Source: Seonamhaeicola algicola
Lineage (GTDB): Bacteria; Bacteroidota; Bacteroidia; Flavobacteriales; Flavobacteriaceae
NCBI RefSeq assembly: GCF_007997385.1
Contig: NZ_VOSC01000019.1
Span: 389,864-453,863 of the forward strand
Direction of reading: 5' to 3'
Length of the DNA: 64,000 nt
A program made the translations under genes and the position numbers. Below are positions 1 to 64,000 of the stretch, one piece after another. Every line of letters starts with the position of its first letter. The stretch's first letter is position 1. The notes beneath the pieces are model-generated. The model was not told the DNA's origin. It was given only the letters and a program-made list of their open reading frames with translations, and made no database searches.

Positions 1-481
1 TTACCATTTCATAATCATCCATAACAAAGCCATTTCCAATATCTGCAACCACAGATCTTTTGTTTATAAAACCTAATGCTTCATAAGCTTTTATTGAATT
101 TTCATTATCAACATTAACCGTTAATCTTATTGCTTTTAGGTTGAATTTTTTAGCTTTATCTTCAATAAAATTCATGGCTGTTTTTCCTATTTTTTTTCCT
201 CTACAGCTACTCAAAACATAAATTTTACTTAAAAATAATATTGTATCTTCTTTTTTTATTGAAATATATCCAACAGGCTTTTTATTGTATTCAAGTAAAT
301 AATACATATAATGATTGGTTACCTGTGATTTTATTGCCGCAGCAGATTGAAATTTTTCAAGCATATAATCAACCTGTGCCAACCCAATTATTGGTATGTA
401 ATGCTCGCGCCAAATTGTATCGGCCAATGTAGCTATGGTTTCAAAATCCTGGTTTGTTTTTGCAATAGAAATAGTTATCAT
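1..481 (-). CDS. GNAT family N-acetyltransferase (C-terminus cut by window edge)
   Basis: The reverse strand from the ATG at 481 reads open for 160 codons to the window edge. The protein has the GNAT fold order: an N-terminal region with DTIWREHYIPIIG, a core strand LYVLSS-type segment (KIYVLSSCRGKKIG, an acetyl-CoA loop of the R/Q-x-x-G-x-G/A class) and the C-terminal strand NENSIKAYEALGF typical of the family. It ends in MDDYEMV, the usual GNAT tail (often MDDYVMEK), so only a few residues are missing. It would transfer an acetyl group from acetyl-CoA to an amine; the substrate cannot be told. It starts 3 nt after the hemolysin III stop, so it is the last gene of that leftward operon. Confidence 0.85.
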   Translation of the reverse strand, partial: MITISIAKTNQDFETIATLADTIWREHYIPIIGLAQVDYMLEKFQSAAAIKSQVTNHYMYYLLEYNKKPVGYISIKKEDTILFLSKIYVLSSCRGKKIGKTAMNFIEDKAKKFNLKAIRLTVNVDNENSIKAYEALGFINKRSVVADIGNGFVMDDYEMV

Positions 482-484
482 GTT

Positions 485-1111
485 TTAAATAATGTAAAAG
501 AAAATCATAAAAAAATGGCAAATAGCGCCAACCAAAACAAAGAAATGCCAAATTACATGATTAAAAGGTATTTTTTCAATAGCATAAAAAACAATACCAC
601 CCGTATATGCTAAACCTCCTGCAAAAAGTAATAAAATGGCATTATAATTAACAGTACTTGATAGCGCTGTGAAATCAAATACAATTAACCAGCCCATTAC
701 AAGGTATAACAGGGTTGAAAATGCCCCAAATTTTCCTGTGAAAAATAATTTTAAAACCACACCGAAAGCGGCTATAGCCCAAACTAAATAAAAAAGCAAC
801 CACCCTTTACTATTTGCTAAAGAAATAAGACAAACTGGTGTGTAAGTGCCTGCTATTAAAAGGTAAATACTTATATGATCTAAAATTCTAAAATAGTGTT
901 TATTTTGTTCATTTTTTACAGCATGATATAAGGTTGAAGCTGTAAACAACACTATTATTGAAACTCCATAAATAATTACACTAAAAAGGCTATTTGGTGT
1001 TTTTTTGGTATCAAATACTATAAGTAGTGTTAATGCTAAAATGCCAAAAACAGCACCAATACCATGCGAAAATGCGTTAAGTTTTTCTTCAAAAGCAGTT
1101 TGTTTACGCAT
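485..1111 (-). CDS. Hemolysin III / PAQR family membrane protein (TrhA-like)
   Basis: 208 residues with seven hydrophobic segments, the length and topology of the bacterial hemolysin III (YqfA/TrhA, PAQR) family. Family signatures visible are an early FSHGIG (His at about 16), STLYH (about 59-63), a conserved Asp in ILDHISIYLLIAGTYTP and the C-terminal pair of histidines in HVIWHFFVLVGAICHF; these His/Asp residues bind zinc in PAQR proteins. In other bacteria TrhA affects membrane energetics and fatty-acid homeostasis; haemolytic action here is not implied. The start abuts the DUF4294 stop without a gap, which indicates one transcript with its neighbours. Confidence 0.9.
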   Translation of the reverse strand: MRKQTAFEEKLNAFSHGIGAVFGILALTLLIVFDTKKTPNSLFSVIIYGVSIIVLFTASTLYHAVKNEQNKHYFRILDHISIYLLIAGTYTPVCLISLANSKGWLLFYLVWAIAAFGVVLKLFFTGKFGAFSTLLYLVMGWLIVFDFTALSSTVNYNAILLLFAGGLAYTGGIVFYAIEKIPFNHVIWHFFVLVGAICHFFMIFFYII

Positions 1112-1783
1112 TTATTTGTTGTTTTTCCATTTATTGGTTAATTCATAAAAATCGAATTCAACTGCCGATTTTTGTGCCTCTAAGCGTCCGTTTTGAAAAT
1201 TTCGTTGTAAAATATCTTCAATTAAATAATCTTCTTCAACATTAATGGGGTCAAACTCTTTTTTTAAAGAAATATTAAACATACTTGCTGTTGTATTATA
1301 CCAAAATGCCCGCCAACCGCTACGCAATTCTTTCACTAAATTAAATGCCGTTTCGCCTGTTTGCCTGTGTATCAGTTTAACTAAAATTTGCCCTTCGGTA
1401 CGCGACATTTTTTTTAATTCATCTGAAAATTCACCTTCAATATATTTTTGAATACGTTTGGTATATCGTTTTTTTTCACGCTTGCGCTTTAATCCTTCTA
1501 ATCGTTTATTCATAGAATCTAAACGTACGGCGGCAAGTTTTGCGTATGGATAAACTTTTAAGGTTTTTCGGCGTAAAATTAAATACCTAATACGGGCTTC
1601 TCTACTATCAAATTTTAATTTATGTAAAAGTTTAACTTCCTCTAAACCAATGCTAGTTCTAGGCACAGAGTCGCCTTCAATAATTAAATACTCAACCGTA
1701 TCAGTAGTATCACTAACCACTTCTGTTGTTTGGGCAGCAATTATTATAGGAAAGAATAAAAGAAAAACTTTAAAAATTCGCAT
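1112..1783 (-). CDS. DUF4294 domain-containing exported protein
   Basis: 223 residues with an N-terminal signal peptide (FKVFLLFFPIIIAAQ, cleavage probably after about residue 17). A basic central region RYLILRRKTLKVYPYAKLAAVRLDSMN is followed by QILVKLIHRQTGETAFNLVKELRSGWRAFWYN, the recognisable core of DUF4294, a family found almost only in Bacteroidota and without known function. It is the first gene of the leftward operon with hemolysin III and GNAT; a TAnnTTTG box lies just upstream on the reverse strand (1810-1817). Confidence 0.85.
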   Translation of the reverse strand: MRIFKVFLLFFPIIIAAQTTEVVSDTTDTVEYLIIEGDSVPRTSIGLEEVKLLHKLKFDSREARIRYLILRRKTLKVYPYAKLAAVRLDSMNKRLEGLKRKREKKRYTKRIQKYIEGEFSDELKKMSRTEGQILVKLIHRQTGETAFNLVKELRSGWRAFWYNTTASMFNISLKKEFDPINVEEDYLIEDILQRNFQNGRLEAQKSAVEFDFYELTNKWKNNK

Positions 1784-1809
1784 GAATTAAAATTGAGGCT
1801 TCATAAATT

Positions 1810-1817
1810 CAAAATTA
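1810..1817 (-). promoter_or_regulatory. -7 promoter box for the DUF4294 operon
   Basis: The reverse strand reads TAATTTTG, a full match to the Bacteroidota -7 consensus TAnnTTTG, 27 nt before the DUF4294 start codon. The predicted transcript would have a leader of about 15 nt. Confidence 0.55.
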
Positions 1818-1918
1818 CTAATTTACACTTAGTATAACGTTTTTTTAAGCCTGTTATTTTTTTTACAATTAAATGTAGCTTTATATTAAATTAGTATTTT
1901 AGTGCAAAACTTTAATTT

Positions 1919-3007
1919 ATGGCAAAAAAGAGCATTCTTAATAAAAAATCTATAGAATTTTTAGAAAAATATTTAAACAATGCCGCCCCTACAGGTTATG
2001 AATGGGACGGACAAAAATTGTGGATGGACTACCTTAAACCCTACGTTGATGAGTTTATTACAGACACTTACGGAACCGCTGTAGGGGTTATAAACCCAAA
2101 GGCTAAATACAAAGTGGTTATTGAGGGGCATGCCGATGAAATTTCATGGTATGTAAACTACATATCTGACAACGGATTAATTTACGTAATTAGAAATGGT
2201 GGTAGTGATCATCAAATTGCACCAAGTAAAGTAGTTAACATTCATACAAAAAAAGGTATTGTAAAAGGTGTTTTTGGTTGGCCAGCAATTCATACCAGAA
2301 ATCGTGCTAAAGAAGAAGCCCCTAAACCTGATAATATTTTTATAGATTGTGGCTGTGCAAATAAAGAAGAAGTAGAAAAACTAGGCGTTCATGTGGGGTG
2401 TGTTATTACGTATCCTGATGAGTTTCATATTTTAAATGATGATAAATTTGTGTGTAGAGCCATTGATAACCGTATGGGTGGTTTTATGATTGCTGAAGTT
2501 GCACGTTTACTAAAAGAAAATAAAAAAGAATTACCTTTTGGGTTGTACATAACTAACGCTGTACAAGAAGAAATTGGTTTACGTGGTGCCGAAATGATTA
2601 CTCAAACCATTAAACCAAACGTGGCTATTGTTACTGATGTTACGCACGATACCACTACCCCAATGATTGAAATGAAAAAAGAAGGGCATTTAGAAATTGG
2701 TAAAGGCCCTGTTGTTGCTTATGCACCTGCTGTACAACAAAAATTACGTGATTTAATTATTGATACTGCTGAAGATAAAAAAATTCCGTTCCAACGTTCT
2801 GCATTATCTAGAGCAACAGGAACAGATACTGATGCATTTGCTTACAGTAATGGCGGTGTAGCTTCGGCACTTATATCTCTACCATTGCGTTATATGCATA
2901 CTACCGTTGAAATGGTTCATAAAGATGATGTTGAAAATGTTATAAAATTAATTTATGAATCGCTTTTAAACATTAAAGACGGCGATACATTTAGTTATTT
3001 TGAATAA
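1919..3007 (+). CDS. M42 family metallopeptidase (aminopeptidase)
   Basis: 362 residues, normal length for M42 di-metal aminopeptidases (tetrahedral TET/DAP and FrvX relatives). The metal ligands and catalytic residues can be read in order: EGHADEIS (His and Asp), CRAIDNRMGG (bridging Asp), VQEEIGLRGA (catalytic and ligand Glu), TDVTHD (Asp) and the C-terminal HTTVEMVHKDD (His). The enzyme removes N-terminal residues from peptides in the cytoplasm; no signal peptide is seen. It stands alone: a strong intrinsic terminator follows at once and the next gene has its own upstream gap. Confidence 0.92.
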   Translation: MAKKSILNKKSIEFLEKYLNNAAPTGYEWDGQKLWMDYLKPYVDEFITDTYGTAVGVINPKAKYKVVIEGHADEISWYVNYISDNGLIYVIRNGGSDHQIAPSKVVNIHTKKGIVKGVFGWPAIHTRNRAKEEAPKPDNIFIDCGCANKEEVEKLGVHVGCVITYPDEFHILNDDKFVCRAIDNRMGGFMIAEVARLLKENKKELPFGLYITNAVQEEIGLRGAEMITQTIKPNVAIVTDVTHDTTTPMIEMKKEGHLEIGKGPVVAYAPAVQQKLRDLIIDTAEDKKIPFQRSALSRATGTDTDAFAYSNGGVASALISLPLRYMHTTVEMVHKDDVENVIKLIYESLLNIKDGDTFSYFE

Positions 3008-3012
3008 TTTAA

Positions 3013-3040
3013 ATTCCCGCGAAAGCGGGAATATTTTTTC
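3013..3040 (+). terminator. Intrinsic terminator after the M42 peptidase
   Basis: A perfect 8-bp stem ATTCCCGC/GCGGGAAT closed by a GAAA tetraloop (3021-3024) and followed by a run of six T. This is a strong rho-independent terminator. Confidence 0.93.
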
Positions 3041-3055
3041 TATTTAATTAAAAAC

Positions 3056-3610
3056 ATGGATGAACTCATAGACATTGTAGATGCTAACGGTAACCCAACA
3101 GGTAAAACGGCTTTAAAATCTGTTATACACCAAAAAGGCTATTACCACAACACCTGCCATGTATGGTATTACACCAAAAGCGGCTCTATTTTATTGGCCC
3201 AACGTAGTGCAAAAAAAGCTATTTGCCCGTTAATGTGGGATGTATCAGTTGCAGGACATATTGATGCTGGCGAAACTGCAGAACAAGCAACTATTAGAGA
3301 AACAAAAGAAGAAATTGGGTTATCAATTACCAGCAATGAATTGTTTAAAATTGGTGTTTTCAAATGCTTTTCAAACTATAAAAATGGGTTAATAGATAAT
3401 GAGTTTCACATCACCTTTATTGCTCAAATTAACACACCCATTAATAAGCTTACACCTCAAATTGATGAAGTTGATGCTTTAAAATACGTTTCAATTAATG
3501 AATTTCAAAAGCTAATTGATACCATTGGCAATAACAATAATCATTTTGCACCTTCAAACAAAACGTATTATCAAACTGTTCTAACAAAAATATCTCAAAA
3601 GCTCGCTTAA
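3056..3610 (+). CDS. Nudix hydrolase (IPP isomerase-like subgroup)
   Basis: 184 residues. A complete Nudix box is present at about residues 67-89: GHIDAGE, then RETKEEIGL, fitting GX5EX7REUXEEXGU, so Mg-dependent cleavage of a nucleoside-diphosphate-type bond is expected. The N-terminal MDELIDIVDANGNPTG and the HNTCHVWYY stretch are typical of the YfcD/IPP-isomerase-like Nudix subgroup; the true substrate cannot be read. It ends 4 nt before the PrsW gene, so the two are co-transcribed. Confidence 0.88.
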   Translation: MDELIDIVDANGNPTGKTALKSVIHQKGYYHNTCHVWYYTKSGSILLAQRSAKKAICPLMWDVSVAGHIDAGETAEQATIRETKEEIGLSITSNELFKIGVFKCFSNYKNGLIDNEFHITFIAQINTPINKLTPQIDEVDALKYVSINEFQKLIDTIGNNNNHFAPSNKTYYQTVLTKISQKLA

Positions 3611-3614
3611 TTAA

Positions 3615-4286
3615 ATGCCGCTACTTTTACTTGCCATTGCTCCTGTTTTTGCTATAATTCTTTATATAAATTATAAAGATAAATATGAAAAAGAATCTAA
3701 AAAACTACTATTATACAACTTTATTTTAGGTGCAGTTGTTAGTGTTATAATAACAACCATTATATATTATGTGTTTGATATTATACTACCGTTAGCAGAC
3801 CATACTAGTGTTTTTCAACAATTTGTAAAAGCCTTTTTTGTTGTTGGTTTAACCGAAGAGTTTAGCAAGTATATTATAGTTAAACTATTTGCACAAAAAA
3901 ATAACGCCTTTAATGAACCCTTTGATGGTATTGTATATGCTGTTATGGTATCAATGGGATTTGCAGCTACCGAAAATATTTTTTACGTACTTGAAGGCGG
4001 CTACCTAACTGCTGTATTAAGAGCCTTTACTGCAGTGCCTGCTCATGCAACTTTTGGTATTTTAATGGGATATTTTATGGGTAAAGCTAAGTTTTCAAAT
4101 TCTAGAGTTTTATTAAACTTAACTGGGCTATTTTTTGCCATTGTTTTTCATGGTGCTTATGATTTTTTTCTGTTTATAGATTTTATTCCCGGTATTTGGG
4201 TTGGAGCTTTTATATCACTATTTATTGGTATTATTTTATCAAGAAAAGCTATAAAAAAACATCAAGAAAATTCGGTTTTCAAGTAA
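3615..4286 (+). CDS. PrsW family intramembrane metalloprotease
   Basis: 223 residues with about seven membrane segments. The family signature is visible: EEFSKY (EExxK-type motif, about residue 81), the ENIFY segment, HATFGILMGY and FHGAYDF, whose Glu and His residues form the putative active site of the PrsW/CAAX-protease (ABI-like) clan. PrsW in Bacillus cleaves an anti-sigma factor in the membrane; the target here is unknown. It follows the Nudix gene by 4 nt and is separated from the acyl-CoA carboxylase by an 83-nt gap. Confidence 0.88.
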   Translation: MPLLLLAIAPVFAIILYINYKDKYEKESKKLLLYNFILGAVVSVIITTIIYYVFDIILPLADHTSVFQQFVKAFFVVGLTEEFSKYIIVKLFAQKNNAFNEPFDGIVYAVMVSMGFAATENIFYVLEGGYLTAVLRAFTAVPAHATFGILMGYFMGKAKFSNSRVLLNLTGLFFAIVFHGAYDFFLFIDFIPGIWVGAFISLFIGIILSRKAIKKHQENSVFK

Positions 4287-4369
4287 GTATACTTTCTATT
4301 TTAAAATATATTTAATAATGTTCTAACACATTATAACTATATTTATACTTTAACCAATTTTCTATTTAT

Positions 4370-4858
4370 ATGACAAAAACTTTTAAAACAAAGGTTAATG
4401 ACACTTTTGATTTTGAAATCACTACTTCGCAGGCATCATCTTTAGATGCCATACAGGTTTCAAACGCAACATACCATATCCTTCAAAATAACACATCGTA
4501 TAACGCTACAATAGAAAAAACAGACTTCAACAAACGTTTTTACAGCGTTAAAATTAACAACAACACCTATAACGTTTCTATTAAAAATGACTTAGATACA
4601 CTCGTAAAATCTATGGGTTTTTCTATAGGAGGCACCAAACATATTAATGCCATAAAGGCACCAATGCCAGGTTTAATTTTAGAAATTAATGTTGAAAAAG
4701 GCACTAAGGTTAATGAAAACGATACACTACTAATTTTAGAAGCCATGAAAATGGAAAATGTAATAACCGCACCGCGTGATGGTATTATAAAATCAGTTTC
4801 TGTTAAAAAAGGTGATGCTGTTGAAAAAAATCAGTTGTTAATTGAGTTTGATGCCTAA
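4370..4858 (+). CDS. Biotin carboxyl carrier protein of acyl-CoA carboxylase
   Basis: 162 residues. The C-terminal half is a biotinyl domain with the target EAMKMEN (lysine at about residue 128) preceded by the conserved APMPGLI. The N-terminal half is a linker domain of the kind seen in separate carrier subunits of propionyl/methylmalonyl/acetyl-CoA carboxylases and oxaloacetate decarboxylase gamma-like carriers. The next two genes are the biotin carboxylase and the carboxyltransferase, so the operon encodes a complete three-subunit biotin-dependent acyl-CoA carboxylase. Confidence 0.9.
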   Translation: MTKTFKTKVNDTFDFEITTSQASSLDAIQVSNATYHILQNNTSYNATIEKTDFNKRFYSVKINNNTYNVSIKNDLDTLVKSMGFSIGGTKHINAIKAPMPGLILEINVEKGTKVNENDTLLILEAMKMENVITAPRDGIIKSVSVKKGDAVEKNQLLIEFDA

Positions 4859-4885
4859 GCATCTGTTTTAAAATTTAAGTTTAAA

Positions 4886-6325
4886 ATGAAAAAAATATTA
4901 GTTGCTAACAGAGGCGAAATAGCTATAAGAGTTATGAAAACGGCCCGTAAAATGGGTATAAAAACCGTAGCTATATATTCTGAAGTTGATAGAAATGCAC
5001 CACACGTAAAATTTGCTGATGAAGCTGTATGTGTTGGTAAAGCACCTTCAAATCAATCGTATTTAAAAGGCGATAAAATTATTGAAATAGCGAAAAAGTT
5101 ACACGTTGATGGCATTCACCCAGGTTATGGTTTTTTAAGTGAAAATGCCAATTTTGCTGAATTAGTTGAAAAAAACAACATTACATTTATTGGTCCGCGC
5201 TCAAAAGCCATAAAAATTATGGGAAGCAAATTAGCCGCCAAAGAAGCCGTTAAAAAATATAATATTCCAATGGTGCCAGGAATAGACAAAGCTATTACTG
5301 ATGTTAAAAAAGCAAAAGAAATAGCTAAAAACATTGGGTTTCCTATACTTATTAAAGCATCGGCAGGTGGCGGTGGTAAAGGTATGCGTGTTGTAGAAAA
5401 AGAAGCTGATTTGCAATTACAAATGGAACGTGCCAATAGCGAAGCTACATCGGCCTTTGGTGACGGTTCTGTGTTTATTGAAAAATATGTTAGCTCGCCA
5501 AGGCATATAGAAATTCAGGTTATGGCCGATAGCCACGGTAATATTATTCATTTATTTGAACGTGAGTGCAGTATACAACGCAGACATCAAAAAGTTGTTG
5601 AAGAAGCACCATCAGCCGTTTTAACGCCACAATTAAGAAATAAAATGGGCGAAGCAGCTGTTAAAGTAGCTAAATCTTGCGATTACCTAGGAGCAGGCAC
5701 CGTTGAATTTTTAATTGATGATAAACACAACTTCTACTTTTTAGAAATGAATACCCGATTACAAGTAGAACACCCTGTTACAGAGTTAATTACTGGAGTA
5801 GATTTGGTGGAGTTACAAATAAAAGTAGCACGCGGTGAAGCGCTTCCTATTAATCAAAACGATTTAAAAATTAAAGGACACGCTCTTGAATTGCGGGTTT
5901 ATGCTGAAGATCCGCTTAATAATTTTTTACCAAGTGTTGGTAATTTAAGCACTTATAAAATACCCACAGGCAAAAATATTAGAGTTGATAATGGTTTTGA
6001 AGAAGGTATGGATATTCCTATTTATTATGACCCAATGTTAGCTAAATTAATCACCTACGGAAACACACGCGAGGAAGCTATACAATTAATGATACAAGCT
6101 ATAAATAACTATCATATTGAAGGTGTTGCTACTACCCTGCCATTTGGCAAATTTGTTTGTGAGCATGATGCTTTCTGCTCGGGTAGTTTTGATACACATT
6201 TTGTTAAAAACCATTACGTGCCAGAAATTATTAAGCAACAAACAGAAAACGAAGCTAAAATAGCTGCATTAATAGCATTAAAAACCTATTTAGAAGACCA
6301 AAAACTTTTAAGACTTCCAAACTAA
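4886..6325 (+). CDS. accC: Acyl-CoA carboxylase, biotin carboxylase subunit
   Basis: 479 residues, normal for a stand-alone biotin carboxylase. It opens with KKILVANRGEIAIRV, has the glycine-rich ATP-grasp loop ASAGGGGKGM (about residue 155), the ECSIQRRHQKVVEEAPS segment and EMNTRLQVEHPVTE with the catalytic Glu/Arg. It uses ATP and bicarbonate to carboxylate the biotin on the preceding gene's product. The gap to the carrier gene is 27 nt and to the carboxyltransferase 6 nt. Because the partner carboxyltransferase is of the PccB kind, the complex may act on propionyl-CoA rather than acetyl-CoA. Confidence 0.93.
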   Translation: MKKILVANRGEIAIRVMKTARKMGIKTVAIYSEVDRNAPHVKFADEAVCVGKAPSNQSYLKGDKIIEIAKKLHVDGIHPGYGFLSENANFAELVEKNNITFIGPRSKAIKIMGSKLAAKEAVKKYNIPMVPGIDKAITDVKKAKEIAKNIGFPILIKASAGGGGKGMRVVEKEADLQLQMERANSEATSAFGDGSVFIEKYVSSPRHIEIQVMADSHGNIIHLFERECSIQRRHQKVVEEAPSAVLTPQLRNKMGEAAVKVAKSCDYLGAGTVEFLIDDKHNFYFLEMNTRLQVEHPVTELITGVDLVELQIKVARGEALPINQNDLKIKGHALELRVYAEDPLNNFLPSVGNLSTYKIPTGKNIRVDNGFEEGMDIPIYYDPMLAKLITYGNTREEAIQLMIQAINNYHIEGVATTLPFGKFVCEHDAFCSGSFDTHFVKNHYVPEIIKQQTENEAKIAALIALKTYLEDQKLLRLPN

Positions 6326-6331
6326 AAATCT

Positions 6332-7873
6332 ATGAACTCTAAAATAAATAAACTTAAAGAACTTAATGCCTTAGCGCAATTAGGTGGTGGCCAAAAACGC
6401 ATAGATAAGCAACATGCAAAAAAAAAGCTAACCGCAAGAGAGCGTATTCAGTATTTATTAGACGAAGGATCGTTTGAAGAAATAGGCGCTTTAGTAACAC
6501 ACAGAACCACCGATTTTGGTATGGATAAAGAAATTTATTACGGTGATGGAGTAGTTACCGGCTACGGTACAGTAAATGGTAAATTAATTTATGTGTACGC
6601 TCAAGATTTTACAGTTTTTGGTGGAGCACTTTCTGAAACACATGCTGAAAAAATTTGCAAAATAATGGATTTAGCTGTTAAAGTTGGTGCGCCTATTGTA
6701 GGGCTTAATGATTCTGGAGGTGCTCGTATACAAGAAGGTGTAAAATCATTAGGTGGTTATGCCGATATTTTTTACCGAAATGTTCAAGCATCTGGTGTTG
6801 TGCCTCAAATTTCGGCTATAATGGGACCATGTGCAGGTGGTGCTGTATATTCTCCTGCTATGACGGATTTTACACTTATGGTTGAAGATACTAGTTATAT
6901 GTTTGTAACCGGACCTAATGTTGTAAAAACAGTAACTAATGAAACCGTTAGTAGTGAAGATTTAGGAGGTGCGCATACACATGCATCAAAATCTGGAGTA
7001 GCCCATAAGACATCGGTAAATGATATTTCTTGTTTAGAAGATGTTAAGAAACTTTTAAGCTACTTACCTCAAAACAACACTGAAACAACCGAAAAGTTAG
7101 CGTTTTCACCTAAAGATGAAGTTAGACAAGCTTTAAATAACATTATACCAGATAACCCTAACAAACCATATGACATGCATGAAATTATAACAGGAATTAT
7201 TGATACAGATTCCTTTTATGAAATTCATAAAGACTATGCCGAAAATATCATTGTTGGTTTTGCGCGTTTGGGTGGCCGTAGCATTGGTATAATTGCCAAT
7301 CAACCTATGTTTTTAGCAGGTGTTTTAGATGTAAACAGCTCTAAAAAAGCCGCTAGATTTACACGGTTTTGCGATGCTTTTAATATTCCGCTACTTGTTT
7401 TAGTAGATGTTCCTGGTTTTTTACCTGGAACAGACCAAGAATGGAACGGTATTATTGTTCATGGCGCTAAGTTACTTTACGCTTTAAGTGAAGCAACAGT
7501 ACCACGCGTTACAGTTATTACTAGAAAAGCATATGGCGGGGCTTATGATGTTATGAATTCTAAACACATTGGAGCAGATTTTAACTATGCATGGCCTGGA
7601 GCGGAAATAGCCGTTATGGGCGCTAAAGGGGCCAGTGAAATTATATTTAGAAAAGAAATAGCATCAGCCAGTAATCCTGAGGCAAAATTAGCTGAAAAAG
7701 AAACAGAATATGCTAACACATTTGCTAACCCTTACAGTGCTGCTAAACGAGGCTTTATAGACGAGGTTATATTACCAGAAAATACCCGAAGAAAGTTAAT
7801 TAAAACATTTTCTATGTTAGAAAATAAAAAAGTGAGCTTACCCAATAGAAAACACGGAAACATACCGTTATAA
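6332..7873 (+). CDS. Acyl-CoA carboxylase carboxyltransferase beta subunit (propionyl-CoA carboxylase-like)
   Basis: 513 residues, the length of PccB-type carboxyltransferases, with both crotonase-like halves. Visible are [22 protein letters not shown] at the start of the family (about 18-39), [10 protein letters not shown] (oxyanion loop region), [16 protein letters not shown], the DVPGFLPGT segment and the [17 protein letters not shown] stretch. It transfers CO2 from carboxybiotin to an acyl-CoA, most likely propionyl-CoA giving methylmalonyl-CoA. It closes the operon, which ends at the terminator 34 nt downstream. Confidence 0.92.
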
Positions 7874-7906
7874 AAATAAAGAAAGTAATAAACCATTTAA
7901 AAAGAA

Positions 7907-7941
7907 AAAGGAGGCTCCCTAACCTGCCTCCTTTCTTTTTT
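7907..7941 (+). terminator. Intrinsic terminator of the acyl-CoA carboxylase operon
   Basis: Stem AAAGGAGGC/GCCTCCTTT (9 bp, perfect) around a 10-nt loop, followed by C and six T. Confidence 0.9.
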
Positions 7942-8231
7942 GCTAACCAAACTTAATAAATAGTTCGATATTTATTTGTTAGTCTTTAACCTGTTTTAAC
8001 TTTGTTTAACAAAAATTAAACTTATAGCCTTGCTTAATTTTATCCAACCAATAAACAAAGACGCAGGCGCTTTGAGAGTACTAACTGTTGATAATAGCGT
8101 TACACAAATATCAACAAAAGAGACAAAAAATTACACAAAAACAACTACGCATTTACTACGCACAAGTGTTTTTTCTTAACTTTTTATTGATATTTTCTTA
8201 ATAAACAAAATAAAAAACCTTCAAAAAACCA
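7942..8231. other. Convergent intergenic gap with an orphan promoter; possible small RNA
   Basis: Both flanking genes end into this gap, yet it contains a full promoter pointing right (next entry), three TTTAAC copies spaced exactly 10 bp apart (7985, 7995, 8005), an 8-bp perfect inverted repeat TGTTGATA/TATCAACA (8086-8093 and 8109-8116) and two ACTACGCA copies near 8144-8162. No open frame of note is seen. A small untranslated RNA is possible but no convincing terminator follows; a weak candidate is the T run near 8168. Confidence 0.35.
7975..8004 (+). promoter_or_regulatory. Orphan Bacteroidota-type promoter (TTTG - 18 bp - TAACTTTG)
   Basis: TTTG at 7975-7978, an 18-bp spacer, then TAACTTTG at 7997-8004, matching both the -33 and the -7 elements. 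No gene follows on this strand for more than 3 kb; transcription would run antisense into the 3' end of the TPR-LuxR gene. Confidence 0.5.
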
Positions 8232-9803
8232 TTAATCATCAAAATTATCGTACAAAAAAGAAGCTAATGATGTATTTTTATCAAGATTCATTTTTTTGGT
8301 AATTCTATAGCGTTTACTTTCAATTCCTCGTATTGATGTGTTTAAAAACACTGCTATTTCTTTATTTTTAAAACCTATATATATGTGATAACAGATAATA
8401 ATATCAGAATCATTTAAACTAGGAAACATCTTTTTAAGTTTATTAAAAAAGTTTATGTTAAAATCGTTTATTAACTCTAAATGGTTTCCTTCATTTAAAA
8501 CTGTTGATGACTCTAAACGAATATCTCTGTAAAAATCTTTAATCATATCTCTTTGTGTGATTACATCATTTACAGAAGAAATAACTTTAGCCTTACTTTT
8601 TAAATTATTTATATAATCTTCTAAACCTTGAACTTTAACGGTTAACTTTTCATGATTATTTTTTAATTGGTTTAGCTGTTTATTTTCTTCATCGAGGTTG
8701 TTTAATTTAACTTTTTGCTTTTTATAAAACACAAAATATACTATGCTAATAAGTAATAACACTGCAAAAATAGCTGCTAAAAAAAATTCAAAGAAGGTAT
8801 TTTTTTTACTCTCTTCTTCAAGTTTTGTTTCAACTTTTAACAGTGAATGGCTTATTTGGTGACCAGTGTCTATTAAACTTGAAAATATTTTGTCTTCAAA
8901 TATTCGTAATGAATCAATATAATTTTTAGACTTTTCAATTACACCATCCTTTTTATAAACATCAGAAAAAATCATTAAATAATCTCTAACAGTACGATCT
9001 GCCATATAATTTCGGCACTTTGAAGCCTTTTTTAAATAATGTAATGTAGAGTCTATATTCTCTTTTCTATTGTAATAATTGGCTAAATTTGTATTTATAC
9101 TGGAATTGAACTCTTTAAAATTATAAAAAGATATTGTTTTATTATTTCTCAACTTTTTAAACTTATTGAAATAATATTTAGCTTCTTTTATATTATTTAA
9201 AGATAAGTGATTAGAAGTAATCATGTAAAGAGCAAACATATAAAAATAAGCATCATCAGTGATATTTTCATATTTATCTAAATTACTTAAAAGCAAATAG
9301 TTTGTTTCTTTATGATTTTTCTGTAAAAACTTTATATAAATTTTAATTTGCTCAACTTCAAATAACCCGTTTGTGTAGTTAGTTAATTTAAAAAAACTAT
9401 TTGCTTCATTTAAATAAGTTTGAGCTAAAGAATCTTTTTTTGCATTTGATAAAATAGCATATAATTCAAGACATGAGCGTCCGGCTACTTTGTAATTTTT
9501 CTCTATTTTACCATATTTTAGCGCAAGCAAATGACTTTGATATACTTTTGGATACTCATTAAACTCATCATACATTAATGCTTTAATTGAGTAATACTCA
9601 CTTAATCTACCCGTTAAATTATTATCAATAGGATGAGGAATTGAGTCTAAAAAATATTGTGCCGAAATGGAACTTTTTTGAATATGAAGTTTAGCAGAAT
9701 CTAAAAACCTATAATATTCATTTTGTGAAAACGACAAATAACACACTAATAAACAACATGTTACTAATAAAATCTTATTATTTTTTGAGAGATAACTGTG
9801 CAA
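8232..9803 (-). CDS. TPR-containing membrane-anchored transcriptional regulator with LuxR-type HTH
   Basis: 523 residues. Order: signal-like segment (ILLVTCCLLVCYLSFSQ, about 11-27), a helical tetratricopeptide-like region to about 320, one membrane helix (FLAAIFAVLLLISIVYFVFY, about 338-360), a Lys/Asn/Glu-rich coiled coil (about 362-410) and a C-terminal HTH of the LuxR/GerE class (SDIIICYHIYIGFKNKEIA, then NTSIRGIESKRYRITKKM, about 463-510). This layout (periplasmic TPR, one TM, cytoplasmic LuxR HTH) is widespread in Flavobacteria. The signal sensed and the targets are unknown. Its -7 box is at 9841-9848. Confidence 0.82.
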   Translation of the reverse strand: MHSYLSKNNKILLVTCCLLVCYLSFSQNEYYRFLDSAKLHIQKSSISAQYFLDSIPHPIDNNLTGRLSEYYSIKALMYDEFNEYPKVYQSHLLALKYGKIEKNYKVAGRSCLELYAILSNAKKDSLAQTYLNEANSFFKLTNYTNGLFEVEQIKIYIKFLQKNHKETNYLLLSNLDKYENITDDAYFYMFALYMITSNHLSLNNIKEAKYYFNKFKKLRNNKTISFYNFKEFNSSINTNLANYYNRKENIDSTLHYLKKASKCRNYMADRTVRDYLMIFSDVYKKDGVIEKSKNYIDSLRIFEDKIFSSLIDTGHQISHSLLKVETKLEEESKKNTFFEFFLAAIFAVLLLISIVYFVFYKKQKVKLNNLDEENKQLNQLKNNHEKLTVKVQGLEDYINNLKSKAKVISSVNDVITQRDMIKDFYRDIRLESSTVLNEGNHLELINDFNINFFNKLKKMFPSLNDSDIIICYHIYIGFKNKEIAVFLNTSIRGIESKRYRITKKMNLDKNTSLASFLYDNFDD

Positions 9804-9840
9804 AACTTAACCTGTAATAAAACCGCAATGCGTGTAAGTG

Positions 9841-9848
9841 CAAAATTA
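9841..9848 (-). promoter_or_regulatory. -7 promoter box for the TPR-LuxR gene
   Basis: The reverse strand reads TAATTTTG, 38 nt before the start codon. Confidence 0.5.
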
Positions 9849-9970
9849 CAAAATAGTTTATTATATTAACATAGTATAATTTTAAATTTTAGTTTTTTAG
9901 ATAAAATACAAATATTAATAGCCAAGTTTCATAAATACTCATTTTTTCCATTTTAAAACTTGTTTTTACA

Positions 9971-10004
9971 TAAAAAAAGAGCACCCTTTTAACAAGAATA
10001 CTCT
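9971..10004 (-). terminator. Intrinsic terminator after yceI
   Basis: On the reverse strand AGAGTATTC pairs with GGGTGCTCT over nine positions (three of them G-U), with a 9-nt loop, and is followed by seven T. The wobble pairs form only on this strand, which fixes its direction. Confidence 0.8.
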
Positions 10005-10033
10005 AAGCTATTAATTAATTTATTAAAAAATAC

Positions 10034-10609
10034 TTAAAATTTAAGGGTAGCTATTAAATCAAACTCATTATCAATAGCTTTATCTTTTAGGTTATCAAAA
10101 AAACTAGATGAACCATATTTTACATCAAATTTAGTTCGGTCTATTTTTAAAGAAGCAATAGCTACGTTATTATTTACTTCTATTTGAAACTTAACAGGGT
10201 TTGTTTTCTCTTTAATTGTTAAATCTGCCGAAACAGTATAAACGTTTTTTGAGGTTTCTATAACTTTAGTAAAAACTAATTTTGAAGTTGTATGTGTTTC
10301 AACACTAAAAAAATCTTCTGATTTTAAATGTCCATCTAATTTAGCTTTCCAATCGCCTTCCAAATCAGTCGTGTTAATTGTTGTCATATCAATAACAAAC
10401 TCACCGCCAGTAAGTCTTTCATCATCAAAGTTCAAAAATCCAGATTTAATTTTTATGGTACCTTCATGTGAGCCAGCAACCTTATATCCTTTCCAGACTA
10501 TGGTGCTCTCATTTGTGTTTACAACTTTTTTATTTTCTTTTTTTGTTGTGAAAGACATGGTTAAACATGCCATTACTGCTACTAATAATACTTTAATACT
10601 ATGTTTCAT
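10034..10609 (-). CDS. YceI family secreted lipid-binding protein
   Basis: 191 residues with a signal peptide (KVLLVAVMACLTMSF). The body is the YceI lipocalin-like beta-barrel: STIVWKGYKVAGSHEGTIKIKSG, a DMTTINTTDL segment, LDGHLKSEDFFSVETHTTSKLVF, the LTIKEKTNPV motif and the IDRTKFDVKYGS...FFDNLKDKAIDNEFDLIATL ending. YceI proteins bind isoprenoid lipids or fatty acids in the periplasm. Monocistronic: it has its own terminator, and a 16-bp palindrome lies just before its start. The gene upstream on this strand is a Crp/Fnr regulator; in other Flavobacteria such regulators often sit beside yceI. Confidence 0.9.
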   Translation of the reverse strand: MKHSIKVLLVAVMACLTMSFTTKKENKKVVNTNESTIVWKGYKVAGSHEGTIKIKSGFLNFDDERLTGGEFVIDMTTINTTDLEGDWKAKLDGHLKSEDFFSVETHTTSKLVFTKVIETSKNVYTVSADLTIKEKTNPVKFQIEVNNNVAIASLKIDRTKFDVKYGSSSFFDNLKDKAIDNEFDLIATLKF

Positions 10610-10624
10610 TTTTTATTGTTTTTA

Positions 10625-10640
10625 ATGAAACAAATTTCAT
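10625..10640. promoter_or_regulatory. 16-bp palindrome before yceI (possible Crp/Fnr-family operator)
   Basis: ATGAAA-CAAA-TTTCAT, perfect 6-bp arms, 16 nt upstream of the yceI start and between it and the Crp/Fnr gene. The arm spacing differs from the FNR-like sites elsewhere in the window. Confidence 0.35.
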
Positions 10641-10700
10641 AAACATACATGCAACAAAAAATAACATAGTTTATAAAAAAAGATTAAACTAGTTTAACTT

Positions 10701-11291
10701 TTAATCATTAAGTAACTGGCGTTTTATTTTACTTAAAAACTCTTTAGTTATACCTAAATATGAAGCAATCATGTATTGTGGTATGCGTTTTTCAATTTCA
10801 GGATATTGTTCTTTAAAATATATATAACGCGCTTTGGCTGTTAGGCTAAAGTTTCTAACTAAACGCTTATTGGTTGATACTAATGCTCTTTCTATTATTA
10901 ACCTAAAAAAGCGTTCTAATTTGGGTATTTTTTCAAATAACACTTCTCTATCTTCATATGAAAAAGTAATTACTTGTGTAGGTTCTAAGCATTGTACATG
11001 ATAGTCTGATGGTAATTGAGCTATGTAACTTCCTAAATCTCCAGTCCACCAATTTTCAATTGAAAACATAATAATATGTTCTTGCCCAATATCATCTAAG
11101 TAAAACATTTTTGTGCAACCCTTTACTACAAAATAACTGCTTTTACAAACATCGCCTTGTTGTGCTATATATTGGCCTTTCAAATAATTTCTAAAAGAAA
11201 TATTCTGCAATAATATATCAACTTCTTCATCAGTTAAACTGATAAAATTTTCTATGTAGTTTAATAAGGGTTGTGCCTTAATTTTGTTCAT
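10701..11291 (-). CDS. Crp/Fnr family transcriptional regulator
   Basis: 196 residues from the ATG at 11291; a longer reading from 11390 adds a basic, atypical tail and would run into the divergent promoter, so the shorter start is preferred. Residues about 20-125 form a cyclic-nucleotide-binding jelly roll (LKGQYIAQQGDVCKSSYFVVKGC is the PBC-like strand pair). There is no cysteine cluster for an Fe-S centre of the E. coli FNR type. The C-terminal HTH has IPQYMIASYLGITKEFLSKIKRQL; the recognition helix reads E-F-L-S-K, similar to the E-x-x-S-R of FNR. It lies divergent to the MFS exporter and upstream of yceI and may regulate either. Confidence 0.85.
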   Translation of the reverse strand: MNKIKAQPLLNYIENFISLTDEEVDILLQNISFRNYLKGQYIAQQGDVCKSSYFVVKGCTKMFYLDDIGQEHIIMFSIENWWTGDLGSYIAQLPSDYHVQCLEPTQVITFSYEDREVLFEKIPKLERFFRLIIERALVSTNKRLVRNFSLTAKARYIYFKEQYPEIEKRIPQYMIASYLGITKEFLSKIKRQLLND

Positions 11292-11410
11292 TTTATGTAA
11301 AAAAATACTTGTGACTTTATGAAAAAACAACACTATTTTAAGCCTTAAACTTTGTGAATTCTTTAACTTATAATGATGGTTTTTAAACACAAAAATAAAT
11401 ATTATTAAAT

Positions 11411-11418
11411 TACTTTTG
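11411..11418 (+). promoter_or_regulatory. -7 box of the MFS exporter; predicted leaderless start
   Basis: TACTTTTG lies 5 nt before the ATG, placing the expected transcription start at or next to the A of the start codon. Confidence 0.55.
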
Positions 11419-11422
11419 CGCC

Positions 11423-12637
11423 ATGCAAAATAACAACTCTTTTAAAATAGAATTTGTAGCTTTAATGGCAGCTTTAATGTCTATTGTTGCACTTTCTATT
11501 GATGCATTATTACCAGGTTTACCAGCTGTTGGAGCATATTTGGGTGTTACCAACCCAAATAATAACCAATTACTTATAACCATGATTTTTTTAGGTTTAG
11601 GTTTTGGGCAGTTAATTTTTGGCCCCTTATCTGATAGTTTTGGAAGAAAACCTATTGTATATTTTGGTTTTATACTTTTTATTATTGCCAGTTATATATG
11701 CGTTACTACTAAAAGTTTTGAAGTAATGATTATTGGTAGAGTATTACAAGGCATGGGTTTATCTGCACAAAGAACGTTAAGTTTGGCTATAATTAGAGAT
11801 TCTTACAGTGGTGATTATATGGCTAAAATAATGTCTATTGTAGTAATGGTTTTTATTTTAGTACCCGTAATAGCTCCGGCTTTAGGACAATTAATTTTGA
11901 ATTATTACGATTGGAAAGCCATTTTTTACGTAAATCTTTTTTATGGGCTAATAGTTATTATTTGGTTTTGGAAAAGGCAACCTGAAACGTTGACTAAAGA
12001 AAAACGTATTAAGTTTTCATCATCTTTATTCATTGATGGTGTAAAAGAATTTTTTAAATATAAAGATGCTATAGCTTACACATTAGCTTCGGGATTTATT
12101 ACAGGTTCATTTATGGTGTACTTAAGCACCTCGCAACAAATATTTGAACAACAATATAACCTAGCCGATTTATTTCCTTATATTTTTGCTAGTTTAGCTA
12201 TTTCCATTGGTCTTGCAACGTATTTAAACAGTGTTTTTGTTGTTAAATTTGGTATGTGGAAAATAGCTTATATTGCCACTATTGCCTATGCTGTTATATC
12301 ACTTTTATATGTAATAATTTTTCATGCTGGCAACAACCCACCTATAAGTGTTTTAATAGGCTTTTTTGTATTGCAATTTTTTTCAGTTGGCTTTTTATTT
12401 GGAAACTTAAGAGCTTTAGCCATGCAACCTTTAGGCCACATTGCGGGTATTGGAGCTGCAATAAATGGCTTTGTTTCAACCATTATGGCAGTGCCTATTG
12501 CAAACTATATTGGTAGTTATGTAAGCCAATCTGTATTACCGCTTTTTATTGGATTTTCATTATTTGGCACACTCACATTAGCCACTTTTTTGTATTTAAA
12601 AAAAACTAATAAAGCAACTACAAATAGCGCTGCTTAA
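11423..12637 (+). CDS. Bcr/CflA family multidrug efflux MFS transporter
   Basis: 404 residues with 12 hydrophobic segments. The MFS motif A is present between helices 2 and 3 (GPLSDSFGRKPIVY, about 67-80) and the ALSIDALLPGLPAV opening is typical of the Bcr/CflA drug-proton antiporters. Helix 4 has GRVLQGMGLSAQRTLSLAIIRD. It likely exports drugs or small toxic molecules with proton import; the substrate is not predictable. Its last 20 bp overlap the convergent DinB gene tail to tail, and it is divergent from the Crp/Fnr gene. Confidence 0.9.
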   Translation: MQNNNSFKIEFVALMAALMSIVALSIDALLPGLPAVGAYLGVTNPNNNQLLITMIFLGLGFGQLIFGPLSDSFGRKPIVYFGFILFIIASYICVTTKSFEVMIIGRVLQGMGLSAQRTLSLAIIRDSYSGDYMAKIMSIVVMVFILVPVIAPALGQLILNYYDWKAIFYVNLFYGLIVIIWFWKRQPETLTKEKRIKFSSSLFIDGVKEFFKYKDAIAYTLASGFITGSFMVYLSTSQQIFEQQYNLADLFPYIFASLAISIGLATYLNSVFVVKFGMWKIAYIATIAYAVISLLYVIIFHAGNNPPISVLIGFFVLQFFSVGFLFGNLRALAMQPLGHIAGIGAAINGFVSTIMAVPIANYIGSYVSQSVLPLFIGFSLFGTLTLATFLYLKKTNKATTNSAA

Positions 12638-13136
12638 TAATATTTACATGATGTTTGTAATGCCCAAGTGTTATAAACGCTAATGCCCTAGCCGATACCG
12701 GTGCACCATTTACTAGGCTAATTTGCATTAAATCTTCAATTGATACACTTTGTAATAAGGCTATAAACCCTTTATGCAAAATAGTAAACTCACCTATAAG
12801 TGTTTCTATAGATTTTGTGTTGGCTTTTGATGGTGCTATATAATCATTTTCTTCAAAGCCTGGTAATGGTGTTTTGTCATGTCTGGCTATATGAAAACAT
12901 CTAAATTGAAACACACGCTCGCAATCTATCATATGTTGAAACACTTCTTTAACAGTCCATTTATCTACATCATATTTGTATTCTAATTTTTCTTGCGGAA
13001 TGGCATTAAAAAAGGTTTGTATTGCATGTAAATTATCTTGAAACCCCATAATTAAATTGGTTTCTGCAGGAATCATATTTAAATAACCGCTGTAAAATTG
13101 ATTGTATTCTGAAGGTTTTACATCTTTACGTGTCAT
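12618..13136 (-). CDS. DinB family protein (DfsB-like four-helix bundle)
   Basis: 172 residues, all-helical. Family marks are KWTVKEVFQHMIDCERVFQFRC (first metal-site His near residue 69) and the C-terminal LGHYKHHVNIIKQRYL with two to three histidines; together these form the three-His metal site of the DinB/YfiT thiol-transferase superfamily. In relatives these proteins act as bacillithiol or mycothiol-dependent transferases, which would fit with the bacillithiol gene bshB1 elsewhere in the window, but this link is inference. Tail-to-tail overlap of 20 bp with the exporter. Confidence 0.87.
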   Translation of the reverse strand: MTRKDVKPSEYNQFYSGYLNMIPAETNLIMGFQDNLHAIQTFFNAIPQEKLEYKYDVDKWTVKEVFQHMIDCERVFQFRCFHIARHDKTPLPGFEENDYIAPSKANTKSIETLIGEFTILHKGFIALLQSVSIEDLMQISLVNGAPVSARALAFITLGHYKHHVNIIKQRYL

Positions 13137-13179
13137 AACTTTAATTTTAATGCTATTAAATATACTGCTTATTGCATTA

Positions 13180-13272
13180 GGGATTGCAGTGGCATCCTTT
13201 TTATTTTATTTTTTTGACGAAGGAGAAAATATAACATAAAAAGATATAACGGAAAGCCCGACGCCTATGGCG
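13180..13272 (+). ncRNA. Structured RNA-like element, copy A
   Basis: Shares with copy B (33794-33853) the conserved flanks GATTG-AA-GGCATCC-TTTTT on the left and AAAAAGATATA-GGAAAGC on the right, while the middle differs. In this copy the outer pair GGG (13180-13182)/CCC (13257-13259) and an extended inner stem CTTTTTAT...ATAAAAAG form; a second hairpin CGCC-TAT-GGCG (13262-13272) follows. Conserved loop sequences with stems that keep pairing while their sequence and length change point to a structured RNA. It may belong to a flavobacterial RNA family such as Flavo-1, which I cannot check here. The strand is inferred. It lies between DinB and dctM, opposite to both. Confidence 0.5.
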
Positions 13273-13282
13273 AAATGCCCTA

Positions 13283-14557
13283 TTAATCCATAAACAATTT
13301 TGGTAAATACAATGAAATTTCAGGAATTAGTGTTACTAACGCTAGTACTATAAAACTTGTTAGTAAAAAAGGTAAACCGGCTTTACTTACTTTTCCTATT
13401 GATACTTTACCTATGCTTGATGATACAAATAAACACACGCCCAATGGTGGTGTTGTTAAGCCTATCATTAAATTTAAAAGGGCTATTACTGCAAAGTGTA
13501 TAGGATCTACTTGTACTGCTAGCGCTACTTTTAATAAAATTGGAAACAGTATTAATAGTGCTGCAATGGTTTCCATAAAGGTGCCTACAAAAATAAGCAG
13601 TAAATTAATTAATAGTAAAACTATGTATTTATTGTTTGAAAAATTTAGAATTTGAGATGATACTAATTGCGGTAACTGTTCTGTAATTAAAATCCAGCCA
13701 AAAAGATTTGCAAACCCAATAAGCACCATTAATGATGCCGAAGTTTTCATAGAGTCTAAAACAATAACTTGTAGGTTTTTAAAGTTAAGTTTTTTGTAAA
13801 TGAAGGCCCCAATAATTAATGCATACACTACAGCTATAATTGAGGCTTCAGTGGGTGTGAATACACCGCCAATAATGCCAAAAAGTATAATAAACGTCAT
13901 TAACAACGACCAAAATGTGTCTTTAAAACTAAGCAGAATTTGTTTTAAGCTACTTTTAGGGTGCTTGGGGTATTTTTTACGTTTGGCAATAAAATAGGTA
14001 ACACCCATAAGCCCAAAACCTAATAAAAATCCAGGAATTGCTCCTGCTAAAAACAATCTGCCAACTGATAAGCCGCTTAACGTTGCAGCAATAATCATAG
14101 GTACACTAGGTGGAATTATTGGGCCAACTGTTGATGATGCAGCGGTAATGGCGCATGAAAACGGTGCATCATACCCTTCTTTTTTCATTGCCGGAATCAT
14201 AACTGAACCAATACTGGCTGTATCTGAAATTGCTGTACCTGAAATACCAGCAAATAACATTGATGCTCCAATATTTGCCAAGGCCAAACCACCACGAATA
14301 TGCCCTGTTAAATGATTACAAAAGGTTATTATTTTGGCTGTTAATCCGCCCTGATTCATAAGGTTTCCTGCTAAAATAAAACCTGGTACACTTAGCAATA
14401 CAAACACATCAATACCAGAATACATTTTCATAGGCATTACTATTAACGGAATACCAGCAAATATTAAATACACCAAACATGATAAGCCTAATGAAAAGGC
14501 TATTGGAAACCTAAATAGTAAACATACTATAAAAACGAGTATTAATAACCAAATCAT
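13283..14557 (-). CDS. dctM: TRAP transporter large membrane subunit (DctM-like)
   Basis: 424 residues from the ATG at 14557, chosen because it follows the dctQ stop by 2 nt and begins directly with the first membrane helix (MIWLLILVFIVCLLFRFP); an earlier in-frame start at 14599 would lie inside dctQ. About 12 membrane segments. DctM marks: FVLLSVPGFILAGNLMNQGGL, ISGTAISDTASIGSVMIP and the paired second half with LITEQLP and FVGTFMETIAALLILFPI. With DctQ and DctP it forms a secondary, Na+-driven transporter for an organic acid or related solute. Confidence 0.92.
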   Translation of the reverse strand: MIWLLILVFIVCLLFRFPIAFSLGLSCLVYLIFAGIPLIVMPMKMYSGIDVFVLLSVPGFILAGNLMNQGGLTAKIITFCNHLTGHIRGGLALANIGASMLFAGISGTAISDTASIGSVMIPAMKKEGYDAPFSCAITAASSTVGPIIPPSVPMIIAATLSGLSVGRLFLAGAIPGFLLGFGLMGVTYFIAKRKKYPKHPKSSLKQILLSFKDTFWSLLMTFIILFGIIGGVFTPTEASIIAVVYALIIGAFIYKKLNFKNLQVIVLDSMKTSASLMVLIGFANLFGWILITEQLPQLVSSQILNFSNNKYIVLLLINLLLIFVGTFMETIAALLILFPILLKVALAVQVDPIHFAVIALLNLMIGLTTPPLGVCLFVSSSIGKVSIGKVSKAGLPFLLTSFIVLALVTLIPEISLYLPKLFMD

Positions 14558-14559
14558 AT

Positions 14560-15027
14560 TTACTGCTTTAGTTTTTTTAAGTGCTTTATAAAATCCCAAA
14601 TAGCATACATAGTAATAAAAACACCCATTATTACTATAGACCCAAATGCTATAGCCATTGAAAAACCTACACTTGGTGAACGTTCGGAAATACCAACATT
14701 TACAAATTGTAAAGCATAATAGGTTAATATTAAAAACAATAAAATACTAAGTAAAGACACTATGAAATTTAACACCAATTTTTGCTTAGTATTTAGTTTA
14801 TTATAAACAACATCAAACTTTACATAGTAGTTACCTTTCATGGCTAAACCTGCAGCAAAACTCATGGCATAGATAAAGAAAAAGCGTGCAGCCTCTTCTG
14901 TCCATGATGGTGCGCTTTCCATAAAAAAACGCGCATAAACTTGCGCCATGGTTACTGCAATAAAACAAAAGCTACTAACTAAGGTTCCGTATTTTAAAAA
15001 TTTACCTATGCCCTTTTTTATGGTCAT
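14560..15027 (-). CDS. dctQ: TRAP transporter small membrane subunit (DctQ-like)
   Basis: 155 residues with four membrane helices. The family signature WTEEAARFFFIYAMSFAAG (about 41-59) is clear, as is GNYYVKFDVVY after helix 2. It is the scaffold that joins DctM to the binding protein. It overlaps dctP by 4 nt (ATGA) upstream and precedes dctM by 2 nt, so the three genes are translationally coupled. Confidence 0.92.
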   Translation of the reverse strand: MTIKKGIGKFLKYGTLVSSFCFIAVTMAQVYARFFMESAPSWTEEAARFFFIYAMSFAAGLAMKGNYYVKFDVVYNKLNTKQKLVLNFIVSLLSILLFLILTYYALQFVNVGISERSPSVGFSMAIAFGSIVIMGVFITMYAIWDFIKHLKKLKQ

Positions 15028-16040
15028 TGCGCTCTTAATTTTAAAATATCATTATACACTCTTTGCATTTCGGGAGAAAGACTTTTATAAATAGCTTCTC
15101 GGGCAGCTTCACCAAAGGCATCTTTATCAACCTCAATTATAGTCATTCCTGCAGCTTCTAATTCAGATACTATTTTTTTTTGGCTTTCTAAAAATAATTT
15201 ATGCTCATAAGCAACCATATCTTCAACAGCTTCTAAAAAAATTGTTTTTAAATCCTCAGGAAAAGCTTGAAATTGCTTTTCGCCAATAACAGGATAGGTC
15301 CAACTAACTACATGCGCTGTTTTATTAACATACTTTTGTACCTCATAAAAACCAGCCGCTTGTATAATAGCAAAACCGTTTTCTTGAGCTTCAACGGTGC
15401 CTTGTTGCAATGATGTAAATACCTCAGAAAACGCCATAGGCGTGGGTTTTGCGCCTAAAGCTTCCCAAGCAGTAACAAATGATGGTACATTGGGTACCCT
15501 AACAATTAATCCTTGTAAATCATCAGGGTGCTTTATAGGTTTATTGGAAGTTAAATGCCGTGGTCCTCCAGGGAATTGCCCCAAAGGCCTCAACCCTATT
15601 TGGTTTATCATTTCTTGTTCCATACGCTTACCAATACTACTATTTATAAGCACGCGCATATCAGTAGAATCTCGTAAAAGAAAAGGTAGCTCACAAAAGG
15701 TTAAAATTTCTACCCAATTGCTTAACGGAGATCCAGTTGTGGTCATATCTATAACACCTGCCCTAATTAAGCGTATAGCTTCTATTTCTTTAGCTAATTG
15801 TTCAGAGTGATAATTATCTAAAACTATGCGGCCTTTTGTACGCTTTTCTAAAATTTCAGAAAAATATTCAAATGCCTGAAACCATGTATGGCTTTCATTT
15901 ACTAACAAACTAGCTCTTAAATGGAACTCTGGTTCGTTTTTATTGTTGCAATGCATAAACAATACAGCCATAAGAACTATTAATACAATAGTTTTTACTT
16001 TAATAATGTATTTTGAAAAATGCCGCAAACTAGATAACAA
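15024..16040 (-). CDS. dctP: TRAP transporter substrate-binding lipoprotein (DctP-like)
   Basis: 338 residues. The N-terminus carries a hydrophobic stretch ending in LFMHCNN, a lipobox-like sequence, so the binding protein is probably a periplasm-facing lipoprotein. The body is DctP-like: RIVLDNYHSEQLAKEIEAI, PGGPRHLTSNKPI, the signature GLIVRVPNVPSFVTAWEALGAKPTPMAFSEVFTSLQQGTVEAQEN-type region (about 175-220) with the Arg that binds a substrate carboxylate (R181 region). The ligand is probably a carboxylated compound (C4-dicarboxylate, sugar acid or similar); it cannot be fixed from sequence. First gene of the operon. Confidence 0.92.
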   Translation of the reverse strand: MLSSLRHFSKYIIKVKTIVLIVLMAVLFMHCNNKNEPEFHLRASLLVNESHTWFQAFEYFSEILEKRTKGRIVLDNYHSEQLAKEIEAIRLIRAGVIDMTTTGSPLSNWVEILTFCELPFLLRDSTDMRVLINSSIGKRMEQEMINQIGLRPLGQFPGGPRHLTSNKPIKHPDDLQGLIVRVPNVPSFVTAWEALGAKPTPMAFSEVFTSLQQGTVEAQENGFAIIQAAGFYEVQKYVNKTAHVVSWTYPVIGEKQFQAFPEDLKTIFLEAVEDMVAYEHKLFLESQKKIVSELEAAGMTIIEVDKDAFGEAAREAIYKSLSPEMQRVYNDILKLRAQ

Positions 16041-16183
16041 AATATTTTAAAATTGTTTTTTTGAAGTTTGGTTTCCAATATATTAAAAATTGGTTAGTTT
16101 GTACCACATTTTTATGATAAAAAGCAGGATGTACTCTTTGGCATTTTATTATTTTTAGACCTTCAAATTAAACAAGAAAAAAC

Positions 16184-16801
16184 ATGAAAATTATTGGTAT
16201 TGGTAAAAACTACGTTACCGACAAAAACGAAATTGCCGATTTAAAAGATGGGCATCAATTAATTTTTTTAAAAGCTGACAGCACTTTGGTTACAGATAAT
16301 AAAGATGTGGTTTATCCATCAGATATTACAAACCAAATTGTTTATGAGGTTGAGTTAGTTGCTAAAATTGGTAAAGTTGGTAAAAACATATCGGAAGCCG
16401 ATGCGCCTTCTTATATAAGCGAAATTGCTGTAGGTATGGATTTTACTGCTAAAGATATTTTAACAGACAATAGAGACAAAAAATGGCCCTGGGCTTTAGG
16501 TAAAGGGTTTGACGGTGCTTCTCCAGTATCTGCATTTAAGCCTATTGCTAACTTCCCAAAGTTAAACGATATTAATTTTGATTTAAAAATTAACGGTAAA
16601 CAAATTCAGGTTGGCAATACAGATTTTATGATTTATAATTTTGCCGAAATTATTGCCTATGTTTCAAAATATATGACCTTAAACCCGGGCGATTTAATTT
16701 TTACAGGAACACCTGCTGATGGTATTGGAATGATTGAAAAAGGCGATCATTTACAAGCGTCTATTGAAGGTGAATTATTGTTAGATTTTAAAATGATATA
16801 A
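16184..16801 (+). CDS. Fumarylacetoacetate hydrolase (FAH) family protein
   Basis: 205 residues, the short FAH form (YcgM/FAHD1-like). Visible are the metal-site region YEVELVAKIG (Glu-x-Glu), AVGMDFTAKDI, KGFDGASPVS and the C-terminal NPGDLIFTGTPADGIG. Relatives act as acylpyruvate hydrolases or oxaloacetate decarboxylases. It is divergent from the TRAP operon with a 143-nt gap; a link to sugar-acid or dicarboxylate breakdown is possible but is inference. The DUF294 gene follows closely. Confidence 0.9.
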   Translation: MKIIGIGKNYVTDKNEIADLKDGHQLIFLKADSTLVTDNKDVVYPSDITNQIVYEVELVAKIGKVGKNISEADAPSYISEIAVGMDFTAKDILTDNRDKKWPWALGKGFDGASPVSAFKPIANFPKLNDINFDLKINGKQIQVGNTDFMIYNFAEIIAYVSKYMTLNPGDLIFTGTPADGIGMIEKGDHLQASIEGELLLDFKMI

Positions 16802-16813
16802 GGTTTATTGCCT

Positions 16814-18730
16814 ATGAAAAACTCTATTGCAGACCGCGTTGCCCATTTTTTAAGTGGTTTTCCTCCTTTTGATTTGCTTAGCCTTAACAGCTTAAATAAA
16901 ATTGCTGTTGAAACAAGTATTATTTATTTAGATAAAGGCGATGTACTTTTTAAAAAAGACGACACATATCATCAACATTTTTATGTAGTTAGAGATGGGT
17001 CTGTAATGTTATATCATACGCATGAAAACGAAAAACTTATTGCCGGTATTAATGATACCGGCGATATTTTTGGTTTACGCGCTTTAATTACCAAAGAAAA
17101 CTATAAACTTAGTGCCATTGCCAATGAAGAAGCTATTGTATATGCCATACCTATTGAAGTTTTTGAGTCTGTTACTCAAAACTTAGTAAAGGTTCAAAAG
17201 TATTTAATTACGGCATTTGCAAGTAATTCTCATGACCCTTATACGGCCGAAGAAAATAGCCGCATTTTTGTTGATTATCTTCCTAATTCATCACAAGATT
17301 TAGCTAATTTTCAAACCGCAAACTATACCGAAAAACCAGAAACTTGCAATGAAAATGCAACCTTACAAGAAGCTGCCATTGCAATGAGTAACCATAGCAT
17401 TAGTTGTATTATTGTGGTGAATAATGATAAAATTCCGCTTGGTATTATTACAAATAGCGATATAAAAAATAAAGTTGCTACTGGTAAATTTCCTATTACA
17501 ACCAAGGTTACAAATATTATGTCTGCACCGGTAATTACAGATAGCCCAGGCATTACTGTAGCAAGTGCGCAGTTACAAATGATACAACATAACATTAGTC
17601 ATATTTGTATTACTAAAGATGGTACACCAAACACCAAATTGGTAGGTATTTTAACCCACCATGATATATTAGTTACCTTAGGTAATAGTCCATCAGTAAT
17701 TTTAAAAGATATTAAACGCGCCAAACGTACAAGGCATTTACGACAAGCCAGACTTAAAGCTAACACACTATTAAAAAGCTATTTAGAGCAAAACATTCCG
17801 CTTTCACACATTATTAAACTTATTTCTAAAATTAATGATGCAGTTACAGAGCGTGCCATAATTTTAGCCATTAGAAAAATGGAAACGCCACCACCAGTAG
17901 CATTTTCATGGCTTTCAATTGGTAGCCAAGGCAGAAAAGAACAACTTTTGTTTACAGACCAAGATAATGCACTTATTTTTGAAGATGTTGATAAAACCAA
18001 ATACAAACAAACCCAAGCATACTTTATTAAATTAAGTAAGCTAGTTACAAAAACATTAAATGTTATAGGTTTTGAGTATTGCGAAGCAGATATGATGGCT
18101 AGTAACCCAGAGTGGTGCAAATCTGTATCACAATGGCAACAACAATTTAAAGAGTGGATAGAAAAACCTGATGAAAAAGCCATTTTACTAGCGTCTATAT
18201 TTTTTGATTATAACCATATTTACGGTAACAAAACATTAGTTGATGCTTTAACCAATAGCATTTATAAAGCGTTAGAAAACTCATCATTATTCTGTAGAAT
18301 TTTAGCAAAAGATGCACTTAAAAATCCGCCGCCACTTGGCTTTTTTAAGCAGTTTTTAGTAGAACATAATGGTGAACAAAAAGATTTATTTAATATTAAA
18401 AGCAGAGCCTTAATGCCTTTAATTGATGCTGCTAGAGTTTTAACCTTAAGCAATAAAATTAAAGACATAAACAATACTGCTGAACGTTTTGAAAAACTAG
18501 CCGAAATTGATCCCAACAATGCCGAACTTTTCAACTCTTGCGCCTACGCCTCAAAAGCGCTTTTAAAATTTAGAACCAAACAAGGCTTATTACATGATAA
18601 CTCTGGAAAGTTTATAGAATTAGAAAGTCTTTCAAAAGAAGAAAAACTAAAACTTAGGCGTTGTTTTAAACCTATTTTAGATGTTCAAGAAATACTAAAA
18701 ATTAGATTTGATTTAAAGAATATTTTATAA
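16814..18730 (+). CDS. DUF294 signalling protein: cNMP-binding, two CBS domains, GlnD-like nucleotidyltransferase
   Basis: 638 residues from the ATG at 16814 (a TTG two codons earlier is the only alternative). Order: cyclic-nucleotide-binding domain (about 10-125), two CBS domains (about 165-300; ending with VGILTHHDILV), DUF294 nucleotidyltransferase with SIGSQGRKEQLLFTDQDNAL (about 370-390, the G-S and D-x-D catalytic pattern) and DUF294_C. The protein looks like a nucleotide-sensing uridylyl/adenylyl-transferase; the target is unknown. The next gene, a DnaQ-like exonuclease, abuts it. In many bacteria this pair sits beside acetate uptake or acetyl-CoA synthetase genes, and acs is 2.6 kb away here. 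Confidence 0.9.
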   Translation: MKNSIADRVAHFLSGFPPFDLLSLNSLNKIAVETSIIYLDKGDVLFKKDDTYHQHFYVVRDGSVMLYHTHENEKLIAGINDTGDIFGLRALITKENYKLSAIANEEAIVYAIPIEVFESVTQNLVKVQKYLITAFASNSHDPYTAEENSRIFVDYLPNSSQDLANFQTANYTEKPETCNENATLQEAAIAMSNHSISCIIVVNNDKIPLGIITNSDIKNKVATGKFPITTKVTNIMSAPVITDSPGITVASAQLQMIQHNISHICITKDGTPNTKLVGILTHHDILVTLGNSPSVILKDIKRAKRTRHLRQARLKANTLLKSYLEQNIPLSHIIKLISKINDAVTERAIILAIRKMETPPPVAFSWLSIGSQGRKEQLLFTDQDNALIFEDVDKTKYKQTQAYFIKLSKLVTKTLNVIGFEYCEADMMASNPEWCKSVSQWQQQFKEWIEKPDEKAILLASIFFDYNHIYGNKTLVDALTNSIYKALENSSLFCRILAKDALKNPPPLGFFKQFLVEHNGEQKDLFNIKSRALMPLIDAARVLTLSNKIKDINNTAERFEKLAEIDPNNAELFNSCAYASKALLKFRTKQGLLHDNSGKFIELESLSKEEKLKLRRCFKPILDVQEILKIRFDLKNIL

Positions 18731-19399
18731 ATGGCATTTAATTGGTTTAAAAGAAAAAAGCAACGCAATTACCCTAACTTTTGGCTAACATATTTAGAGG
18801 GTTTTAAAACCACCTCAACATTACCCATTGAAGCTACACGTTTTATTGCTTTTGATACTGAAACCACAGGTTTTGATCAATATAAAGACCGTATTCTATC
18901 TATTGGAGCTGTTAGTATTCAAAATAAAACCATTAAAGTAAACCAAAGTTTAGAGCTGTATTTACAACAAGATATTTTTAATCCTGAAACTGTTAAAATT
19001 CACGGATTAATGAAACACGGCAGCCTTAAAAAAGTATCTGAAATTGAAGCTATTGAAGCCTTTATAAACTACATTGGAAATGCTGTTTTAGTAGCGCATC
19101 ATGCCCGTTTTGATTTTGGTATGGTAAACGCCATGTTACAAAGGCATAAACTTGGTAAACTTAAAAACGAGTTTATTGATACTGGTGTGCTTTTTAAAAA
19201 ATCAAAGCACATAATTTATCAAAACGATTTAAAAAACTATTCGCTAGATGAATTGGCTACAGAATTAAATGTGCCCATTGCAGATAGACATACCGCTAGT
19301 GGCGATGCTTTAATTACTGCTATGGTATTTTTAAAAACACTATCTAGATTAAACAAAAAGAAAAGTGATTTACAATGGGATTATTTAATAAAAACCTAA
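18731..19399 (+). CDS. DnaQ-like 3'-5' exonuclease
   Basis: 222 residues. All three DEDDh motifs can be read: FDTETTGFD (ExoI, Asp and Glu, about 41-49), HHARFDFGMVN (ExoII, about 122-132) and DRHTASGDALITAMVF (ExoIII His and Asp, about 187-202). It starts directly after the DUF294 stop and ends abutting the convergent MBL gene. Although related to the proofreading subunit of Pol III, its fixed pairing with DUF294 in other genomes suggests a regulatory or nucleotide-processing role rather than replication. Confidence 0.9.
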   Translation: MAFNWFKRKKQRNYPNFWLTYLEGFKTTSTLPIEATRFIAFDTETTGFDQYKDRILSIGAVSIQNKTIKVNQSLELYLQQDIFNPETVKIHGLMKHGSLKKVSEIEAIEAFINYIGNAVLVAHHARFDFGMVNAMLQRHKLGKLKNEFIDTGVLFKKSKHIIYQNDLKNYSLDELATELNVPIADRHTASGDALITAMVFLKTLSRLNKKKSDLQWDYLIKT

Positions 19400-20521
19400 C
19401 TATTCCCACCATAACTTTTCAGGGTATTCATCTCCTATTACAAAAGGTTCTCCAATTATAGGCGTAGCTATATTTACATGCTTACTTTTAGCCGCCTTTA
19501 ATGCACGTTCTACAGGATCTACCCATGTGTGCAACGCCAATTTAAAAGCACCCCAATGTATAGGCATCATATAGTTTGCTTTTACATCAATACTGGCTTG
19601 TATGGTTTCTTCGGGCATCATATGTATATGCGCCCATTGTTCATTGTACTGCCCACATTCCATCATAGCAAAATCAAAAGGGCCATACATATTTCCAATA
19701 GTTTTAAAGTGTTTTCCATAGCCACTATCACCACTAAAAAAGATACTATTGTTTTTAGATTTTATAACCCATGAACACCAAAATGTTTTGTTTCTTGTAA
19801 AACCACGTCCTGAAAAATGACGGGCTGGTGTTGATACAAATTCAATATTATTAAAAACTGAAGTTTCCCACCAGTCAAACTCTTTAATACGATTAGCTGG
19901 TACACCCCAAGCTGTTAAATGGGCTTTAATGCCTAAAGGCACGTAAAACTGTTTTACTTTATCTTTTAAGCGAATGATGGAACCATAATCTAAATGATCA
20001 TAATGGTCATGCGATATTAGAACGAGATCTATTGCGGGTAAATTTTCAATTGAAATTGGCAAATCCTTATTAAAACGTTCGCTACCAAGTAAAGGGTGTG
20101 GCGCCGGAACATTGCCTAACATAGGATCTATAAAAACATTAATGCCTTCTATTTCTAAAAATAATGCCGAATGCCCAAACCATGTTACACGTGGTTTACT
20201 TGGTTTAGTTTTAAAAAATGACGTGTTTAAATTATTTTGAGGCAATTGTTTTAATGGTACTTTATTGTTACCATTAGTAAAAAACTGAAACAAACTTTGC
20301 CACTTAAACCCCGTACTTGCCAGCGTTAATTCATCATTTACAAAAGCTTTATTTTTATAGTGTTTTGAGTTTTTTATACGCTCTAAATCGGCGACTTTAG
20401 GTGTGCCACCAAATTGCGGACTTGTATTTACAAAAATAGCTGTTACAATTACTATTAAAAGCACAACGGTTAAAATTCCTATCAACATTTTTTTAAATAT
20501 TTTTAAAAGTATTTTAAGCAT
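19400..20521 (-). CDS. MBL-fold metallo-hydrolase (NAPE-PLD/UlaG-like), membrane-anchored
   Basis: 373 residues. One N-terminal membrane helix (LIGILTVVLLIVIVTAIFV, about 12-31), then a metallo-beta-lactamase domain with ISHDHYDHLDY (HxHxDH, zinc ligands, about 167-177), FSGDSGYG and MPIHWGAF near the end. The WFGHSALFLEIEGINVFIDP segment is typical of the group that includes NAPE-hydrolysing phospholipase D and UlaG. It probably acts outside the membrane on a lipid or lactone; the substrate is not known. Its -7 box (20542-20549) gives a short leader. Confidence 0.87.
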   Translation of the reverse strand: MLKILLKIFKKMLIGILTVVLLIVIVTAIFVNTSPQFGGTPKVADLERIKNSKHYKNKAFVNDELTLASTGFKWQSLFQFFTNGNNKVPLKQLPQNNLNTSFFKTKPSKPRVTWFGHSALFLEIEGINVFIDPMLGNVPAPHPLLGSERFNKDLPISIENLPAIDLVLISHDHYDHLDYGSIIRLKDKVKQFYVPLGIKAHLTAWGVPANRIKEFDWWETSVFNNIEFVSTPARHFSGRGFTRNKTFWCSWVIKSKNNSIFFSGDSGYGKHFKTIGNMYGPFDFAMMECGQYNEQWAHIHMMPEETIQASIDVKANYMMPIHWGAFKLALHTWVDPVERALKAAKSKHVNIATPIIGEPFVIGDEYPEKLWWE

Positions 20522-20541
20522 TATATTTAAATTTCGGTGTG

Positions 20542-20549
20542 CAAAAATA
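20542..20549 (-). promoter_or_regulatory. -7 promoter box for the MBL hydrolase gene
   Basis: The reverse strand reads TATTTTTG, 21 nt before the start codon. Confidence 0.5.
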
Positions 20550-20623
20550 CCTAATAAAAAAACCGTTATGTGCTAAATAAATGCCAAAAAAAGAGTGTTA
20601 GTTAAGGTGTTATATAAATATTT

Positions 20624-21295
20624 TTATTTAAAAAAACCGATAATGCTACTAATAACACCACCTCCTGATGACATTCCGTGTTCTTCTCTAGTTTGTATCC
20701 AAATTTCACCATCACCTTTTATTTCATACAAATAACCTTCGCCACTTCTTAATAACTCTTTAAATCCTCTAGAAACTGTTTTAACCTGTAAATTATTATC
20801 AAAAGCTACTAAATAATCTTCATCAATTAAGTATGTTTTTTCAGGATTTAGCTGTTTACTTTTTATTTTACCATAACCTATTAGAAAGAGTTTTCCATTA
20901 CCGGTAGCTTTCATTTTTAACCCATCATTAAGTGTTGTTTTCCAGTCTTTTTTTATTATTTTTAAATCTATTTGATGCGTTCTTGCAAAATGAGCATTAG
21001 GTTCTATAATAACAGATTTGGTTTCATTAATATCTATTTCAAAAATCTCACCGTTTTTATCAGGAGAAAAAATCATTTCAATATGCTCTTTTGCTCTGTA
21101 AATATTGTAGGCTATACTTTTTCCTCCAAATATTTTTCCAATCCAATTATTAATAGTTTTTGCTTCAAATTTGGTTTTTAATTCATAGTTACCATCAGCA
21201 AAAATCATAGAACCTCTTTCAACTATTATTTCTTCTGAATTATTTAATTCTACTTTTAAATAAGAATTTGGATATTCTGAAATAGTTGTTTTCAT
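20624..21295 (-). CDS. AIM24 family protein (TIGR00266-like)
   Basis: 223 residues, mostly beta. It has the AIM24 pattern: EIIVERGSMIFADGNYELKTKF near the start, the glycine-rich turn in ATGNGKLFLIGYGKI (about 131-145) and a Gly/Ser-rich C-terminus (MSSGGGVISSIIG). The family is related to tryptophan-RNA-binding attenuator-like (TRAP-like) beta-barrels; its bacterial function is unknown. It begins 7 nt after acs and is co-transcribed with it. Confidence 0.82.
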   Translation of the reverse strand: MKTTISEYPNSYLKVELNNSEEIIVERGSMIFADGNYELKTKFEAKTINNWIGKIFGGKSIAYNIYRAKEHIEMIFSPDKNGEIFEIDINETKSVIIEPNAHFARTHQIDLKIIKKDWKTTLNDGLKMKATGNGKLFLIGYGKIKSKQLNPEKTYLIDEDYLVAFDNNLQVKTVSRGFKELLRSGEGYLYEIKGDGEIWIQTREEHGMSSGGGVISSIIGFFK

Positions 21296-21302
21296 AAATT
21301 AA

Positions 21303-23210
21303 CTACAATGCATTATCAATAATATCTTGTACTACTTCAGGGTTTAAAAGCGTACTGGTATCTCCTAAATTAGAGGTGTCTTTATGCGCTATTTTACGTA
21401 AAATACGGCGCATAATTTTACCCGATCGTGTTTTAGGTAAACCACTTGTAAATTGTATTTTATCTAGTTTTGCTATTGGGCCAATATGCTCTGTAATTAT
21501 TTGGTTTATCTCGTTTCTTAAATTATTTTGATCTCTACTTTCGCCAGTGTCTTTTAAAATAACATAACCATAAAGTGCATTACCTTTAACATCATGCGGG
21601 TAGCCTACAATAGCAGATTCTGCTACCGCCGGATGTTCATTTACGGCGTCTTCAATTGGTGCGGTTCCTAAATTATGGCCAGATACAATAATTACATCAT
21701 CTACTCTACCTGTAATTCGGTAATAACCAACCTCATCACGCAAGGCGCCATCACCGGTAAAATATTTATTTTCAAACGCTGAAAAATAGGTGTCTTTATA
21801 GCGCTGATGATTTCCCCAAATGGTACGTGCCATACTTGGCCACGGAAATTTTATACACAAACGCCCATCTACTTGGTTGCCTTTAATTTCATTACCATTT
21901 TCATCCATTAAAGCAGGCTGAATACCAATAAAAGGTAAAGTTGCGTAAGTTGGTTTTGTAGGGGTTACAAATGGTATGGGCGTAATCATAATACCACCAG
22001 TTTCTGTTTGCCACCAAGTATCAACAATTGGGCTTTTCTTTTTCCCAATATTATCATTGTACCAATGCCACGCTTCTTCATTAATAGGTTCGCCTACAGA
22101 GCCTAATGTTTTTAATGATGATAAATTGTATTTTTCAACCAACTCTGTACCTTGTTTTGCTAAAGCTCTAATAGCGGTTGGTGCTGTGTAAAACTGATTT
22201 ACTTTGTGTTTTTCAACAATTTCCCAAAAACGTCCAAAATCTGGATAACTTGGTACACCTTCAAACATAACTGTAGTAGCTCCGTTTGCCAACGGACCAT
22301 AAACTATATAACTGTGGCCGGTAATCCATCCAATATCGGCAGTACACCAATACACGTCATTTTCTCTGTACTGAAATACATTTTTAAACGTGTAGGCCGC
22401 ATATACCATGTAACCTGCTGTTGAATGTACCATACCTTTTGGTTTTCCGGTAGAACCTGAAGTGTATAAAATAAATAACGGATCTTCAGCATTCATTATT
22501 TCGGGTGCACAAACAGGCAATGCTTCATCTAATAACGGTTGTAGCCATTGGTCTCTGCCCGCTTCCATGTTTATATCACTTTCAATACGTTTTGCAACTA
22601 AAACCGTTTTAACACATGGGCAATCTTTTAAAGCATCATCAACAATACCTTTTAAGTTGATGGTTTTTGCGCCTCGGTAAGAACCATCACTTGTAATTAC
22701 CATTTTACAATCTGAATCATTAATTCTTGTAGCTAAAGCTGTTGATGAAAACCCAGCAAATACAACCGAATGTATGGCGCCAATACGCGCACAGGCTAAA
22801 ACAGATACTGCCAATTCTGGAATCATTGGTAAGTAAATACAAACCCTATCTCCTTTAGTAATACCTTGTGCTTTTAAAACATTTGCAAACTTGTTTACAC
22901 GCTCATATAATTGGTTATAGCTAATGTGTAAAGCAGCTTCATTTGGGTTGTTGGGCTCAAATAAAATAGCTGTTTTATTACCACGAGTTGCTAAATGCCT
23001 ATCAATGCAATTTTCGGTAATATTTAATTGTGCACCTTCAAACCATGTAACTTCGGGTTTAGAAAAATCCCAACTTAATACATTATCCCATTTTTTTCGC
23101 CACATAAAATGTTCTTCTGCTATTTCTTCCCAAAAATTTTCAGGCTCTCTAACAGATTTTCGGTAAACCTGATAATATTCTTCTAAATGTTTTATATGGT
23201 AATTACTCAT
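21303..23210 (-). CDS. acs: Acetate--CoA ligase (acetyl-CoA synthetase)
   Basis: 635 residues, normal for AMP-forming acetyl-CoA synthetase. Visible: P-loop-like YTSGSTGKPKGMVHSTAGY (about 249-267), the WWQTETGGIMITP adenylate motif, the hinge TGRVDDVIIVSGHNLGTAPIE and the C-terminal TRSGKIMRRILR with the lysine that is reversibly acetylated in other species. It converts acetate, ATP and CoA to acetyl-CoA, allowing growth on or recycling of acetate. First gene of a leftward pair with AIM24; the upstream gap is shared with the nrfHA promoter. Confidence 0.95.
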   Translation of the reverse strand: MSNYHIKHLEEYYQVYRKSVREPENFWEEIAEEHFMWRKKWDNVLSWDFSKPEVTWFEGAQLNITENCIDRHLATRGNKTAILFEPNNPNEAALHISYNQLYERVNKFANVLKAQGITKGDRVCIYLPMIPELAVSVLACARIGAIHSVVFAGFSSTALATRINDSDCKMVITSDGSYRGAKTINLKGIVDDALKDCPCVKTVLVAKRIESDINMEAGRDQWLQPLLDEALPVCAPEIMNAEDPLFILYTSGSTGKPKGMVHSTAGYMVYAAYTFKNVFQYRENDVYWCTADIGWITGHSYIVYGPLANGATTVMFEGVPSYPDFGRFWEIVEKHKVNQFYTAPTAIRALAKQGTELVEKYNLSSLKTLGSVGEPINEEAWHWYNDNIGKKKSPIVDTWWQTETGGIMITPIPFVTPTKPTYATLPFIGIQPALMDENGNEIKGNQVDGRLCIKFPWPSMARTIWGNHQRYKDTYFSAFENKYFTGDGALRDEVGYYRITGRVDDVIIVSGHNLGTAPIEDAVNEHPAVAESAIVGYPHDVKGNALYGYVILKDTGESRDQNNLRNEINQIITEHIGPIAKLDKIQFTSGLPKTRSGKIMRRILRKIAHKDTSNLGDTSTLLNPEVVQDIIDNAL

Positions 23211-23292
23211 GGTGTTTAATAGTATTTAGTTTAATTGTTTTTCAACTTTAAATATATAAAACTTCATCATTTAAATAAAAAAATAACGAAAC

Positions 23293-23336
23293 ATGATAAC
23301 TATCAGGTTTTATTTTTTTTCTTGAAATTATTTTTG
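23293..23336 (+). promoter_or_regulatory. FNR-like site and -7 box of the nrfHA promoter
   Basis: ATGATAACTATCAG (23293-23306) contains TGAT-N4-ATCA, the FNR core. TATTTTTG (23329-23336) is the -7 box. The site centre is 29.5 bp before the box, i.e. about -41.5 from the expected start, the classical activator position. The same geometry recurs at two other promoters in the window. Confidence 0.72.
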
Positions 23337-23381
23337 GTTCAGATTAGTTAGGATAAAAAAACGCTTTTAAATCTTTATAAA

Positions 23382-23981
23382 TTGAACCTAAAGAAAAAAC
23401 AAATACTTCCCAATAAAAAGTCTAGATGGCGCCCTGTAGCTGTTATTTCTATAGGTATTATAGTTGGTTTAGGCTTTTTTATGGCTAAAGAAGCCTCTTT
23501 GGTTTCTTACATGTCTAATGATCCGCAGGCATGTGTAAACTGCCATGTAATGACGCCTATGTATAATAGCTGGATGCATAGTTCGCACCGTGAATATGCT
23601 AATTGTAATGATTGCCATGTACCGCACAATAATGTTGCTAATAAATATTTTTTTAAAGCGAAAGATGGCCTTTTTCACGCCTCTGTTTTTACAGCACGTA
23701 TGGAGCCTGAAGTCATGTTTATGCGTGAAGCATCGCAAGAAGTTGTGCAAAATAACTGCATACGTTGCCATGTACAACAAGTAACCCAAGTAAAGTATGA
23801 CGGCTGGTTAAACGGGCATAAAGAAAGTAGAACCGATAGAAAATGTTGGGAATGCCACCAAGAAATACCACACGGCACCGTACACGGTATTTCTACCATA
23901 CGCAACAACATTGCTCCAATACCAACTGATACCGTAAGCACCGTAATACCTAGTTGGTTAAATAAACAAATTAAAGATTAA
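23382..23981 (+). CDS. nrfH: Cytochrome c nitrite reductase small subunit NrfH
   Basis: 199 residues, initiated at a TTG: an in-frame stop lies a few codons upstream and the next ATG would delete the membrane anchor. One N-terminal helix (VAVISIGIIVGLGFFMA, about 20-36) is followed by four CxxCH haem sites: CVNCH, CNDCH, CIRCH and CWECH. It belongs to the NapC/NirT quinol dehydrogenase family and carries electrons from menaquinol to NrfA on the periplasmic side. nrfA begins 32 nt downstream. Confidence 0.95.
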   Translation: MNLKKKQILPNKKSRWRPVAVISIGIIVGLGFFMAKEASLVSYMSNDPQACVNCHVMTPMYNSWMHSSHREYANCNDCHVPHNNVANKYFFKAKDGLFHASVFTARMEPEVMFMREASQEVVQNNCIRCHVQQVTQVKYDGWLNGHKESRTDRKCWECHQEIPHGTVHGISTIRNNIAPIPTDTVSTVIPSWLNKQIKD

Positions 23982-24013
23982 ACAATTAACGCGCACTTGC
24001 AAATTATATACCA

Positions 24014-25513
24014 ATGAAAAACAAAGTATTATTTATAGTAACTGTAGTTGTAGTGTTCCTTTTAGGACTTTTAGCTTCTAGCATTGTTAACCGAAAAAAT
24101 GAAGCCAAATACAAATATGTTCCTCAGGTTGAAATAAATGAAAATGAACCTAGAAATGAAGAATGGGGTAAAAATTTCCCTGCAGAGTACCAATCGTTTT
24201 TACAAACAGAACAAACCGATTTTGCAACATACCAAGGTGGAAACGCAATGCGCGATATGCTTGAAGAAGATACCCGTTTAGCTGTACTTTGGGCTGGTTA
24301 TGGGTTTTCAAAAGATTATAACCAAGGGCGCGGGCACCAATATGCAGTTGAAGATATACACAATACATTAAGAACTGGCGGCCCTAAAGGCGAAGGCGAT
24401 GGCCCAATGCCTGCTACATGTTGGACGTGTAAATCCCCCGATGTACCGCGTTTAATGAACGAAATTGGTATTGCTGAATTTTATAGCGGAAAATGGGCAG
24501 ATAAAGGCGAAGAAATTGTAAACCCTATTGGTTGTGCCGATTGTCATGACAGTAAAACCATGAAACTTACTATTACACGTCCGGCATTAGTTGAAGCTTT
24601 TGAAAGCATGGGTAAAGACATTAATAAAGCTACACACCAAGAAATGCGCTCTTTAGTATGTGCACAGTGCCACGTAGAATATTATTTTAACAAAAATACA
24701 CCCGGTAAAGAAGGCGTGCCTTACTTAACATTTCCTTGGAAAGACGGTATGTCTGTTGAAGCTATGGAGAAATATTATGATGATATGGACTTTAAAGATT
24801 GGACGCATAAACTAAGTAAAGCGCCCATGCTTAAAGCACAACACCCAGGTTATGAAACCTACTTAACTGGTGTACATGCAGATAGAGGCGTATCATGCGC
24901 AGATTGCCATATGCCATATAAAAGTGAAAGCGGACAAAAATTTACAGATCACCACATACAATCGCCACTTAATAATATAGCCAACTCTTGTCAAGTATGT
25001 CACCGTGAGGAAGCCGAAAAATTAAGAGCCAATGTGTATGACCGTCAACAAAAAGCAGCCGAAAGCCGCTTAAAGCTTGAAGATGCTTTAGTAAAAATGC
25101 ATGTTGAAGCAAAAAAATGTTGGGATTTAGGTGCTACCGAAGATCAAATGAAAGCTATTTTAATGGATATACGTCACGCACAATGGCGTTGGGATTATGC
25201 TGCAGCATCGCACGGTGCGTCATTCCACTCGCCAGTAGAAATTGGTAGAGTATTAAGCAGTGGTTTAGATAAAGCTACTGAAGGACGCGTAAAACTAGCA
25301 CGTTTATTAGCAGAATTAGGCCATAACAAACCAGTTGAAATGCCCGATCTTTCAACAAAAGAAAAGGCACAGGAATACATTGGTTTAGATATGGAAAAAC
25401 TAAGAAAAGAAAAACAAGAATTTAAAGACAATTTGTTACCAAAATGGTTGGAAGCGGCGGAAAAGCGAGAAGCAAATTATGGCAGCAAACAACAGGTTTC
25501 GGCAACAAATTAA
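24014..25513 (+). CDS. nrfA: Ammonia-forming cytochrome c nitrite reductase NrfA
   Basis: 499 residues with an N-terminal signal/anchor helix (VLFIVTVVVVFLLGLLASSIV). Five haem sites: the special CWTCK with lysine ligand (about 135) followed by CADCH, CAQCH, CADCH and CQVCH. The catalytic Tyr is in CAQCHVEYYF and the catalytic His in TDHHIQSPL. It reduces nitrite to ammonium with six electrons in the periplasm (dissimilatory ammonification) and can also reduce NO. It is followed by the cytochrome c maturation gene that is needed to attach its haems. Confidence 0.96.
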   Translation: MKNKVLFIVTVVVVFLLGLLASSIVNRKNEAKYKYVPQVEINENEPRNEEWGKNFPAEYQSFLQTEQTDFATYQGGNAMRDMLEEDTRLAVLWAGYGFSKDYNQGRGHQYAVEDIHNTLRTGGPKGEGDGPMPATCWTCKSPDVPRLMNEIGIAEFYSGKWADKGEEIVNPIGCADCHDSKTMKLTITRPALVEAFESMGKDINKATHQEMRSLVCAQCHVEYYFNKNTPGKEGVPYLTFPWKDGMSVEAMEKYYDDMDFKDWTHKLSKAPMLKAQHPGYETYLTGVHADRGVSCADCHMPYKSESGQKFTDHHIQSPLNNIANSCQVCHREEAEKLRANVYDRQQKAAESRLKLEDALVKMHVEAKKCWDLGATEDQMKAILMDIRHAQWRWDYAAASHGASFHSPVEIGRVLSSGLDKATEGRVKLARLLAELGHNKPVEMPDLSTKEKAQEYIGLDMEKLRKEKQEFKDNLLPKWLEAAEKREANYGSKQQVSATN

Positions 25514-25540
25514 CAGTGGTTAGTAGTTAATTCTTAAGCG

Positions 25541-25587
25541 AAAAAGATAATCTTTTAAGTGCTTTTCACGGTAAAGATTATCTTTTT
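25541..25587. promoter_or_regulatory. Twin palindromes AAAGATWATCTTT before the ResB/CcsA gene
   Basis: Two perfect 13-bp palindromes, AAAGATAATCTTT (25543-25555) and AAAGATTATCTTT (25573-25585), have centres exactly 30 bp apart (three helical turns). Together they also form a 15-bp inverted repeat with a 17-nt loop and a following T run. They may be paired operators or a weak attenuator/processing hairpin between nrfA and ccsBA. Confidence 0.5.
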
Positions 25588-25603
25588 AAATTTTATTACA
25601 GGT

Positions 25604-28600
25604 ATGAGCATGAAAACAATTTATAAATTCTTTTCATCATCGGGTCTTGCCCTTTTGTTACTGGTAGTATTTGCAGTAGCAATGGCTGTGGCAACCTTTT
25701 TTGAAAATGATTACGGAACAGCAGTTGCATGGGCCAGCATATATGATGCGTGGTGGTTTGAAATAGTAATGTTAGGGCTTGCCATAAGCTTTATTGCTAA
25801 CATTTTTAAATACAAACTATTAAGAAAACAAAAATGGGCCATTCTATTATTCCATTTAGCCTTTATAATTATAGTTTTAGGAGCTGGTATTACTAGGTAT
25901 ACATCGTATGGTGGTATAATTCGCATTCGTGAAGGTGCTTCTTCAAACGTTATAATTTCAGATACTAAACTACTTACTGCTACCATTACTAAGGGCAATG
26001 AAAGTAAAACAATTCATAAAAAATTAAATTTTTCGCCTTTAAAAAATAATTATTTTGAAGTTGAAACTGTTTTTGATGGCAAACCAATTTCAATATCATA
26101 CAACAATTACATTGCTGATGCATCACCTGAGGTTGTTGAAGATAGCTTGAACGGTAAACCTTTACTTGAAATGGTAGTAACTTCGGGTGAAGGCCGAAAT
26201 ACAATTTATTTACAAAAAGGCGAAATTGAACGTATTGGCTCTCACCAACACGAAGTTGGTTTTGAAACTAACAACCCTAACATTATTAATATTTTTGAAG
26301 ACAACGGTGCTTTTAAAATTAAATCACCTCACGCTATAGATTTTTTTATCATGGCTAGCCAACAGGCAGGAAAAATAGCCAAAGACACACTTCAAAATAT
26401 AAATTTAAAAACACTTTTTAGAGCGGGCGATTTTTCGTTTGTGCCTACAAATTTTTACAAAAATGGCACCTTTAAACTAAAAAGTTCTGCGCAAACAAAA
26501 ACCGATAATGATAAAACACTTGATGATGCTTTGGTGGTAAATGTAAAAGTTGATAAAGAACCTGTACAAGAAACAAACTTACTGTACCGCGAAGGTTTTT
26601 TACCCATAAAACACATTAGTAATTTTAATGATAATTTACAGATAATACTATCATACGGCGCTGGTGCAATTGAAATGCCATTTGCTTTAAAATTAAATGA
26701 TTTTCAATTAGAGCGTTATCCGGGTTCATCTAGCCCTTCGGCGTATGCTAGCGAGGTTATGATTTTAGATGGTGATACCCAAATACCATACAGAATATTT
26801 ATGAATAATGTACTAGACCACAAGGGTTTTAGGTTTTTTCAAGCTAGTTATGATACTGATGAACAAGGTACGGTACTGTCTGTAAACCATGATAGCATTG
26901 GTACTTGGGTTACGTATTTAGGCTATTTTTTAATGAGCTTGGGTATGTGTTTTACGTTCTTTGGAAAAACATCACGCTTTCAAATTATAAACAAGAAACT
27001 TAAAAAATTGAAAACTAAAGCCATTGCTAGTATTGTTGTTTTATTAACGCTAGGCTTAAACACATCATTTGCTGCAACAAATGATAGTATTCCGCAGGTA
27101 TCTATTGAAAAACTGGTACTTTCACAACAAATAGACAAACAACAAGCCGAATTATTTGGTCGTTTATTAGTGCAAGATTTAGATGGCCGTATAAAACCTA
27201 TAAACACTCTAGCATCAGAATGTATTAGAAAAATTTCAAGAAAATCATACTTTAAATATCCTGTTAATGGCAAAAATGTAAAACTAGATGTAAATCAGGT
27301 ATTTTTAGGTATGCACATGGCATCTGGTGTATGGCAACGCATACCAATTATTAAGGCTGACACTGAAAAAACAGGCAATTTACTTAGTTCAATTTCTGCA
27401 GGAGATAATGGTTTGTATGCTTTTATTAGTTTTTTGAATAAAGACGGACAATATCTATTATCAGAAGCTGTTGAAGAAGCTAATAAAAAGAAACCTGCCG
27501 AACGTAATGAGCTTGATAAAGAAGTTTTAAAAATTGATGAACGTTTTAATATTCTCTACAATTTATTTACTGGAAATTATTTAAAAATATTCCCTAATAA
27601 ACAAGATGAAAACAACACATGGTTTAGCTATACACACAATTTTGAAGACTTTACAGAAGAAGACGGACGTTTTGCCAAAACCATTTTACCAGCCTATTTT
27701 AAAGATATTAACCTTAAAAAATACAACGAGGCTTACAAAAAAATTAACTACATAAAAAAATATCAAGATGTAATTGCTGCAGATATTATACCATCACCAC
27801 AACGCCTTGAAGCTGAACTTTGGTATAACAAAGCCAACATAAACTTTTGGTTGTTTCAGGTGTTTTTTACAATAGGTTTTATACTATTAATAATGGCTAT
27901 TGTAAAAATGTTTAGCAATAATACACTGGTAAATATTATTTGGAATGGCTTAGTAATAATAACCTTAATAGCATTTTTACTATTTACATTTAACATTATT
28001 TTGCGCTGGTATATAGCACAACATGCCCCTTGGAGTAATGGCTACGAAATGCTCATTTTTGTAGCTTGGTGTTTGCTATTAAGCGGGCTTGTTGCGTTTA
28101 GAAAATCTGATTTTGCTTTACCGCTCTCTACCTTATTTTGTGGTGCTTTACTTTTTGTAAGCTATTTAGATTGGTTAAACCCCGAAATAACCAACCTTAT
28201 GCCTGTACTAAAATCATATTGGTTAAAAGTACACGTGGCAACCATAGTTAGTAGTTATGCACCATTAGCACTATCGGCTGTTTTAGGCATAATGGCTTTA
28301 GTACTTATGTTATTTAAAACCGCTAATACCAAACAAATTATAGAACTTAAAATAAAAGAACTCACATATATAAATGAGCTCTCAATGACTATTGGTTTAT
28401 TTACGCTAGCAATAGGCACATTTTTAGGTGGTGTTTGGGCTAATGAAAGTTGGGGGCGCTATTGGGCCTGGGACCCCAAAGAAACTTGGGCACTTATTAG
28501 TATTATTGTGTACGCTATAGTTTTACACCTACGCTTTGTACCAAAACTAAATAACTTTTACATCTTAAATGTGGCTAGCATGTTTGCATTTTGGTCTATA

Positions 28601-28765
28601 ATAATGACATCTTTTGGGGTTAATTACTACCTCTCGGGTTTACATAGTTATGCCGCCGGAGACGCTGTACCTGTACCAAAATTTGTATATGTAATTTTTA
28701 TTAGCATGGTAATACTTACTGTTTTAGTAAGCATTAAAAACAGACAACAAATAGCTAAAACGTAA
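25604..28765 (+). CDS. ccsA: Fused ResB/CcsA cytochrome c biogenesis protein (system II)
   Basis: 1053 residues from the ATG at 25604; a GTG 15 codons earlier lies inside the inverted repeat and is less likely. The N-terminal part is ResB/CcsB-like (membrane helices, then a large periplasmic domain with GFRFFQASYDTDEQGTVL), a central helix with a second periplasmic domain follows, and the C-terminal third is CcsA/CcmF-like with about eight helices and the WWD haem motif WGRYWAWDPKETWALIS (about 965-981). CcsBA carries haem across the membrane and attaches it to CxxCH sites, here surely including NrfH and NrfA. The symbol is the usual one for the C-terminal half. Confidence 0.92.
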   Translation: MSMKTIYKFFSSSGLALLLLVVFAVAMAVATFFENDYGTAVAWASIYDAWWFEIVMLGLAISFIANIFKYKLLRKQKWAILLFHLAFIIIVLGAGITRYTSYGGIIRIREGASSNVIISDTKLLTATITKGNESKTIHKKLNFSPLKNNYFEVETVFDGKPISISYNNYIADASPEVVEDSLNGKPLLEMVVTSGEGRNTIYLQKGEIERIGSHQHEVGFETNNPNIINIFEDNGAFKIKSPHAIDFFIMASQQAGKIAKDTLQNINLKTLFRAGDFSFVPTNFYKNGTFKLKSSAQTKTDNDKTLDDALVVNVKVDKEPVQETNLLYREGFLPIKHISNFNDNLQIILSYGAGAIEMPFALKLNDFQLERYPGSSSPSAYASEVMILDGDTQIPYRIFMNNVLDHKGFRFFQASYDTDEQGTVLSVNHDSIGTWVTYLGYFLMSLGMCFTFFGKTSRFQIINKKLKKLKTKAIASIVVLLTLGLNTSFAATNDSIPQVSIEKLVLSQQIDKQQAELFGRLLVQDLDGRIKPINTLASECIRKISRKSYFKYPVNGKNVKLDVNQVFLGMHMASGVWQRIPIIKADTEKTGNLLSSISAGDNGLYAFISFLNKDGQYLLSEAVEEANKKKPAERNELDKEVLKIDERFNILYNLFTGNYLKIFPNKQDENNTWFSYTHNFEDFTEEDGRFAKTILPAYFKDINLKKYNEAYKKINYIKKYQDVIAADIIPSPQRLEAELWYNKANINFWLFQVFFTIGFILLIMAIVKMFSNNTLVNIIWNGLVIITLIAFLLFTFNIILRWYIAQHAPWSNGYEMLIFVAWCLLLSGLVAFRKSDFALPLSTLFCGALLFVSYLDWLNPEITNLMPVLKSYWLKVHVATIVSSYAPLALSAVLGIMALVLMLFKTANTKQIIELKIKELTYINELSMTIGLFTLAIGTFLGGVWANESWGRYWAWDPKETWALISIIVYAIVLHLRFVPKLNNFYILNVASMFAFWSIIMTSFGVNYYLSGLHSYAAGDAVPVPKFVYVIFISMVILTVLVSIKNRQQIAKT

Positions 28766-28834
28766 TAGTTAATAACTTTAGGCAATTACTTGTATAAACT
28801 GATGAAAGTTAGGTTTTTCATTTAATTTTGAAAC

Positions 28835-28842
28835 TACTTTTG
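28835..28842 (+). promoter_or_regulatory. -7 promoter box for the carbonic anhydrase
   Basis: TACTTTTG, 35 nt before the start codon. Confidence 0.5.
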
Positions 28843-28876
28843 GGGTACATTTTAACCTCAAAAAAAATCAATCTAA

Positions 28877-29659
28877 ATGAAAACTATTATAAAAACCTTA
28901 GTAGTTATCACCTTATTACAAATAACTGCTTGTAATAATAAAAAAGACCAAACTACCGCAAAACACAACCATGAAAAACACTGGAGTTATGCTGGTGAAA
29001 CAGCACCCATACATTGGGCAGATATTGAGAAAAATTCAGATTGTGATGGCAACCACCAATCGCCCATAAACATTATTCATAAACAAGCAGATGCTGTTCA
29101 TGGTATTTCCGATTTAAAAATACATTACTCACCAACAACTTACATTGAAAAAGTTGAAAATAACGGGCATTCCGTTCAGTTTAATTTTGAAGCAGGAGAT
29201 TCTATTCATTACAAAAACGATATCTATTATTTAAAACAAATTCATTTTCATGAACCCTCAGAACATAAAATTAACGGTGTTATGTATCCTATTGAAATTC
29301 ATTTAGTACACGTTAACAAAACCGGACAAATAACAGTGCTTGGTATTTTAGGTGAAGAAGGTGATGAAAGTCAACTATTTGAATTTTTAGAAAGCTTTTT
29401 ACCGCTAAAAAATGGCGAAACCAAAAACATCCATCAACAATTAGATTTAAAAGATTTATTTAAACACTCAAATGAATATTACACCTATGGTGGCTCATTA
29501 ACCACACCACCTTGCACCGAGAATGTAAATTGGGTGGTATTCAAACACCCCATAATTTTATCTGTTGAAGAGGTTTTAAAACTAAAAAACAATATGCCTG
29601 TAAATAACTACCGTAATGAACAAGCATTAAACAATAGAATTGTAAATTATAATTATTAA
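28877..29659 (+). CDS. Alpha-type carbonic anhydrase lipoprotein
   Basis: 260 residues. A lipoprotein signal ends in LLQITACNN (lipobox ITAC). The body is an alpha carbonic anhydrase: HWSYAGETAPIHWADIE, NHQSPINI (QSPxNI signature), the zinc histidines in QIHFHEPSEHKI and EIHLVH, and GGSLTTPPCTENVNWVVF near the C-terminus. It interconverts CO2 and bicarbonate on the outer side of a membrane. Placed between the nrf/ccs genes and ppgK, with its own promoter. Confidence 0.94.
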   Translation: MKTIIKTLVVITLLQITACNNKKDQTTAKHNHEKHWSYAGETAPIHWADIEKNSDCDGNHQSPINIIHKQADAVHGISDLKIHYSPTTYIEKVENNGHSVQFNFEAGDSIHYKNDIYYLKQIHFHEPSEHKINGVMYPIEIHLVHVNKTGQITVLGILGEEGDESQLFEFLESFLPLKNGETKNIHQQLDLKDLFKHSNEYYTYGGSLTTPPCTENVNWVVFKHPIILSVEEVLKLKNNMPVNNYRNEQALNNRIVNYNY

Positions 29660-29678
29660 TAAACCTTATTTAAAAAAA

Positions 29679-30428
29679 TTAATATTTAGGCGCTTCATGT
29701 AAAGCTGCTGCTGCGGCACCAATTATACCAGCATAATTACCCAATTCTGCAGGTATTACAGGTGTTTGTATTTTAATTTGCTTTTGGTATTTATCAAAAT
29801 CTTTTGCGCTTCCGCCACCTAAAATAATTACATCGGGGCAGGTAATGGTTTCAACTAATTGTAAAAAATTATTAAAACGTTTCCCCCAGCGTTTAAAACT
29901 TAAATTATTAATTTCTTTAGCCGTGTTTGATGCGTATGTTTCTATTTTTTTATACTTTTTATAAGGTATTTGCCCAAGTTCAAAATTTGGTAACAATTCG
30001 CCATTAAAAAAAGCGCCACTACCCAAACCAGTACCAATAGTTATAATTAAAACCAAGCCTTGTTTGCCTTTACCAATACCGTAATTAATAACGGCATACC
30101 CAGCAGCATCAGCATCATTAATAACTTTAACAGGCAAACCACAAGCGTTTGTAAAAAGTGTTTGTGCGTTTGTGCCAACCCAACTTTTATGTAAATTACC
30201 AGGAGCCATACAAACCCCGTGTTTTATTATAGACGGAAACCCAACACCCACAGGGCCACTATAGTTAAAATGAGCAACAATATCATGAAACACCTTGGCC
30301 ATATCTGCTGGCTTTTTAGATTTTGGTGTGGGTATTCTGTAGCGTTCAGTAAGCATTTCGCCTGTTATGGTGTTTACAATACCGCCTTTCATACCAGAGC
30401 CACCAATATCTATTCCTAGAACATTCAT
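29679..30428 (-). CDS. ppgK: Polyphosphate glucokinase (ROK family)
   Basis: 249 residues, the size of PPGK. The ASKHA phosphate-1 motif is GIDIGGSGMKGG (about 5-16); the phosphate-2/catalytic region is VKVINDADAAGYAV (catalytic Asp); LIITIGTGLGSGAFFNGELLPNFELGQ (about 129-155) is characteristic of PPGK as opposed to ordinary ROK glucokinases; the adenosine loop is IILGGGSAKDF. It phosphorylates glucose with inorganic polyphosphate, and often ATP as well. Single gene, convergent with the carbonic anhydrase. Confidence 0.9.
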   Translation of the reverse strand: MNVLGIDIGGSGMKGGIVNTITGEMLTERYRIPTPKSKKPADMAKVFHDIVAHFNYSGPVGVGFPSIIKHGVCMAPGNLHKSWVGTNAQTLFTNACGLPVKVINDADAAGYAVINYGIGKGKQGLVLIITIGTGLGSGAFFNGELLPNFELGQIPYKKYKKIETYASNTAKEINNLSFKRWGKRFNNFLQLVETITCPDVIILGGGSAKDFDKYQKQIKIQTPVIPAELGNYAGIIGAAAAALHEAPKY

Positions 30429-30653
30429 TGTATTTAGTTTTTAAAATTGTTCAAAAATAAGAAAACTAAATTTGCAGCTAGTAACAACAATTTTGTTTAA
30501 AACTTTTCTTTCTTTACATGTAATACTTGCTTTGTTTTAGTAATTTTAAAACCTAAATAACATTACTTGTTGGGTTTAAATTATTTTAAGAATGCTGAGA
30601 TTTTGGATTTTTGGAATGGTTTATAGCTTGGGGTTGACTTTAATTTGAAAAAC

Positions 30654-31376
30654 ATGAGTGAAATAATAAATAGACTCGATGAACTTGATTCAGAAAATGT
30701 AAAAAAAGTGTTTAAAGAATTGCTTATGGACTACCTGAATCCAGCATTCGGTTCAATTTCAAAAAGAGACTTTGACATTCTACTATTTATCAAGCTTAAA
30801 AAGCTAGGTATTTTCAGTAAGAATCCAGAAATCTATGAAATAGTTTCAGAATTAAAGGTAACAAGAGCTAAGGCAAGAAATCTTCTTTATGAATCGAAAC
30901 TCAGGCTAACAAGTAAAGTAGAACTCGACCAAGAATTAATAGAAATACTCAAAACCCCAATTTTCCTTAAGGATAATGACAAAATTGGAATTGAAATTGA
31001 TAATCCCTTCTTGATAGACCATTTAAGAGCAAAACTTAAACAGATAAACCACATAACTGACGGTTCATTTTCAGCCGAACTTGTTCGATTAACGACAAAC
31101 GCCTTTGTTTCTCTTTTTGAGTCCTATTTACCTGAAGAATCTAAAGACGAGATTAGACAAGCATTTATAGATATTGGTGCCGAGACAGACACTTCATTGA
31201 AAGGTGTATTAAAAGGGGCATTTAAGAAGTTAGGTTCAAAGGTAGCAGATGAAGCAGGCGGACAAGTTGCGGAATCAATTGGAGAGTATCTTGGACCAGT
31301 AATAAGCGGGAGCATTGACTTGATGAAGGCGAAGTTTACAAGCTTATTTGCAGAAGAGACAGTTGACTTACATTAA
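30654..31376 (+). CDS. Unrecognised protein with HTH-like segment, first gene of TIR operon
   Basis: 240 residues from the ATG at 30654 (a TTG three codons upstream is less likely). I do not recognise the family. The N-terminal half is helical, with an HTH-like segment IYEIVSELKVTRAKARNLLYES (about 60-81, split here by reading as IYEIVSELKVT and RAKARNLLYES). The middle has NPFLIDHLRAKLKQINH. The C-terminal 60 residues are rich in Gly/Ala (LKGVLKGAFKKLG, GGQVAESIGEYLGPVISGS) and could form amphipathic helices. Its base composition is visibly less AT-rich than the next gene. It stops 5 nt before the TIR gene and is its likely partner; a role in phage defence is possible but only inferred. Confidence 0.6.
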   Translation: MSEIINRLDELDSENVKKVFKELLMDYLNPAFGSISKRDFDILLFIKLKKLGIFSKNPEIYEIVSELKVTRAKARNLLYESKLRLTSKVELDQELIEILKTPIFLKDNDKIGIEIDNPFLIDHLRAKLKQINHITDGSFSAELVRLTTNAFVSLFESYLPEESKDEIRQAFIDIGAETDTSLKGVLKGAFKKLGSKVADEAGGQVAESIGEYLGPVISGSIDLMKAKFTSLFAEETVDLH

Positions 31377-31381
31377 AAAAA

Positions 31382-32113
31382 ATGGCCTTAAATTATAATC
31401 CAGTTTACATATCACATTTTATTTTTAAAGGAAAAGATTCACTTCGAATTGATTTTAAATATAATTATGAAATTAAAAAAATAGTTAAATTGTTAAAGGA
31501 TGTAAGATGGAGCAATGAGTATGCTTGTTGGTATGTGATTAATGAAAATGATAATTTAGAAAAACTAAAATTATTATTTAAAGATTTTAAAAATGTAGAA
31601 TATCTTGAAAAAGGTTTAAGTGTAAAAAGCATACAATATTACAGTGTATTTATTTCTTACAGTTTTAAAAATAGTGAATTCGCAAAAAAAGTTAATGCTA
31701 GTTTGAAAGCTTTCGGAATTAAAACTTTCTTATGGGAAATTGATGCCCCTAATGGAAAAAGATTAAGGGAAATAATGTCAGACAAAATAATTGAATTTGA
31801 TAAACTATTATTTATTACGTCTGAAAATTCAATAAAAAGTGAAGCTTGTCAGTTTGAATTATTAAATGCTCGTTTAAAACAAGATATGCTATGGGAAACA
31901 GTACTTTTCCCAATGCACATTGATAACTTTTTATTCAACTTAAAAAAAGAAGATGTAAGACCTATTGAAAAAAGAGAAGAAATTTGGGAAAATATTACTG
32001 AATTAAAAAATATTAATTCAGCTGATTTCACATTTTTTGATGAAGATGAATTTGACAATGATATTTTTAATACTAAAATAAGAAAGTTCGTAAATGATTT
32101 AAAAAAAAGTTAA
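31382..32113 (+). CDS. TIR domain protein with N-terminal HARP/integrase-N-like domain
   Basis: 243 residues, very AT-rich. Residues about 87-240 form a bacterial TIR domain: YSVFISYSFKNSEFAKKVN (strand A and box 1), the KLLFITSENSIKSEACQFEL segment with E159 at the position of the catalytic glutamate of TIR NADases, and TVLFPMHID. Residues about 8-75 (FKGKDSLRIDFKYNYEIKKI, then DVRWSNEYACWYV) resemble the small domain at the N-terminus of Bacteroidota tyrosine integrases and the HARP domain of SMARCAL1-type helicases (I/L-x-Y, then RW-x5-7-W). This suggests a nucleic-acid-sensing module joined to an NAD-cleaving effector. Second gene of a two-gene operon. Confidence 0.8.
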   Translation: MALNYNPVYISHFIFKGKDSLRIDFKYNYEIKKIVKLLKDVRWSNEYACWYVINENDNLEKLKLLFKDFKNVEYLEKGLSVKSIQYYSVFISYSFKNSEFAKKVNASLKAFGIKTFLWEIDAPNGKRLREIMSDKIIEFDKLLFITSENSIKSEACQFELLNARLKQDMLWETVLFPMHIDNFLFNLKKEDVRPIEKREEIWENITELKNINSADFTFFDEDEFDNDIFNTKIRKFVNDLKKS

Positions 32114-32123
32114 TTAATACACT

Positions 32124-32163
32124 CTACAACTAGCCTTTAACTAGTGGTAAAACAAAAAAACAT
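32124..32163 (+). repeat. Direct repeat R1 (left end of cassette)
   Basis: 40 bp, from CTACAACTAGCC to AAAAAAACAT; matches R2 at 36 of 40 aligned positions with one single-base gap. It contains the short inverted repeat ACTAG-N7-CTAGT. The repeat ends inside the start codon of the following gene. Confidence 0.8.
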
Positions 32164-32620
32164 GAAAACACTTTTAATTTTAATATCATTTATTTTTATA
32201 GCAGATTCAAACTTGTTTCACAAAGACAGCATTCTACAAATTGATGATAAAGGAAATATACTAGGGCTGCCAAAAGAGTTTAATCCATCTAAATTTAACT
32301 TAGATAAAAAAAGATTACTAATAAAGGATAAAGAAATTATTTTTCCCGAATGTATTTGTAACTATTTTGAACAATATAAAAATAAAAAAATAACGTTATT
32401 GGCGTCTTGGAATCATTCTAAAGAGATTATGCCCTACTATTTAAGTTTTGATATTTCTGATAAAAATTCTAATCATGGATATAGAATTTTTGTGGACTTA
32501 GAAACTTTAGAGTTGATTTATATTAATAAAATAATTAGAGAAAGAAACAGAATTCATATGCCAAGAATTAAAATTAAAAAAGAATGTTTAAAAGTGTATA
32601 ATAATAGAATTAAAAACTGA
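32162..32620 (+). CDS. Secreted protein of unknown function between direct repeats
   Basis: 152 residues from the ATG at 32162 (an earlier GTG lies within repeat R1). It has a signal peptide (KTLLILISFIFIADS, about 2-16). The mature part is Lys/Ile/Asn-rich with no family I know; it carries two cysteines close together (PECICNYF, about 62-69) and a beta-rich stretch YYLSFDISDKNSNHGYRIFV. Strongly AT-rich, like the TIR gene, but with different neighbours' codon style. It sits exactly between two near-identical 40-bp direct repeats, so it looks like a single-gene cassette. Confidence 0.7.
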   Translation: MKTLLILISFIFIADSNLFHKDSILQIDDKGNILGLPKEFNPSKFNLDKKRLLIKDKEIIFPECICNYFEQYKNKKITLLASWNHSKEIMPYYLSFDISDKNSNHGYRIFVDLETLELIYINKIIRERNRIHMPRIKIKKECLKVYNNRIKN

Positions 32621-32637
32621 ATTAATTTTTTACCCCA

Positions 32638-32676
32638 CTACAACTAGCCTCTAACTAGTTATAAAACAAAAAACAT
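32638..32676 (+). repeat. Direct repeat R2 (right end of cassette)
   Basis: 39 bp matching R1, with the same ACTAG-N7-CTAGT hairpin. The distance from R1 to R2 is 514 bp, covering one gene. Confidence 0.8.
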
Positions 32677-32678
32677 AA

Positions 32679-32711
32679 AAAAGACCTTGCAGTAAAACTA
32701 CAAGGTCTTTT
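32679..32711. terminator. Bidirectional intrinsic terminator between the cassette and purC
   Basis: Perfect 11-bp stem AAAAGACCTTG/CAAGGTCTTTT around an 11-nt loop, with A runs on one side and T runs on the other. It can serve the rightward accessory genes and the leftward purC. Confidence 0.9.
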
Positions 32712-32735
32712 ATTTAAGGCTATATTATAAAAATG

Positions 32736-33683
32736 TTACTTTAAATACTTTAAAACGTTGGCTTCAATACGCTGTTGTATATTATTTACGTCTGCTTTCA
32801 CAAAGGTTTCGCCCGTAATGTTTTCATAAAGTTCAATATAACGCTCAGAAACTGAGGTTATGTATTCATCACTCATATGTGGTACGGTTTGCCCTTCTAA
32901 GCCTTGAAAACTATTACTAATTAACCATTGGCGCACAAACTCTTTACTTAATTGCTTTTGGGCTTCGCCTTTGGCTTGACGTTCTTTATAACCGTTGGCA
33001 TAAAAATAGCGCGATGAGTCTGGTGTGTGAATTTCATCAATTAGTACAATTTTGCCATCTTTAGTTTTACCAAATTCATATTTGGTGTCTACTAAAATGA
33101 GTCCGCGTTGTGCTGCAATTTCGGTACCGCGTTTAAATAGTTTACGGGTGTAATCTTCTAAAACTACATAATCTTCTTCTGATACTATTCCTTTTGCTAA
33201 AATGTCCTCTCTAGAAATATCTTCGTCATGGTCTCCCATTTCAGCTTTGGTTGCTGGTGTTATTATAGGCTCTGGGAAGGCATCGTTTTCTTTCATACCT
33301 TCGGGCATTGGTACGCCACAAAGCATGCGTTTACCTGCTTTATACTCGCGTGCTGCATGCCCACTCATGTAACCGCGTATTACCATTTCTACTTTAAAAG
33401 GCTCGCATAAATGCCCAATGGCTACGTTAGGATCGGGTGTGGCAACTAACCAGTTTGGTACTATATCTTGGGTAGCTTCCATCATTTTTGTAGCTATTTG
33501 GTTTAGTATTTGCCCTTTGTATGGTATGCCCTTTGGCATAACTACATCAAAGGCCGAAAGCCTATCTGTAGCTATCATTACCAATTGGTTATTATTTATG
33601 TTATAAACTTCTCTTACTTTGCCTTTGTATACGCTTTTTTGCCCCGGAAAGTTAAAGTTGGTATTTATTATTGTGTTGCTCAT
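32736..33683 (-). CDS. purC: Phosphoribosylaminoimidazole-succinocarboxamide synthase
   Basis: 315 residues, the long form common in Bacteroidota and eukaryote-like SAICAR synthases. Family marks: [28 protein letters not shown]-type start (read as YKGKVREVY and [20 protein letters not shown]), [30 protein letters not shown] and [13 protein letters not shown]. It joins aspartate to CAIR using ATP in purine synthesis. Single gene with a -7 box at 33762-33769 on the reverse strand and a terminator shared with the accessory operon. Confidence 0.95.
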
Positions 33684-33761
33684 TGTTCTTGTTTTTGCCT
33701 TTAGTTTTGGCTATTGGCGCTCAATGTTATTGTTTTATTGTTTAAAAAAATGCTTTTTGCT

Positions 33762-33769
33762 GCAAAAAT
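33762..33769 (-). promoter_or_regulatory. -7 promoter box for purC
   Basis: The reverse strand reads TATTTTTG, 79 nt before the purC start. The leader between holds no clear riboswitch. Confidence 0.45.
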
Positions 33770-33793
33770 ACACTTTCTTTTGGTTTGGGGTTA

Positions 33794-33865
33794 GCCCCGA
33801 TTGAAACGGCATCCTTTTTTGAGGTACGAGAAAAAGATATAGTGGAAAGCGGGAAATAGCTTCTA
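33794..33865 (+). ncRNA. Structured RNA-like element, copy B
   Basis: Outer pair CCCG (33796-33799)/CGGG (33850-33853), an asymmetric internal loop with ATTGAAACGGCATC on the left and GATATAGTGGAAAG on the right, and an inner stem CTTTTT/AAAAAG (33814-33819, 33831-33836) closed by GAGGTACGAG-like loop bases. The internal-loop sequences match copy A at 13180; the stems do not, yet both pair. The element lies between purC and phoH and opposite to both, as copy A lies opposite to its neighbours. It may be a member of a flavobacterial structured RNA family such as Flavo-1 (not verified). Confidence 0.5.
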
Positions 33866-33961
33866 AAAAAAATTAAATAGTGCTGTGTAAACATATTGCA
33901 TTTTTTTAATGGTGCTTTCTGTATGTAACTCACTTTAAAGCTTATTTATTAGCGCAGGTAT

Positions 33962-34915
33962 TTACCCTCTGTTTTCTATGCTTTTGTAGGCGTCTATTAT
34001 CTTTTTTACTAGTTTATGACGGATAACGTCTTTTTCATCTAAAAATATCATGCCTACGCCTTCTACATTTTTTAGAATTAACATGGCTTCTTTTAATCCT
34101 GATATGGTGCGCCTCGGTAAATCTATTTGCCCTGGATCTCCGGTTAAAAGGAATTTTGCGTTTTTACCCATACGGGTTAAAAACATTTTCATTTGGGCGT
34201 GTGTGGTGTTTTGGCCTTCGTCTAGTATTACAAATGCATTGTCTAGCGTGCGCCCGCGCATAAAGGCTAATGGCGCTATTTGTATGGTACCGTTTTCTAT
34301 GTAATGTGCTAGTTTTTCTGGGGCAATCATATCACGTAGTGCATCGTAAAGTGGTTGCATGTATGGGTCTAGCTTTTCTTTTAAATCGCCTGGTAAAAAC
34401 CCTAAATTTTCGCCGGCTTCAACAGCGGGTCTGGTTAAAATTATACGTTTTACTTCTTTGTTTTTTAGGGCTTGTACTGCTAATGCTACACCGGTGTAAG
34501 TTTTACCGGTTCCTGCGGGCCCAATGGCAAATACCATATCGTTTTTACGCATGCTTTCAACTAGTTTGCGCTGGTTGGCCGTTTGGGCTTTTATTAGTTT
34601 GCCACCAACACCATGTACTATAACCTCGCCACTTTGTTTTGAGGTGTTGTAATCTTCGCTACTTACACTGGTTAAAACACGTTCTATGGCGTTTTCGTCT
34701 AGTTTGTTGTATTTGGCGTAATGTTTTAGTAGCATGGTTATACGGCGGTCAAACTCTTCTAGTAGTTCTTCATCGCCAAAGGCTTTTATTTTGTTGCCTC
34801 TTGCTACTATTTTTAATTTTGGAAAGTACTTTTTTAAAAGTTCTATGTTGGCATTTTGCGCTCCAAAAAATTCTTTTGGAGTGATCTCTTCAAGTTCAAT
34901 AATTATTTCGTTCAA
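33962..34915 (-). CDS. PhoH family ATPase
   Basis: 317 residues, the normal bacterial PhoH (PhoL/YbeZ) length. N-terminal region (about 1-105) has a KH-like fold; the ATPase has Walker A GPAGTGKTYTGVA (about 134-146), GFLPGDLKEKLDPYM, ERGRTLDNAFVILDEGQNTTHAQMKMFL-type Walker B region (read as FMRGRTLDNAF and ILDEGQNTT) and LTGDPGQIDLP. PhoL proteins are linked to RNA metabolism, often beside ybeY; here ybeY is not adjacent. The neighbours are purC and, divergently, the SAM hydrolase. Confidence 0.93.
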   Translation of the reverse strand: MNEIIIELEEITPKEFFGAQNANIELLKKYFPKLKIVARGNKIKAFGDEELLEEFDRRITMLLKHYAKYNKLDENAIERVLTSVSSEDYNTSKQSGEVIVHGVGGKLIKAQTANQRKLVESMRKNDMVFAIGPAGTGKTYTGVALAVQALKNKEVKRIILTRPAVEAGENLGFLPGDLKEKLDPYMQPLYDALRDMIAPEKLAHYIENGTIQIAPLAFMRGRTLDNAFVILDEGQNTTHAQMKMFLTRMGKNAKFLLTGDPGQIDLPRRTISGLKEAMLILKNVEGVGMIFLDEKDVIRHKLVKKIIDAYKSIENRG

Positions 34916-35084
34916 AAGCTTAAATTATTTTTATTTCTTGTTTTAAATTATATGTTGTGTTTTAGCTACTACTGTTTGCTGTAACTAATTTTTACTACTA
35001 CAAATTACAAAATTTAGTTTAACTACAGCAACCTATTTTTTTGTGCATAAATTTTTTCAATTGGGTTTTTACAGAATTTCTAAA

Positions 35085-35107
35085 ATGAAAAAATTCATGT
35101 ACTTTTG
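35085..35107 (+). promoter_or_regulatory. Palindrome and -7 box before the SAM hydrolase gene
   Basis: ATGAA-AAAA-TTCAT (35085-35098) runs directly into TACTTTTG (35100-35107). The stretch AAAAATTCATGTAYTTTTG recurs before smpB. The start codon is 63 nt downstream. Confidence 0.5.
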
Positions 35108-35170
35108 AAACACTCAAAAATACATAAAATTGAGTGACTGTAGGTTAAAAACATATCAACAATTTTGGCA

Positions 35171-36007
35171 ATGCCTCTTATTACTTTAACAACTGATTTT
35201 GGCGAGAAAGATCACTTTGCTGGCGCAACTAAAGGTGCTATTTACAGTGAATTACCTGATGTTACTATTGTTGATATCTCACACAATGTATCACCGTTTA
35301 ATATACCCGAAGCTGCTTATATAATACAAAATGCATATAGCAGTTTCCCCAAAGGTACCATACATATTATTGGTATAGACTCTGAACTTAACCAAGAAAA
35401 CAAGCATATTGCCTTAAAACTAGATGGCCATTACTTTATTTGTGCCAATAATGGTATTATGAGTATGATTTGTGCTGAAATTATGCCTGAAAAAATTGTA
35501 GAAATTAACATACACGATAAAATACAAACAAGTTTTCCGGTGCTTGATGTATTTGTTAAAGTAGCCTGCCATATTGCTCGTGGCGGTACTTTAGAGGTTA
35601 TTGGTAAAACCATAGACCAAATTAAACCTATTAAAAATATTGTGCCCTATGTTAATGATGATAAAACACAAATTATTGGTAGTGTTATTTACATTGATAA
35701 TTACGGTAATGTAATTACCAATATTAAACAAAGTTTTTTTGAAACCATACAAAAAGGACGCGCTTTTGAAATTATGGCTCGAAATTATACCTTTAAAACC
35801 ATTTACAATAAATACAGTGATATTGTGAATTTTGAAATACCCGAAGACAAACGGCATGATGAAGGTAAAGGCTTAGTGGTTTTTAATTCGGGTAATTTTT
35901 TAGAAATTGCAGTTTATAAAAGTAATACAGCCACCGTTGGTAGCGCTAGTACTTTAATGGGCTTAAGTGTTATGGATACTGTAAGTGTTAAATTTTTAAG
36001 CAAATAA
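35171..36007 (+). CDS. S-adenosyl-L-methionine hydrolase (DUF62 family)
   Basis: 278 residues from the ATG at 35171 (TTG two codons earlier is the alternative). The DUF62/SAM hydroxide adenosyltransferase marks are LTTDFGEKDHFAGATKGAI (about 5-23), VDISHNVSPFNIPEAAYII, HIIGIDSEL and CANNGIMSM. Most members hydrolyse SAM to adenosine and methionine; the related fluorinases and chlorinases carry an inserted loop, which is not obvious here. Followed 3 nt later by a small monooxygenase-like gene. Confidence 0.9.
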   Translation: MPLITLTTDFGEKDHFAGATKGAIYSELPDVTIVDISHNVSPFNIPEAAYIIQNAYSSFPKGTIHIIGIDSELNQENKHIALKLDGHYFICANNGIMSMICAEIMPEKIVEINIHDKIQTSFPVLDVFVKVACHIARGGTLEVIGKTIDQIKPIKNIVPYVNDDKTQIIGSVIYIDNYGNVITNIKQSFFETIQKGRAFEIMARNYTFKTIYNKYSDIVNFEIPEDKRHDEGKGLVVFNSGNFLEIAVYKSNTATVGSASTLMGLSVMDTVSVKFLSK

Positions 36008-36010
36008 ATT

Positions 36011-36307
36011 ATGCTGGTTAGAATTGTTAAATTAGGATTTGATGAAAAACATATTGATACTTTTTTAACTAATTTTGAAACCGATAAAACCACCATTAGA
36101 AATTTTGAAGGTTGTAACTTTTTAGAGCTTTACCAAGATAAAAACAACCCAACACTATTTTTTACTTACAGTTATTGGGATGATGAAATGGCTTTAGAAC
36201 GTTACCGAAATTCTGAAACATTCATCAAAATTTGGAACAAAACCAAAGTACTATTTAACATAAAACCCGAAGCTTGGAGTGTGCATAAACTAGCATCACT
36301 TAAATAA
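36011..36307 (+). CDS. Antibiotic biosynthesis monooxygenase (ABM) domain protein
   Basis: 98 residues, one ferredoxin-like ABM domain: LVRIVKLGFDEKHIDTFL at the start, then EGCNFLELYQDKNNPTLFFTYSYWDDEMALERYRNS (about 34-69), typical of the ABM/heme-degrading-like fold. Small members act as cofactor-free oxygenases or quinol monooxygenases; the role here is unknown. Co-transcribed with the SAM hydrolase gene. Confidence 0.87.
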   Translation: MLVRIVKLGFDEKHIDTFLTNFETDKTTIRNFEGCNFLELYQDKNNPTLFFTYSYWDDEMALERYRNSETFIKIWNKTKVLFNIKPEAWSVHKLASLK

Positions 36308-36359
36308 AAAAAGTAAACTGTATTAAAGTTGAATAGCTTAATAAATACAATAAAACTAT

Positions 36360-36367
36360 TACTTTTG
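36360..36367 (+). promoter_or_regulatory. -7 promoter box for gldFG
   Basis: TACTTTTG, 40 nt before the start codon. Confidence 0.5.
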
Positions 36368-36406
36368 AAACTTTCAACTTTTAAACCATATAACAAACTC
36401 TATTAA

Positions 36407-38791
36407 ATGTTAGCCATACTTAAAAAAGAAATAAACTCATTTTTCGCATCGCCCATTGGCTATTTAGTAATTGCTATTTTTTTAATATTAAACGGGCTGT
36501 TTTTATGGCTTTTTAAAGGTGATTTTAATGTTTTAGACTATGGCTTTGCCGATTTATCGTCTTTTTTCCTTTTAGCCCCATGGATTCTTATTTTTTTAAT
36601 TCCGGCTGTAACCATGCGCAGCTTTTCCGATGAAAAAAAACAAGGCACGTTAGAGCTACTTTTAACAAAACCCATTAGCCAATTAAATATAGTTTTAGGT
36701 AAATATTTAGGCGCTTTTATTTTAATACTAATAGCACTATTACCAACACTTTTATATGTTTACACAGTTTACCAATTAGGTAAACCTGTTGGTAATTTAG
36801 ATATGGGAAGCACTTGGGGCTCTTATTTTGGTTTGCTGTTTTTAGTAGCAGCTTATACAGCCATTGGCGTTTTTGGCTCTACACTCTCGCAAAACCAAAT
36901 TGTGGCGTTTATAGCATCGGTTTTTTTATGTTTTTTCTTTTATATAGGTTTTGAAGGTATAGCAGATTTTGCTGCTAGTAATTTTATTGAGCAACTAGGT
37001 ATGAGTTACCACTTTAAAAGTATGAGCCGTGGTGTTATTGATACGGCCGATATTTTATACTTTTTAAGCATAACCACTCTATTTATTACACTAACAGTAT
37101 ACGGTATTAAAAATGAAAAATTACCACAAAAAACATGGGGTAAACTTCTAATTATACCAGTTGCCTTATTGCTTATTAACGTTGTTTTGGCAAAAGCCCA
37201 CGCCCGTTTTGATTTAACTAAAGACAAACGTTACACACTTAATGAAGCAGCAGTTAATGTTATAAAAAACATACAATCACCCATAATTATTGATGTGTTT
37301 TTAGAAGGTGATGATTTTCCTTCGGAATTTAGACGTCTTCAAACTGAAACCAAACAACTGCTTGAAGAGTTTGCCAACGTTAATGATAATATTGTTTTTA
37401 ATTTTATAAATCCTATTGAAGATACTTCAACAAAAAATAAAAACATTGAGCTTTTAAATGCACGAGGCTTAACACCTATGCAGCTTAGTGTAACCGAAAG
37501 CGGCAAAGCATCACAAGCCATTATTTTCCCTTGGGCTTTGGCTAGTTTTAATGAGCAAACGGTGGCTATTCCGCTAGTTAAAAACAAAATTGGAGCCAAC
37601 CAACAAGAACTGGTTTCAAACTCTGTTCAGCATTTAGAATATGCCTTTGCCGATGGTTTTAGCAAATTAGTTAACCCTAAACGTAAAAAAATTGCCATTT
37701 TAAAAGGCAACAACCAACTAAACGATGCCAATATTGCTAGCTTTATAAAAAAATTAAAAGACTATTATTACATAGCGCCTTTTACTTTAGATAGCGTAGC
37801 TACAAATGCTCAAAAAACAGGTGATGATTTAAATACTTTCGATTTGATTATTTCGGCTAAACCTACCGAAGCATTTACCGAAGAAGAAAAATTGATTTTA
37901 GACCAATTTACCATGAACGGAGGTAAAAGCTTATGGCTTATTGATGCTGTTGCTATTGAAAAAGATAGTTTATACAATGATGCTGGTAAAAACTATGCCG
38001 TAGCAAGAGATTTAAACTTAACCGATTTCTTTTTTAAATACGGTGTTAGAATTAACCCAAGCATTATTGCAGACCTCTACTCTGCCCCTATTATGTTAGC
38101 CACAGGTAATGATAATGACACCAGACTTATGCGCTTAAAATGGCCTTATGCGCCACTAGCATCTGGCAATCCTAATCACCCAATTACCAACAATTTAAAC
38201 TTAGTGAAATTTGATTTTGCTAACCAAATTGATACCCTAAAAAACAATATTGAAAAAACTATTTTATTACGAAGTTCAAACCTAACAAAGCTTGAAGGTG
38301 TGCCCAGAGAAATCAATTTAGAACAGGCCACCCAAGAGCCTAAAACCCAATTGTACAATAAAGGTCACCAAACATTAGCAGTACTTTTAGAAGGTAAATT
38401 TACTTCGGCCTACAATAATTTAGTTAAGCCCATTAAACTAAAAAACACTAAAAACCAAAGTACGCCAACTAAAATGATTGTTGTTGCCGATGGTGATGTT
38501 ATTAAAAATAATATAGATAGAAATGGGCCTACAGATTTAAGTTTTGACCGCTCTAGTAACCAAGAAGTTGGCAACAAAGAGTTTTTATTAAATGCTGTAA
38601 ATTATTTATTAGACGAGAACGGACTTATAAACATTCGTTCAAAAGAATTGGCAGTTGCCTTCTTAAATCAAGAAAAAATAGCTCAAGAAAAAACCAAGTG
38701 GCAACTCTTAAACATAGCGCTACCACTAGTATTATTAGCTTTATTTGGAATTATTTTTAATTTCATAAGAAAGAAAAAATACGCATCTTAA
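36407..38791 (+). CDS. Gliding motility ABC transporter: GldF and GldG fused in one chain
   Basis: 794 residues. Residues 1 to about 233 match GldF, an ABC-2 type permease of six helices (KKEINSFFASPIGYLVIAIF, AVTMRSFSDEKKQGTLELLLTKP). From about 245 the sequence is GldG: a helix (KLLIIPVALLLINVVLA), ARFDLTKDKRYTLNEAA, LQTETKQLLEEFANVN, a large periplasmic domain and a C-terminal helix (LLNIALPLVLLALFGIIFNFI). In Flavobacterium johnsoniae these are two genes; here no stop or in-frame ATG separates them. The ATPase GldA is not in the window. The proteins are needed for gliding in F. johnsoniae. Confidence 0.92.
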   Translation: MLAILKKEINSFFASPIGYLVIAIFLILNGLFLWLFKGDFNVLDYGFADLSSFFLLAPWILIFLIPAVTMRSFSDEKKQGTLELLLTKPISQLNIVLGKYLGAFILILIALLPTLLYVYTVYQLGKPVGNLDMGSTWGSYFGLLFLVAAYTAIGVFGSTLSQNQIVAFIASVFLCFFFYIGFEGIADFAASNFIEQLGMSYHFKSMSRGVIDTADILYFLSITTLFITLTVYGIKNEKLPQKTWGKLLIIPVALLLINVVLAKAHARFDLTKDKRYTLNEAAVNVIKNIQSPIIIDVFLEGDDFPSEFRRLQTETKQLLEEFANVNDNIVFNFINPIEDTSTKNKNIELLNARGLTPMQLSVTESGKASQAIIFPWALASFNEQTVAIPLVKNKIGANQQELVSNSVQHLEYAFADGFSKLVNPKRKKIAILKGNNQLNDANIASFIKKLKDYYYIAPFTLDSVATNAQKTGDDLNTFDLIISAKPTEAFTEEEKLILDQFTMNGGKSLWLIDAVAIEKDSLYNDAGKNYAVARDLNLTDFFFKYGVRINPSIIADLYSAPIMLATGNDNDTRLMRLKWPYAPLASGNPNHPITNNLNLVKFDFANQIDTLKNNIEKTILLRSSNLTKLEGVPREINLEQATQEPKTQLYNKGHQTLAVLLEGKFTSAYNNLVKPIKLKNTKNQSTPTKMIVVADGDVIKNNIDRNGPTDLSFDRSSNQEVGNKEFLLNAVNYLLDENGLINIRSKELAVAFLNQEKIAQEKTKWQLLNIALPLVLLALFGIIFNFIRKKKYAS

Positions 38792-38830
38792 ATGTTAATA
38801 AGTTTGTTTCGGTTATTTATAAGTATAGAA

Positions 38831-38838
38831 TATATTTG
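38831..38838 (+). promoter_or_regulatory. -7 promoter box for dnaN
   Basis: TATATTTG, 87 nt before the start codon, with a TTTG at 38803-38806 as a possible (slightly distant) -33 element. Confidence 0.4.
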
Positions 38839-38924
38839 TATGTAGCTTATTAGCTTAATATAAATCAACTTTTCACAATAAAAAAAGTTGCATCTTTCAA
38901 CATAAAAATAAATAACATTTACAA

Positions 38925-40043
38925 ATGAAATTTATAGTATCAAGCACCTATTTATTAAAACAATTGCAGGTTTTAGGAGGCGTTATAAACAACTCTAACA
39001 CCTTACCTATTTTAGATAATTTTTTATTTGAATTAGATAATAATACACTTACCGTTTCTGCAAGTGATTTAGAAACCACAATGGCTTCTACCTTAGATGT
39101 AGAAAGTGATAGCACTGGTAGTGTTGCAATTCCTGCACGTTTATTACTTGATACGCTTAAAACATTTCCTGAGCAACCATTAACGTTTGTTATTGAAGAC
39201 AATAACACCGTTGAAATTAGCTCTAACCACGGTAAATATGCCTTAGCTTATGCTGATGGTAACGAATTTCCTAAAGCGGTTGCTCTAGAAGATCCAAGCA
39301 AAACAGTAGTTACGGGTGATATTTTAGCTACAGCCATAAGTAAAACTATTTTTGCCGCAGGAAATGACGATTTACGCCCTGTAATGAGCGGTGTATTTTT
39401 TCAATTTTCAACCGAAGGTTTAACCTTTGTAGCTACCGATGCTCATAAATTAGTAAAATACACACGTGAAGATGTAAAAGCTAACCAAGTTGCAGAGTTT
39501 ATTATGCCAAAAAAACCTTTAAATTTATTAAAAGGCATTTTAGCTGCTAGCGAAGATGAAGTTACTATTGAATACAATGACTCTAACGCTAAATTTACTT
39601 TTGAAAACTCTGTATTAATTTGTCGTTTAATTGATGGTAAATATCCAAATTACGAAGCTGTTATACCTAAAGAAAATCCAAATAAACTAACAATTGATAG
39701 AAATCAATTTTTAAACTCTGTAAAACGTGTTAGCATTTTTTCTAACAAAACCACACATCAAATACGTTTAAAAATTGCTGGTGCAGAACTAAATATTTCT
39801 GCTGAAGATATTGATTATAGTAATAAAGCCGAAGAACGTTTAACATGTGATTACCAAGGTGATGATATGCAAATTGGTTTCAATTCACGTTTTTTAACAG
39901 AAATGTTAAACAACCTAAACTCTGATGATGTACAATTAGAAATGAGTATGCCAAACAGAGCTGGTATTTTAACACCAACCGATGGCTTAGATGAAGGCGA
40001 GCAAGTAACCATGCTTGTAATGCCTGTAATGCTTAATAGCTAG
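38925..40043 (+). CDS. dnaN: DNA polymerase III beta subunit (sliding clamp)
   Basis: 372 residues, normal length. The three repeated clamp domains are evident; it starts MKFIVSSTYLLKQLQVLGGVI with NNSNTLPILDNFLFE, has FVATDAHKLVKYTRE in the middle and ends with the conserved VMPVMLNS. It forms a dimeric ring that tethers DNA polymerases. It stands alone between gldFG and the T9SS protein, not beside dnaA, as is common in Bacteroidota. A strong terminator follows. Confidence 0.96.
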   Translation: MKFIVSSTYLLKQLQVLGGVINNSNTLPILDNFLFELDNNTLTVSASDLETTMASTLDVESDSTGSVAIPARLLLDTLKTFPEQPLTFVIEDNNTVEISSNHGKYALAYADGNEFPKAVALEDPSKTVVTGDILATAISKTIFAAGNDDLRPVMSGVFFQFSTEGLTFVATDAHKLVKYTREDVKANQVAEFIMPKKPLNLLKGILAASEDEVTIEYNDSNAKFTFENSVLICRLIDGKYPNYEAVIPKENPNKLTIDRNQFLNSVKRVSIFSNKTTHQIRLKIAGAELNISAEDIDYSNKAEERLTCDYQGDDMQIGFNSRFLTEMLNNLNSDDVQLEMSMPNRAGILTPTDGLDEGEQVTMLVMPVMLNS

Positions 40044-40070
40044 AATTTTATTATACTAAAAACATAAAAA

Positions 40071-40103
40071 AAAAGAAGCGCTTATTTTTTAAGCGCTTTT
40101 TTA
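40071..40103 (+). terminator. Intrinsic terminator after dnaN
   Basis: Stem AAGCGCTT/AAGCGCTT (40076-40083, 40091-40098) with a 7-nt loop and a following T run. Confidence 0.88.
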
Positions 40104-40160
40104 TTACCTCCATTTGTTTTAAAAACTATCAAATTAAACAAATCTTTAATTAATTAAGTA

Positions 40161-40189
40161 AAAAAAAAGCGCCCAACAAGTTGAGCGCT
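40161..40189 (-). terminator. Intrinsic terminator of the T9SS protein gene
   Basis: On the reverse strand AGCGCTCAA pairs with TTGGGCGCT (one G-U pair) around a 4-nt loop, followed by eight T. On the forward strand the same position is a mismatch, so it is directional. Confidence 0.85.
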
Positions 40190-40222
40190 AAATTGAGTTG
40201 ATGTTATATCAACCCAGTTCCT

Positions 40223-42292
40223 TTAATCCCTAAGGAACTTTTGATTAATAGCATTTTTAATAGTTTTTACTTGAATGATGTACACACCTTTGTTTAAATT
40301 AGATACATCTATACCATTTGAAGTTTCAATAGCTTGCTTTAAAAGTTGACCATTAATGTTGTAAATAGCTACGCTTTCAACTTGTTCTGTAGATTCTATA
40401 AATAATCTATCACTTACAGGGTTAGGGTATAGTTTTACTGAAACTGAATTTGTATTTAAAGATACATCATCAATTCCTAATGTAGAATTGTACTCGTAAG
40501 CTCCTAAATCTATCGTAGAGTTAAAAACCCTATCATTACCTGATAAATCTAAATCACCTAATAAAGCTGTATCATAAAATGAATTATTTCCTTGGTCTAT
40601 AATGTAAGACGAGCTTGATGTTGGTTTATAATCAGAACTCAAGTTAAGAGACACAGTGTTTGGATCTAAATCTTGAACATTATTAAATGATGGTGCTGCA
40701 AAAGCTCCAGATGCGCCTCCGTTGTTTGTAATTTGGGTTATTGAATTATTAATTACTAATTCATAATGATTACCTTGTGTCCCATAAGAAATATCTCTGT
40801 CTGCGTAAGTTCCATTTAATGTATTACCAAAGAAGATAGAGTTATTTATCTCTAAATGTCCCCAAGTATTATCAGATCCCATGATAATAGCCTGACCATA
40901 AGATGTATTATTGACGTTTACTACATTATTATTAATAAAAGATGAATTAGTTATTATTAAATCTAAGTCTCTGTAGTTTGTAAATGAGCCATCAGGAATT
41001 CTATATGCATTGATAACAGAAAACTTGGTTTGGTTATCAGCAAACAGAACATTAGAAAAGTCTGCATAGATATCATTAAAACGATCTGCATGTAATAAAA
41101 TAATACTTTGCCCCACACTTACATTGTTTGTAAAACTTACGTTGTAAAGTTTGAAGTTATCTTTTAAACCAATTCCTTTTATTAAAAAATCGTTACTATA
41201 GTTATTTTTAAAACTACAGTTTTTTATGCTTAGGTTTTCAATCCAAGTTGAAGCTCCACTGTATTTTGAATAGATAACACCATTGTCTTGATTATGAGCA
41301 TTACTTGAAGTATCGTAAATATTTTCTAAAATAAAACCGTCAATAGTAATATTAGTAGCATCTACTAATATTAATCTATCGGCATTATCAGATTTATTAG
41401 ATGCAAAATCACCATCAATATCATCACCGTTCATATCACCTGTAATAACAGTTGCATTAGTTGTATTTATTAAAGATAAATCTCTATCTGATAGTTGAGT
41501 TTCAGTACCATCAAAACCACCATAAATAGCAATACTAGTTTCATTTATTTCTAATGGCGTGTTTTGAGCTGTTGGCTTATAAACACCTTTAGCTACCCAA
41601 ATTTTACTATTTGGACTAGCACTTGTTAATGCAGCATTAATTGTTGTGTAAGCATCAGCCCAAGAACTTCCGTTATTTGCTCCAGAAGCATTGGCATCTA
41701 CATAAACAGGACCATAATTACAGTTAGAAGAATAGCTAGAGTTTGCATCTTTTGTCCATCCATTAGCATATTGACCTGCATTAGTAAAAGGCGGTGAAAA
41801 ACTAGCATCATGCTGAATACATGTTAAATTAGGATTTCCATAAGATTTCATATACGAAAAATTAGCATTATTCCCATTAGCTAAATTTAATTCTACCAAC
41901 TGATTATTTTGACAATGAATTTGATTTAATGTAGGAATACCACTAACATCTATAGTTGTTATTTGGTTGTTTGCACAATGTAATCGTGTTAAACTAGTAT
42001 TGTTACTAACATCTAACGATGTAAGTATATTTGAATATACTTCTAATGTAGTTATATTTACAAAAGCTTCAATTCCTGTTAAATCTGTAATTCCTAGACT
42101 TGTTGCGGATATTGTTCCTGTAAAAGCTTGCGCTTCAGCTACCGAAATTTCTGTATCAGAATTTGTATTAATAGCTGTATTATTTAACAAATAATTTTTA
42201 AAGTTAAAATCTGGAATGTTTACATTTTGTGCATGTATGCTATAGCATGCAGTCGCTATTAAAAAGTAAAATAAGAGTAATGTTTTTTTCAT
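40223..42292 (-). CDS. T9SS-exported protein with LRR-like and parallel beta-helix regions
   Basis: 689 residues. A signal peptide (LLLFYFLIATACYSIHAQ) is followed by a short leucine-rich region (about 55-160, repeated L-x-x-L-x-x/CxxNQ units such as LTRLHCANNQ and LNQIHCQNNQ), then PVYVDANASGANNGSSWADAY (about 196-216), the usual start of a parallel beta-helix 'choice' domain, and a C-terminal type IX secretion sorting domain beginning VKLYPNPVSDRLFIE and ending KGVYIIQVKT. It is exported through the Por system to the cell surface or medium. The substrate or partner is unknown. Single gene with its own terminator. Confidence 0.88.
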   Translation of the reverse strand: MKKTLLLFYFLIATACYSIHAQNVNIPDFNFKNYLLNNTAINTNSDTEISVAEAQAFTGTISATSLGITDLTGIEAFVNITTLEVYSNILTSLDVSNNTSLTRLHCANNQITTIDVSGIPTLNQIHCQNNQLVELNLANGNNANFSYMKSYGNPNLTCIQHDASFSPPFTNAGQYANGWTKDANSSYSSNCNYGPVYVDANASGANNGSSWADAYTTINAALTSASPNSKIWVAKGVYKPTAQNTPLEINETSIAIYGGFDGTETQLSDRDLSLINTTNATVITGDMNGDDIDGDFASNKSDNADRLILVDATNITIDGFILENIYDTSSNAHNQDNGVIYSKYSGASTWIENLSIKNCSFKNNYSNDFLIKGIGLKDNFKLYNVSFTNNVSVGQSIILLHADRFNDIYADFSNVLFADNQTKFSVINAYRIPDGSFTNYRDLDLIITNSSFINNNVVNVNNTSYGQAIIMGSDNTWGHLEINNSIFFGNTLNGTYADRDISYGTQGNHYELVINNSITQITNNGGASGAFAAPSFNNVQDLDPNTVSLNLSSDYKPTSSSSYIIDQGNNSFYDTALLGDLDLSGNDRVFNSTIDLGAYEYNSTLGIDDVSLNTNSVSVKLYPNPVSDRLFIESTEQVESVAIYNINGQLLKQAIETSNGIDVSNLNKGVYIIQVKTIKNAINQKFLRD

Positions 42293-42421
42293 TGTAGTTG
42301 AGCATTTTTAAAATTAATCAGCTACAAAACAAGGCTAACACCTAAGGTTTTTAATATGCTTTTTTCTGAATAGGTCTAATTTCTTTCTGAATGATTTCGA
42401 TAAAAAACAGCTTTATAACGC

Positions 42422-42453
42422 AAAAAAGTCTGTGTGTAAAACAGCAGACTTTT
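42422..42453 (-). terminator. Intrinsic terminator of the following leftward gene
   Basis: Stem AAAAGTCTG/CAGACTTTT (42424-42432, 42445-42453) with a 12-nt loop; on the reverse strand it is followed by a T run. Confidence 0.82.
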
Positions 42454-42479
42454 AAGCATACCTAAATAATATATAAATG

Positions 42480-43697
42480 TTATTCGCAATTCATTTTTTG
42501 TCCGTAAGGCATTTGTCCGTGAATAATACCACCAAATTGTGAACTGCCATAACCACTACCATTATACTGTTGCTTGATTAAAAAGCCTTGTAAATAGCAG
42601 TCGTTATTTTTATTTTTTTCTGTGAAAGCACCTTTTATCCAACGGTATAAAATACGACCTGTGTATTTGTTTTTTACAATACTCCAATCATTAGATTCTA
42701 TGTTTATCTTTAGAAGTTTTGCACCATCTTTTGCAATGGTTTTAGACACATTTTCTTTAGCAAAACTCACTAATGAAGCATTACTATTCATGCTACCTGC
42801 TTTTGGCATCTTTATAGCATCCATAGTTGATTTTGCAGCAGCATCATAATTTGCTTTTAACGTGGCTTCAAATTCTTTTACAATTGGCTTTGCTTTTTCT
42901 AACCACTCTAAATGAAATTGTTGATTGCCTTTACCAATCACGTTTAAAATAGTAATATCGTTTTCGTGCATGTACGATGGTACATTAAATGCGTGTCCAC
43001 CTTGGTGCGATGCGGCATAAATTACAAATACGTCGTCTGCAATTAATATGCCTCTTACAAGAATTGGCATACCTGTACCAAGCTCTAAAGTTTGCGATCG
43101 GTCTGCACCTACTTTGGTTGTAAACATTCCTGAAACCAACTCGTAACCAATATATCCTTCTGGTGACATAGCTACTAGTTCTGGTGTTGTTAAAAAGCGT
43201 AACCATGCATAATCTGGATCTTGTGCAGGCAATAAATCTACATTATCACCCATGTCTGTCATTTGGCGTCTTAATTTTACACGATCTACACCAACTGCGC
43301 TCATGCCTTTTGTCATCGCAAACGGATACGACATGTATAAAAACTCATCACTTACTGCATTTGCAGATTTAGGCTTATTAGCGTCGGCTTCTTGTTGCTT
43401 TTTTTCAAGATACTTTTGATAGTATAAATCTTGCTTTGCTTGGTCGTTTGGATATTTTTTAGCTAATTCAGCTTTAAATTCTTCATCGGTATATTCGGTT
43501 TTTGATGAATTTTCAGTTGAAGAACTGCCAACCATACCTGAAGCGTTTTCAGATTTTGAAGATGAACTGCTCGTTTCTTTTTTATCTAACTTCTTCTCTA
43601 CTGCTGCTTTGGCTTTGTTTTTTAGCATTTTACCAAATTGCGCATGAGAGACGTTGTAGCATAATGCCAAAACGAATAATAGAACTATTTTTTTCAT
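42480..43697 (-). CDS. Exported protein of unknown function
   Basis: 405 residues. Signal peptide KKIVLLFVLALCYNVSHA, then a basic segment (GKMLKNKAKAAVEKKLDKKE), a serine-rich linker (about 43-65) and a long mature domain with no motif I recognise; it includes EFLYMSYPFAMTKGMSAVGVD and a C-terminal YTGRILYRWIKGAFTEKNKNNDCYLQGF-type region (read as RILYRWIKG and NDCYLQGFLIKQQY). Such secreted proteins of about 400 residues recur in Flavobacteria. It lies downstream of, and on the same strand as, the LytTR regulator but with a 113-nt gap. Confidence 0.7.
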   Translation of the reverse strand: MKKIVLLFVLALCYNVSHAQFGKMLKNKAKAAVEKKLDKKETSSSSSKSENASGMVGSSSTENSSKTEYTDEEFKAELAKKYPNDQAKQDLYYQKYLEKKQQEADANKPKSANAVSDEFLYMSYPFAMTKGMSAVGVDRVKLRRQMTDMGDNVDLLPAQDPDYAWLRFLTTPELVAMSPEGYIGYELVSGMFTTKVGADRSQTLELGTGMPILVRGILIADDVFVIYAASHQGGHAFNVPSYMHENDITILNVIGKGNQQFHLEWLEKAKPIVKEFEATLKANYDAAAKSTMDAIKMPKAGSMNSNASLVSFAKENVSKTIAKDGAKLLKINIESNDWSIVKNKYTGRILYRWIKGAFTEKNKNNDCYLQGFLIKQQYNGSGYGSSQFGGIIHGQMPYGQKMNCE

Positions 43698-43810
43698 AAG
43701 AATTGTGTTTAATAGACTTCAAAATAAAGCACTTAAGCACTATTCTTAATTTGGTTTTTTCTGAAAATGATGATTTTTTTTCTGAAGAAATTTCAGAAAT
43801 TTCAAATAAA

Positions 43811-44563
43811 TCACATAAACGTTTCCTTAATCACTTCAAGAAACTGATCGCGTTTAGATTTTGAAATTGGGATGCGTTTTTGATTGTTCATTAGCAAATA
43901 ATCGCCATCGTCTTTAACCAATTCATCAACATATTTTAAGTTGATTAAATACGAACGATGACATTTAAAAAACATCGCGTTGTGTTCCAATTGCTCTACA
44001 AAGTGCTTTAATGGTTTACAAATGGTTTTTTGTTTACCATCTATAAGTTGTACATTAGTGTACATACCATCGGCTTCAAAATAGACGATATCATTATGCG
44101 ATGCGAACATGATGCCTTTAGGAATTTCTAAAGCAATTTTGTCCATTGAGAGTTGCTTTAACGAGTCGCGTAACTTGTTTAACTGGTCGTTTAAATTGTT
44201 GGCTCTTATCGCTTCTTCAGCTTTTGTTACTGCTTCTTTTAACTCGGTTGTGTCCACTGGTTTTAACAGATAATCTATAGCCGACAGTTTGAAAGCTTCA
44301 ATCGCATATTGGTTGTATGCCGTTACGAAAATGATTTTAAAATCTATGTGATTTGGGAAGTATTCTAAAATATCTAATCCTGATTGATTTGGCATTTCAA
44401 TATCTAAAAAAACAACATCTGGTTTACTGGTTTTAATCAAATCGACACCAGATGCTAAATCTTGCGCTTCTTCAATGCTAGTAATACTTGCGCAATGTTC
44501 GGTTAGCAAGTTTGACAGTAAATGTCTGGCGCGTTTTTCGTCGTCTATAATTATCGCTTTCAT
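43811..44563 (-). CDS. LytTR family response regulator
   Basis: 250 residues. N-terminal receiver domain with IIDDEKRAR (acidic pair), the phosphoacceptor Asp in PDVVFLDIEMP (about 56) and the Lys in LLKPVD. C-terminal LytTR DNA-binding domain with VYFEADGMYTNVQLIDG and FKCHRSYLINLKYV. It begins 3 nt after the sensor kinase, so the two form one two-component system. LytTR regulators bind pairs of short direct repeats; none were located with confidence. Confidence 0.94.
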   Translation of the reverse strand: MKAIIIDDEKRARHLLSNLLTEHCASITSIEEAQDLASGVDLIKTSKPDVVFLDIEMPNQSGLDILEYFPNHIDFKIIFVTAYNQYAIEAFKLSAIDYLLKPVDTTELKEAVTKAEEAIRANNLNDQLNKLRDSLKQLSMDKIALEIPKGIMFASHNDIVYFEADGMYTNVQLIDGKQKTICKPLKHFVEQLEHNAMFFKCHRSYLINLKYVDELVKDDGDYLLMNNQKRIPISKSKRDQFLEVIKETFM

Positions 44564-44566
44564 ATC

Positions 44567-47470
44567 TTAATGTATTGGCATGGTGATGACCACTTTTGTG
44601 CCTGCAGCAACGTCATTTTCGTCATACAAATCGTTGGTCGTTATGGCTATATCACGCTTTAATTTGTTTTTATAAAGATGCACACGTTCCTCATTAGCTT
44701 TTGTTGCAAAGGGTTTGTGCTGTTGGTTTGGTCGTTTTAATTTTTCGGATTGTGCGCGACCAATTCCGTTATCTTCAACAGTAATTTCTAATTTATTTTG
44801 CTGAATAATTTTCGCTTCAATATGTAGTTTTCGGTCGTTTAATTTGTGTAATAATCCGTGTTTTAAAGCATTTTCAACATACGGTTGAATAAATAACGAC
44901 GGTACTTTTATCTGTTTTGTTTTCAATTGATTATCAACCGAAATTGTATATTCCAATTCATCTTCAAAACGCACTTTTTCTAATTCTAAATACAGTTTTA
45001 AGGCATTTAATTCTTCCTCTAAAGTAATTTCGTTTTGCTGACTGTAATCTAAATACATGCGGATTAATCGGCTAAACTTCACTAAATACGAGCTTGCCAA
45101 TTCCTTTTCGTTTGAAATTATATAATCTTGAATAGAATTTAAGGCATTAAAAATGAAATGCGGATTCATTTGCGAGCGCAGATTTTCTAACCTTAAGTTT
45201 GTTATTTTTTTATCGATTAAAATTTTATCAACTTCAGCAATTCGCTGCGCTTCTTTTTGTTGTAATCGCCATCTAAAATACAGCCAAACTAAACCTATTA
45301 TTGTTGCTATTACTAAACCATAAAACCAATAGGTTTCCCAAAATGGTTTAGTAATTACAAAGCTTATAGGTGCAGCAAAAACAGCTTCTTTCGCACTTAA
45401 ATTTTGGGCTTTTAATTCAAAAGTATACGTGCCGCTAGACAAACTATTAAAAGTAACAAAATGTGTGTTTAGCGGTATGTTTTGCCAACTTGTATCTATC
45501 TCTTTAACGCGGTATTGGTAGCTTACGTGTTGGTTAGATTGAAATCCGTTTGAGTTAAACGACATATCAATTTTATTTAAATGGTGCGGTAGTTTGTAAT
45601 TGGTTGCAACTAACGTGTCGCGGTCGTTAATTTTTACAGCTTCTACCCTAACCTTGGCTGTTTTAAAATCTTTGAACAACGCATCCGATTTTGGCAACGC
45701 ATAAAATGCTTTAGGCAAGCTTACAATAATTTGATTTTTAAGTATTAAAAAATCGTTAACCGCTGTATTTAAACCATCTTGCGCACTTAACAATTTAAGC
45801 TGATGTGTTTTTGTATGATATTGAAATAATCCAGCATCGGTTGAAATCCAAAGCACCAAACCATCAGCATGAATAGCGTTAATTTGAAGGTTTTCAGGAA
45901 GGTTAATTCCTGAAGGTTTTAGCGTATTGTTTTCGTATTTCAATAATCCATTGTGCTGGGTTGCAACCCAAACTGTTCCGTTGGTTTTAGTTAATGTATT
46001 AACCAGTAAACTTTTAGCATTGAACGTGATTTCTTCTGCATTAAATGTTTGCGTATTGTATTTATAAAGTCCGTCGATATACGATACAAATAAATGATTA
46101 TTGGAAACCACCGAAGCTTTTACACGACTTTCCTTAAGAATTTGTTGTTTAGGATTATTAAACGGATTTTTATATACAATACCTTGACGGTAATTACCAT
46201 AAAACATGGTATTATTATCAATTTTTGAAAAGGTTTTAGCAACTGAAAATCGGTTATTTACGTCTAAAATTTTGTCATTTTTAGGATTAACCACAAACGA
46301 TTCTGATGCATTAATACTAACTATTAGTTTATCGTTTTGCGCATCAAAAAAAAGTTTCCCGATGATTTTTTTTCCTGGTAATTGCAGTGTTTTTATTAGC
46401 TGATTGTGATTGTAAAACAGTAGTTTACCATCATTGGTTCCTAAAACAAATTGATTGTTTTGTAACGCAACAGAAGCTGTGATTTTAGAGTCTAAGTTTA
46501 ATAATTCAACACGACGGATATTTAAATTTGGAGATACAAACACACCATTATCTAAAGTTGTAAACCAGTAATTTTTATTAAAATCTACTTGAACATCGGT
46601 AATAGATTCTGTTTTAAAAAGTTGTTCTTTAAAGGTGAAAATTTCATTTTCAAAACCATAAATAAACACGCCAGAACTGGTTAAAAACCAATAGTTGTTT
46701 TCAATATTTAAAAGCCCGTAAATAGTTTCATTATATATTTGTTTTGGTGTTTTAAGCTTTGTAAAAATATTGTTTTTTGGATTAATTGCATACAAAACAT
46801 TACCCTTTAAGCTTTTGTGTGTAAAGAATACAACATTATTAAACGCAAATAACTTTGGTGATTGAATGCGTTTTAAACTGGTTATTTCAAATATTTTGGT
46901 TGATTTTTTTTTATTAAACTTATAAATACGGTGGCGCTCCAAATTGTTTTCAAAACTTATGGCAAACGTATAATTAATCTCATTAATTTTAGAATTGCCT
47001 ATGCACATACCACCAAACAGCTTGTTAACTTCTTTTGTTTGTAAATCAATAATATAAATGCCCGTTACAGTAAATAATGTAATGTGCTCATTGTTTATTT
47101 CATAAGGTGCTAATTGCCCATTAACCAATTTACTAGCATCATAAAACAGTTTTAATTTATCGTTTTCTACATAAAATATTTGACCGTAAATGTTAATACA
47201 CCACAATCGGTTTTTTTTATCTAAAATTAGTTGAAATAAGGAGTTTGATTTTTGTTCAGGATGACTAAAACGCTCATAAGTAGTACCATTATACCTAAAA
47301 AGTCCTTTATCGGCAGCCAACCAAATATAGTGTTGGTGGTCTTCAATAATATCATAAAACTCAACATCTGGCAATGGTGATACGGCAGACATATTTACCG
47401 AAACAGGGTTTTGAGCCTTCAATAAAAAGCCAAAACAAAAAAATAATATGTGTATAAAATAGCGCCGCAT
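44567..47470 (-). CDS. Propeller-type sensor histidine kinase (LytS-like, His_kinase domain)
   Basis: 967 residues from the ATG at 47470 (a TTG three codons upstream is the longer option). Signal peptide (YFIHILFFCFGFLLKA), about 600 residues of repeated two-component-regulator-propeller blades (WLAADKGLFRYNG, VWVATQHNGLLKYEN, LWISTDAGLFQY), a Y_Y_Y domain (YQYRVKEIDTSWQNIP, about 665-680), one membrane helix (YGLVIATIIGLVWLYF), then the kinase with QMNPHFIFNALNSIQDYI (phosphorylated His) and the ATPase box LKHGLLHK and VEDNGIGRA. It senses an unknown periplasmic signal and acts on the LytTR regulator that follows. Confidence 0.93.
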   Translation of the reverse strand: MRRYFIHILFFCFGFLLKAQNPVSVNMSAVSPLPDVEFYDIIEDHQHYIWLAADKGLFRYNGTTYERFSHPEQKSNSLFQLILDKKNRLWCINIYGQIFYVENDKLKLFYDASKLVNGQLAPYEINNEHITLFTVTGIYIIDLQTKEVNKLFGGMCIGNSKINEINYTFAISFENNLERHRIYKFNKKKSTKIFEITSLKRIQSPKLFAFNNVVFFTHKSLKGNVLYAINPKNNIFTKLKTPKQIYNETIYGLLNIENNYWFLTSSGVFIYGFENEIFTFKEQLFKTESITDVQVDFNKNYWFTTLDNGVFVSPNLNIRRVELLNLDSKITASVALQNNQFVLGTNDGKLLFYNHNQLIKTLQLPGKKIIGKLFFDAQNDKLIVSINASESFVVNPKNDKILDVNNRFSVAKTFSKIDNNTMFYGNYRQGIVYKNPFNNPKQQILKESRVKASVVSNNHLFVSYIDGLYKYNTQTFNAEEITFNAKSLLVNTLTKTNGTVWVATQHNGLLKYENNTLKPSGINLPENLQINAIHADGLVLWISTDAGLFQYHTKTHQLKLLSAQDGLNTAVNDFLILKNQIIVSLPKAFYALPKSDALFKDFKTAKVRVEAVKINDRDTLVATNYKLPHHLNKIDMSFNSNGFQSNQHVSYQYRVKEIDTSWQNIPLNTHFVTFNSLSSGTYTFELKAQNLSAKEAVFAAPISFVITKPFWETYWFYGLVIATIIGLVWLYFRWRLQQKEAQRIAEVDKILIDKKITNLRLENLRSQMNPHFIFNALNSIQDYIISNEKELASSYLVKFSRLIRMYLDYSQQNEITLEEELNALKLYLELEKVRFEDELEYTISVDNQLKTKQIKVPSLFIQPYVENALKHGLLHKLNDRKLHIEAKIIQQNKLEITVEDNGIGRAQSEKLKRPNQQHKPFATKANEERVHLYKNKLKRDIAITTNDLYDENDVAAGTKVVITMPIH

Positions 47471-47549
47471 ATTTACCAATAGGCAAACTTACTATTTATG
47501 TACACAAAACATGTTATAATTTTCTGTAACTGCTTTATTTTTTTCTGAA

Positions 47550-47580
47550 TAAAAAAACGCCTACAAAAATGCAGACGTTT
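47550..47580 (-). terminator. Intrinsic terminator after the DUF4870 gene
   Basis: On the reverse strand AACGTCTGCA pairs with TGTAGGCGTT over ten positions (two G-U) around a TTTT loop and is followed by five T. Confidence 0.85.
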
Positions 47581-47604
47581 TATATTTATCTCATACTAAA
47601 TAAA

Positions 47605-47943
47605 CTAACTAATAAAATTAAGAGATAAAGGATATTTTGGAATTTCGCCATTACTAGCTTTTATGGCATTTATTATTGGAAAAATAAATGAAAATATACC
47701 TAAAATTAAAAATCCTAAAAGACCTAATCCAAAAAATAAAATTAAAGGAATACAAACAATAAAATACACTATTAAACTTAATTGAAAATTAATAATGTTT
47801 TTTCCGTGATTATCCATGTGATAAACACGTTCTTTTTGGGTTGCCCATAAAATTAAAGGTACAATTAAACTACCAAAGCCCGTTACAAACAATACCAATT
47901 GGCTTAAGTGCGTTAATACAATAAGTTGATTATCTTGTCGCAT
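47605..47943 (-). CDS. DUF4870 (Tic20-like) small membrane protein
   Basis: 112 residues with three membrane helices. DUF4870 marks: TPLSQL-type start here read as LTHLSQLVLFVTGFGSLIVPLILWATQKE (about 11-39, helix 1), MDNHGKNIINFQLSLIVYF (about 43-61) and a final helix with FSFIFPIINAIKASNGEIPKYPLS. Function unknown; found across many phyla. Its gap to the universal stress protein gene upstream on this strand is 67 nt, so co-transcription is possible. Confidence 0.88.
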   Translation of the reverse strand: MRQDNQLIVLTHLSQLVLFVTGFGSLIVPLILWATQKERVYHMDNHGKNIINFQLSLIVYFIVCIPLILFFGLGLLGFLILGIFSFIFPIINAIKASNGEIPKYPLSLNFIS

Positions 47944-48010
47944 AATATTTTGTTTTTTGATTGATACTTATACGACGCTTAAAAATAAAAAATGTTACAA
48001 AATTAGTTAT

Positions 48011-48853
48011 TTAAACCTCTTCTTTTGTAATAATTAGTAGTGGAAATTTACATGAATATGCTATTTCTTCTTCAGTAAAATTATTAAGTAAATATTCTAA
48101 AAAAGAATGATTTTTTTTAATAATTGCTAATAAATCAAATCCGTTATAATGCTTCTTTTGTTTAATTGCAGTTAATAAACAACTTTCATAATCATTTAAT
48201 GTTTTATGAGTTGCTTCTTTATAATACAAATTAAAAAATGTTTGATTATGCCTATATTCTTTTGAGTTTTTATTTCCTGTAAAATGCAACACTGTTAAGT
48301 TAGATTGATATTGTAAAATAACATCTTGTAATGCCGCCAAAGTGTCTTCGTTATATAATGTAATATGGTTTGTTAAAAAACTTACTTTTTTGGGAGCTTT
48401 AAATTCACAATTTTGAGGTATAACTAATAACGGAGTTGTACATTGTTTCATTACCCTTACTGTATTACTACCAAACAAAAAACGTTGCAAACCACTAGCG
48501 CCTTTTGTACCCATTACTATTAAATTTAAATGATATTTTTCTATAATTTGATTAATAGAGTCAATAAAATTATCATAATCAACAATGGCATGAAATGTAT
48601 GCTTTTCATTCTTTTTAGTTGAAACAATGTTAGTTATAATGTTTGAAATAGATTTTTTTGCAGCTTTAATAATGGTAGAATACACGGTTGTTGTAGATGA
48701 AACTACCATCATATCATCAGATATAAATGAAGATGCTTTTTGTACATTTAAAACATAAAAATTACATACTTCATCTTTAAATAATTCGGTTGCATAATTA
48801 ATAGCATTTATAGAATTTTTTGAAAAATCTGTGGGTAAAAGTATAGATTTCAT
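48011..48853 (-). CDS. Universal stress protein (two UspA domains)
   Basis: 280 residues, two UspA domains in tandem. The first begins KSILLPTDFSKNSINAINYA and contains the nucleotide loop VMGTKGASGLQRFLFGSNT (G-x2-G-x9-G-S/T, about 116-134), so ATP binding is expected; the second domain is divergent and lacks this loop. Tandem Usp proteins in Flavobacteria often accompany low-oxygen respiration genes. An FNR-like site 54-67 nt upstream supports such regulation. Confidence 0.9.
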   Translation of the reverse strand: MKSILLPTDFSKNSINAINYATELFKDEVCNFYVLNVQKASSFISDDMMVVSSTTTVYSTIIKAAKKSISNIITNIVSTKKNEKHTFHAIVDYDNFIDSINQIIEKYHLNLIVMGTKGASGLQRFLFGSNTVRVMKQCTTPLLVIPQNCEFKAPKKVSFLTNHITLYNEDTLAALQDVILQYQSNLTVLHFTGNKNSKEYRHNQTFFNLYYKEATHKTLNDYESCLLTAIKQKKHYNGFDLLAIIKKNHSFLEYLLNNFTEEEIAYSCKFPLLIITKEEV

Positions 48854-48876
48854 GACTCTAAATTTTTAATTACAAG

Positions 48877-48920
48877 TAAATTTAACTTTAAAACCCTACA
48901 GAAACTATGACAATTATCAG
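48877..48920 (-). promoter_or_regulatory. FNR-like site and -7 box of the universal stress protein promoter
   Basis: ATGACAATTATCAG (48907-48920) and, on the reverse strand, TAAATTTA (48884 to 48877). Centre-to-box distance 29.5 bp, identical to the nrfHA and SLC13 promoters. Confidence 0.6.
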
Positions 48921-49033
48921 CCAAACAACACGTTACAAATACCTAACAATAAAAATTAGCATAATAATATAAAGCATTGTATTTTCGGCACAATAAATGT
49001 TTATCAATACGTTATAACCATAAACTAATTTTT

Positions 49034-49804
49034 ATGATGCGTTTTTTGCTTCTATCAATTTCGCTTTTATTTTTAACTTCAAGTTTAAAAGCGCAAAATA
49101 ATGCCGTTGCTGCCGGAGAAAAACTTGTTTATACAGCCTCTTACAACATGTCTGGCTTACTAAACGACATTGCCGAAGTTACCTTAGAAACTAGTAGCGT
49201 ACAAACCTCAAAAGCTGTATTATTACGTTTAAAATGTACTGCTGCTACTTACAGTAAATGGGATAATTTTTTCAAAATAAGAGATTTATATGAAAGCTAC
49301 GTAAGCCCTAAAACACTTACACCCTATTTGTACAAACGCAATATAAATGAGGGCGATTATTTTAAGGCTATGAAGTACACATACAGCCACAAAACTGGCA
49401 CCATAAAATCTGTTCAAACTAAAAAAAATAATAAGGTTGAAAACAAAACCTTTAAAATAAATGCAGGATCAAAAGATATTGTATCGGCTATTTACAGTCT
49501 TAGATTATTAAATTTTGATGCCATGACTAAAGGACAAAAAAAAACCGTTACCATAGTTTTTGATAGAAAAGAAACTAAAGCTTACATTACTTACTTGGGT
49601 AAAGAAACTTTATCAACAAATATTGGAACAAAAACGTGTCATAAAATTTCAATTGGTAGTCAGTCAAACGTTTTACAAGGAAGCAATAACAACCTGTTGT
49701 GGTTAACTGCCGATGAAAATAAAATTATGGTTTACGGTAAATTTAAAATACCCGTGGGCAATGGCGAACTTAAAATTAAAACGGCTTCAGGCTTAAAAAA
49801 CTAA
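49034..49804 (+). CDS. DUF3108 domain exported protein
   Basis: 256 residues from the ATG at 49034; a TTG far upstream would add a non-signal-like tail. Signal peptide MRFLLLSISLLFLTSSLKAQ. The mature part shows the DUF3108 pattern: GEKLVYTASYNMSGLLNDIAEVTLE-type start (GEKLVYTASY, then AEVTLET), KIRDLYESYVSPKTLTPYLYKRNINEG-type centre (read as RDLYESYV and PYLYKR) and WLTADENKIMVYGKFKIPVG near the end. Such proteins are beta-rich periplasmic lipoproteins or secreted proteins of unknown function. A small membrane gene follows 7 nt later. Confidence 0.85.
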   Translation: MMRFLLLSISLLFLTSSLKAQNNAVAAGEKLVYTASYNMSGLLNDIAEVTLETSSVQTSKAVLLRLKCTAATYSKWDNFFKIRDLYESYVSPKTLTPYLYKRNINEGDYFKAMKYTYSHKTGTIKSVQTKKNNKVENKTFKINAGSKDIVSAIYSLRLLNFDAMTKGQKKTVTIVFDRKETKAYITYLGKETLSTNIGTKTCHKISIGSQSNVLQGSNNNLLWLTADENKIMVYGKFKIPVGNGELKIKTASGLKN

Positions 49805-49811
49805 AATAATT

Positions 49812-50165
49812 ATGAAAAAACTTTTTACAATTTTAGCCGTAATAACATCTGTTTTAGCTGTAATTCTTGCTGTTTTACCTGTATCAAAATTAGCTATAAT
49901 TCCTTCTGTTTGTGCTTTAGTATTTGGCTTATTGGCATTTTATCTTTCAAAAAAAACAGGCGAAATAAAAAAAATAATTCAATTTACATTCTTTTTAACC
50001 ATTATAGCACTAGTATTAACAACATACAAAGTGGTATTTACAAAAACAGAAGTAGCTAATACAGAAGAACTTGAGGCTACCGAAACAAAATCTGAAGAAG
50101 ATGCCATTGAAGAGTTAGAAGAATTAGAAATTGACGAAGCTGAATTAGAAGATATAGAGTTATAA
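49812..50165 (+). CDS. Small membrane protein with acidic C-terminal tail
   Basis: 117 residues. Three membrane helices (about 4-22, 27-45 and 54-73) followed by a strongly acidic tail rich in Glu, with a run of E/L/I and D residues to the end (about 79-117). No family recognised. Similar short proteins with an acidic tail occur after DUF3108 genes in Flavobacteria, which suggests but does not prove a shared role. Co-transcribed with the DUF3108 gene. Confidence 0.7.
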   Translation: MKKLFTILAVITSVLAVILAVLPVSKLAIIPSVCALVFGLLAFYLSKKTGEIKKIIQFTFFLTIIALVLTTYKVVFTKTEVANTEELEATETKSEEDAIEELEELEIDEAELEDIEL

Positions 50166-50288
50166 TACACGCTTAATTCAATGTTATTTGTATATTTGGC
50201 TCACATATAGCCAATTAAGCTTTAACCCAACCAATTAATTTTATCGGTTTTCATAAACTGATACAAATAACAAAGCGTCTTTTATTAA

Positions 50289-51341
50289 ATGAAAACCTTT
50301 TGCATTCTCTCAGCATTTGTGTTTGTTGGCACCTGCGCAACACCTAAATACACAACAAAAATTAAAAACTTAAAAGATAGTATTATTTTAGTTGATAGTG
50401 TAAACGCTATTAAATATGCTAAAAGTATAACTACTACAGAACTAAAAACACATCTTTACACCATTGCTTCAGATTCTTTTCAAGGAAGAGAATCTGGTAC
50501 CAAGGGACATAAAAAAGCTGCACTCTATTTAAAAAAATACTACAAAGCCCAAGACATTAAACCTATACCTAAAATAAATAGCTATTTTCAAACCGTACCC
50601 GCTAGTTTTCTAGAAAACAATAAACAAGATTCAAATAATGTTTTAGCCTACATTGAAGGTTATGAAATGCCAGAAGAAGTCATTATACTATCAGCTCATT
50701 TAGATCACCTGGGCATAAACAATAATGGTAACATAAATTATGGTGCTGATGATGATGGCTCAGGCACAGTTGCACTCATGGAAATGGCTCAAGCATTTAA
50801 ACAAGCTAAAAATGAAGGAAATGGCCCCAAAAGAAGTCTTTTGTTTTTACACTTTACAGGAGAAGAGTTAGGTAAAAAAGGCTCAGAGTTTTATATAGAA
50901 AACCCTATTTTCCCTTTAAAAAATACTGTAGCAAACTTAAATATTGATATGATTGGTAGAGTTGATAACAAACATAAAACCAATACAAACTATGTGTATT
51001 TAATTGGCTCTGATAGATTAAGTAAAGAACTTCACTATATTTCAGAAAAAGTAAACAATAGCTATTATAATTTAGATTTAGACTACAAATACAATGTTAT
51101 TGGTGAAAGTAATAACTACTACGGAAGATCTGACCACTATAACTTTGCTAAAAAGAACATACCTGTAATTTTTTATTTTAATGGAGAGCATGATGATTAC
51201 CACAAACACTCTGACACACCTGACAAGATAAATTACAAAGTGCTTCAAAAAAGAACACAGCTAATATTTACTACAGCATGGCAATTAGCAAACCAAGAGA
51301 AAAGAATAGTTTTAGATGAAACTAACCAACTGTTAAATTAA
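50289..51341 (+). CDS. M28 family metallopeptidase, lipoprotein (copy 1)
   Basis: 350 residues. Signal ends in FVGTCATP (lipobox-like GTC). M28 zinc and catalytic residues in order: SAHLDHLGI (His), NYGADDDGSGTVALMEMA (bridging Asp), FTGEELGKKGSEFY (catalytic Glu and ligand Glu), NLNIDMIGR (Asp) and DYHKHSDTPDKI (His). Predicted aminopeptidase acting outside the cytoplasm. The next gene is a close paralogue in the same direction, separated by a promoter. Confidence 0.92.
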   Translation: MKTFCILSAFVFVGTCATPKYTTKIKNLKDSIILVDSVNAIKYAKSITTTELKTHLYTIASDSFQGRESGTKGHKKAALYLKKYYKAQDIKPIPKINSYFQTVPASFLENNKQDSNNVLAYIEGYEMPEEVIILSAHLDHLGINNNGNINYGADDDGSGTVALMEMAQAFKQAKNEGNGPKRSLLFLHFTGEELGKKGSEFYIENPIFPLKNTVANLNIDMIGRVDNKHKTNTNYVYLIGSDRLSKELHYISEKVNNSYYNLDLDYKYNVIGESNNYYGRSDHYNFAKKNIPVIFYFNGEHDDYHKHSDTPDKINYKVLQKRTQLIFTTAWQLANQEKRIVLDETNQLLN

Positions 51342-51366
51342 ATCTAATTAAAATAAAGCTTATTAC

Positions 51367-51374
51367 TATTTTTG
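51367..51374 (+). promoter_or_regulatory. -7 promoter box for the second M28 gene
   Basis: TATTTTTG, 28 nt before the start codon, so the second copy can be transcribed on its own. Confidence 0.5.
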
Positions 51375-51401
51375 TATCATAGCAATTATTTAATAAAACA
51401 T

Positions 51402-52430
51402 ATGCATAAAATATTACTACTAATATGTGCTGCTACTATAATTTCTGCCTGTAGCTCATCAAAAAACAAAAAAAAAACCGAAGAAGCTAATCCTGTAGAA
51501 TATGCTAAAACTATTACTGCAGAAGAGTTAAAAAACATGCTTTACACCTTTGCTTCTGATGAATTTGAAGGAAGAAAAACAGGAGAGCCTGGACAAAAAA
51601 AAGCCATAGAATTTATAAAAAACCATTACATAGCTAATAACATTGAATCTCCAATTGGTAACGGTGAATATTTTCAAAAAATAACAGCTACTTTTTTTAG
51701 AAGTAACATGAAACCATCAGAAAATGTTGTAGCCTACATAAAAGGTGCTGAAAAACCTGATGAAGTTTTAGTAATTTCAGCGCATCTAGATCATATTGGG
51801 ATTTCTAAAAATGGTGAAATTAATAACGGCGCAGATGATGACGGTTCGGGTACTGTTGCGTTATTAGAAATTGCTGAAGCATTTAAAACAGCTGAAAAAA
51901 ATGGACATGCACCTAAACGTTCTATTCTGTTTTTACACGTAACTGCCGAAGAAATTGGTTTGTTTGGCTCTAGATATTACACTGATTTTGCTCCTATTTT
52001 CCCTTTAGAAAACACCATTGCAAATTTAAACATAGATATGGTGGGCCGTATAGACCCTAAGCATGAAAATAATCCTAATTACCTATATTTAATAGGTTCA
52101 GATAAACTCAGTAAAGAACTTCATAACATTTCTGAAGAAGTAAATAAAACATACTTTAATATGAAGTTTGATTATACGTATAATGCCGATAATGACCCAA
52201 ACAGGTTTTACTACAGATCAGATCATTACAATTTTGCAAAACATAATATTCCTGTAATATTTTATTTTAATGGTACGCATGCCGATTATCACAGACCCAC
52301 AGATACACCCGATAAAATTGAATATGACCTTTTAGCTACAAGAGCCAAATTAATTTTTCATACTGCATGGGAATTAGCTAATAGAGAAGAACGTATTAAG
52401 CTAGATAAGAAAACAAAAAAAGAACTTTAA
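51402..52430 (+). CDS. M28 family metallopeptidase, lipoprotein (copy 2)
   Basis: 342 residues from the ATG at 51402, which starts a clear lipoprotein signal (HKILLLICAATIISACSSS, lipobox ISAC); an upstream TTG overlaps the promoter. The zinc sites match copy 1: SAHLDHIGI, NNGADDDGSGTVALLEIA, VTAEEIGLFGSRYY (note E-E preserved), NLNIDMVGR and DYHRPTDTPDKI. Strong similarity to the preceding gene along the whole length marks a tandem duplication; the two differ in signal and in an insert near residues 195-205. Terminator at 52469. Confidence 0.93.
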   Translation: MHKILLLICAATIISACSSSKNKKKTEEANPVEYAKTITAEELKNMLYTFASDEFEGRKTGEPGQKKAIEFIKNHYIANNIESPIGNGEYFQKITATFFRSNMKPSENVVAYIKGAEKPDEVLVISAHLDHIGISKNGEINNGADDDGSGTVALLEIAEAFKTAEKNGHAPKRSILFLHVTAEEIGLFGSRYYTDFAPIFPLENTIANLNIDMVGRIDPKHENNPNYLYLIGSDKLSKELHNISEEVNKTYFNMKFDYTYNADNDPNRFYYRSDHYNFAKHNIPVIFYFNGTHADYHRPTDTPDKIEYDLLATRAKLIFHTAWELANREERIKLDKKTKKEL

Positions 52431-52468
52431 CTTTTAAATTATAAATTTAAAACATCTGTAAACAAAAG

Positions 52469-52498
52469 AAGCCCCTCCAAAAAAGGAGAGGCTTTTAT
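52469..52498. terminator. Bidirectional terminator between M28 copy 2 and tRNA-His
   Basis: AAGCCCCTCC (52469-52478) and GGAGAGGCTT (52485-52494) around an A6 loop. One position mismatches on the forward strand but forms a G-U pair on the reverse strand, so it may mainly serve the tRNA. Confidence 0.82.
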
Positions 52499-52502
52499 TT
52501 TG

Positions 52503-52577
52503 GGTGGAAGATCGGTCTCGAACCGACGACCTCCTGAACCACAATCAGGCGCTCTAACCAACTGAGCTACAACCACC
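52503..52577 (-). tRNA. tRNA-His (anticodon GTG)
   Basis: Cloverleaf on the reverse strand: acceptor GTGGTTG/CTTCCAC with the extra G at -1, D-arm GCTC-AGTTGGTTA-GAGC, anticodon arm CCTGA-TTGTGGT-TCAGG with anticodon GTG, variable loop AGGTC and T-arm GTCGG-TTCGAGA-CCGAT. The G at -1 opposite C73 is the histidine identity element. Two acceptor positions (5-68 and 6-67) are U-U mismatches. The 3' CCA is not fully encoded. Confidence 0.95.
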
Positions 52578-52672
52578 GTGTTAAAAAGCATTTTTGTAAT
52601 GCGAGTGCAAATGTAATTCATTTCACTTTTACTACAAAACGTTTTTTAATATTTTAAATAAAATATTTTAAA

Positions 52673-53389
52673 TTATTTTAAATCGAATAAACTATTAACC
52701 GCTACATAACGTTCAGTTGTAAAACCTTCACCGTACTCAACACCAATTAATCGGCCTAAATCTCTGGCTCTATATTTAACACTATCTGTAAAGTTTTTAC
52801 TAGAAATAGGTGTTTCTGGTTCTTTACTTTTAGCATCAAAAAACTGTGTTTTATAAGCTAAAACGGCTTCCATTTTTTTATCAATAAAACCTGTTACATC
52901 AACAACAAAATCGGGTTCAATATGTTTCCATTGTATATAATGGTAAACATGTTTTGGGCGCCATTGTTTTTGCAAAACGCCATTAACTTCTGTTTCAATT
53001 TTTATTAATCCGCTTAAAAAACAGGCATCACTTACTAATTTACTTCCTCTCCCATGGTCTATGTGCCTATCATCAATAGCATTACACAAAACCACATTGG
53101 GTTGGTACTTTCGTATTATTTTAATAATATCTAATTGGTGTTGTTTATCATTAATAAAAAAGCCATCGGCAAATTTCAAATTTTCTCTCACAGCTACACC
53201 TAAAATGTTTTTAGCATCTTCAGCTTCATGAGCTCTAGTTTGCGCTGTACCGCGCGTACCTAATTCGCCTTGGGTTAAATCTATAATACCAACTTTTTTT
53301 CCGTTAGCAATTTCTTTAGCTATGGTGGCACCACAACCTAACTCTACATCATCTGGGTGTGCGCCAATGGCTAAAATATCTAGTTTCAT
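52673..53389 (-). CDS. bshB1: Bacillithiol biosynthesis deacetylase BshB1
   Basis: 238 residues from the ATG at 53389; the longer frame adds a non-conserved N-terminus. PIG-L/LmbE deacetylase with AIGAHPDDVELGCGA (zinc HPDD, about 6-20), DLTQGELGTRGT and the DDRHIDHGRGS zinc-His segment, plus VYHYIQWKHIEPDFVVDVT. It removes the acetyl group from GlcNAc-malate in bacillithiol synthesis. BshA and BshC are elsewhere. Single gene. Confidence 0.93.
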   Translation of the reverse strand: MKLDILAIGAHPDDVELGCGATIAKEIANGKKVGIIDLTQGELGTRGTAQTRAHEAEDAKNILGVAVRENLKFADGFFINDKQHQLDIIKIIRKYQPNVVLCNAIDDRHIDHGRGSKLVSDACFLSGLIKIETEVNGVLQKQWRPKHVYHYIQWKHIEPDFVVDVTGFIDKKMEAVLAYKTQFFDAKSKEPETPISSKNFTDSVKYRARDLGRLIGVEYGEGFTTERYVAVNSLFDLK

Positions 53390-53607
53390 AACATTAAATT
53401 TTAGGCTAAAGAAATAAAATAGCAGCAATTAACACACGCATTTTTTGAAAATTTTAAGATTCATTTTAAACCTCAACAATTGTATTCTTTTAAATAATTG
53501 CTAATCACTTAAAAAGTATAATTACTCAAACGTATTCGCTAGTAGTTTCTTCATTTTTTATAGGCTAAATATAACAATAATTAAAAAATTAAAAGAATGC
53601 GTAAAGT

Positions 53608-53651
53608 ATGACTTTGGTCATGATACATGCCTTATACAGGTAGTAATTTTA
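53608..53651 (+). promoter_or_regulatory. FNR-like site and -7 box of the SLC13-DUF2490 promoter
   Basis: ATGACTTTGGTCAT (53608-53621), a perfect ATGAC/GTCAT palindrome with N4, and TAATTTTA (53644-53651). Centre-to-box distance 29.5 bp; start codon at 53681. Confidence 0.68.
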
Positions 53652-53680
53652 CCTCATAATTAATACTAAAAAAATCAGGT

Positions 53681-55519
53681 ATGTATTTAATGTTATTCAT
53701 TTTAGTTATAACCATTGGGTTATTTGTATGGGGCAAGTTTACGCCAGATATTGTGGCGCTAATTTCAATGATTAGTTTATACTTAACGGGTATTTTAACA
53801 GCTTCTGAAACACTTAGTGGCTTTAGTAACCCTACAGTAATTATGATTGCCGCCCTATTTATTATTGGTGAAGGAATTGCACAAACTGGATGGACGGCTA
53901 TGGCCGGAAAAAAGTTTGTAGAATGGGCTGGTAAAAGTATTCCTAAACTTTTAGTTATTGTTAGTTTAGGCGCCGGTGTACTATCTGGTTTTGTTAGTAA
54001 TACTGGTACTGTTGCTACTTTAATGCCTTTAACTATATCTTCAGCTTGGAGCATTGGTACTTTACCTTCAAAAATGCTAATGCCTGTTGCTTTTGGCTCA
54101 AATACTGGTGGTTTGTTAACACTTACTGGTACACCACCAAATATTATTGCTAGTAATGCTTTAGTTGAAAATGGATTTGAAGGATTTTCGTTTTTTGAAT
54201 TTGCACTTATTGGTATACCACTTTTAATTATTGCTTTGGTTTATTTTAGGTATGTTGCTTATAAATTATTACCTAAAAATAAAACTAATAACAAGCCTGT
54301 AAATATTGAATCTACTCTACATAATTGGATTGAAGCTTATAAAATTAACGACGATTATTACAGGTTACGCATCAGGTCTATTTCTCCCATGATTAATACA
54401 AAGCTTAAAAAGTGGGATTTAGAAAAAAAATATAATGTTACAGTTATTAGGCTTAAACGCAGGCATCCTAATATGCTTAAAGGTATTCCACAGTTTGAAG
54501 AATTCCCAGATTTAAACACCAAGCTTAAATACCATGATATTATTACTGTAAAAGGTAGCACCGAATCTATTAATAAATTAATGATAGAATTTAGATTAGG
54601 TTTACTACCACTAGAACCTGTTACTGATGAGTTAAAACACAACCTTATTAACCAAGAAGTTGGTATGACCGAAGTTATTGTAAACCCAAACTCCATTTTT
54701 GTAGGAAGAAAATACAAACTTGGTGATTATTTTAAACGTTTTGGTATTCAACTACTTGCTGCTTCTAGAAACAATAAACCGCTTTTAGATAAAGAAATTA
54801 CAGTTAAAGCTGGTGATGCATTTTTACTTAGAGGTACATGGGGCAGCATTGAAGACCTTAAAAACCAACATGAAAACCTTGTTATTATAGGTAGCCCCGA
54901 AGGAATGGCTAAAAATGTTGAAAGTTTAAACCATAAATCATACATAGCCTTAGGCGCATTGTTACTTATGATTGTTTTTATGGTATTTAAAATAGTTCCG
55001 GGGTCTATTGCTGCTTTAATTTCAGCTGGTATTATTTTATTAACAGGTTGTATTCCTATGGCTAAAGCTTATAAAGGTATAAGCTGGATAAGTGTTATAA
55101 TGATTGCCGCTATGATACCAATGGGTATTGCATTACAAAAAACAGGTACTGCGCAAGTTATTGCCAATGCCTTGGTTGATTATTTAGGCTCTATACACCC
55201 AATAATGCTTTTAGGCGGTGTATTTTTATTAACAACAACCTTTAGTCAGGTTATAAATAATTCGGCTACTGCAGTATTAATGGCTCCTATTGCTATACTG
55301 GCAGCAAACTCTTTAAACCTATCACCTGAACCTTTTATGATTGTAGTAGCTATAAGTGCTTCTACTGCATTTTTAACACCTATTGGTACTACAACAAACG
55401 CTATGGTAATGACGGCTGGTGGTTATAAATTTATGGATTACCTAAAAGTTGGCGCACCACTTTTACTACTATTTTTAATTGTAACGCTTTTACTAGTACC
55501 CGTTATTTGGCCATTTTAA
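53681..55519 (+). CDS. SLC13 family permease with two TrkA-C (RCK_C) domains
   Basis: 612 residues. Two blocks of membrane helices (about 1-200 and 420-612) with the divalent anion/Na+ symporter pattern SNTGTVATLMPLT and NNSATAVLMAPIAILAA, GTPPNIIASNAL and GTTTNAMVM, flank two cytoplasmic RCK_C/TrkA-C domains (about 215-395, for example TVIRLKRRHPNMLKG). Substrates in the family include sulfate, citrate and dicarboxylates; it cannot be fixed here. DUF2490 follows 11 nt later. The FNR-like promoter suggests use under low oxygen or NO. Confidence 0.92.
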   Translation: MYLMLFILVITIGLFVWGKFTPDIVALISMISLYLTGILTASETLSGFSNPTVIMIAALFIIGEGIAQTGWTAMAGKKFVEWAGKSIPKLLVIVSLGAGVLSGFVSNTGTVATLMPLTISSAWSIGTLPSKMLMPVAFGSNTGGLLTLTGTPPNIIASNALVENGFEGFSFFEFALIGIPLLIIALVYFRYVAYKLLPKNKTNNKPVNIESTLHNWIEAYKINDDYYRLRIRSISPMINTKLKKWDLEKKYNVTVIRLKRRHPNMLKGIPQFEEFPDLNTKLKYHDIITVKGSTESINKLMIEFRLGLLPLEPVTDELKHNLINQEVGMTEVIVNPNSIFVGRKYKLGDYFKRFGIQLLAASRNNKPLLDKEITVKAGDAFLLRGTWGSIEDLKNQHENLVIIGSPEGMAKNVESLNHKSYIALGALLLMIVFMVFKIVPGSIAALISAGIILLTGCIPMAKAYKGISWISVIMIAAMIPMGIALQKTGTAQVIANALVDYLGSIHPIMLLGGVFLLTTTFSQVINNSATAVLMAPIAILAANSLNLSPEPFMIVVAISASTAFLTPIGTTTNAMVMTAGGYKFMDYLKVGAPLLLLFLIVTLLLVPVIWPF

Positions 55520-55530
55520 ATTAATGTATA

Positions 55531-56217
55531 ATGAAAAAAATAAGCACTATAATTTTTGTTTTTATTTGTTGTAATGTATTGGCACAATCGCCTATTGAAG
55601 ATAAAATGGGTTCTTGGTTTACCTATGGTGCTAGCTACAGAATTTCAGATAAAATAAGTATAAGCAACGTTGTTCAATCTTGGCATTATGAAGTAGCTGA
55701 TAATTTTAATTTTTTGTTTACCAGTTTAACATTAAACTACCACGTATCACCTAAAATAACAACATCGGTAGCTTATGGCTGGATGGATATTGATAGCGGA
55801 TTTAACAAACAAGGGCCACATACTTTTGAAAACAGAACCTATGAGCAATTAGGTTATAAACACAAAATAGGCAAGCTTCCTTTTGATCATAGATTGAGAT
55901 TAGAACAACGCTTTTTAAATAAACCTGCACCAAAAGATAATGTTTTTCATAACCGTATGCGTTATAGGTTAGGTTCAAAAATTAAATTAAATAACACTTT
56001 TTTTATACGGTTGAATAATGAATTTATTTGGACTATTCAAACTGAAAAAAATGATGCCTTTACAGAAAATAGAGCTTATGGCGCTTTAGGCATTAACGTA
56101 TTTAAAAGTGCAAACATACAGGTAGGCTATTTAAACCGAAAAATTAAAGGATTAGACCTACACAGATTACAACTTGGATTTTTTTACAAATTAGATTTAA
56201 GAAAGAAAAACATTTAG
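55531..56217 (+). CDS. DUF2490 outer-membrane beta-barrel protein
   Basis: 228 residues. Signal peptide (KKISTIIFVFICCNVLAQ). The mature part is made of alternating beta-strands, typical of DUF2490: GSWFTYGASYRISDKISISNV, EQLGYKHKIGKLPFDHRLRLEQRFL and FIRLNNEFIWTIQTEKNDAF, and it ends in an aromatic, charged strand. DUF2490 proteins are predicted small porin-like barrels. Co-transcribed with the SLC13 permease, so it may let its solute through the outer membrane (inference). Confidence 0.88.
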   Translation: MKKISTIIFVFICCNVLAQSPIEDKMGSWFTYGASYRISDKISISNVVQSWHYEVADNFNFLFTSLTLNYHVSPKITTSVAYGWMDIDSGFNKQGPHTFENRTYEQLGYKHKIGKLPFDHRLRLEQRFLNKPAPKDNVFHNRMRYRLGSKIKLNNTFFIRLNNEFIWTIQTEKNDAFTENRAYGALGINVFKSANIQVGYLNRKIKGLDLHRLQLGFFYKLDLRKKNI

Positions 56218-56228
56218 TTAGATTTAGT

Positions 56229-57107
56229 TTATTCTTGGAAAGACCAGGCAATAAAGCGTACTGTTTTATTGCCTGTTTCCATGTTTATAACCTTTATTGA
56301 TGTTGCTCCTAATTTCTTTAATGACACTTTTAAACCTCTTATTAAATCTTTTTTTGATACTAACGACGAAAACCAAACACATTGCGCTTTAAATAATGAG
56401 CTTTCATATAAATAATTATGAAGAAATGCTTTTTCGCCACCTTTATACCAAAGTTCGTTATGTGTTCCTGAAAAGTTTCTTACTGGTTTATTTTCTACAG
56501 CTATATCAAGCCCTTTTAATTTTCGCTTTGTAGCATCAATTGCCTCTTGTTCAGATGTATAAAACGGCGGATTACACATAGATACCAAAAAAGAATCAGT
56601 TTCATTTAAAACACCTTTTAAAATATGTAATTTATTTTTTTGATGTCGTAATTCAATATGTGCATTCAAATTATTTTTATCAATAATTAATTGTGCATTT
56701 TGTAAAGATACTTTATCAATATCTGTAGCTACAAATTGCCATTTATAAACTGCATTACCAAGCAACGGATAAATACAAGTAGCCCCAGTACCAATATCTA
56801 AAACCTTAACACTATCACCGTTATTTTTAGGCCTTAAAATATCATTTAAATAGTGTACATAATCTACTCTACCAGGTATTGGCGGGCATAAATTATCATC
56901 AGGAAATTCCCAAAACTTAATATTATAATACTTATACAAAAGTGCCGTATTTAGGGCTTTCACTGCTTTTGGGTTTGCAAAATTTAGTGTTGTATTTTTA
57001 TGTTCGTTTTCAAAAACAAACGTATTCAATTGTGGGTACACTTCGCACAAAGCCTTTAAATTATAGCCTGTTTTGTGCTTATTCTTTACATGTAATCTTG
57101 CGGCCAA
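56229..57107 (-). CDS. rlmF: 23S rRNA (adenine(1618)-N6)-methyltransferase RlmF
   Basis: 292 residues starting at a TTG; there is no in-frame ATG upstream, and the N-terminal RLHVKNKHKTGYNLKALCEVYP is conserved in the family, so TTG is the start. SAM motif VKVLDIGTGATCIYPLLG (about 99-116), catalytic NPPF (about 179-182) in SMCNPPFYTSEQEA and the GTHNELWYKGGEKAFLHNYLYES-type segment (read as GTHNELWYKGGEKAF). It methylates A1618 of 23S rRNA (E. coli numbering) in the peptide exit tunnel. Single gene, convergent with DUF2490. Confidence 0.94.
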   Translation of the reverse strand: MAARLHVKNKHKTGYNLKALCEVYPQLNTFVFENEHKNTTLNFANPKAVKALNTALLYKYYNIKFWEFPDDNLCPPIPGRVDYVHYLNDILRPKNNGDSVKVLDIGTGATCIYPLLGNAVYKWQFVATDIDKVSLQNAQLIIDKNNLNAHIELRHQKNKLHILKGVLNETDSFLVSMCNPPFYTSEQEAIDATKRKLKGLDIAVENKPVRNFSGTHNELWYKGGEKAFLHNYLYESSLFKAQCVWFSSLVSKKDLIRGLKVSLKKLGATSIKVINMETGNKTVRFIAWSFQE

Positions 57108-57217
57108 TGTTATTTTGTGTTTTTATTTCACTAAAATTGCCATATAATTTTAAATCACCAAAATATTTTATAATCAACTTTTATCAATTGCTTATCTTCG
57201 TCAAAAAAAAGTAAAAT

Positions 57218-57877
57218 ATGCTAAAAGCCGTTATTTTTGATATGGATGGCGTTATTATTGATAGTGAGCCATTACATAACAAAGCGTATAATGATATGTT
57301 TAATGAAGTTGGAATTGATGTTTCTAAAGAACTTTACGAATCGTTCACAGGGCAATCTACCATTAATATTTGCAAACGTTTATGTAATTATTTTAATTTA
57401 GAACAAGCTCCTGAAACCTTAGTTGCTTTAAAACGTAAACATTATAAACAGTTTTTTGAAAGTGATTCAGGTTTAACTTTAATTGACGGTGTTTTAGATT
57501 TAATTAAAGATTACCACAACAATGGTTTAACCTTAGTTTTAGGGTCATCTGCCTCAATGGGCGGAATTAATCAAATTTTTGAACGCTTTGATTTAAATCA
57601 ATATTTCAAGGCGAAATTAAGTGGTGCCGATTTAAAAGAATCTAAACCAAACCCTGAAATATTTATTAAAGCCGCCGAAGCATCAGGGTTTAAGCCTGAA
57701 GAATGTATAGTTATTGAAGATTCTACCAACGGTATTAAGGCTGCTAATGCTGCAGGTATTTACTGTGTTGGTTATGACAGTTTTCACTCTAAAAACCAAG
57801 ATTATAGTTTAGCAAACAAAGTTATTAGCAACTTTAACGAAATTACTTTTGATAAAATTAACGCTATATTAAATTAG
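57218..57877 (+). CDS. HAD hydrolase, beta-phosphoglucomutase-like
   Basis: 219 residues. HAD motif I FDMDGVIIDSEPLHNKAY (nucleophile Asp at about 8), motif II SSASMG, motif III with KPNPEIF (Lys about 146) and motif IV IEDSTNGIKAA (about 171). The cap is alpha-helical (type C1). This pattern fits beta-phosphoglucomutase and related phosphatases; the substrate is unknown. An upstream TATCTTCG is a near match to the -7 box. Confidence 0.9.
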   Translation: MLKAVIFDMDGVIIDSEPLHNKAYNDMFNEVGIDVSKELYESFTGQSTINICKRLCNYFNLEQAPETLVALKRKHYKQFFESDSGLTLIDGVLDLIKDYHNNGLTLVLGSSASMGGINQIFERFDLNQYFKAKLSGADLKESKPNPEIFIKAAEASGFKPEECIVIEDSTNGIKAANAAGIYCVGYDSFHSKNQDYSLANKVISNFNEITFDKINAILN

Positions 57878-58001
57878 ATTTTATTCACTAAACTTAAAAC
57901 CTAATTTTACATAAAGTATTAAACCATAAAATTTTATATCACTAAATATTGGTTTGGAACAAAATTTGTATTAATTTAGTAACACAAACATTATCAAAAC
58001 T

Positions 58002-58196
58002 ATGCCTAAATTAAGTTTTTCATTTATGCGAAAGCCTAAAACAAAAGACACTGGACTTCGAGGTACTTTTGGAGGAAGACTTTATGTTGATAAAAATGTT
58101 TTTTATAGAAGACAAGATATACAAGACATTATAAATGAGATAAAAAATTCTGAATCAATAAAAGAACAAATATCTCAAAGTAAAGCTAGCGCGTAA
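58002..58196 (+). CDS. Small protein of unknown function, partner of the next gene
   Basis: 64 residues, basic and polar, no signal or membrane helix. It reads as a compact N-terminal half (SFSFMRKPKTKDTGLRGTFGG) and a helical tail (QDIQDIINEIKNSESIKEQIS). No family recognised. Its stop is followed at once by the GTG of the next gene, so the pair is translated from one message. Confidence 0.6.
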   Translation: MPKLSFSFMRKPKTKDTGLRGTFGGRLYVDKNVFYRRQDIQDIINEIKNSESIKEQISQSKASA

Positions 58197-58925
58197 GTGC
58201 CTTATAATTTATTTTTACTGCCCATAATTACAGGATACCTTATCCTTACTTTTTCTTTACTATTTAAGTATAATTTACAACGCCTTTCTAGAAACAGAAT
58301 TTTATTTGAATCTGTTGGCATTGGTGTAATAATAGTAATTTTTGGTTTTTTAATAAGAACTGTTTTAGAAACAATTTATAAACCCATAATTACTATTCCT
58401 TTAAATTATTTAAATGTTTTTCCTATTGAAAAACCCACTTATTTCTGGACAGTAGTTTTTTCATGCCTCATTGGTTTATTCATAACTTGGTGTATTAACA
58501 AATATATTAGACGAAATTATAAAACTGACGAACCTATTATATGGGCTATTAAACAAAATGGAGACGAAATTGAAAGGCTTTTTAAAGACTCGGTTGAAAA
58601 AGGTTTTGCTATGCAAATAACATTAAAAAATAATAAAGTTTACATTGGGTTTTCAGAAACAATACCTATCCCACAAAAAACGAATTATTTAACAATAACT
58701 CCAATTATAAGTGGATATAGAGATAGCGAAACAAAACAATTACACATAACAACAGATTATTTTAAGGTAGTTGATGAGTTTATTGAAGATTTAAATGAAC
58801 ATAACGACGAAAAAATTGAATCTATAAACTTAAATACAGATATAATAATAAAACAAGACGAAATACTTTCTGCCAGCGTGTACGAACAAAAAATTTACGA
58901 TAAATTCAATAAACAAACAGAATAA
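58197..58925 (+). CDS. Membrane protein of unknown function
   Basis: 242 residues beginning at a GTG that directly follows the stop of the previous gene; no ATG is near, so GTG is the likely start. Three membrane helices (about 4-22, 38-60 and 84-101) precede a cytoplasmic beta-rich domain with GFAMQITLKNNKVYIGFSETI-type repeats (read as FAMQITLKNNKVYIGFS and LTITPIISGYRD, about 139-180) and an acidic C-terminus. I do not recognise the family with confidence. A bidirectional terminator follows. Confidence 0.65.
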   Translation: MPYNLFLLPIITGYLILTFSLLFKYNLQRLSRNRILFESVGIGVIIVIFGFLIRTVLETIYKPIITIPLNYLNVFPIEKPTYFWTVVFSCLIGLFITWCINKYIRRNYKTDEPIIWAIKQNGDEIERLFKDSVEKGFAMQITLKNNKVYIGFSETIPIPQKTNYLTITPIISGYRDSETKQLHITTDYFKVVDEFIEDLNEHNDEKIESINLNTDIIIKQDEILSASVYEQKIYDKFNKQTE

Positions 58926-58930
58926 AAAAA

Positions 58931-58956
58931 AGCCCAATGTTAATTGGGCTTTTTTG
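58931..58956. terminator. Bidirectional intrinsic terminator
   Basis: Perfect 8-bp stem AGCCCAAT/ATTGGGCT with a GTTA loop, A run on one side and T run on the other. It serves the unknown membrane gene and, leftward, lpdA. Confidence 0.9.
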
Positions 58957-58974
58957 TATAGTTAATAATAACTT

Positions 58975-60375
58975 TTAAACATGCAGTGCCCTATCATCAG
59001 TTGCAGCTAAAGCCGCTTCTTTAATAGCTTCAGTAAATGTTGGGTGTGCATGAGACATTCTAGAAACATCTTCGGCACTAGCTCTATATTCCATAGCAAC
59101 AACTGCTTCAGCAATCATATCGGCAGCACGTGCTCCAACCATGTGTACACCTAAAATTTCATCGGTGTTTTTATCGGCTAGTACTTTTACAAATCCATCA
59201 ATATCCATACTTGCTCTAGCTCTACCTAAAGCTCGCATTGGAAATTGACCTGTTTTATATGCAACACCTGCTTCTTTTAATTGCTCTTCAGTTTTACCAA
59301 CAGCGGCTACTTCTGGCCATGTGTAAACTACACCTGGAATTAAATTATAGTCTATATGTGGTTTTTGTCCTGCTAAAGTTTCAGCTACAAACACACCTTC
59401 TTCTTCAGCTTTATGAGCTAACATTGCGCCTTTTACAACATCTCCAATAGCGTAAATGTTTGATGCGCTGGTTTGTAAATGGCTATTTACTTCTACTCTA
59501 CCTCTATCATCTAATTTAACACCTGCAGCTTCAGCGTTTAAACCATTGGTATACGGACTACGACCAACAGATACTAAACAATAATCGCCTTTAAATTCAA
59601 CTTCTTCGCCTTTCTTATTATCGGCTTTTACAATAACTTCATCACCAACACGCTCAACAGATTTTACTTTATGTGATGCATTAATTTTGAATTTTTGTTT
59701 CTTTAAAACTTTATTAAGTTCTTTTGAAACACCTGCATCCATAGTAGGTACAATTCTATCAGCATACTCAACAACTGAAACTTCGGCACCTAAACGTTTA
59801 TAAACTTGCCCAAGTTCTAAACCAATAACACCACCACCAATAACTATTAAATGCTTTGGTATTTCTTTAAGTTTTAAAGCTTCGGTTGAAGTTATAATGC
59901 GCTCTTTATCAATATTTATAAATGGTAAACTAGAGGGTTTACTTCCTGTTGCAATAATGGTATTTTTAGCTTCAATTCCGGTAGTTTCTTCACCTGAAAT
60001 TGTAATATGTGTAGCATCTTTAAAGCTTCCTAAACCTTGATATACATCAATATTATTCTTCTTCATTAAAAAATCTATACCACTTGTTGTTTGATCAACC
60101 ACGGCTTGTTTGCGAGCAATCATTTTTTCAAGATTTACCTTAACATCACCCGGAATTTCAATACCGTGTTCTTCAAAATGTTTTATGGCATCTTCATAAT
60201 GGTGTGAAGAATCTAAAAGTGCTTTACTTGGTATACAACCTACATTTAAACAAGTACCACCTAAAGTTGCATATTTTTCTATTATGGCGGTTTTCATTCC
60301 TAATTGTGCGCATCTAATAGCAGCAACATATCCACCAGGACCAGAACCAATAACGGCTACATCATATGAATTCAT
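58975..60375 (-). CDS. lpdA: Dihydrolipoyl dehydrogenase (E3)
   Basis: 466 residues, normal for E3. FAD motif VIGSGPGGYVAAI (about 8-20), redox disulfide GGTCLNVGCIPSKALL (about 39-54), NAD motif VIGGGVIGLELGQVYKRLGAEV, the second FAD segment AIGDVVKGAMLAHKA and the C-terminal active His-Glu in HAHPTFTEAI. It reoxidises lipoyl groups of 2-oxoacid dehydrogenase complexes. Here it is a lone gene; a reverse-strand TACTTTTG box lies about 30-40 nt upstream. Confidence 0.96.
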   Translation of the reverse strand: MNSYDVAVIGSGPGGYVAAIRCAQLGMKTAIIEKYATLGGTCLNVGCIPSKALLDSSHHYEDAIKHFEEHGIEIPGDVKVNLEKMIARKQAVVDQTTSGIDFLMKKNNIDVYQGLGSFKDATHITISGEETTGIEAKNTIIATGSKPSSLPFINIDKERIITSTEALKLKEIPKHLIVIGGGVIGLELGQVYKRLGAEVSVVEYADRIVPTMDAGVSKELNKVLKKQKFKINASHKVKSVERVGDEVIVKADNKKGEEVEFKGDYCLVSVGRSPYTNGLNAEAAGVKLDDRGRVEVNSHLQTSASNIYAIGDVVKGAMLAHKAEEEGVFVAETLAGQKPHIDYNLIPGVVYTWPEVAAVGKTEEQLKEAGVAYKTGQFPMRALGRARASMDIDGFVKVLADKNTDEILGVHMVGARAADMIAEAVVAMEYRASAEDVSRMSHAHPTFTEAIKEAALAATDDRALHV

Positions 60376-60438
60376 AAACTAATTTTTCTATTTAAAAATT
60401 GGTATACCAAAAGTACAAATGTTTTATGGTAAGGCAAT

Positions 60439-60465
60439 GAAAAAGTGCTTTTAAAACACTTTTAT
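60439..60465 (-). terminator. Intrinsic terminator after the S41 protease gene
   Basis: Stem AAAAGTG/CACTTTT with a 9-nt loop; on the reverse strand followed by T residues. AT-rich and so weaker than the others. Confidence 0.6.
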
Positions 60466-60507
60466 GTTTTTTGTTATGTTTTAAACATATAGTTAGCTTA
60501 CAAATAG

Positions 60508-62094
60508 CTACTCTGCCTTTCCTAATTTATTTAAAACCCATTGTAACTCAGGGTCTATGTTTTGTTGCCGGTGTTGTATGGTTGGTAAAATTTCAACATC
60601 GGGTTTTATACCAAAGCCATCGGGTTTTTGTTTATAAGGCGCTTCTATTTGCATTAAACCCATACGAACTTTTAACTGTGTATTTGGTAGTTTATAATTT
60701 TTATAAATGCCAGCTACTGTTCCATTATAGGCGCCTCCTGTTTCTTCGCCAACAAATGTTGCTCTTTTTGTGGCTTGCAAATGTGTTGACAGTAATGATG
60801 ATGCTGAAAATGAATTACCGTTAATTAATACATACATATTACCTTTATAGTTAAGCGGGTTTGGTTTCCCCTGTTTTGCCCACTTAAACTTATAATAAAT
60901 TTTACCGTTTTCTTTTTTGGTACGTAATAAATTTTGCACCAAAATAACTGGCGATACTAAGCCACCAAAAATTTTCATACTAATTGGTGATGTATTACTA
61001 AACGCATATTTAAAAAAAGGTGTACGACTGTTTACTTCACTTTTTAAAATGAACTGATACTCTTTATCTGTTAAATATGAATATAACTTATAAATTTCTG
61101 CAATGCGGCCGCCACCATTATCTCTTAAGTCTAAAATGAAATTTTTTGTTTGTAAACTATCCATTTTTGCAAAACTTTCTTGATAAAACTTTTTATAGTT
61201 ACCGTTGGTAAAACTTCTAATTTTCATGTATGCCACAGAACTATCGGTGCCTATAAAATTAAAATTACGTGTGTATTGTTTTCTTTTTGAAATATATCCG
61301 TGTTTTTTATTATACTTTTTGCGCGCTTTTTTTGCTATTTTAAGTGCCTTTTTTTCTGCTTTAGTAAGTTTTTTGGGAGCTTCTTCTTTAAGAGAATCTG
61401 TTATTACTTTTTTCTTTTTTTCGTTTTTAGCAATACGTTTTAAGGTTTTTGTAAAAACCGAATCGTTTTTTTTAAATGTAACCTGTAAGCTATCTAAAAA
61501 CCCTTTTTCTTTATAATAAAACGTTGTGAAACCTTTACTTACAAATCTGTTATGCAATGTGGTGTTAAAACCATCGGAAGCAAAACGTGTTTTCAATGTT
61601 TCTACTATTTTTTCAGTTGGCTCACCTGCTATTGTTACTACTTCACTACCTACTAATATTGAGTCTTTGCCGCGGTTTGCTATTACCCAAAGCTTATTAT
61701 TTAAATATTCAAAATCTAAATTATAAAACTGAAATTTTTGCTTAAGTAATGCTTTACGTTCTTTACGCTTAAATTGTTTTGATACTGAACCAACCGCTAC
61801 GTGCCCTTGCCTAACATTTGCCACTACAGGTGCTAATACTTTATAAAAAGCACGCGAATTCATAGGTGATTTTATACTTTTTTTTAAACTATCAAACTTA
61901 AAATCTAACGTTTCTTTGGGCGTGTACTGATATAGTTTTGGGTGATTTTTTTGTAGTTGTTTGTATAGCTTATCAATATCACTATGCAAATCTTCAACAG
62001 TATGTAATTTGGTTATTTGAGCATTGTAATTATCAACACTTTTACAAGCATTTAATTGTAAAAAAACAATGGATAAAAAAAGTAGTTTTCGCAT
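60508..62094 (-). CDS. S41 family peptidase, lipoprotein
   Basis: 528 residues from the ATG at 62094, chosen because it starts a clear lipoprotein signal (RKLLFLSIVFLQLNACKS, lipobox LNAC); the longer frame adds a basic tail without signal features. The S41 (CtpA/tricorn-like) core is present: a PDZ-like middle region (GSEVVTIAGEPTEKIVE), a Lys/Arg-rich insert (about 235-275), FILDLRDNGGGRIAEIY and INGNSFSASSLLSTH with the nucleophile Ser in NSFSAS, then GEETGGAYNG. It should cleave peptides or protein tails in the periplasm or on the outer membrane. Single gene. Confidence 0.88.
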   Translation of the reverse strand: MRKLLFLSIVFLQLNACKSVDNYNAQITKLHTVEDLHSDIDKLYKQLQKNHPKLYQYTPKETLDFKFDSLKKSIKSPMNSRAFYKVLAPVVANVRQGHVAVGSVSKQFKRKERKALLKQKFQFYNLDFEYLNNKLWVIANRGKDSILVGSEVVTIAGEPTEKIVETLKTRFASDGFNTTLHNRFVSKGFTTFYYKEKGFLDSLQVTFKKNDSVFTKTLKRIAKNEKKKKVITDSLKEEAPKKLTKAEKKALKIAKKARKKYNKKHGYISKRKQYTRNFNFIGTDSSVAYMKIRSFTNGNYKKFYQESFAKMDSLQTKNFILDLRDNGGGRIAEIYKLYSYLTDKEYQFILKSEVNSRTPFFKYAFSNTSPISMKIFGGLVSPVILVQNLLRTKKENGKIYYKFKWAKQGKPNPLNYKGNMYVLINGNSFSASSLLSTHLQATKRATFVGEETGGAYNGTVAGIYKNYKLPNTQLKVRMGLMQIEAPYKQKPDGFGIKPDVEILPTIQHRQQNIDPELQWVLNKLGKAE

Positions 62095-62190
62095 AAATAA
62101 GTATATAGTATGTGCTAAAAATAATTGTTTAGCTTTATTTTTTAAATATTTTAGTAATATTTTATCATGCTTCAAATTAAAAAATTCATG

Positions 62191-62198
62191 TATTTTTG
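62191..62198 (+). promoter_or_regulatory. -7 promoter box for smpB; near-leaderless start
   Basis: TATTTTTG, ending 6 nt before the ATG; preceded by AAAAATTCATG as at the SAM hydrolase promoter. The leader should be about 0-3 nt long. Confidence 0.58.
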
Positions 62199-62204
62199 TG
62201 CCCC

Positions 62205-62663
62205 ATGCAAAAAACGGTTAACATATTAAATAAAAAAGCGCGCTTTCAGTATGAAATACTAGACAAGTACACTGCTGGTATTGTATTAAGTGGTACTGAA
62301 ATTAAATCTATTAGAAATAGTAAAGCTTCTATTGCTGAAAGTTTTTGTGAATTTAATGATAAAGGTGAGCTTTTTGTGGTTAATATGACTATTGAAGAAT
62401 ATAGCTTTGGCACACATTACAACCACAAACCAAAAGCCGTTAGAAAACTACTTTTAAACAAAAAAGAGTTAAAAAAACTTGAAAAAGAAGTACAAAACTC
62501 TGGTTTAACCATTATTCCTTTAAAGCTTTTTATTAATGATAAAGGCTTTGCTAAGCTTAATATAGCACTTGCAAAAGGGAAAAAACTTTATGATAAACGC
62601 GAAACTATTAAAGACCGCGATAATAAACGTAACCTAGACCGCATTAAAAAGAGTTTTAAGTAA
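62205..62663 (+). CDS. smpB: SsrA-binding protein SmpB
   Basis: 152 residues from the ATG at 62205; a TTG three codons upstream lies within the promoter. SmpB marks: NKKARFQYEILDKYTAGIVLSGTEIKSIRNSKASI-type start (read as FQYEILDKYTAGIVL and GTEIKSIR), FVVNMTIEEYSFGTHYNHKPKAVRKLLLNKKEL-type centre (read as EYSFGTHYNH and RKLLLNK), IALAKGKKLYDKRETIKDRD and a basic C-terminal tail. It delivers tmRNA to stalled ribosomes. The tmRNA gene itself is not in the window. Confidence 0.96.
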   Translation: MQKTVNILNKKARFQYEILDKYTAGIVLSGTEIKSIRNSKASIAESFCEFNDKGELFVVNMTIEEYSFGTHYNHKPKAVRKLLLNKKELKKLEKEVQNSGLTIIPLKLFINDKGFAKLNIALAKGKKLYDKRETIKDRDNKRNLDRIKKSFK

Positions 62664-62721
62664 TTTACTGGTTAAAATAAATTCAGTATTTTTCGTGTTT
62701 GTAATTTCAACTTAAAACACC

Positions 62722-63273
62722 ATGAAAAATACAGCATTACTTCTATTATTTACAGCTACAATTTTTAGTGTGAATGCTCAAAAAAACTCAAAAAATGAGG
62801 GTCCAAAAGTTTTTGGTATTGATACAACTAAAGCATTTACAATTGATAGTACCATAAAAACATTATATAAAACAATTTCTGGTGAAAAAGGCGAAGCAAG
62901 AAACTGGGGGCAATTTAAGTTTCTTTTTTATAAAGATGCTAAATTAATTCCGTCTGGTAGAAATAATGAGCGCGTTTATAAAGCACGCTACTTATCTGCT
63001 GATGATTATGTTAAAAACTCAGGGAAATGGTTAGTACAAAACGGATTTATTGAAAAAGAAATAAAACGAGAAGTACAACAATTTGGAAATTTAGCACATG
63101 TTTTTAGCACTTACGAGTGCTACAACAGTAAAACTGACGAAAAGCCCTTTATGCGTGGTATTAACAGTATTCAGTTAATGTTTGACGGCAGCCGTTGGTG
63201 GATTTTAAATATTTATTGGACTAACGAAAACAAATTCAACCCAATACCAAGAGCTTATTTACCAAAATCTTAA
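62722..63273 (+). CDS. Exported NTF2-like (SnoaL/DUF4440-type) protein of unknown function
   Basis: 183 residues with a signal peptide (KNTALLLLFTATIFSVNAQ). The mature part resembles a cone-shaped NTF2-like fold: an early helix IKTLYKTISGEKGEARNW, FKFLFYKDAKLIPSG, and late strands GNLAHVFSTYECYNSKTDE and GINSIQLMFDGSRWWILNIYW. No catalytic residues can be assigned. It lies between smpB and a PNPOx-like gene, 17 nt before the latter. Confidence 0.75.
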   Translation: MKNTALLLLFTATIFSVNAQKNSKNEGPKVFGIDTTKAFTIDSTIKTLYKTISGEKGEARNWGQFKFLFYKDAKLIPSGRNNERVYKARYLSADDYVKNSGKWLVQNGFIEKEIKREVQQFGNLAHVFSTYECYNSKTDEKPFMRGINSIQLMFDGSRWWILNIYWTNENKFNPIPRAYLPKS

Positions 63274-63290
63274 TTTAAAGATACAAAAGC

Positions 63291-63833
63291 ATGTCTAAAT
63301 TTTATACTGAAATTACACCTGAACTTCAAACATTTATTGAAAACCAAAAGATTTTTTTTGTAGCTACAGCTGCTCACGAAGGTAGAATTAACTTATCACC
63401 TAAAGGTTTAGACACGTTCAGAATTATAAACAAAAACACCATTGCATGGTTAAACCTAACCGGTAGTGGTAATGAAACAGCAGCGCATTTACTAAAAAAT
63501 AACCGCATGACCATTATGTTTTGTGCTTTTGAAGGCAAACCACTAATTTTAAGATTATACGGGCATGCTAAAATTTACCATGAGCGCGATGCGCCATTTA
63601 AAAAACACATAACACGTTTTGATAAAATAGCTGGTACAAGGCAAATTATTGAAATGCAAATAGAATCTTTACAAACATCATGCGGTTATGCGGTACCTTT
63701 TATGAATTTTAAAGAAGAACGCTTACAACTTAATAAATGGGCCGAAAAACAAGGCGAAGAAAGAATTAAAAAATATCAACAAGATAAAAACACAAAAAGT
63801 ATTGATGGCTTTGAAACCGGGCTTTTAAATTAA
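63291..63833 (+). CDS. Pyridoxamine 5'-phosphate oxidase family protein
   Basis: 180 residues, a flavin-binding split barrel: IFFVATAAHEGRINLSPKGLDTFRI (about 19-43), NTIAWLNLTGSGNETAAHLLKNNRMTIMFCAFEGKPLILRLYGHAKI-type core (read as WLNLTGSGNETAAHLL and LILRLYGHAKIYH). These proteins bind FMN or F420-like cofactors or haem; the substrate is unknown, and true PdxH activity is unlikely. Likely co-transcribed with the previous gene. Confidence 0.88.
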   Translation: MSKFYTEITPELQTFIENQKIFFVATAAHEGRINLSPKGLDTFRIINKNTIAWLNLTGSGNETAAHLLKNNRMTIMFCAFEGKPLILRLYGHAKIYHERDAPFKKHITRFDKIAGTRQIIEMQIESLQTSCGYAVPFMNFKEERLQLNKWAEKQGEERIKKYQQDKNTKSIDGFETGLLN

Positions 63834-63859
63834 TTAGCATATTGATATTGCTAAGAAAC

Positions 63860-64000
63860 CTAATTCTTATCTTCTAACATAGGTACAAACCTAAACTCGC
63901 CTAATTCATGTTGTTCAAACTCTTTAGCACCTTTTCTAATAAAAAGGTTCATAACTTGCACATCATTACCAACAGGAATCACTAAACGTCCACCAATTTT
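63860..64000 (-). CDS. pcm: Protein-L-isoaspartate O-methyltransferase, C-terminal end (cut by window edge)
   Basis: 47 codons of an open frame enter from the right edge and end at the TAG at 63860. The visible part reads KIGGRLVIPVG, then VMNLFIRKG and ELGEFRFVPML, which is the C-terminal end of PCMT (final strand FVPML). It repairs isoaspartyl residues using SAM. In Bacteroidota pcm often lies near smpB, as here. Confidence 0.85.
   Translation of the reverse strand, partial: KIGGRLVIPVGNDVQVMNLFIRKGAKEFEQHELGEFRFVPMLEDKN

Follow-up and report, generated by a model that had tools for sequence, protein, structure and literature searches.

A predicted low-oxygen regulon of Flavobacteriaceae with a class II Crp/Fnr operator probably shared by an Fnr-like protein and a receiver-Crp fusion

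The promoter of nrfHA in Seonamhaeicola algicola very likely belongs to a low-oxygen regulon of class II architecture in which, judging from sequence comparison, one Crp/Fnr operator is probably shared by a stand-alone Fnr and by a protein that joins a receiver domain to a Crp-type regulator (receiver-Crp). This reading builds on features observed in the genomes compared, namely a promoter geometry that is conserved, the genes behind the promoters, the joint occurrence of sites and the two regulators, and a preference for the base beside the operator core. Most likely, this is an FNR-type class II regulon, new for flavobacteria as far as visible, and its unusual part is the fused receiver-Crp. 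The exact operator, the exact promoter geometry and two candidate regulators are now defined, and in this genome some 17 promoters are likely targets.

In the proposed mechanism, a dimer of the Crp/Fnr family would bind (A/C)TGAY-N4-RTCAT centred at -41.5 and would, in the class II arrangement, activate a promoter of the housekeeping sigma factor with the -7 box TAnnTTTR. The stand-alone Fnr would likely sense oxygen by an Fe-S cluster, and the receiver-Crp would be switched by a PAS histidine kinase whose gene lies immediately before its own; this kinase likely uses heme to sense oxygen.

Promoter geometry in the window

The window, i.e., the whole 64-kb stretch of DNA that was analysed, contains three promoters of the same layout, given here with the genes behind them.

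23293-23306, plus strand: operator 14-mer of nrfHA, ATGATAACTATCAG, centre at 23299.5
23294..23305, plus strand: operator core of nrfHA, TGATAACTATCA, preceded by A and separated from the box by a gap of 23
23329..23336, plus strand: -7 box of nrfHA, TATTTTTG, placed at -12 to -5 following the passages of PMC9723704; predicted start 23341
23382..23981, plus strand: nrfH, small subunit of cytochrome c nitrite reductase, TTG start (NCBIfam TIGR03153 over cut-off)
24014..25513, plus strand: nrfA, ammonia-forming cytochrome c nitrite reductase (NCBIfam NF008339 over cut-off; Pfam PF02335)
25559..28765, plus strand: single protein with ResB and cytochrome c assembly (CcsA-type) domains (Pfam PF01578, PF05140)
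48908..48919, minus strand: operator core of usp, TGATAATTGTCA, preceded by C, gap of 23 to the box
48877..48884 (read from 48884 down to 48877), minus strand: -7 box of usp, TAAATTTA; predicted start 48872
48011..48853, minus strand: universal stress protein, usp (Pfam PF00582)
53609..53620, plus strand: operator core of SLC13-DUF2490, TGACTTTGGTCA, preceded by A; the orthologous promoter in genome G044 likewise has a gap-23 site
53644..53651, plus strand: -7 box of SLC13-DUF2490, TAATTTTA; predicted start 53656
53681..55519, plus strand: SLC13/DASS-type anion transporter with TrkA-C domains (Pfam PF03600, PF00939, PF02080; NCBIfam dass below cut-off)
55531..56217, plus strand: DUF2490 protein (Pfam PF10677)

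At all three sites the distance from the centre of the TGAY-N4-RTCA core to the first T of the downstream TAnnTTTR box is 29.5 bp, and a regular-expression search of both strands of the window recovers three pairs with this gap, those of nrfHA, SLC13-DUF2490 and usp. The coordinates bear out the original prediction of an FNR-like core at 23293-23306, 29.5 bp upstream of the -7 box of nrfHA, and its equal spacing at the two other promoters; the motif orientation that it gave for usp did not hold, the site on that promoter's own strand reading CTGATAATTGTCAT and ATGAY...RTCAK occurring there only on the opposite strand. The 14-mer has four matches (at three places) in the window against 0.55 expected, a number reached in 3 of 100 shuffles. 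From its spacing, the ResB/CcsA-type gene is likely part of the nrf operon.

In FNR promoters, -41.5 is the class II activator position. The box TAnnTTTG of the sigmaA promoters of Flavobacterium psychrophilum has been mapped at -12 to -5 in the passages of the report cited here (PMC9723704), and a box at this position combined with the 29.5-bp spacing would put the site centre at -41.5, so that the class II placement claimed earlier agrees with the mapped box, the S. algicola starts being predicted ones. The nrfHA box, TATTTTTG, matches the sigmaA box to its last base, and those of usp and SLC13-DUF2490 end in A.

Spacing and location of the sites in the genome

A search of the genome (3.7 Mb, 32 contigs) with the pattern TGAYNNNNRTCA-N{8,38}-TANNTTTR returned 47 pairs of core and box. 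Gap 23 accounts for 20 of them, and the remaining 27 are scattered over 30 other gaps, 0.9 per gap on average. The excess at gap 23 has a Poisson probability of 2e-20, and of 2e-16 for the 17 sites left when the three of the window are taken away. The palindrome alone, ATGAYNNNNRTCAK, occurs 69 times in the genome and its reversed pattern 76 times; not being enriched, it was rejected as a genome-wide signal, and what stands out is the spacing to the box. That the palindrome by itself is at background is what one would expect if three equal spacings had merely coincided in one AT-rich window, but coincidence has next to no probability in view of the 17 further sites of equal spacing in this genome and of 845 matches in 59 other genera of the family against 28 in the control. 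The earlier statement that three equal spacings are unlikely by chance thus stands.

The sites also differ from the remaining pairs in where they lie, the location upstream of genes rather than inside them having been proposed as a genome-wide check of the original prediction. The preference for gene starts is present: only 3 of the 20 gap-23 matches lie inside an open reading frame of at least 100 aa, against 16 of the 20 other-gap matches examined (of 27), and the ATG of such a frame follows the box within 120 nt at 15 of 20 against 4 of the same 20. Two genes fail this last test, nrfH by its start codon (TTG) and ccoS by its size (62 aa), and with both counted a gene start stands behind 17 of the 20 sites; at the other three (C28:136865, C29:181388 and C29:611662) a convincing target is absent. 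The last base of the box is G in 10 and A in 9 of 19 of the 20 sites, nrfHA being outside the profiled loci, and the TAnnTTTR box as such is fixed by the search pattern itself.

When one mismatch was allowed at gap 23, the genome search added 35 matches against 42 in the control, without a tail of weak sites, and the regulon was therefore not extended to degenerate sites. Two such matches lie in the window. One, TGATAAAAAGCA with box TATTTTTA at 16115-16157, stands ahead of the open reading frame 16184-16801, which is followed by the gene of a cNMP-CBS-DUF294 protein, and may be due to chance, such matches being at background. The other, TGATGAAAGTTA with box TACTTTTG at 28800-28842, precedes the open reading frame 28877-29659, directly past the nrf genes. 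Two further proteins with a cNMP-binding domain are encoded at 10701-11390 and 16808-18730 of the window.

Target genes

Several genes behind the sites encode proteins that score over the cut-off of NCBIfam models: phosphate acetyltransferase followed by acetate kinase (pta-ackA), oxygen-independent coproporphyrinogen oxidase HemN, formate C-acetyltransferase with its activase (pflBA), the adenosylcobalamin-dependent ribonucleotide reductase NrdJ, the cbb3 oxidase CcoNO, which follows a 62-aa gene named ccoS by its position, and NrfH and NrfA behind the window site. Pfam matches add Usp (twice), a CBS-domain protein, a thioredoxin-like protein, TonB, a cytochrome c protein, a GH2 mannosidase-like enzyme, a hexapeptide transferase, SLC13 and DUF2490. 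An additional Usp-like gene past hemN was recognised by similarity to other usp genes, and two site-linked proteins are without a family at the thresholds used, one of 469 aa (NCBIfam only) and one of 165 aa (Pfam only).

A genome scan had been proposed with the expectation of cbb3 oxidase, hemN, nos/nor and usp genes. It returns ccoNO with ccoS, hemN and usp, and additionally yields pflBA, pta-ackA and nrdJ; nor and nos are absent among the target genes that could be given a family name. The regulon had been predicted to answer to low oxygen or NO, and the targets found speak for the low-oxygen part. Low oxygen as the theme of the regulon is supported, and oxygen itself would be the signal. 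In F. psychrophilum, the cbb3 oxidase is reported to increase strongly when oxygen is limiting, and heme biosynthesis enzymes to increase as well; the passages of that report cited here name no regulator of the response (PMC9723704).

Conservation among relatives

Conservation was followed in 60 genomes of 60 genera of Flavobacteriaceae, including that of S. algicola, with the reversed pattern as control. The exact gap-23 pattern has 865 matches in this sample against 30 in the control, and 44 of the 60 genomes have at least five matches and at least three times the control plus 3. A second sample covered 148 genomes of the phylum, of which 14 are from the same family and one of these is also in the 60-genus sample. 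There, matches against controls number 20 to 2 in the own genome, 234 to 11 in the same family (14 genomes), 22 to 0 in the same order (2 genomes) and 98 to 8 in the same class (20 genomes); in other classes of the phylum the signal is weak, with 68 to 15 in 111 genomes.

The genes behind the sites are conserved as well. In genome G044, from another genus, orthologs of S. algicola targets stand behind 11 of 12 sites, namely hemN, TonB (twice), the thioredoxin-like gene, pta-ackA, SLC13-DUF2490, usp, the gene of the 165-aa protein, pflBA, ccoNO and CBS. Genome G027 encodes the receiver-Crp but not a close Fnr; among the first genes scanned there, hemN, ccoNO, the cytochrome c gene and two usp genes follow 5 of the 15 sites, and usp is the second gene behind a sixth. 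G044 also carries, at C1:37769-38904 (locus L174:3270-4405), a pair of gap-23 promoters, about 1.1 kb from each other and identical in their spacer, each before the start of a TonB-like gene; the first copy is 67 aa long, as in a duplicated promoter and gene start.

At nrfH itself the picture is mixed. Among the 14 of 60 family genomes that have nrfH at E 1e-20, the core was found upstream of it at seven loci, the own one included (eight cores in all), and was not found at the other seven; nrfHA as a conserved core target was rejected on this count. All eight cores have nnnnTTTR at gap 23, and three have the full TAnnTTTR. In two relatives (G019:C6:191274-197973 and G044:C3:164662-170905), another Crp/Fnr-type protein, 36-37% identical to Fnr, is encoded some 5 kb from nrfH.

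Two candidate regulators

The cNMP-binding domain has 15 matches in the genome, two of which are singled out by their position. The regulator locus, at about C29:546,300-550,200, holds in succession a PAS histidine kinase (414 aa), the receiver-Crp, a gap-23 site, usp and the Fnr-like gene. A P-type ATPase gene, ccoS and ccoNO run divergently from it; by similarity the ATPase is of the copper type, with a score under the cut-off of that model. The two regulators and a further paralogue are as follows.

From C29:547532: receiver-Crp fusion, 349 aa (PF00072, PF00027 and PF13545 in one protein)
From C29:549511: stand-alone Fnr, 225 aa (PF00027 match, and phmmer match to a solved FNR)
C28:87903: candidate paralogue, 234 aa, with CxxCx4C near its start and the helix EQVIR

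Within the family sample, Fnr was found in 37 of 60 genomes (E below 1e-60) and the receiver-Crp in 25 (open frame of 347 to 385 aa, E up to 2.5e-30). The number of sites follows the regulators, with a median of 24.5 (12-53) in 14 genomes with both, 10 (2-23) in 23 genomes with Fnr only, 15 (7-34) in 11 genomes with the receiver-Crp only and 1 (0-29) in 12 genomes with neither. The difference between any regulator and none has p 4e-6, a significance overstated to an uncertain extent, the genomes being related. Those with neither are mostly small, and the four of at least 2.6 Mb (G010, G023, G039 and G051) have 1, 1, 0 and 5 sites. Outliers are G048, where 29 sites occur and neither regulator was found in a fragmented assembly (82% complete, 6% contamination), and G026 and G045, with Fnr and only 2 and 3 sites.

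This relation bears on two alternatives. In the first, the palindrome would be part of the promoter of an alternative sigma factor, and not the operator of an activator, which would suit the fixed spacing to the -7 box. We rejected it as highly improbable, because the dyad symmetry is typical of a dimeric regulator, the box remains the sigmaA consensus TAnnTTTG described in the cited passages (PMC9723704), though the search pattern demands it, and the site number tracks Crp/Fnr proteins. In the second, a third Crp/Fnr paralogue, for example the protein at C28:87903, would bind the operator and the two named regulators would merely co-occur with it; the 15 cNMP-domain matches offer candidates, and G019 and G044 each encode another Crp/Fnr-type protein at about 5 kb from nrfH. 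We hold this to be improbable in view of the median of a single site in genomes that lack both named regulators, the counts covering those two.

Binding by Fnr and receiver-Crp, our preferred reading, also draws on the base before the core. Over the 865 family matches TGAY is preceded by A in 458 and by C in 255, and in the own genome by A in 13 and by C in 2 of 20. Among the 257 matches of the Fnr-only genomes, 154 have A at this position and 50 have C; among the 182 of the receiver-Crp-only genomes, 67 have A and 83 have C. The Fisher value for this shift of A:C, 154:50 vs 67:83, is 5e-9, and is too small to an uncertain degree, the genomes being related. The reading of the window sites as FNR-like accordingly keeps its class II low-oxygen regulon and loses the FNR operator, which here is mostly ATGAY or CTGAY and not TTGAT. 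With A before its core, the nrfHA site looks more like the Fnr type, and the usp site, with C, more like that of the receiver-Crp.

Loci around the receiver-Crp gene were also compared, 58 being used (691 kb) of at least 80, namely those where most of the query is matched; 22 were left out (L254, L256 and L258-L277), where the match lay in the receiver part only or mainly. The genera are Flaviramulus, Algibacter, Arenibacter, Maribacter, Aquimarina, Salinimicrobium, Lutibacter, Pedobacter, Hymenobacter and others, and some genomes are metagenome-assembled. Among the matches listed, these 58 loci have 72 pairs at gap 23, an average of 1.03 at each of the 30 remaining gaps and, in the reversed control, 8 over all gaps; again among the matches listed, 33 of the 58 contain a gap-23 site, and in 16 of the 58 a site begins no more than 150 bp past the receiver-Crp gene. 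In two Pedobacter loci (L224, L234), a FixL-like PAS kinase and the receiver-Crp are followed by hemN, a P-type ATPase and ccoNO, and the exact gap-23 site is absent; the operator may be different there.

It could be argued that Fnr alone uses the operator and that the receiver-Crp has an unrelated operator of its own, the two co-occurring through a shared low-oxygen life style. The richness in sites of the 23 Fnr-only genomes would agree with this, as would the place of the Fnr gene past a site, after usp, in an apparent single operon. We nevertheless consider it unlikely, given the 7 to 34 sites in the 11 genomes with a receiver-Crp and no close Fnr, the shift of the base before the core in these genomes, and the sites close behind the receiver-Crp gene at the 16 of 58 loci (among the matches listed). 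The operator appears to be used by two regulators, not one.

Predicted sensing parts of the two regulators

Residues 4-219 of the 225 of Fnr align to a solved FNR (phmmer), and the protein has the architecture of the FNR family, a cNMP-binding fold followed by a Crp-type HTH. The cysteine ligands of the oxygen-labile [4Fe-4S] cluster of FNR are numbered C20, C23, C29 and C122. Unlike FNR, the S. algicola protein lacks the complete set of four: cysteines are retained at the positions of C20, C23 and C122, N stands at that of C29, and there is an extra cysteine, C53, which is invariant, C4, C7, C53 and C106 being present in all 30 aligned orthologs (of 37 found). With 108.8 bits, its score for the NCBIfam Fnr subfamily NF008365 lies below the curated cut-off of 228. 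On these residues the protein may work like FNR, and strict FNR membership is not claimed.

The recognition helix of Fnr reads TATES-x-IR in 29 of 30 aligned orthologs and TATELLIR in the remaining one. The form E..IR is thus found in 30 of 30 aligned Fnr and also in 23 of 24 receiver-Crp proteins (22 by a stricter pattern), whereas FNR has E..SR; we take this change to be S212 to I in FNR numbering. The pairing of E..SR with TTGAT-N4-ATCAA that marks FNR is not what S. algicola Fnr displays, and the prediction is that the altered recognition helix goes with the altered operator base. A link between residues of the CRP helix and operator bases, treated at other positions in the cited passages (PMC1274295), would fit the change from TTGAY to ATGAY.

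On the side of the receiver-Crp, a kinase like the own one lies directly upstream of the gene at 56 of 58 loci among the matches listed. The best solved matches of the own kinase's PAS domain are DosP (E 8e-16) and FixL (E 2e-12), both of which sense oxygen by heme. Its H65 and R85 are in register with H and R of the aligned DosP chain, partners that presumably are the heme His and the oxygen-contacting Arg; another DosP chain listed has A at the position of the R matched by R85. Among the matches listed, the pair of H and R occurs in 30 of the 47 loci that cover both positions and in 8 of 16 kinases at least 45% identical to the own one, seven others of which have a different PAS stretch without the His. 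The pair is thus patchy, and the input side is not uniform. In the kinases of L199, L200, L204, L205, L209, L210 and L213, the PAS stretch is without the His and Arg in the DosP/FixL register. A second type of sensor may feed the same kind of regulator.

Relation to known systems

Sequence features suggest that at least two Crp/Fnr proteins of Flavobacteriaceae look like low-oxygen regulators. Among the papers listed from one open-licence library, taken as titles, beginnings of abstracts and passages, neither this operator nor a receiver-Crp fusion in Bacteroidota was met, which is weak evidence of absence, and a word search finds no 'Crp' in the main text of two surveys of two-component systems (PMC4558063, PMC6365647). 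In a bioreactor metagenome, MalR-like carbon sensing has been predicted for Crp/Fnr proteins of Flavobacteriales with a PWM from Bacteroides (PMC8510549). HcpR2 of Bacteroides is likewise a Crp/Fnr-family regulator in Bacteroidota, with the operator GTAACnnnnGTTAC and, in the passages cited, a predicted regulon of hcp only in most Bacteroides (PMC1274295). Operator and targets are different in S. algicola, and HcpR2 was rejected, the window sites being TGAY-N4-RTCA and not GTAACnnnnGTTAC.

With FNR of Escherichia coli and Aliivibrio fischeri, the system shares the common Crp/Fnr fold, the CxxC, the C122 position, the TGAY-N4-RTCA core and low-oxygen targets, and would share the activator position. 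It differs from FNR in the outer operator base, which is mostly A or C and not T, and in its Bacteroidota-type promoter.

On balance we favour, with less assurance than the shared operator itself, a shortened FixL-type pathway in Flavobacteriaceae, in which a heme-PAS kinase would phosphorylate a fused FixJ receiver and FixK-like Crp activator. This fusion would use the same -41.5 operator as a stand-alone Fnr whose fourth cysteine ligand has moved, their sites being distinguished mainly by the base C or A before the core; genomes would keep either or both, and the size of the regulon would follow. Where the FixL-FixJ-FixK cascade has separate FixJ and FixK proteins, S. algicola has receiver and Crp parts in one 349-aa protein (24 receiver-Crp proteins aligned), and the prediction is one protein replacing the FixJ-FixK relay.

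By our comparison, the regulatory logic is closest to that of Rhizobium leguminosarum, where, in the passages cited, the FixL-type branch of hFixL-FxkR-FixK and FnrN converge on one anaerobox before the cbb3 oxidase (PMC7888657). The likeness lies in the convergence, predicted for S. algicola, of a FixL-type kinase with an Fnr that bears cysteines on one operator and on the cbb3 oxidase, and in the fnr gene itself, which stands behind the operator in both. The operator (TTGAT-N4-ATCAA in R. leguminosarum), the cysteine set and the phylum differ. The receiver protein of R. leguminosarum induces a separate fixK, whereas in S. algicola receiver and Crp are one protein, and with this fusion the cascade would be one step shorter than the one described there (PMC7888657).
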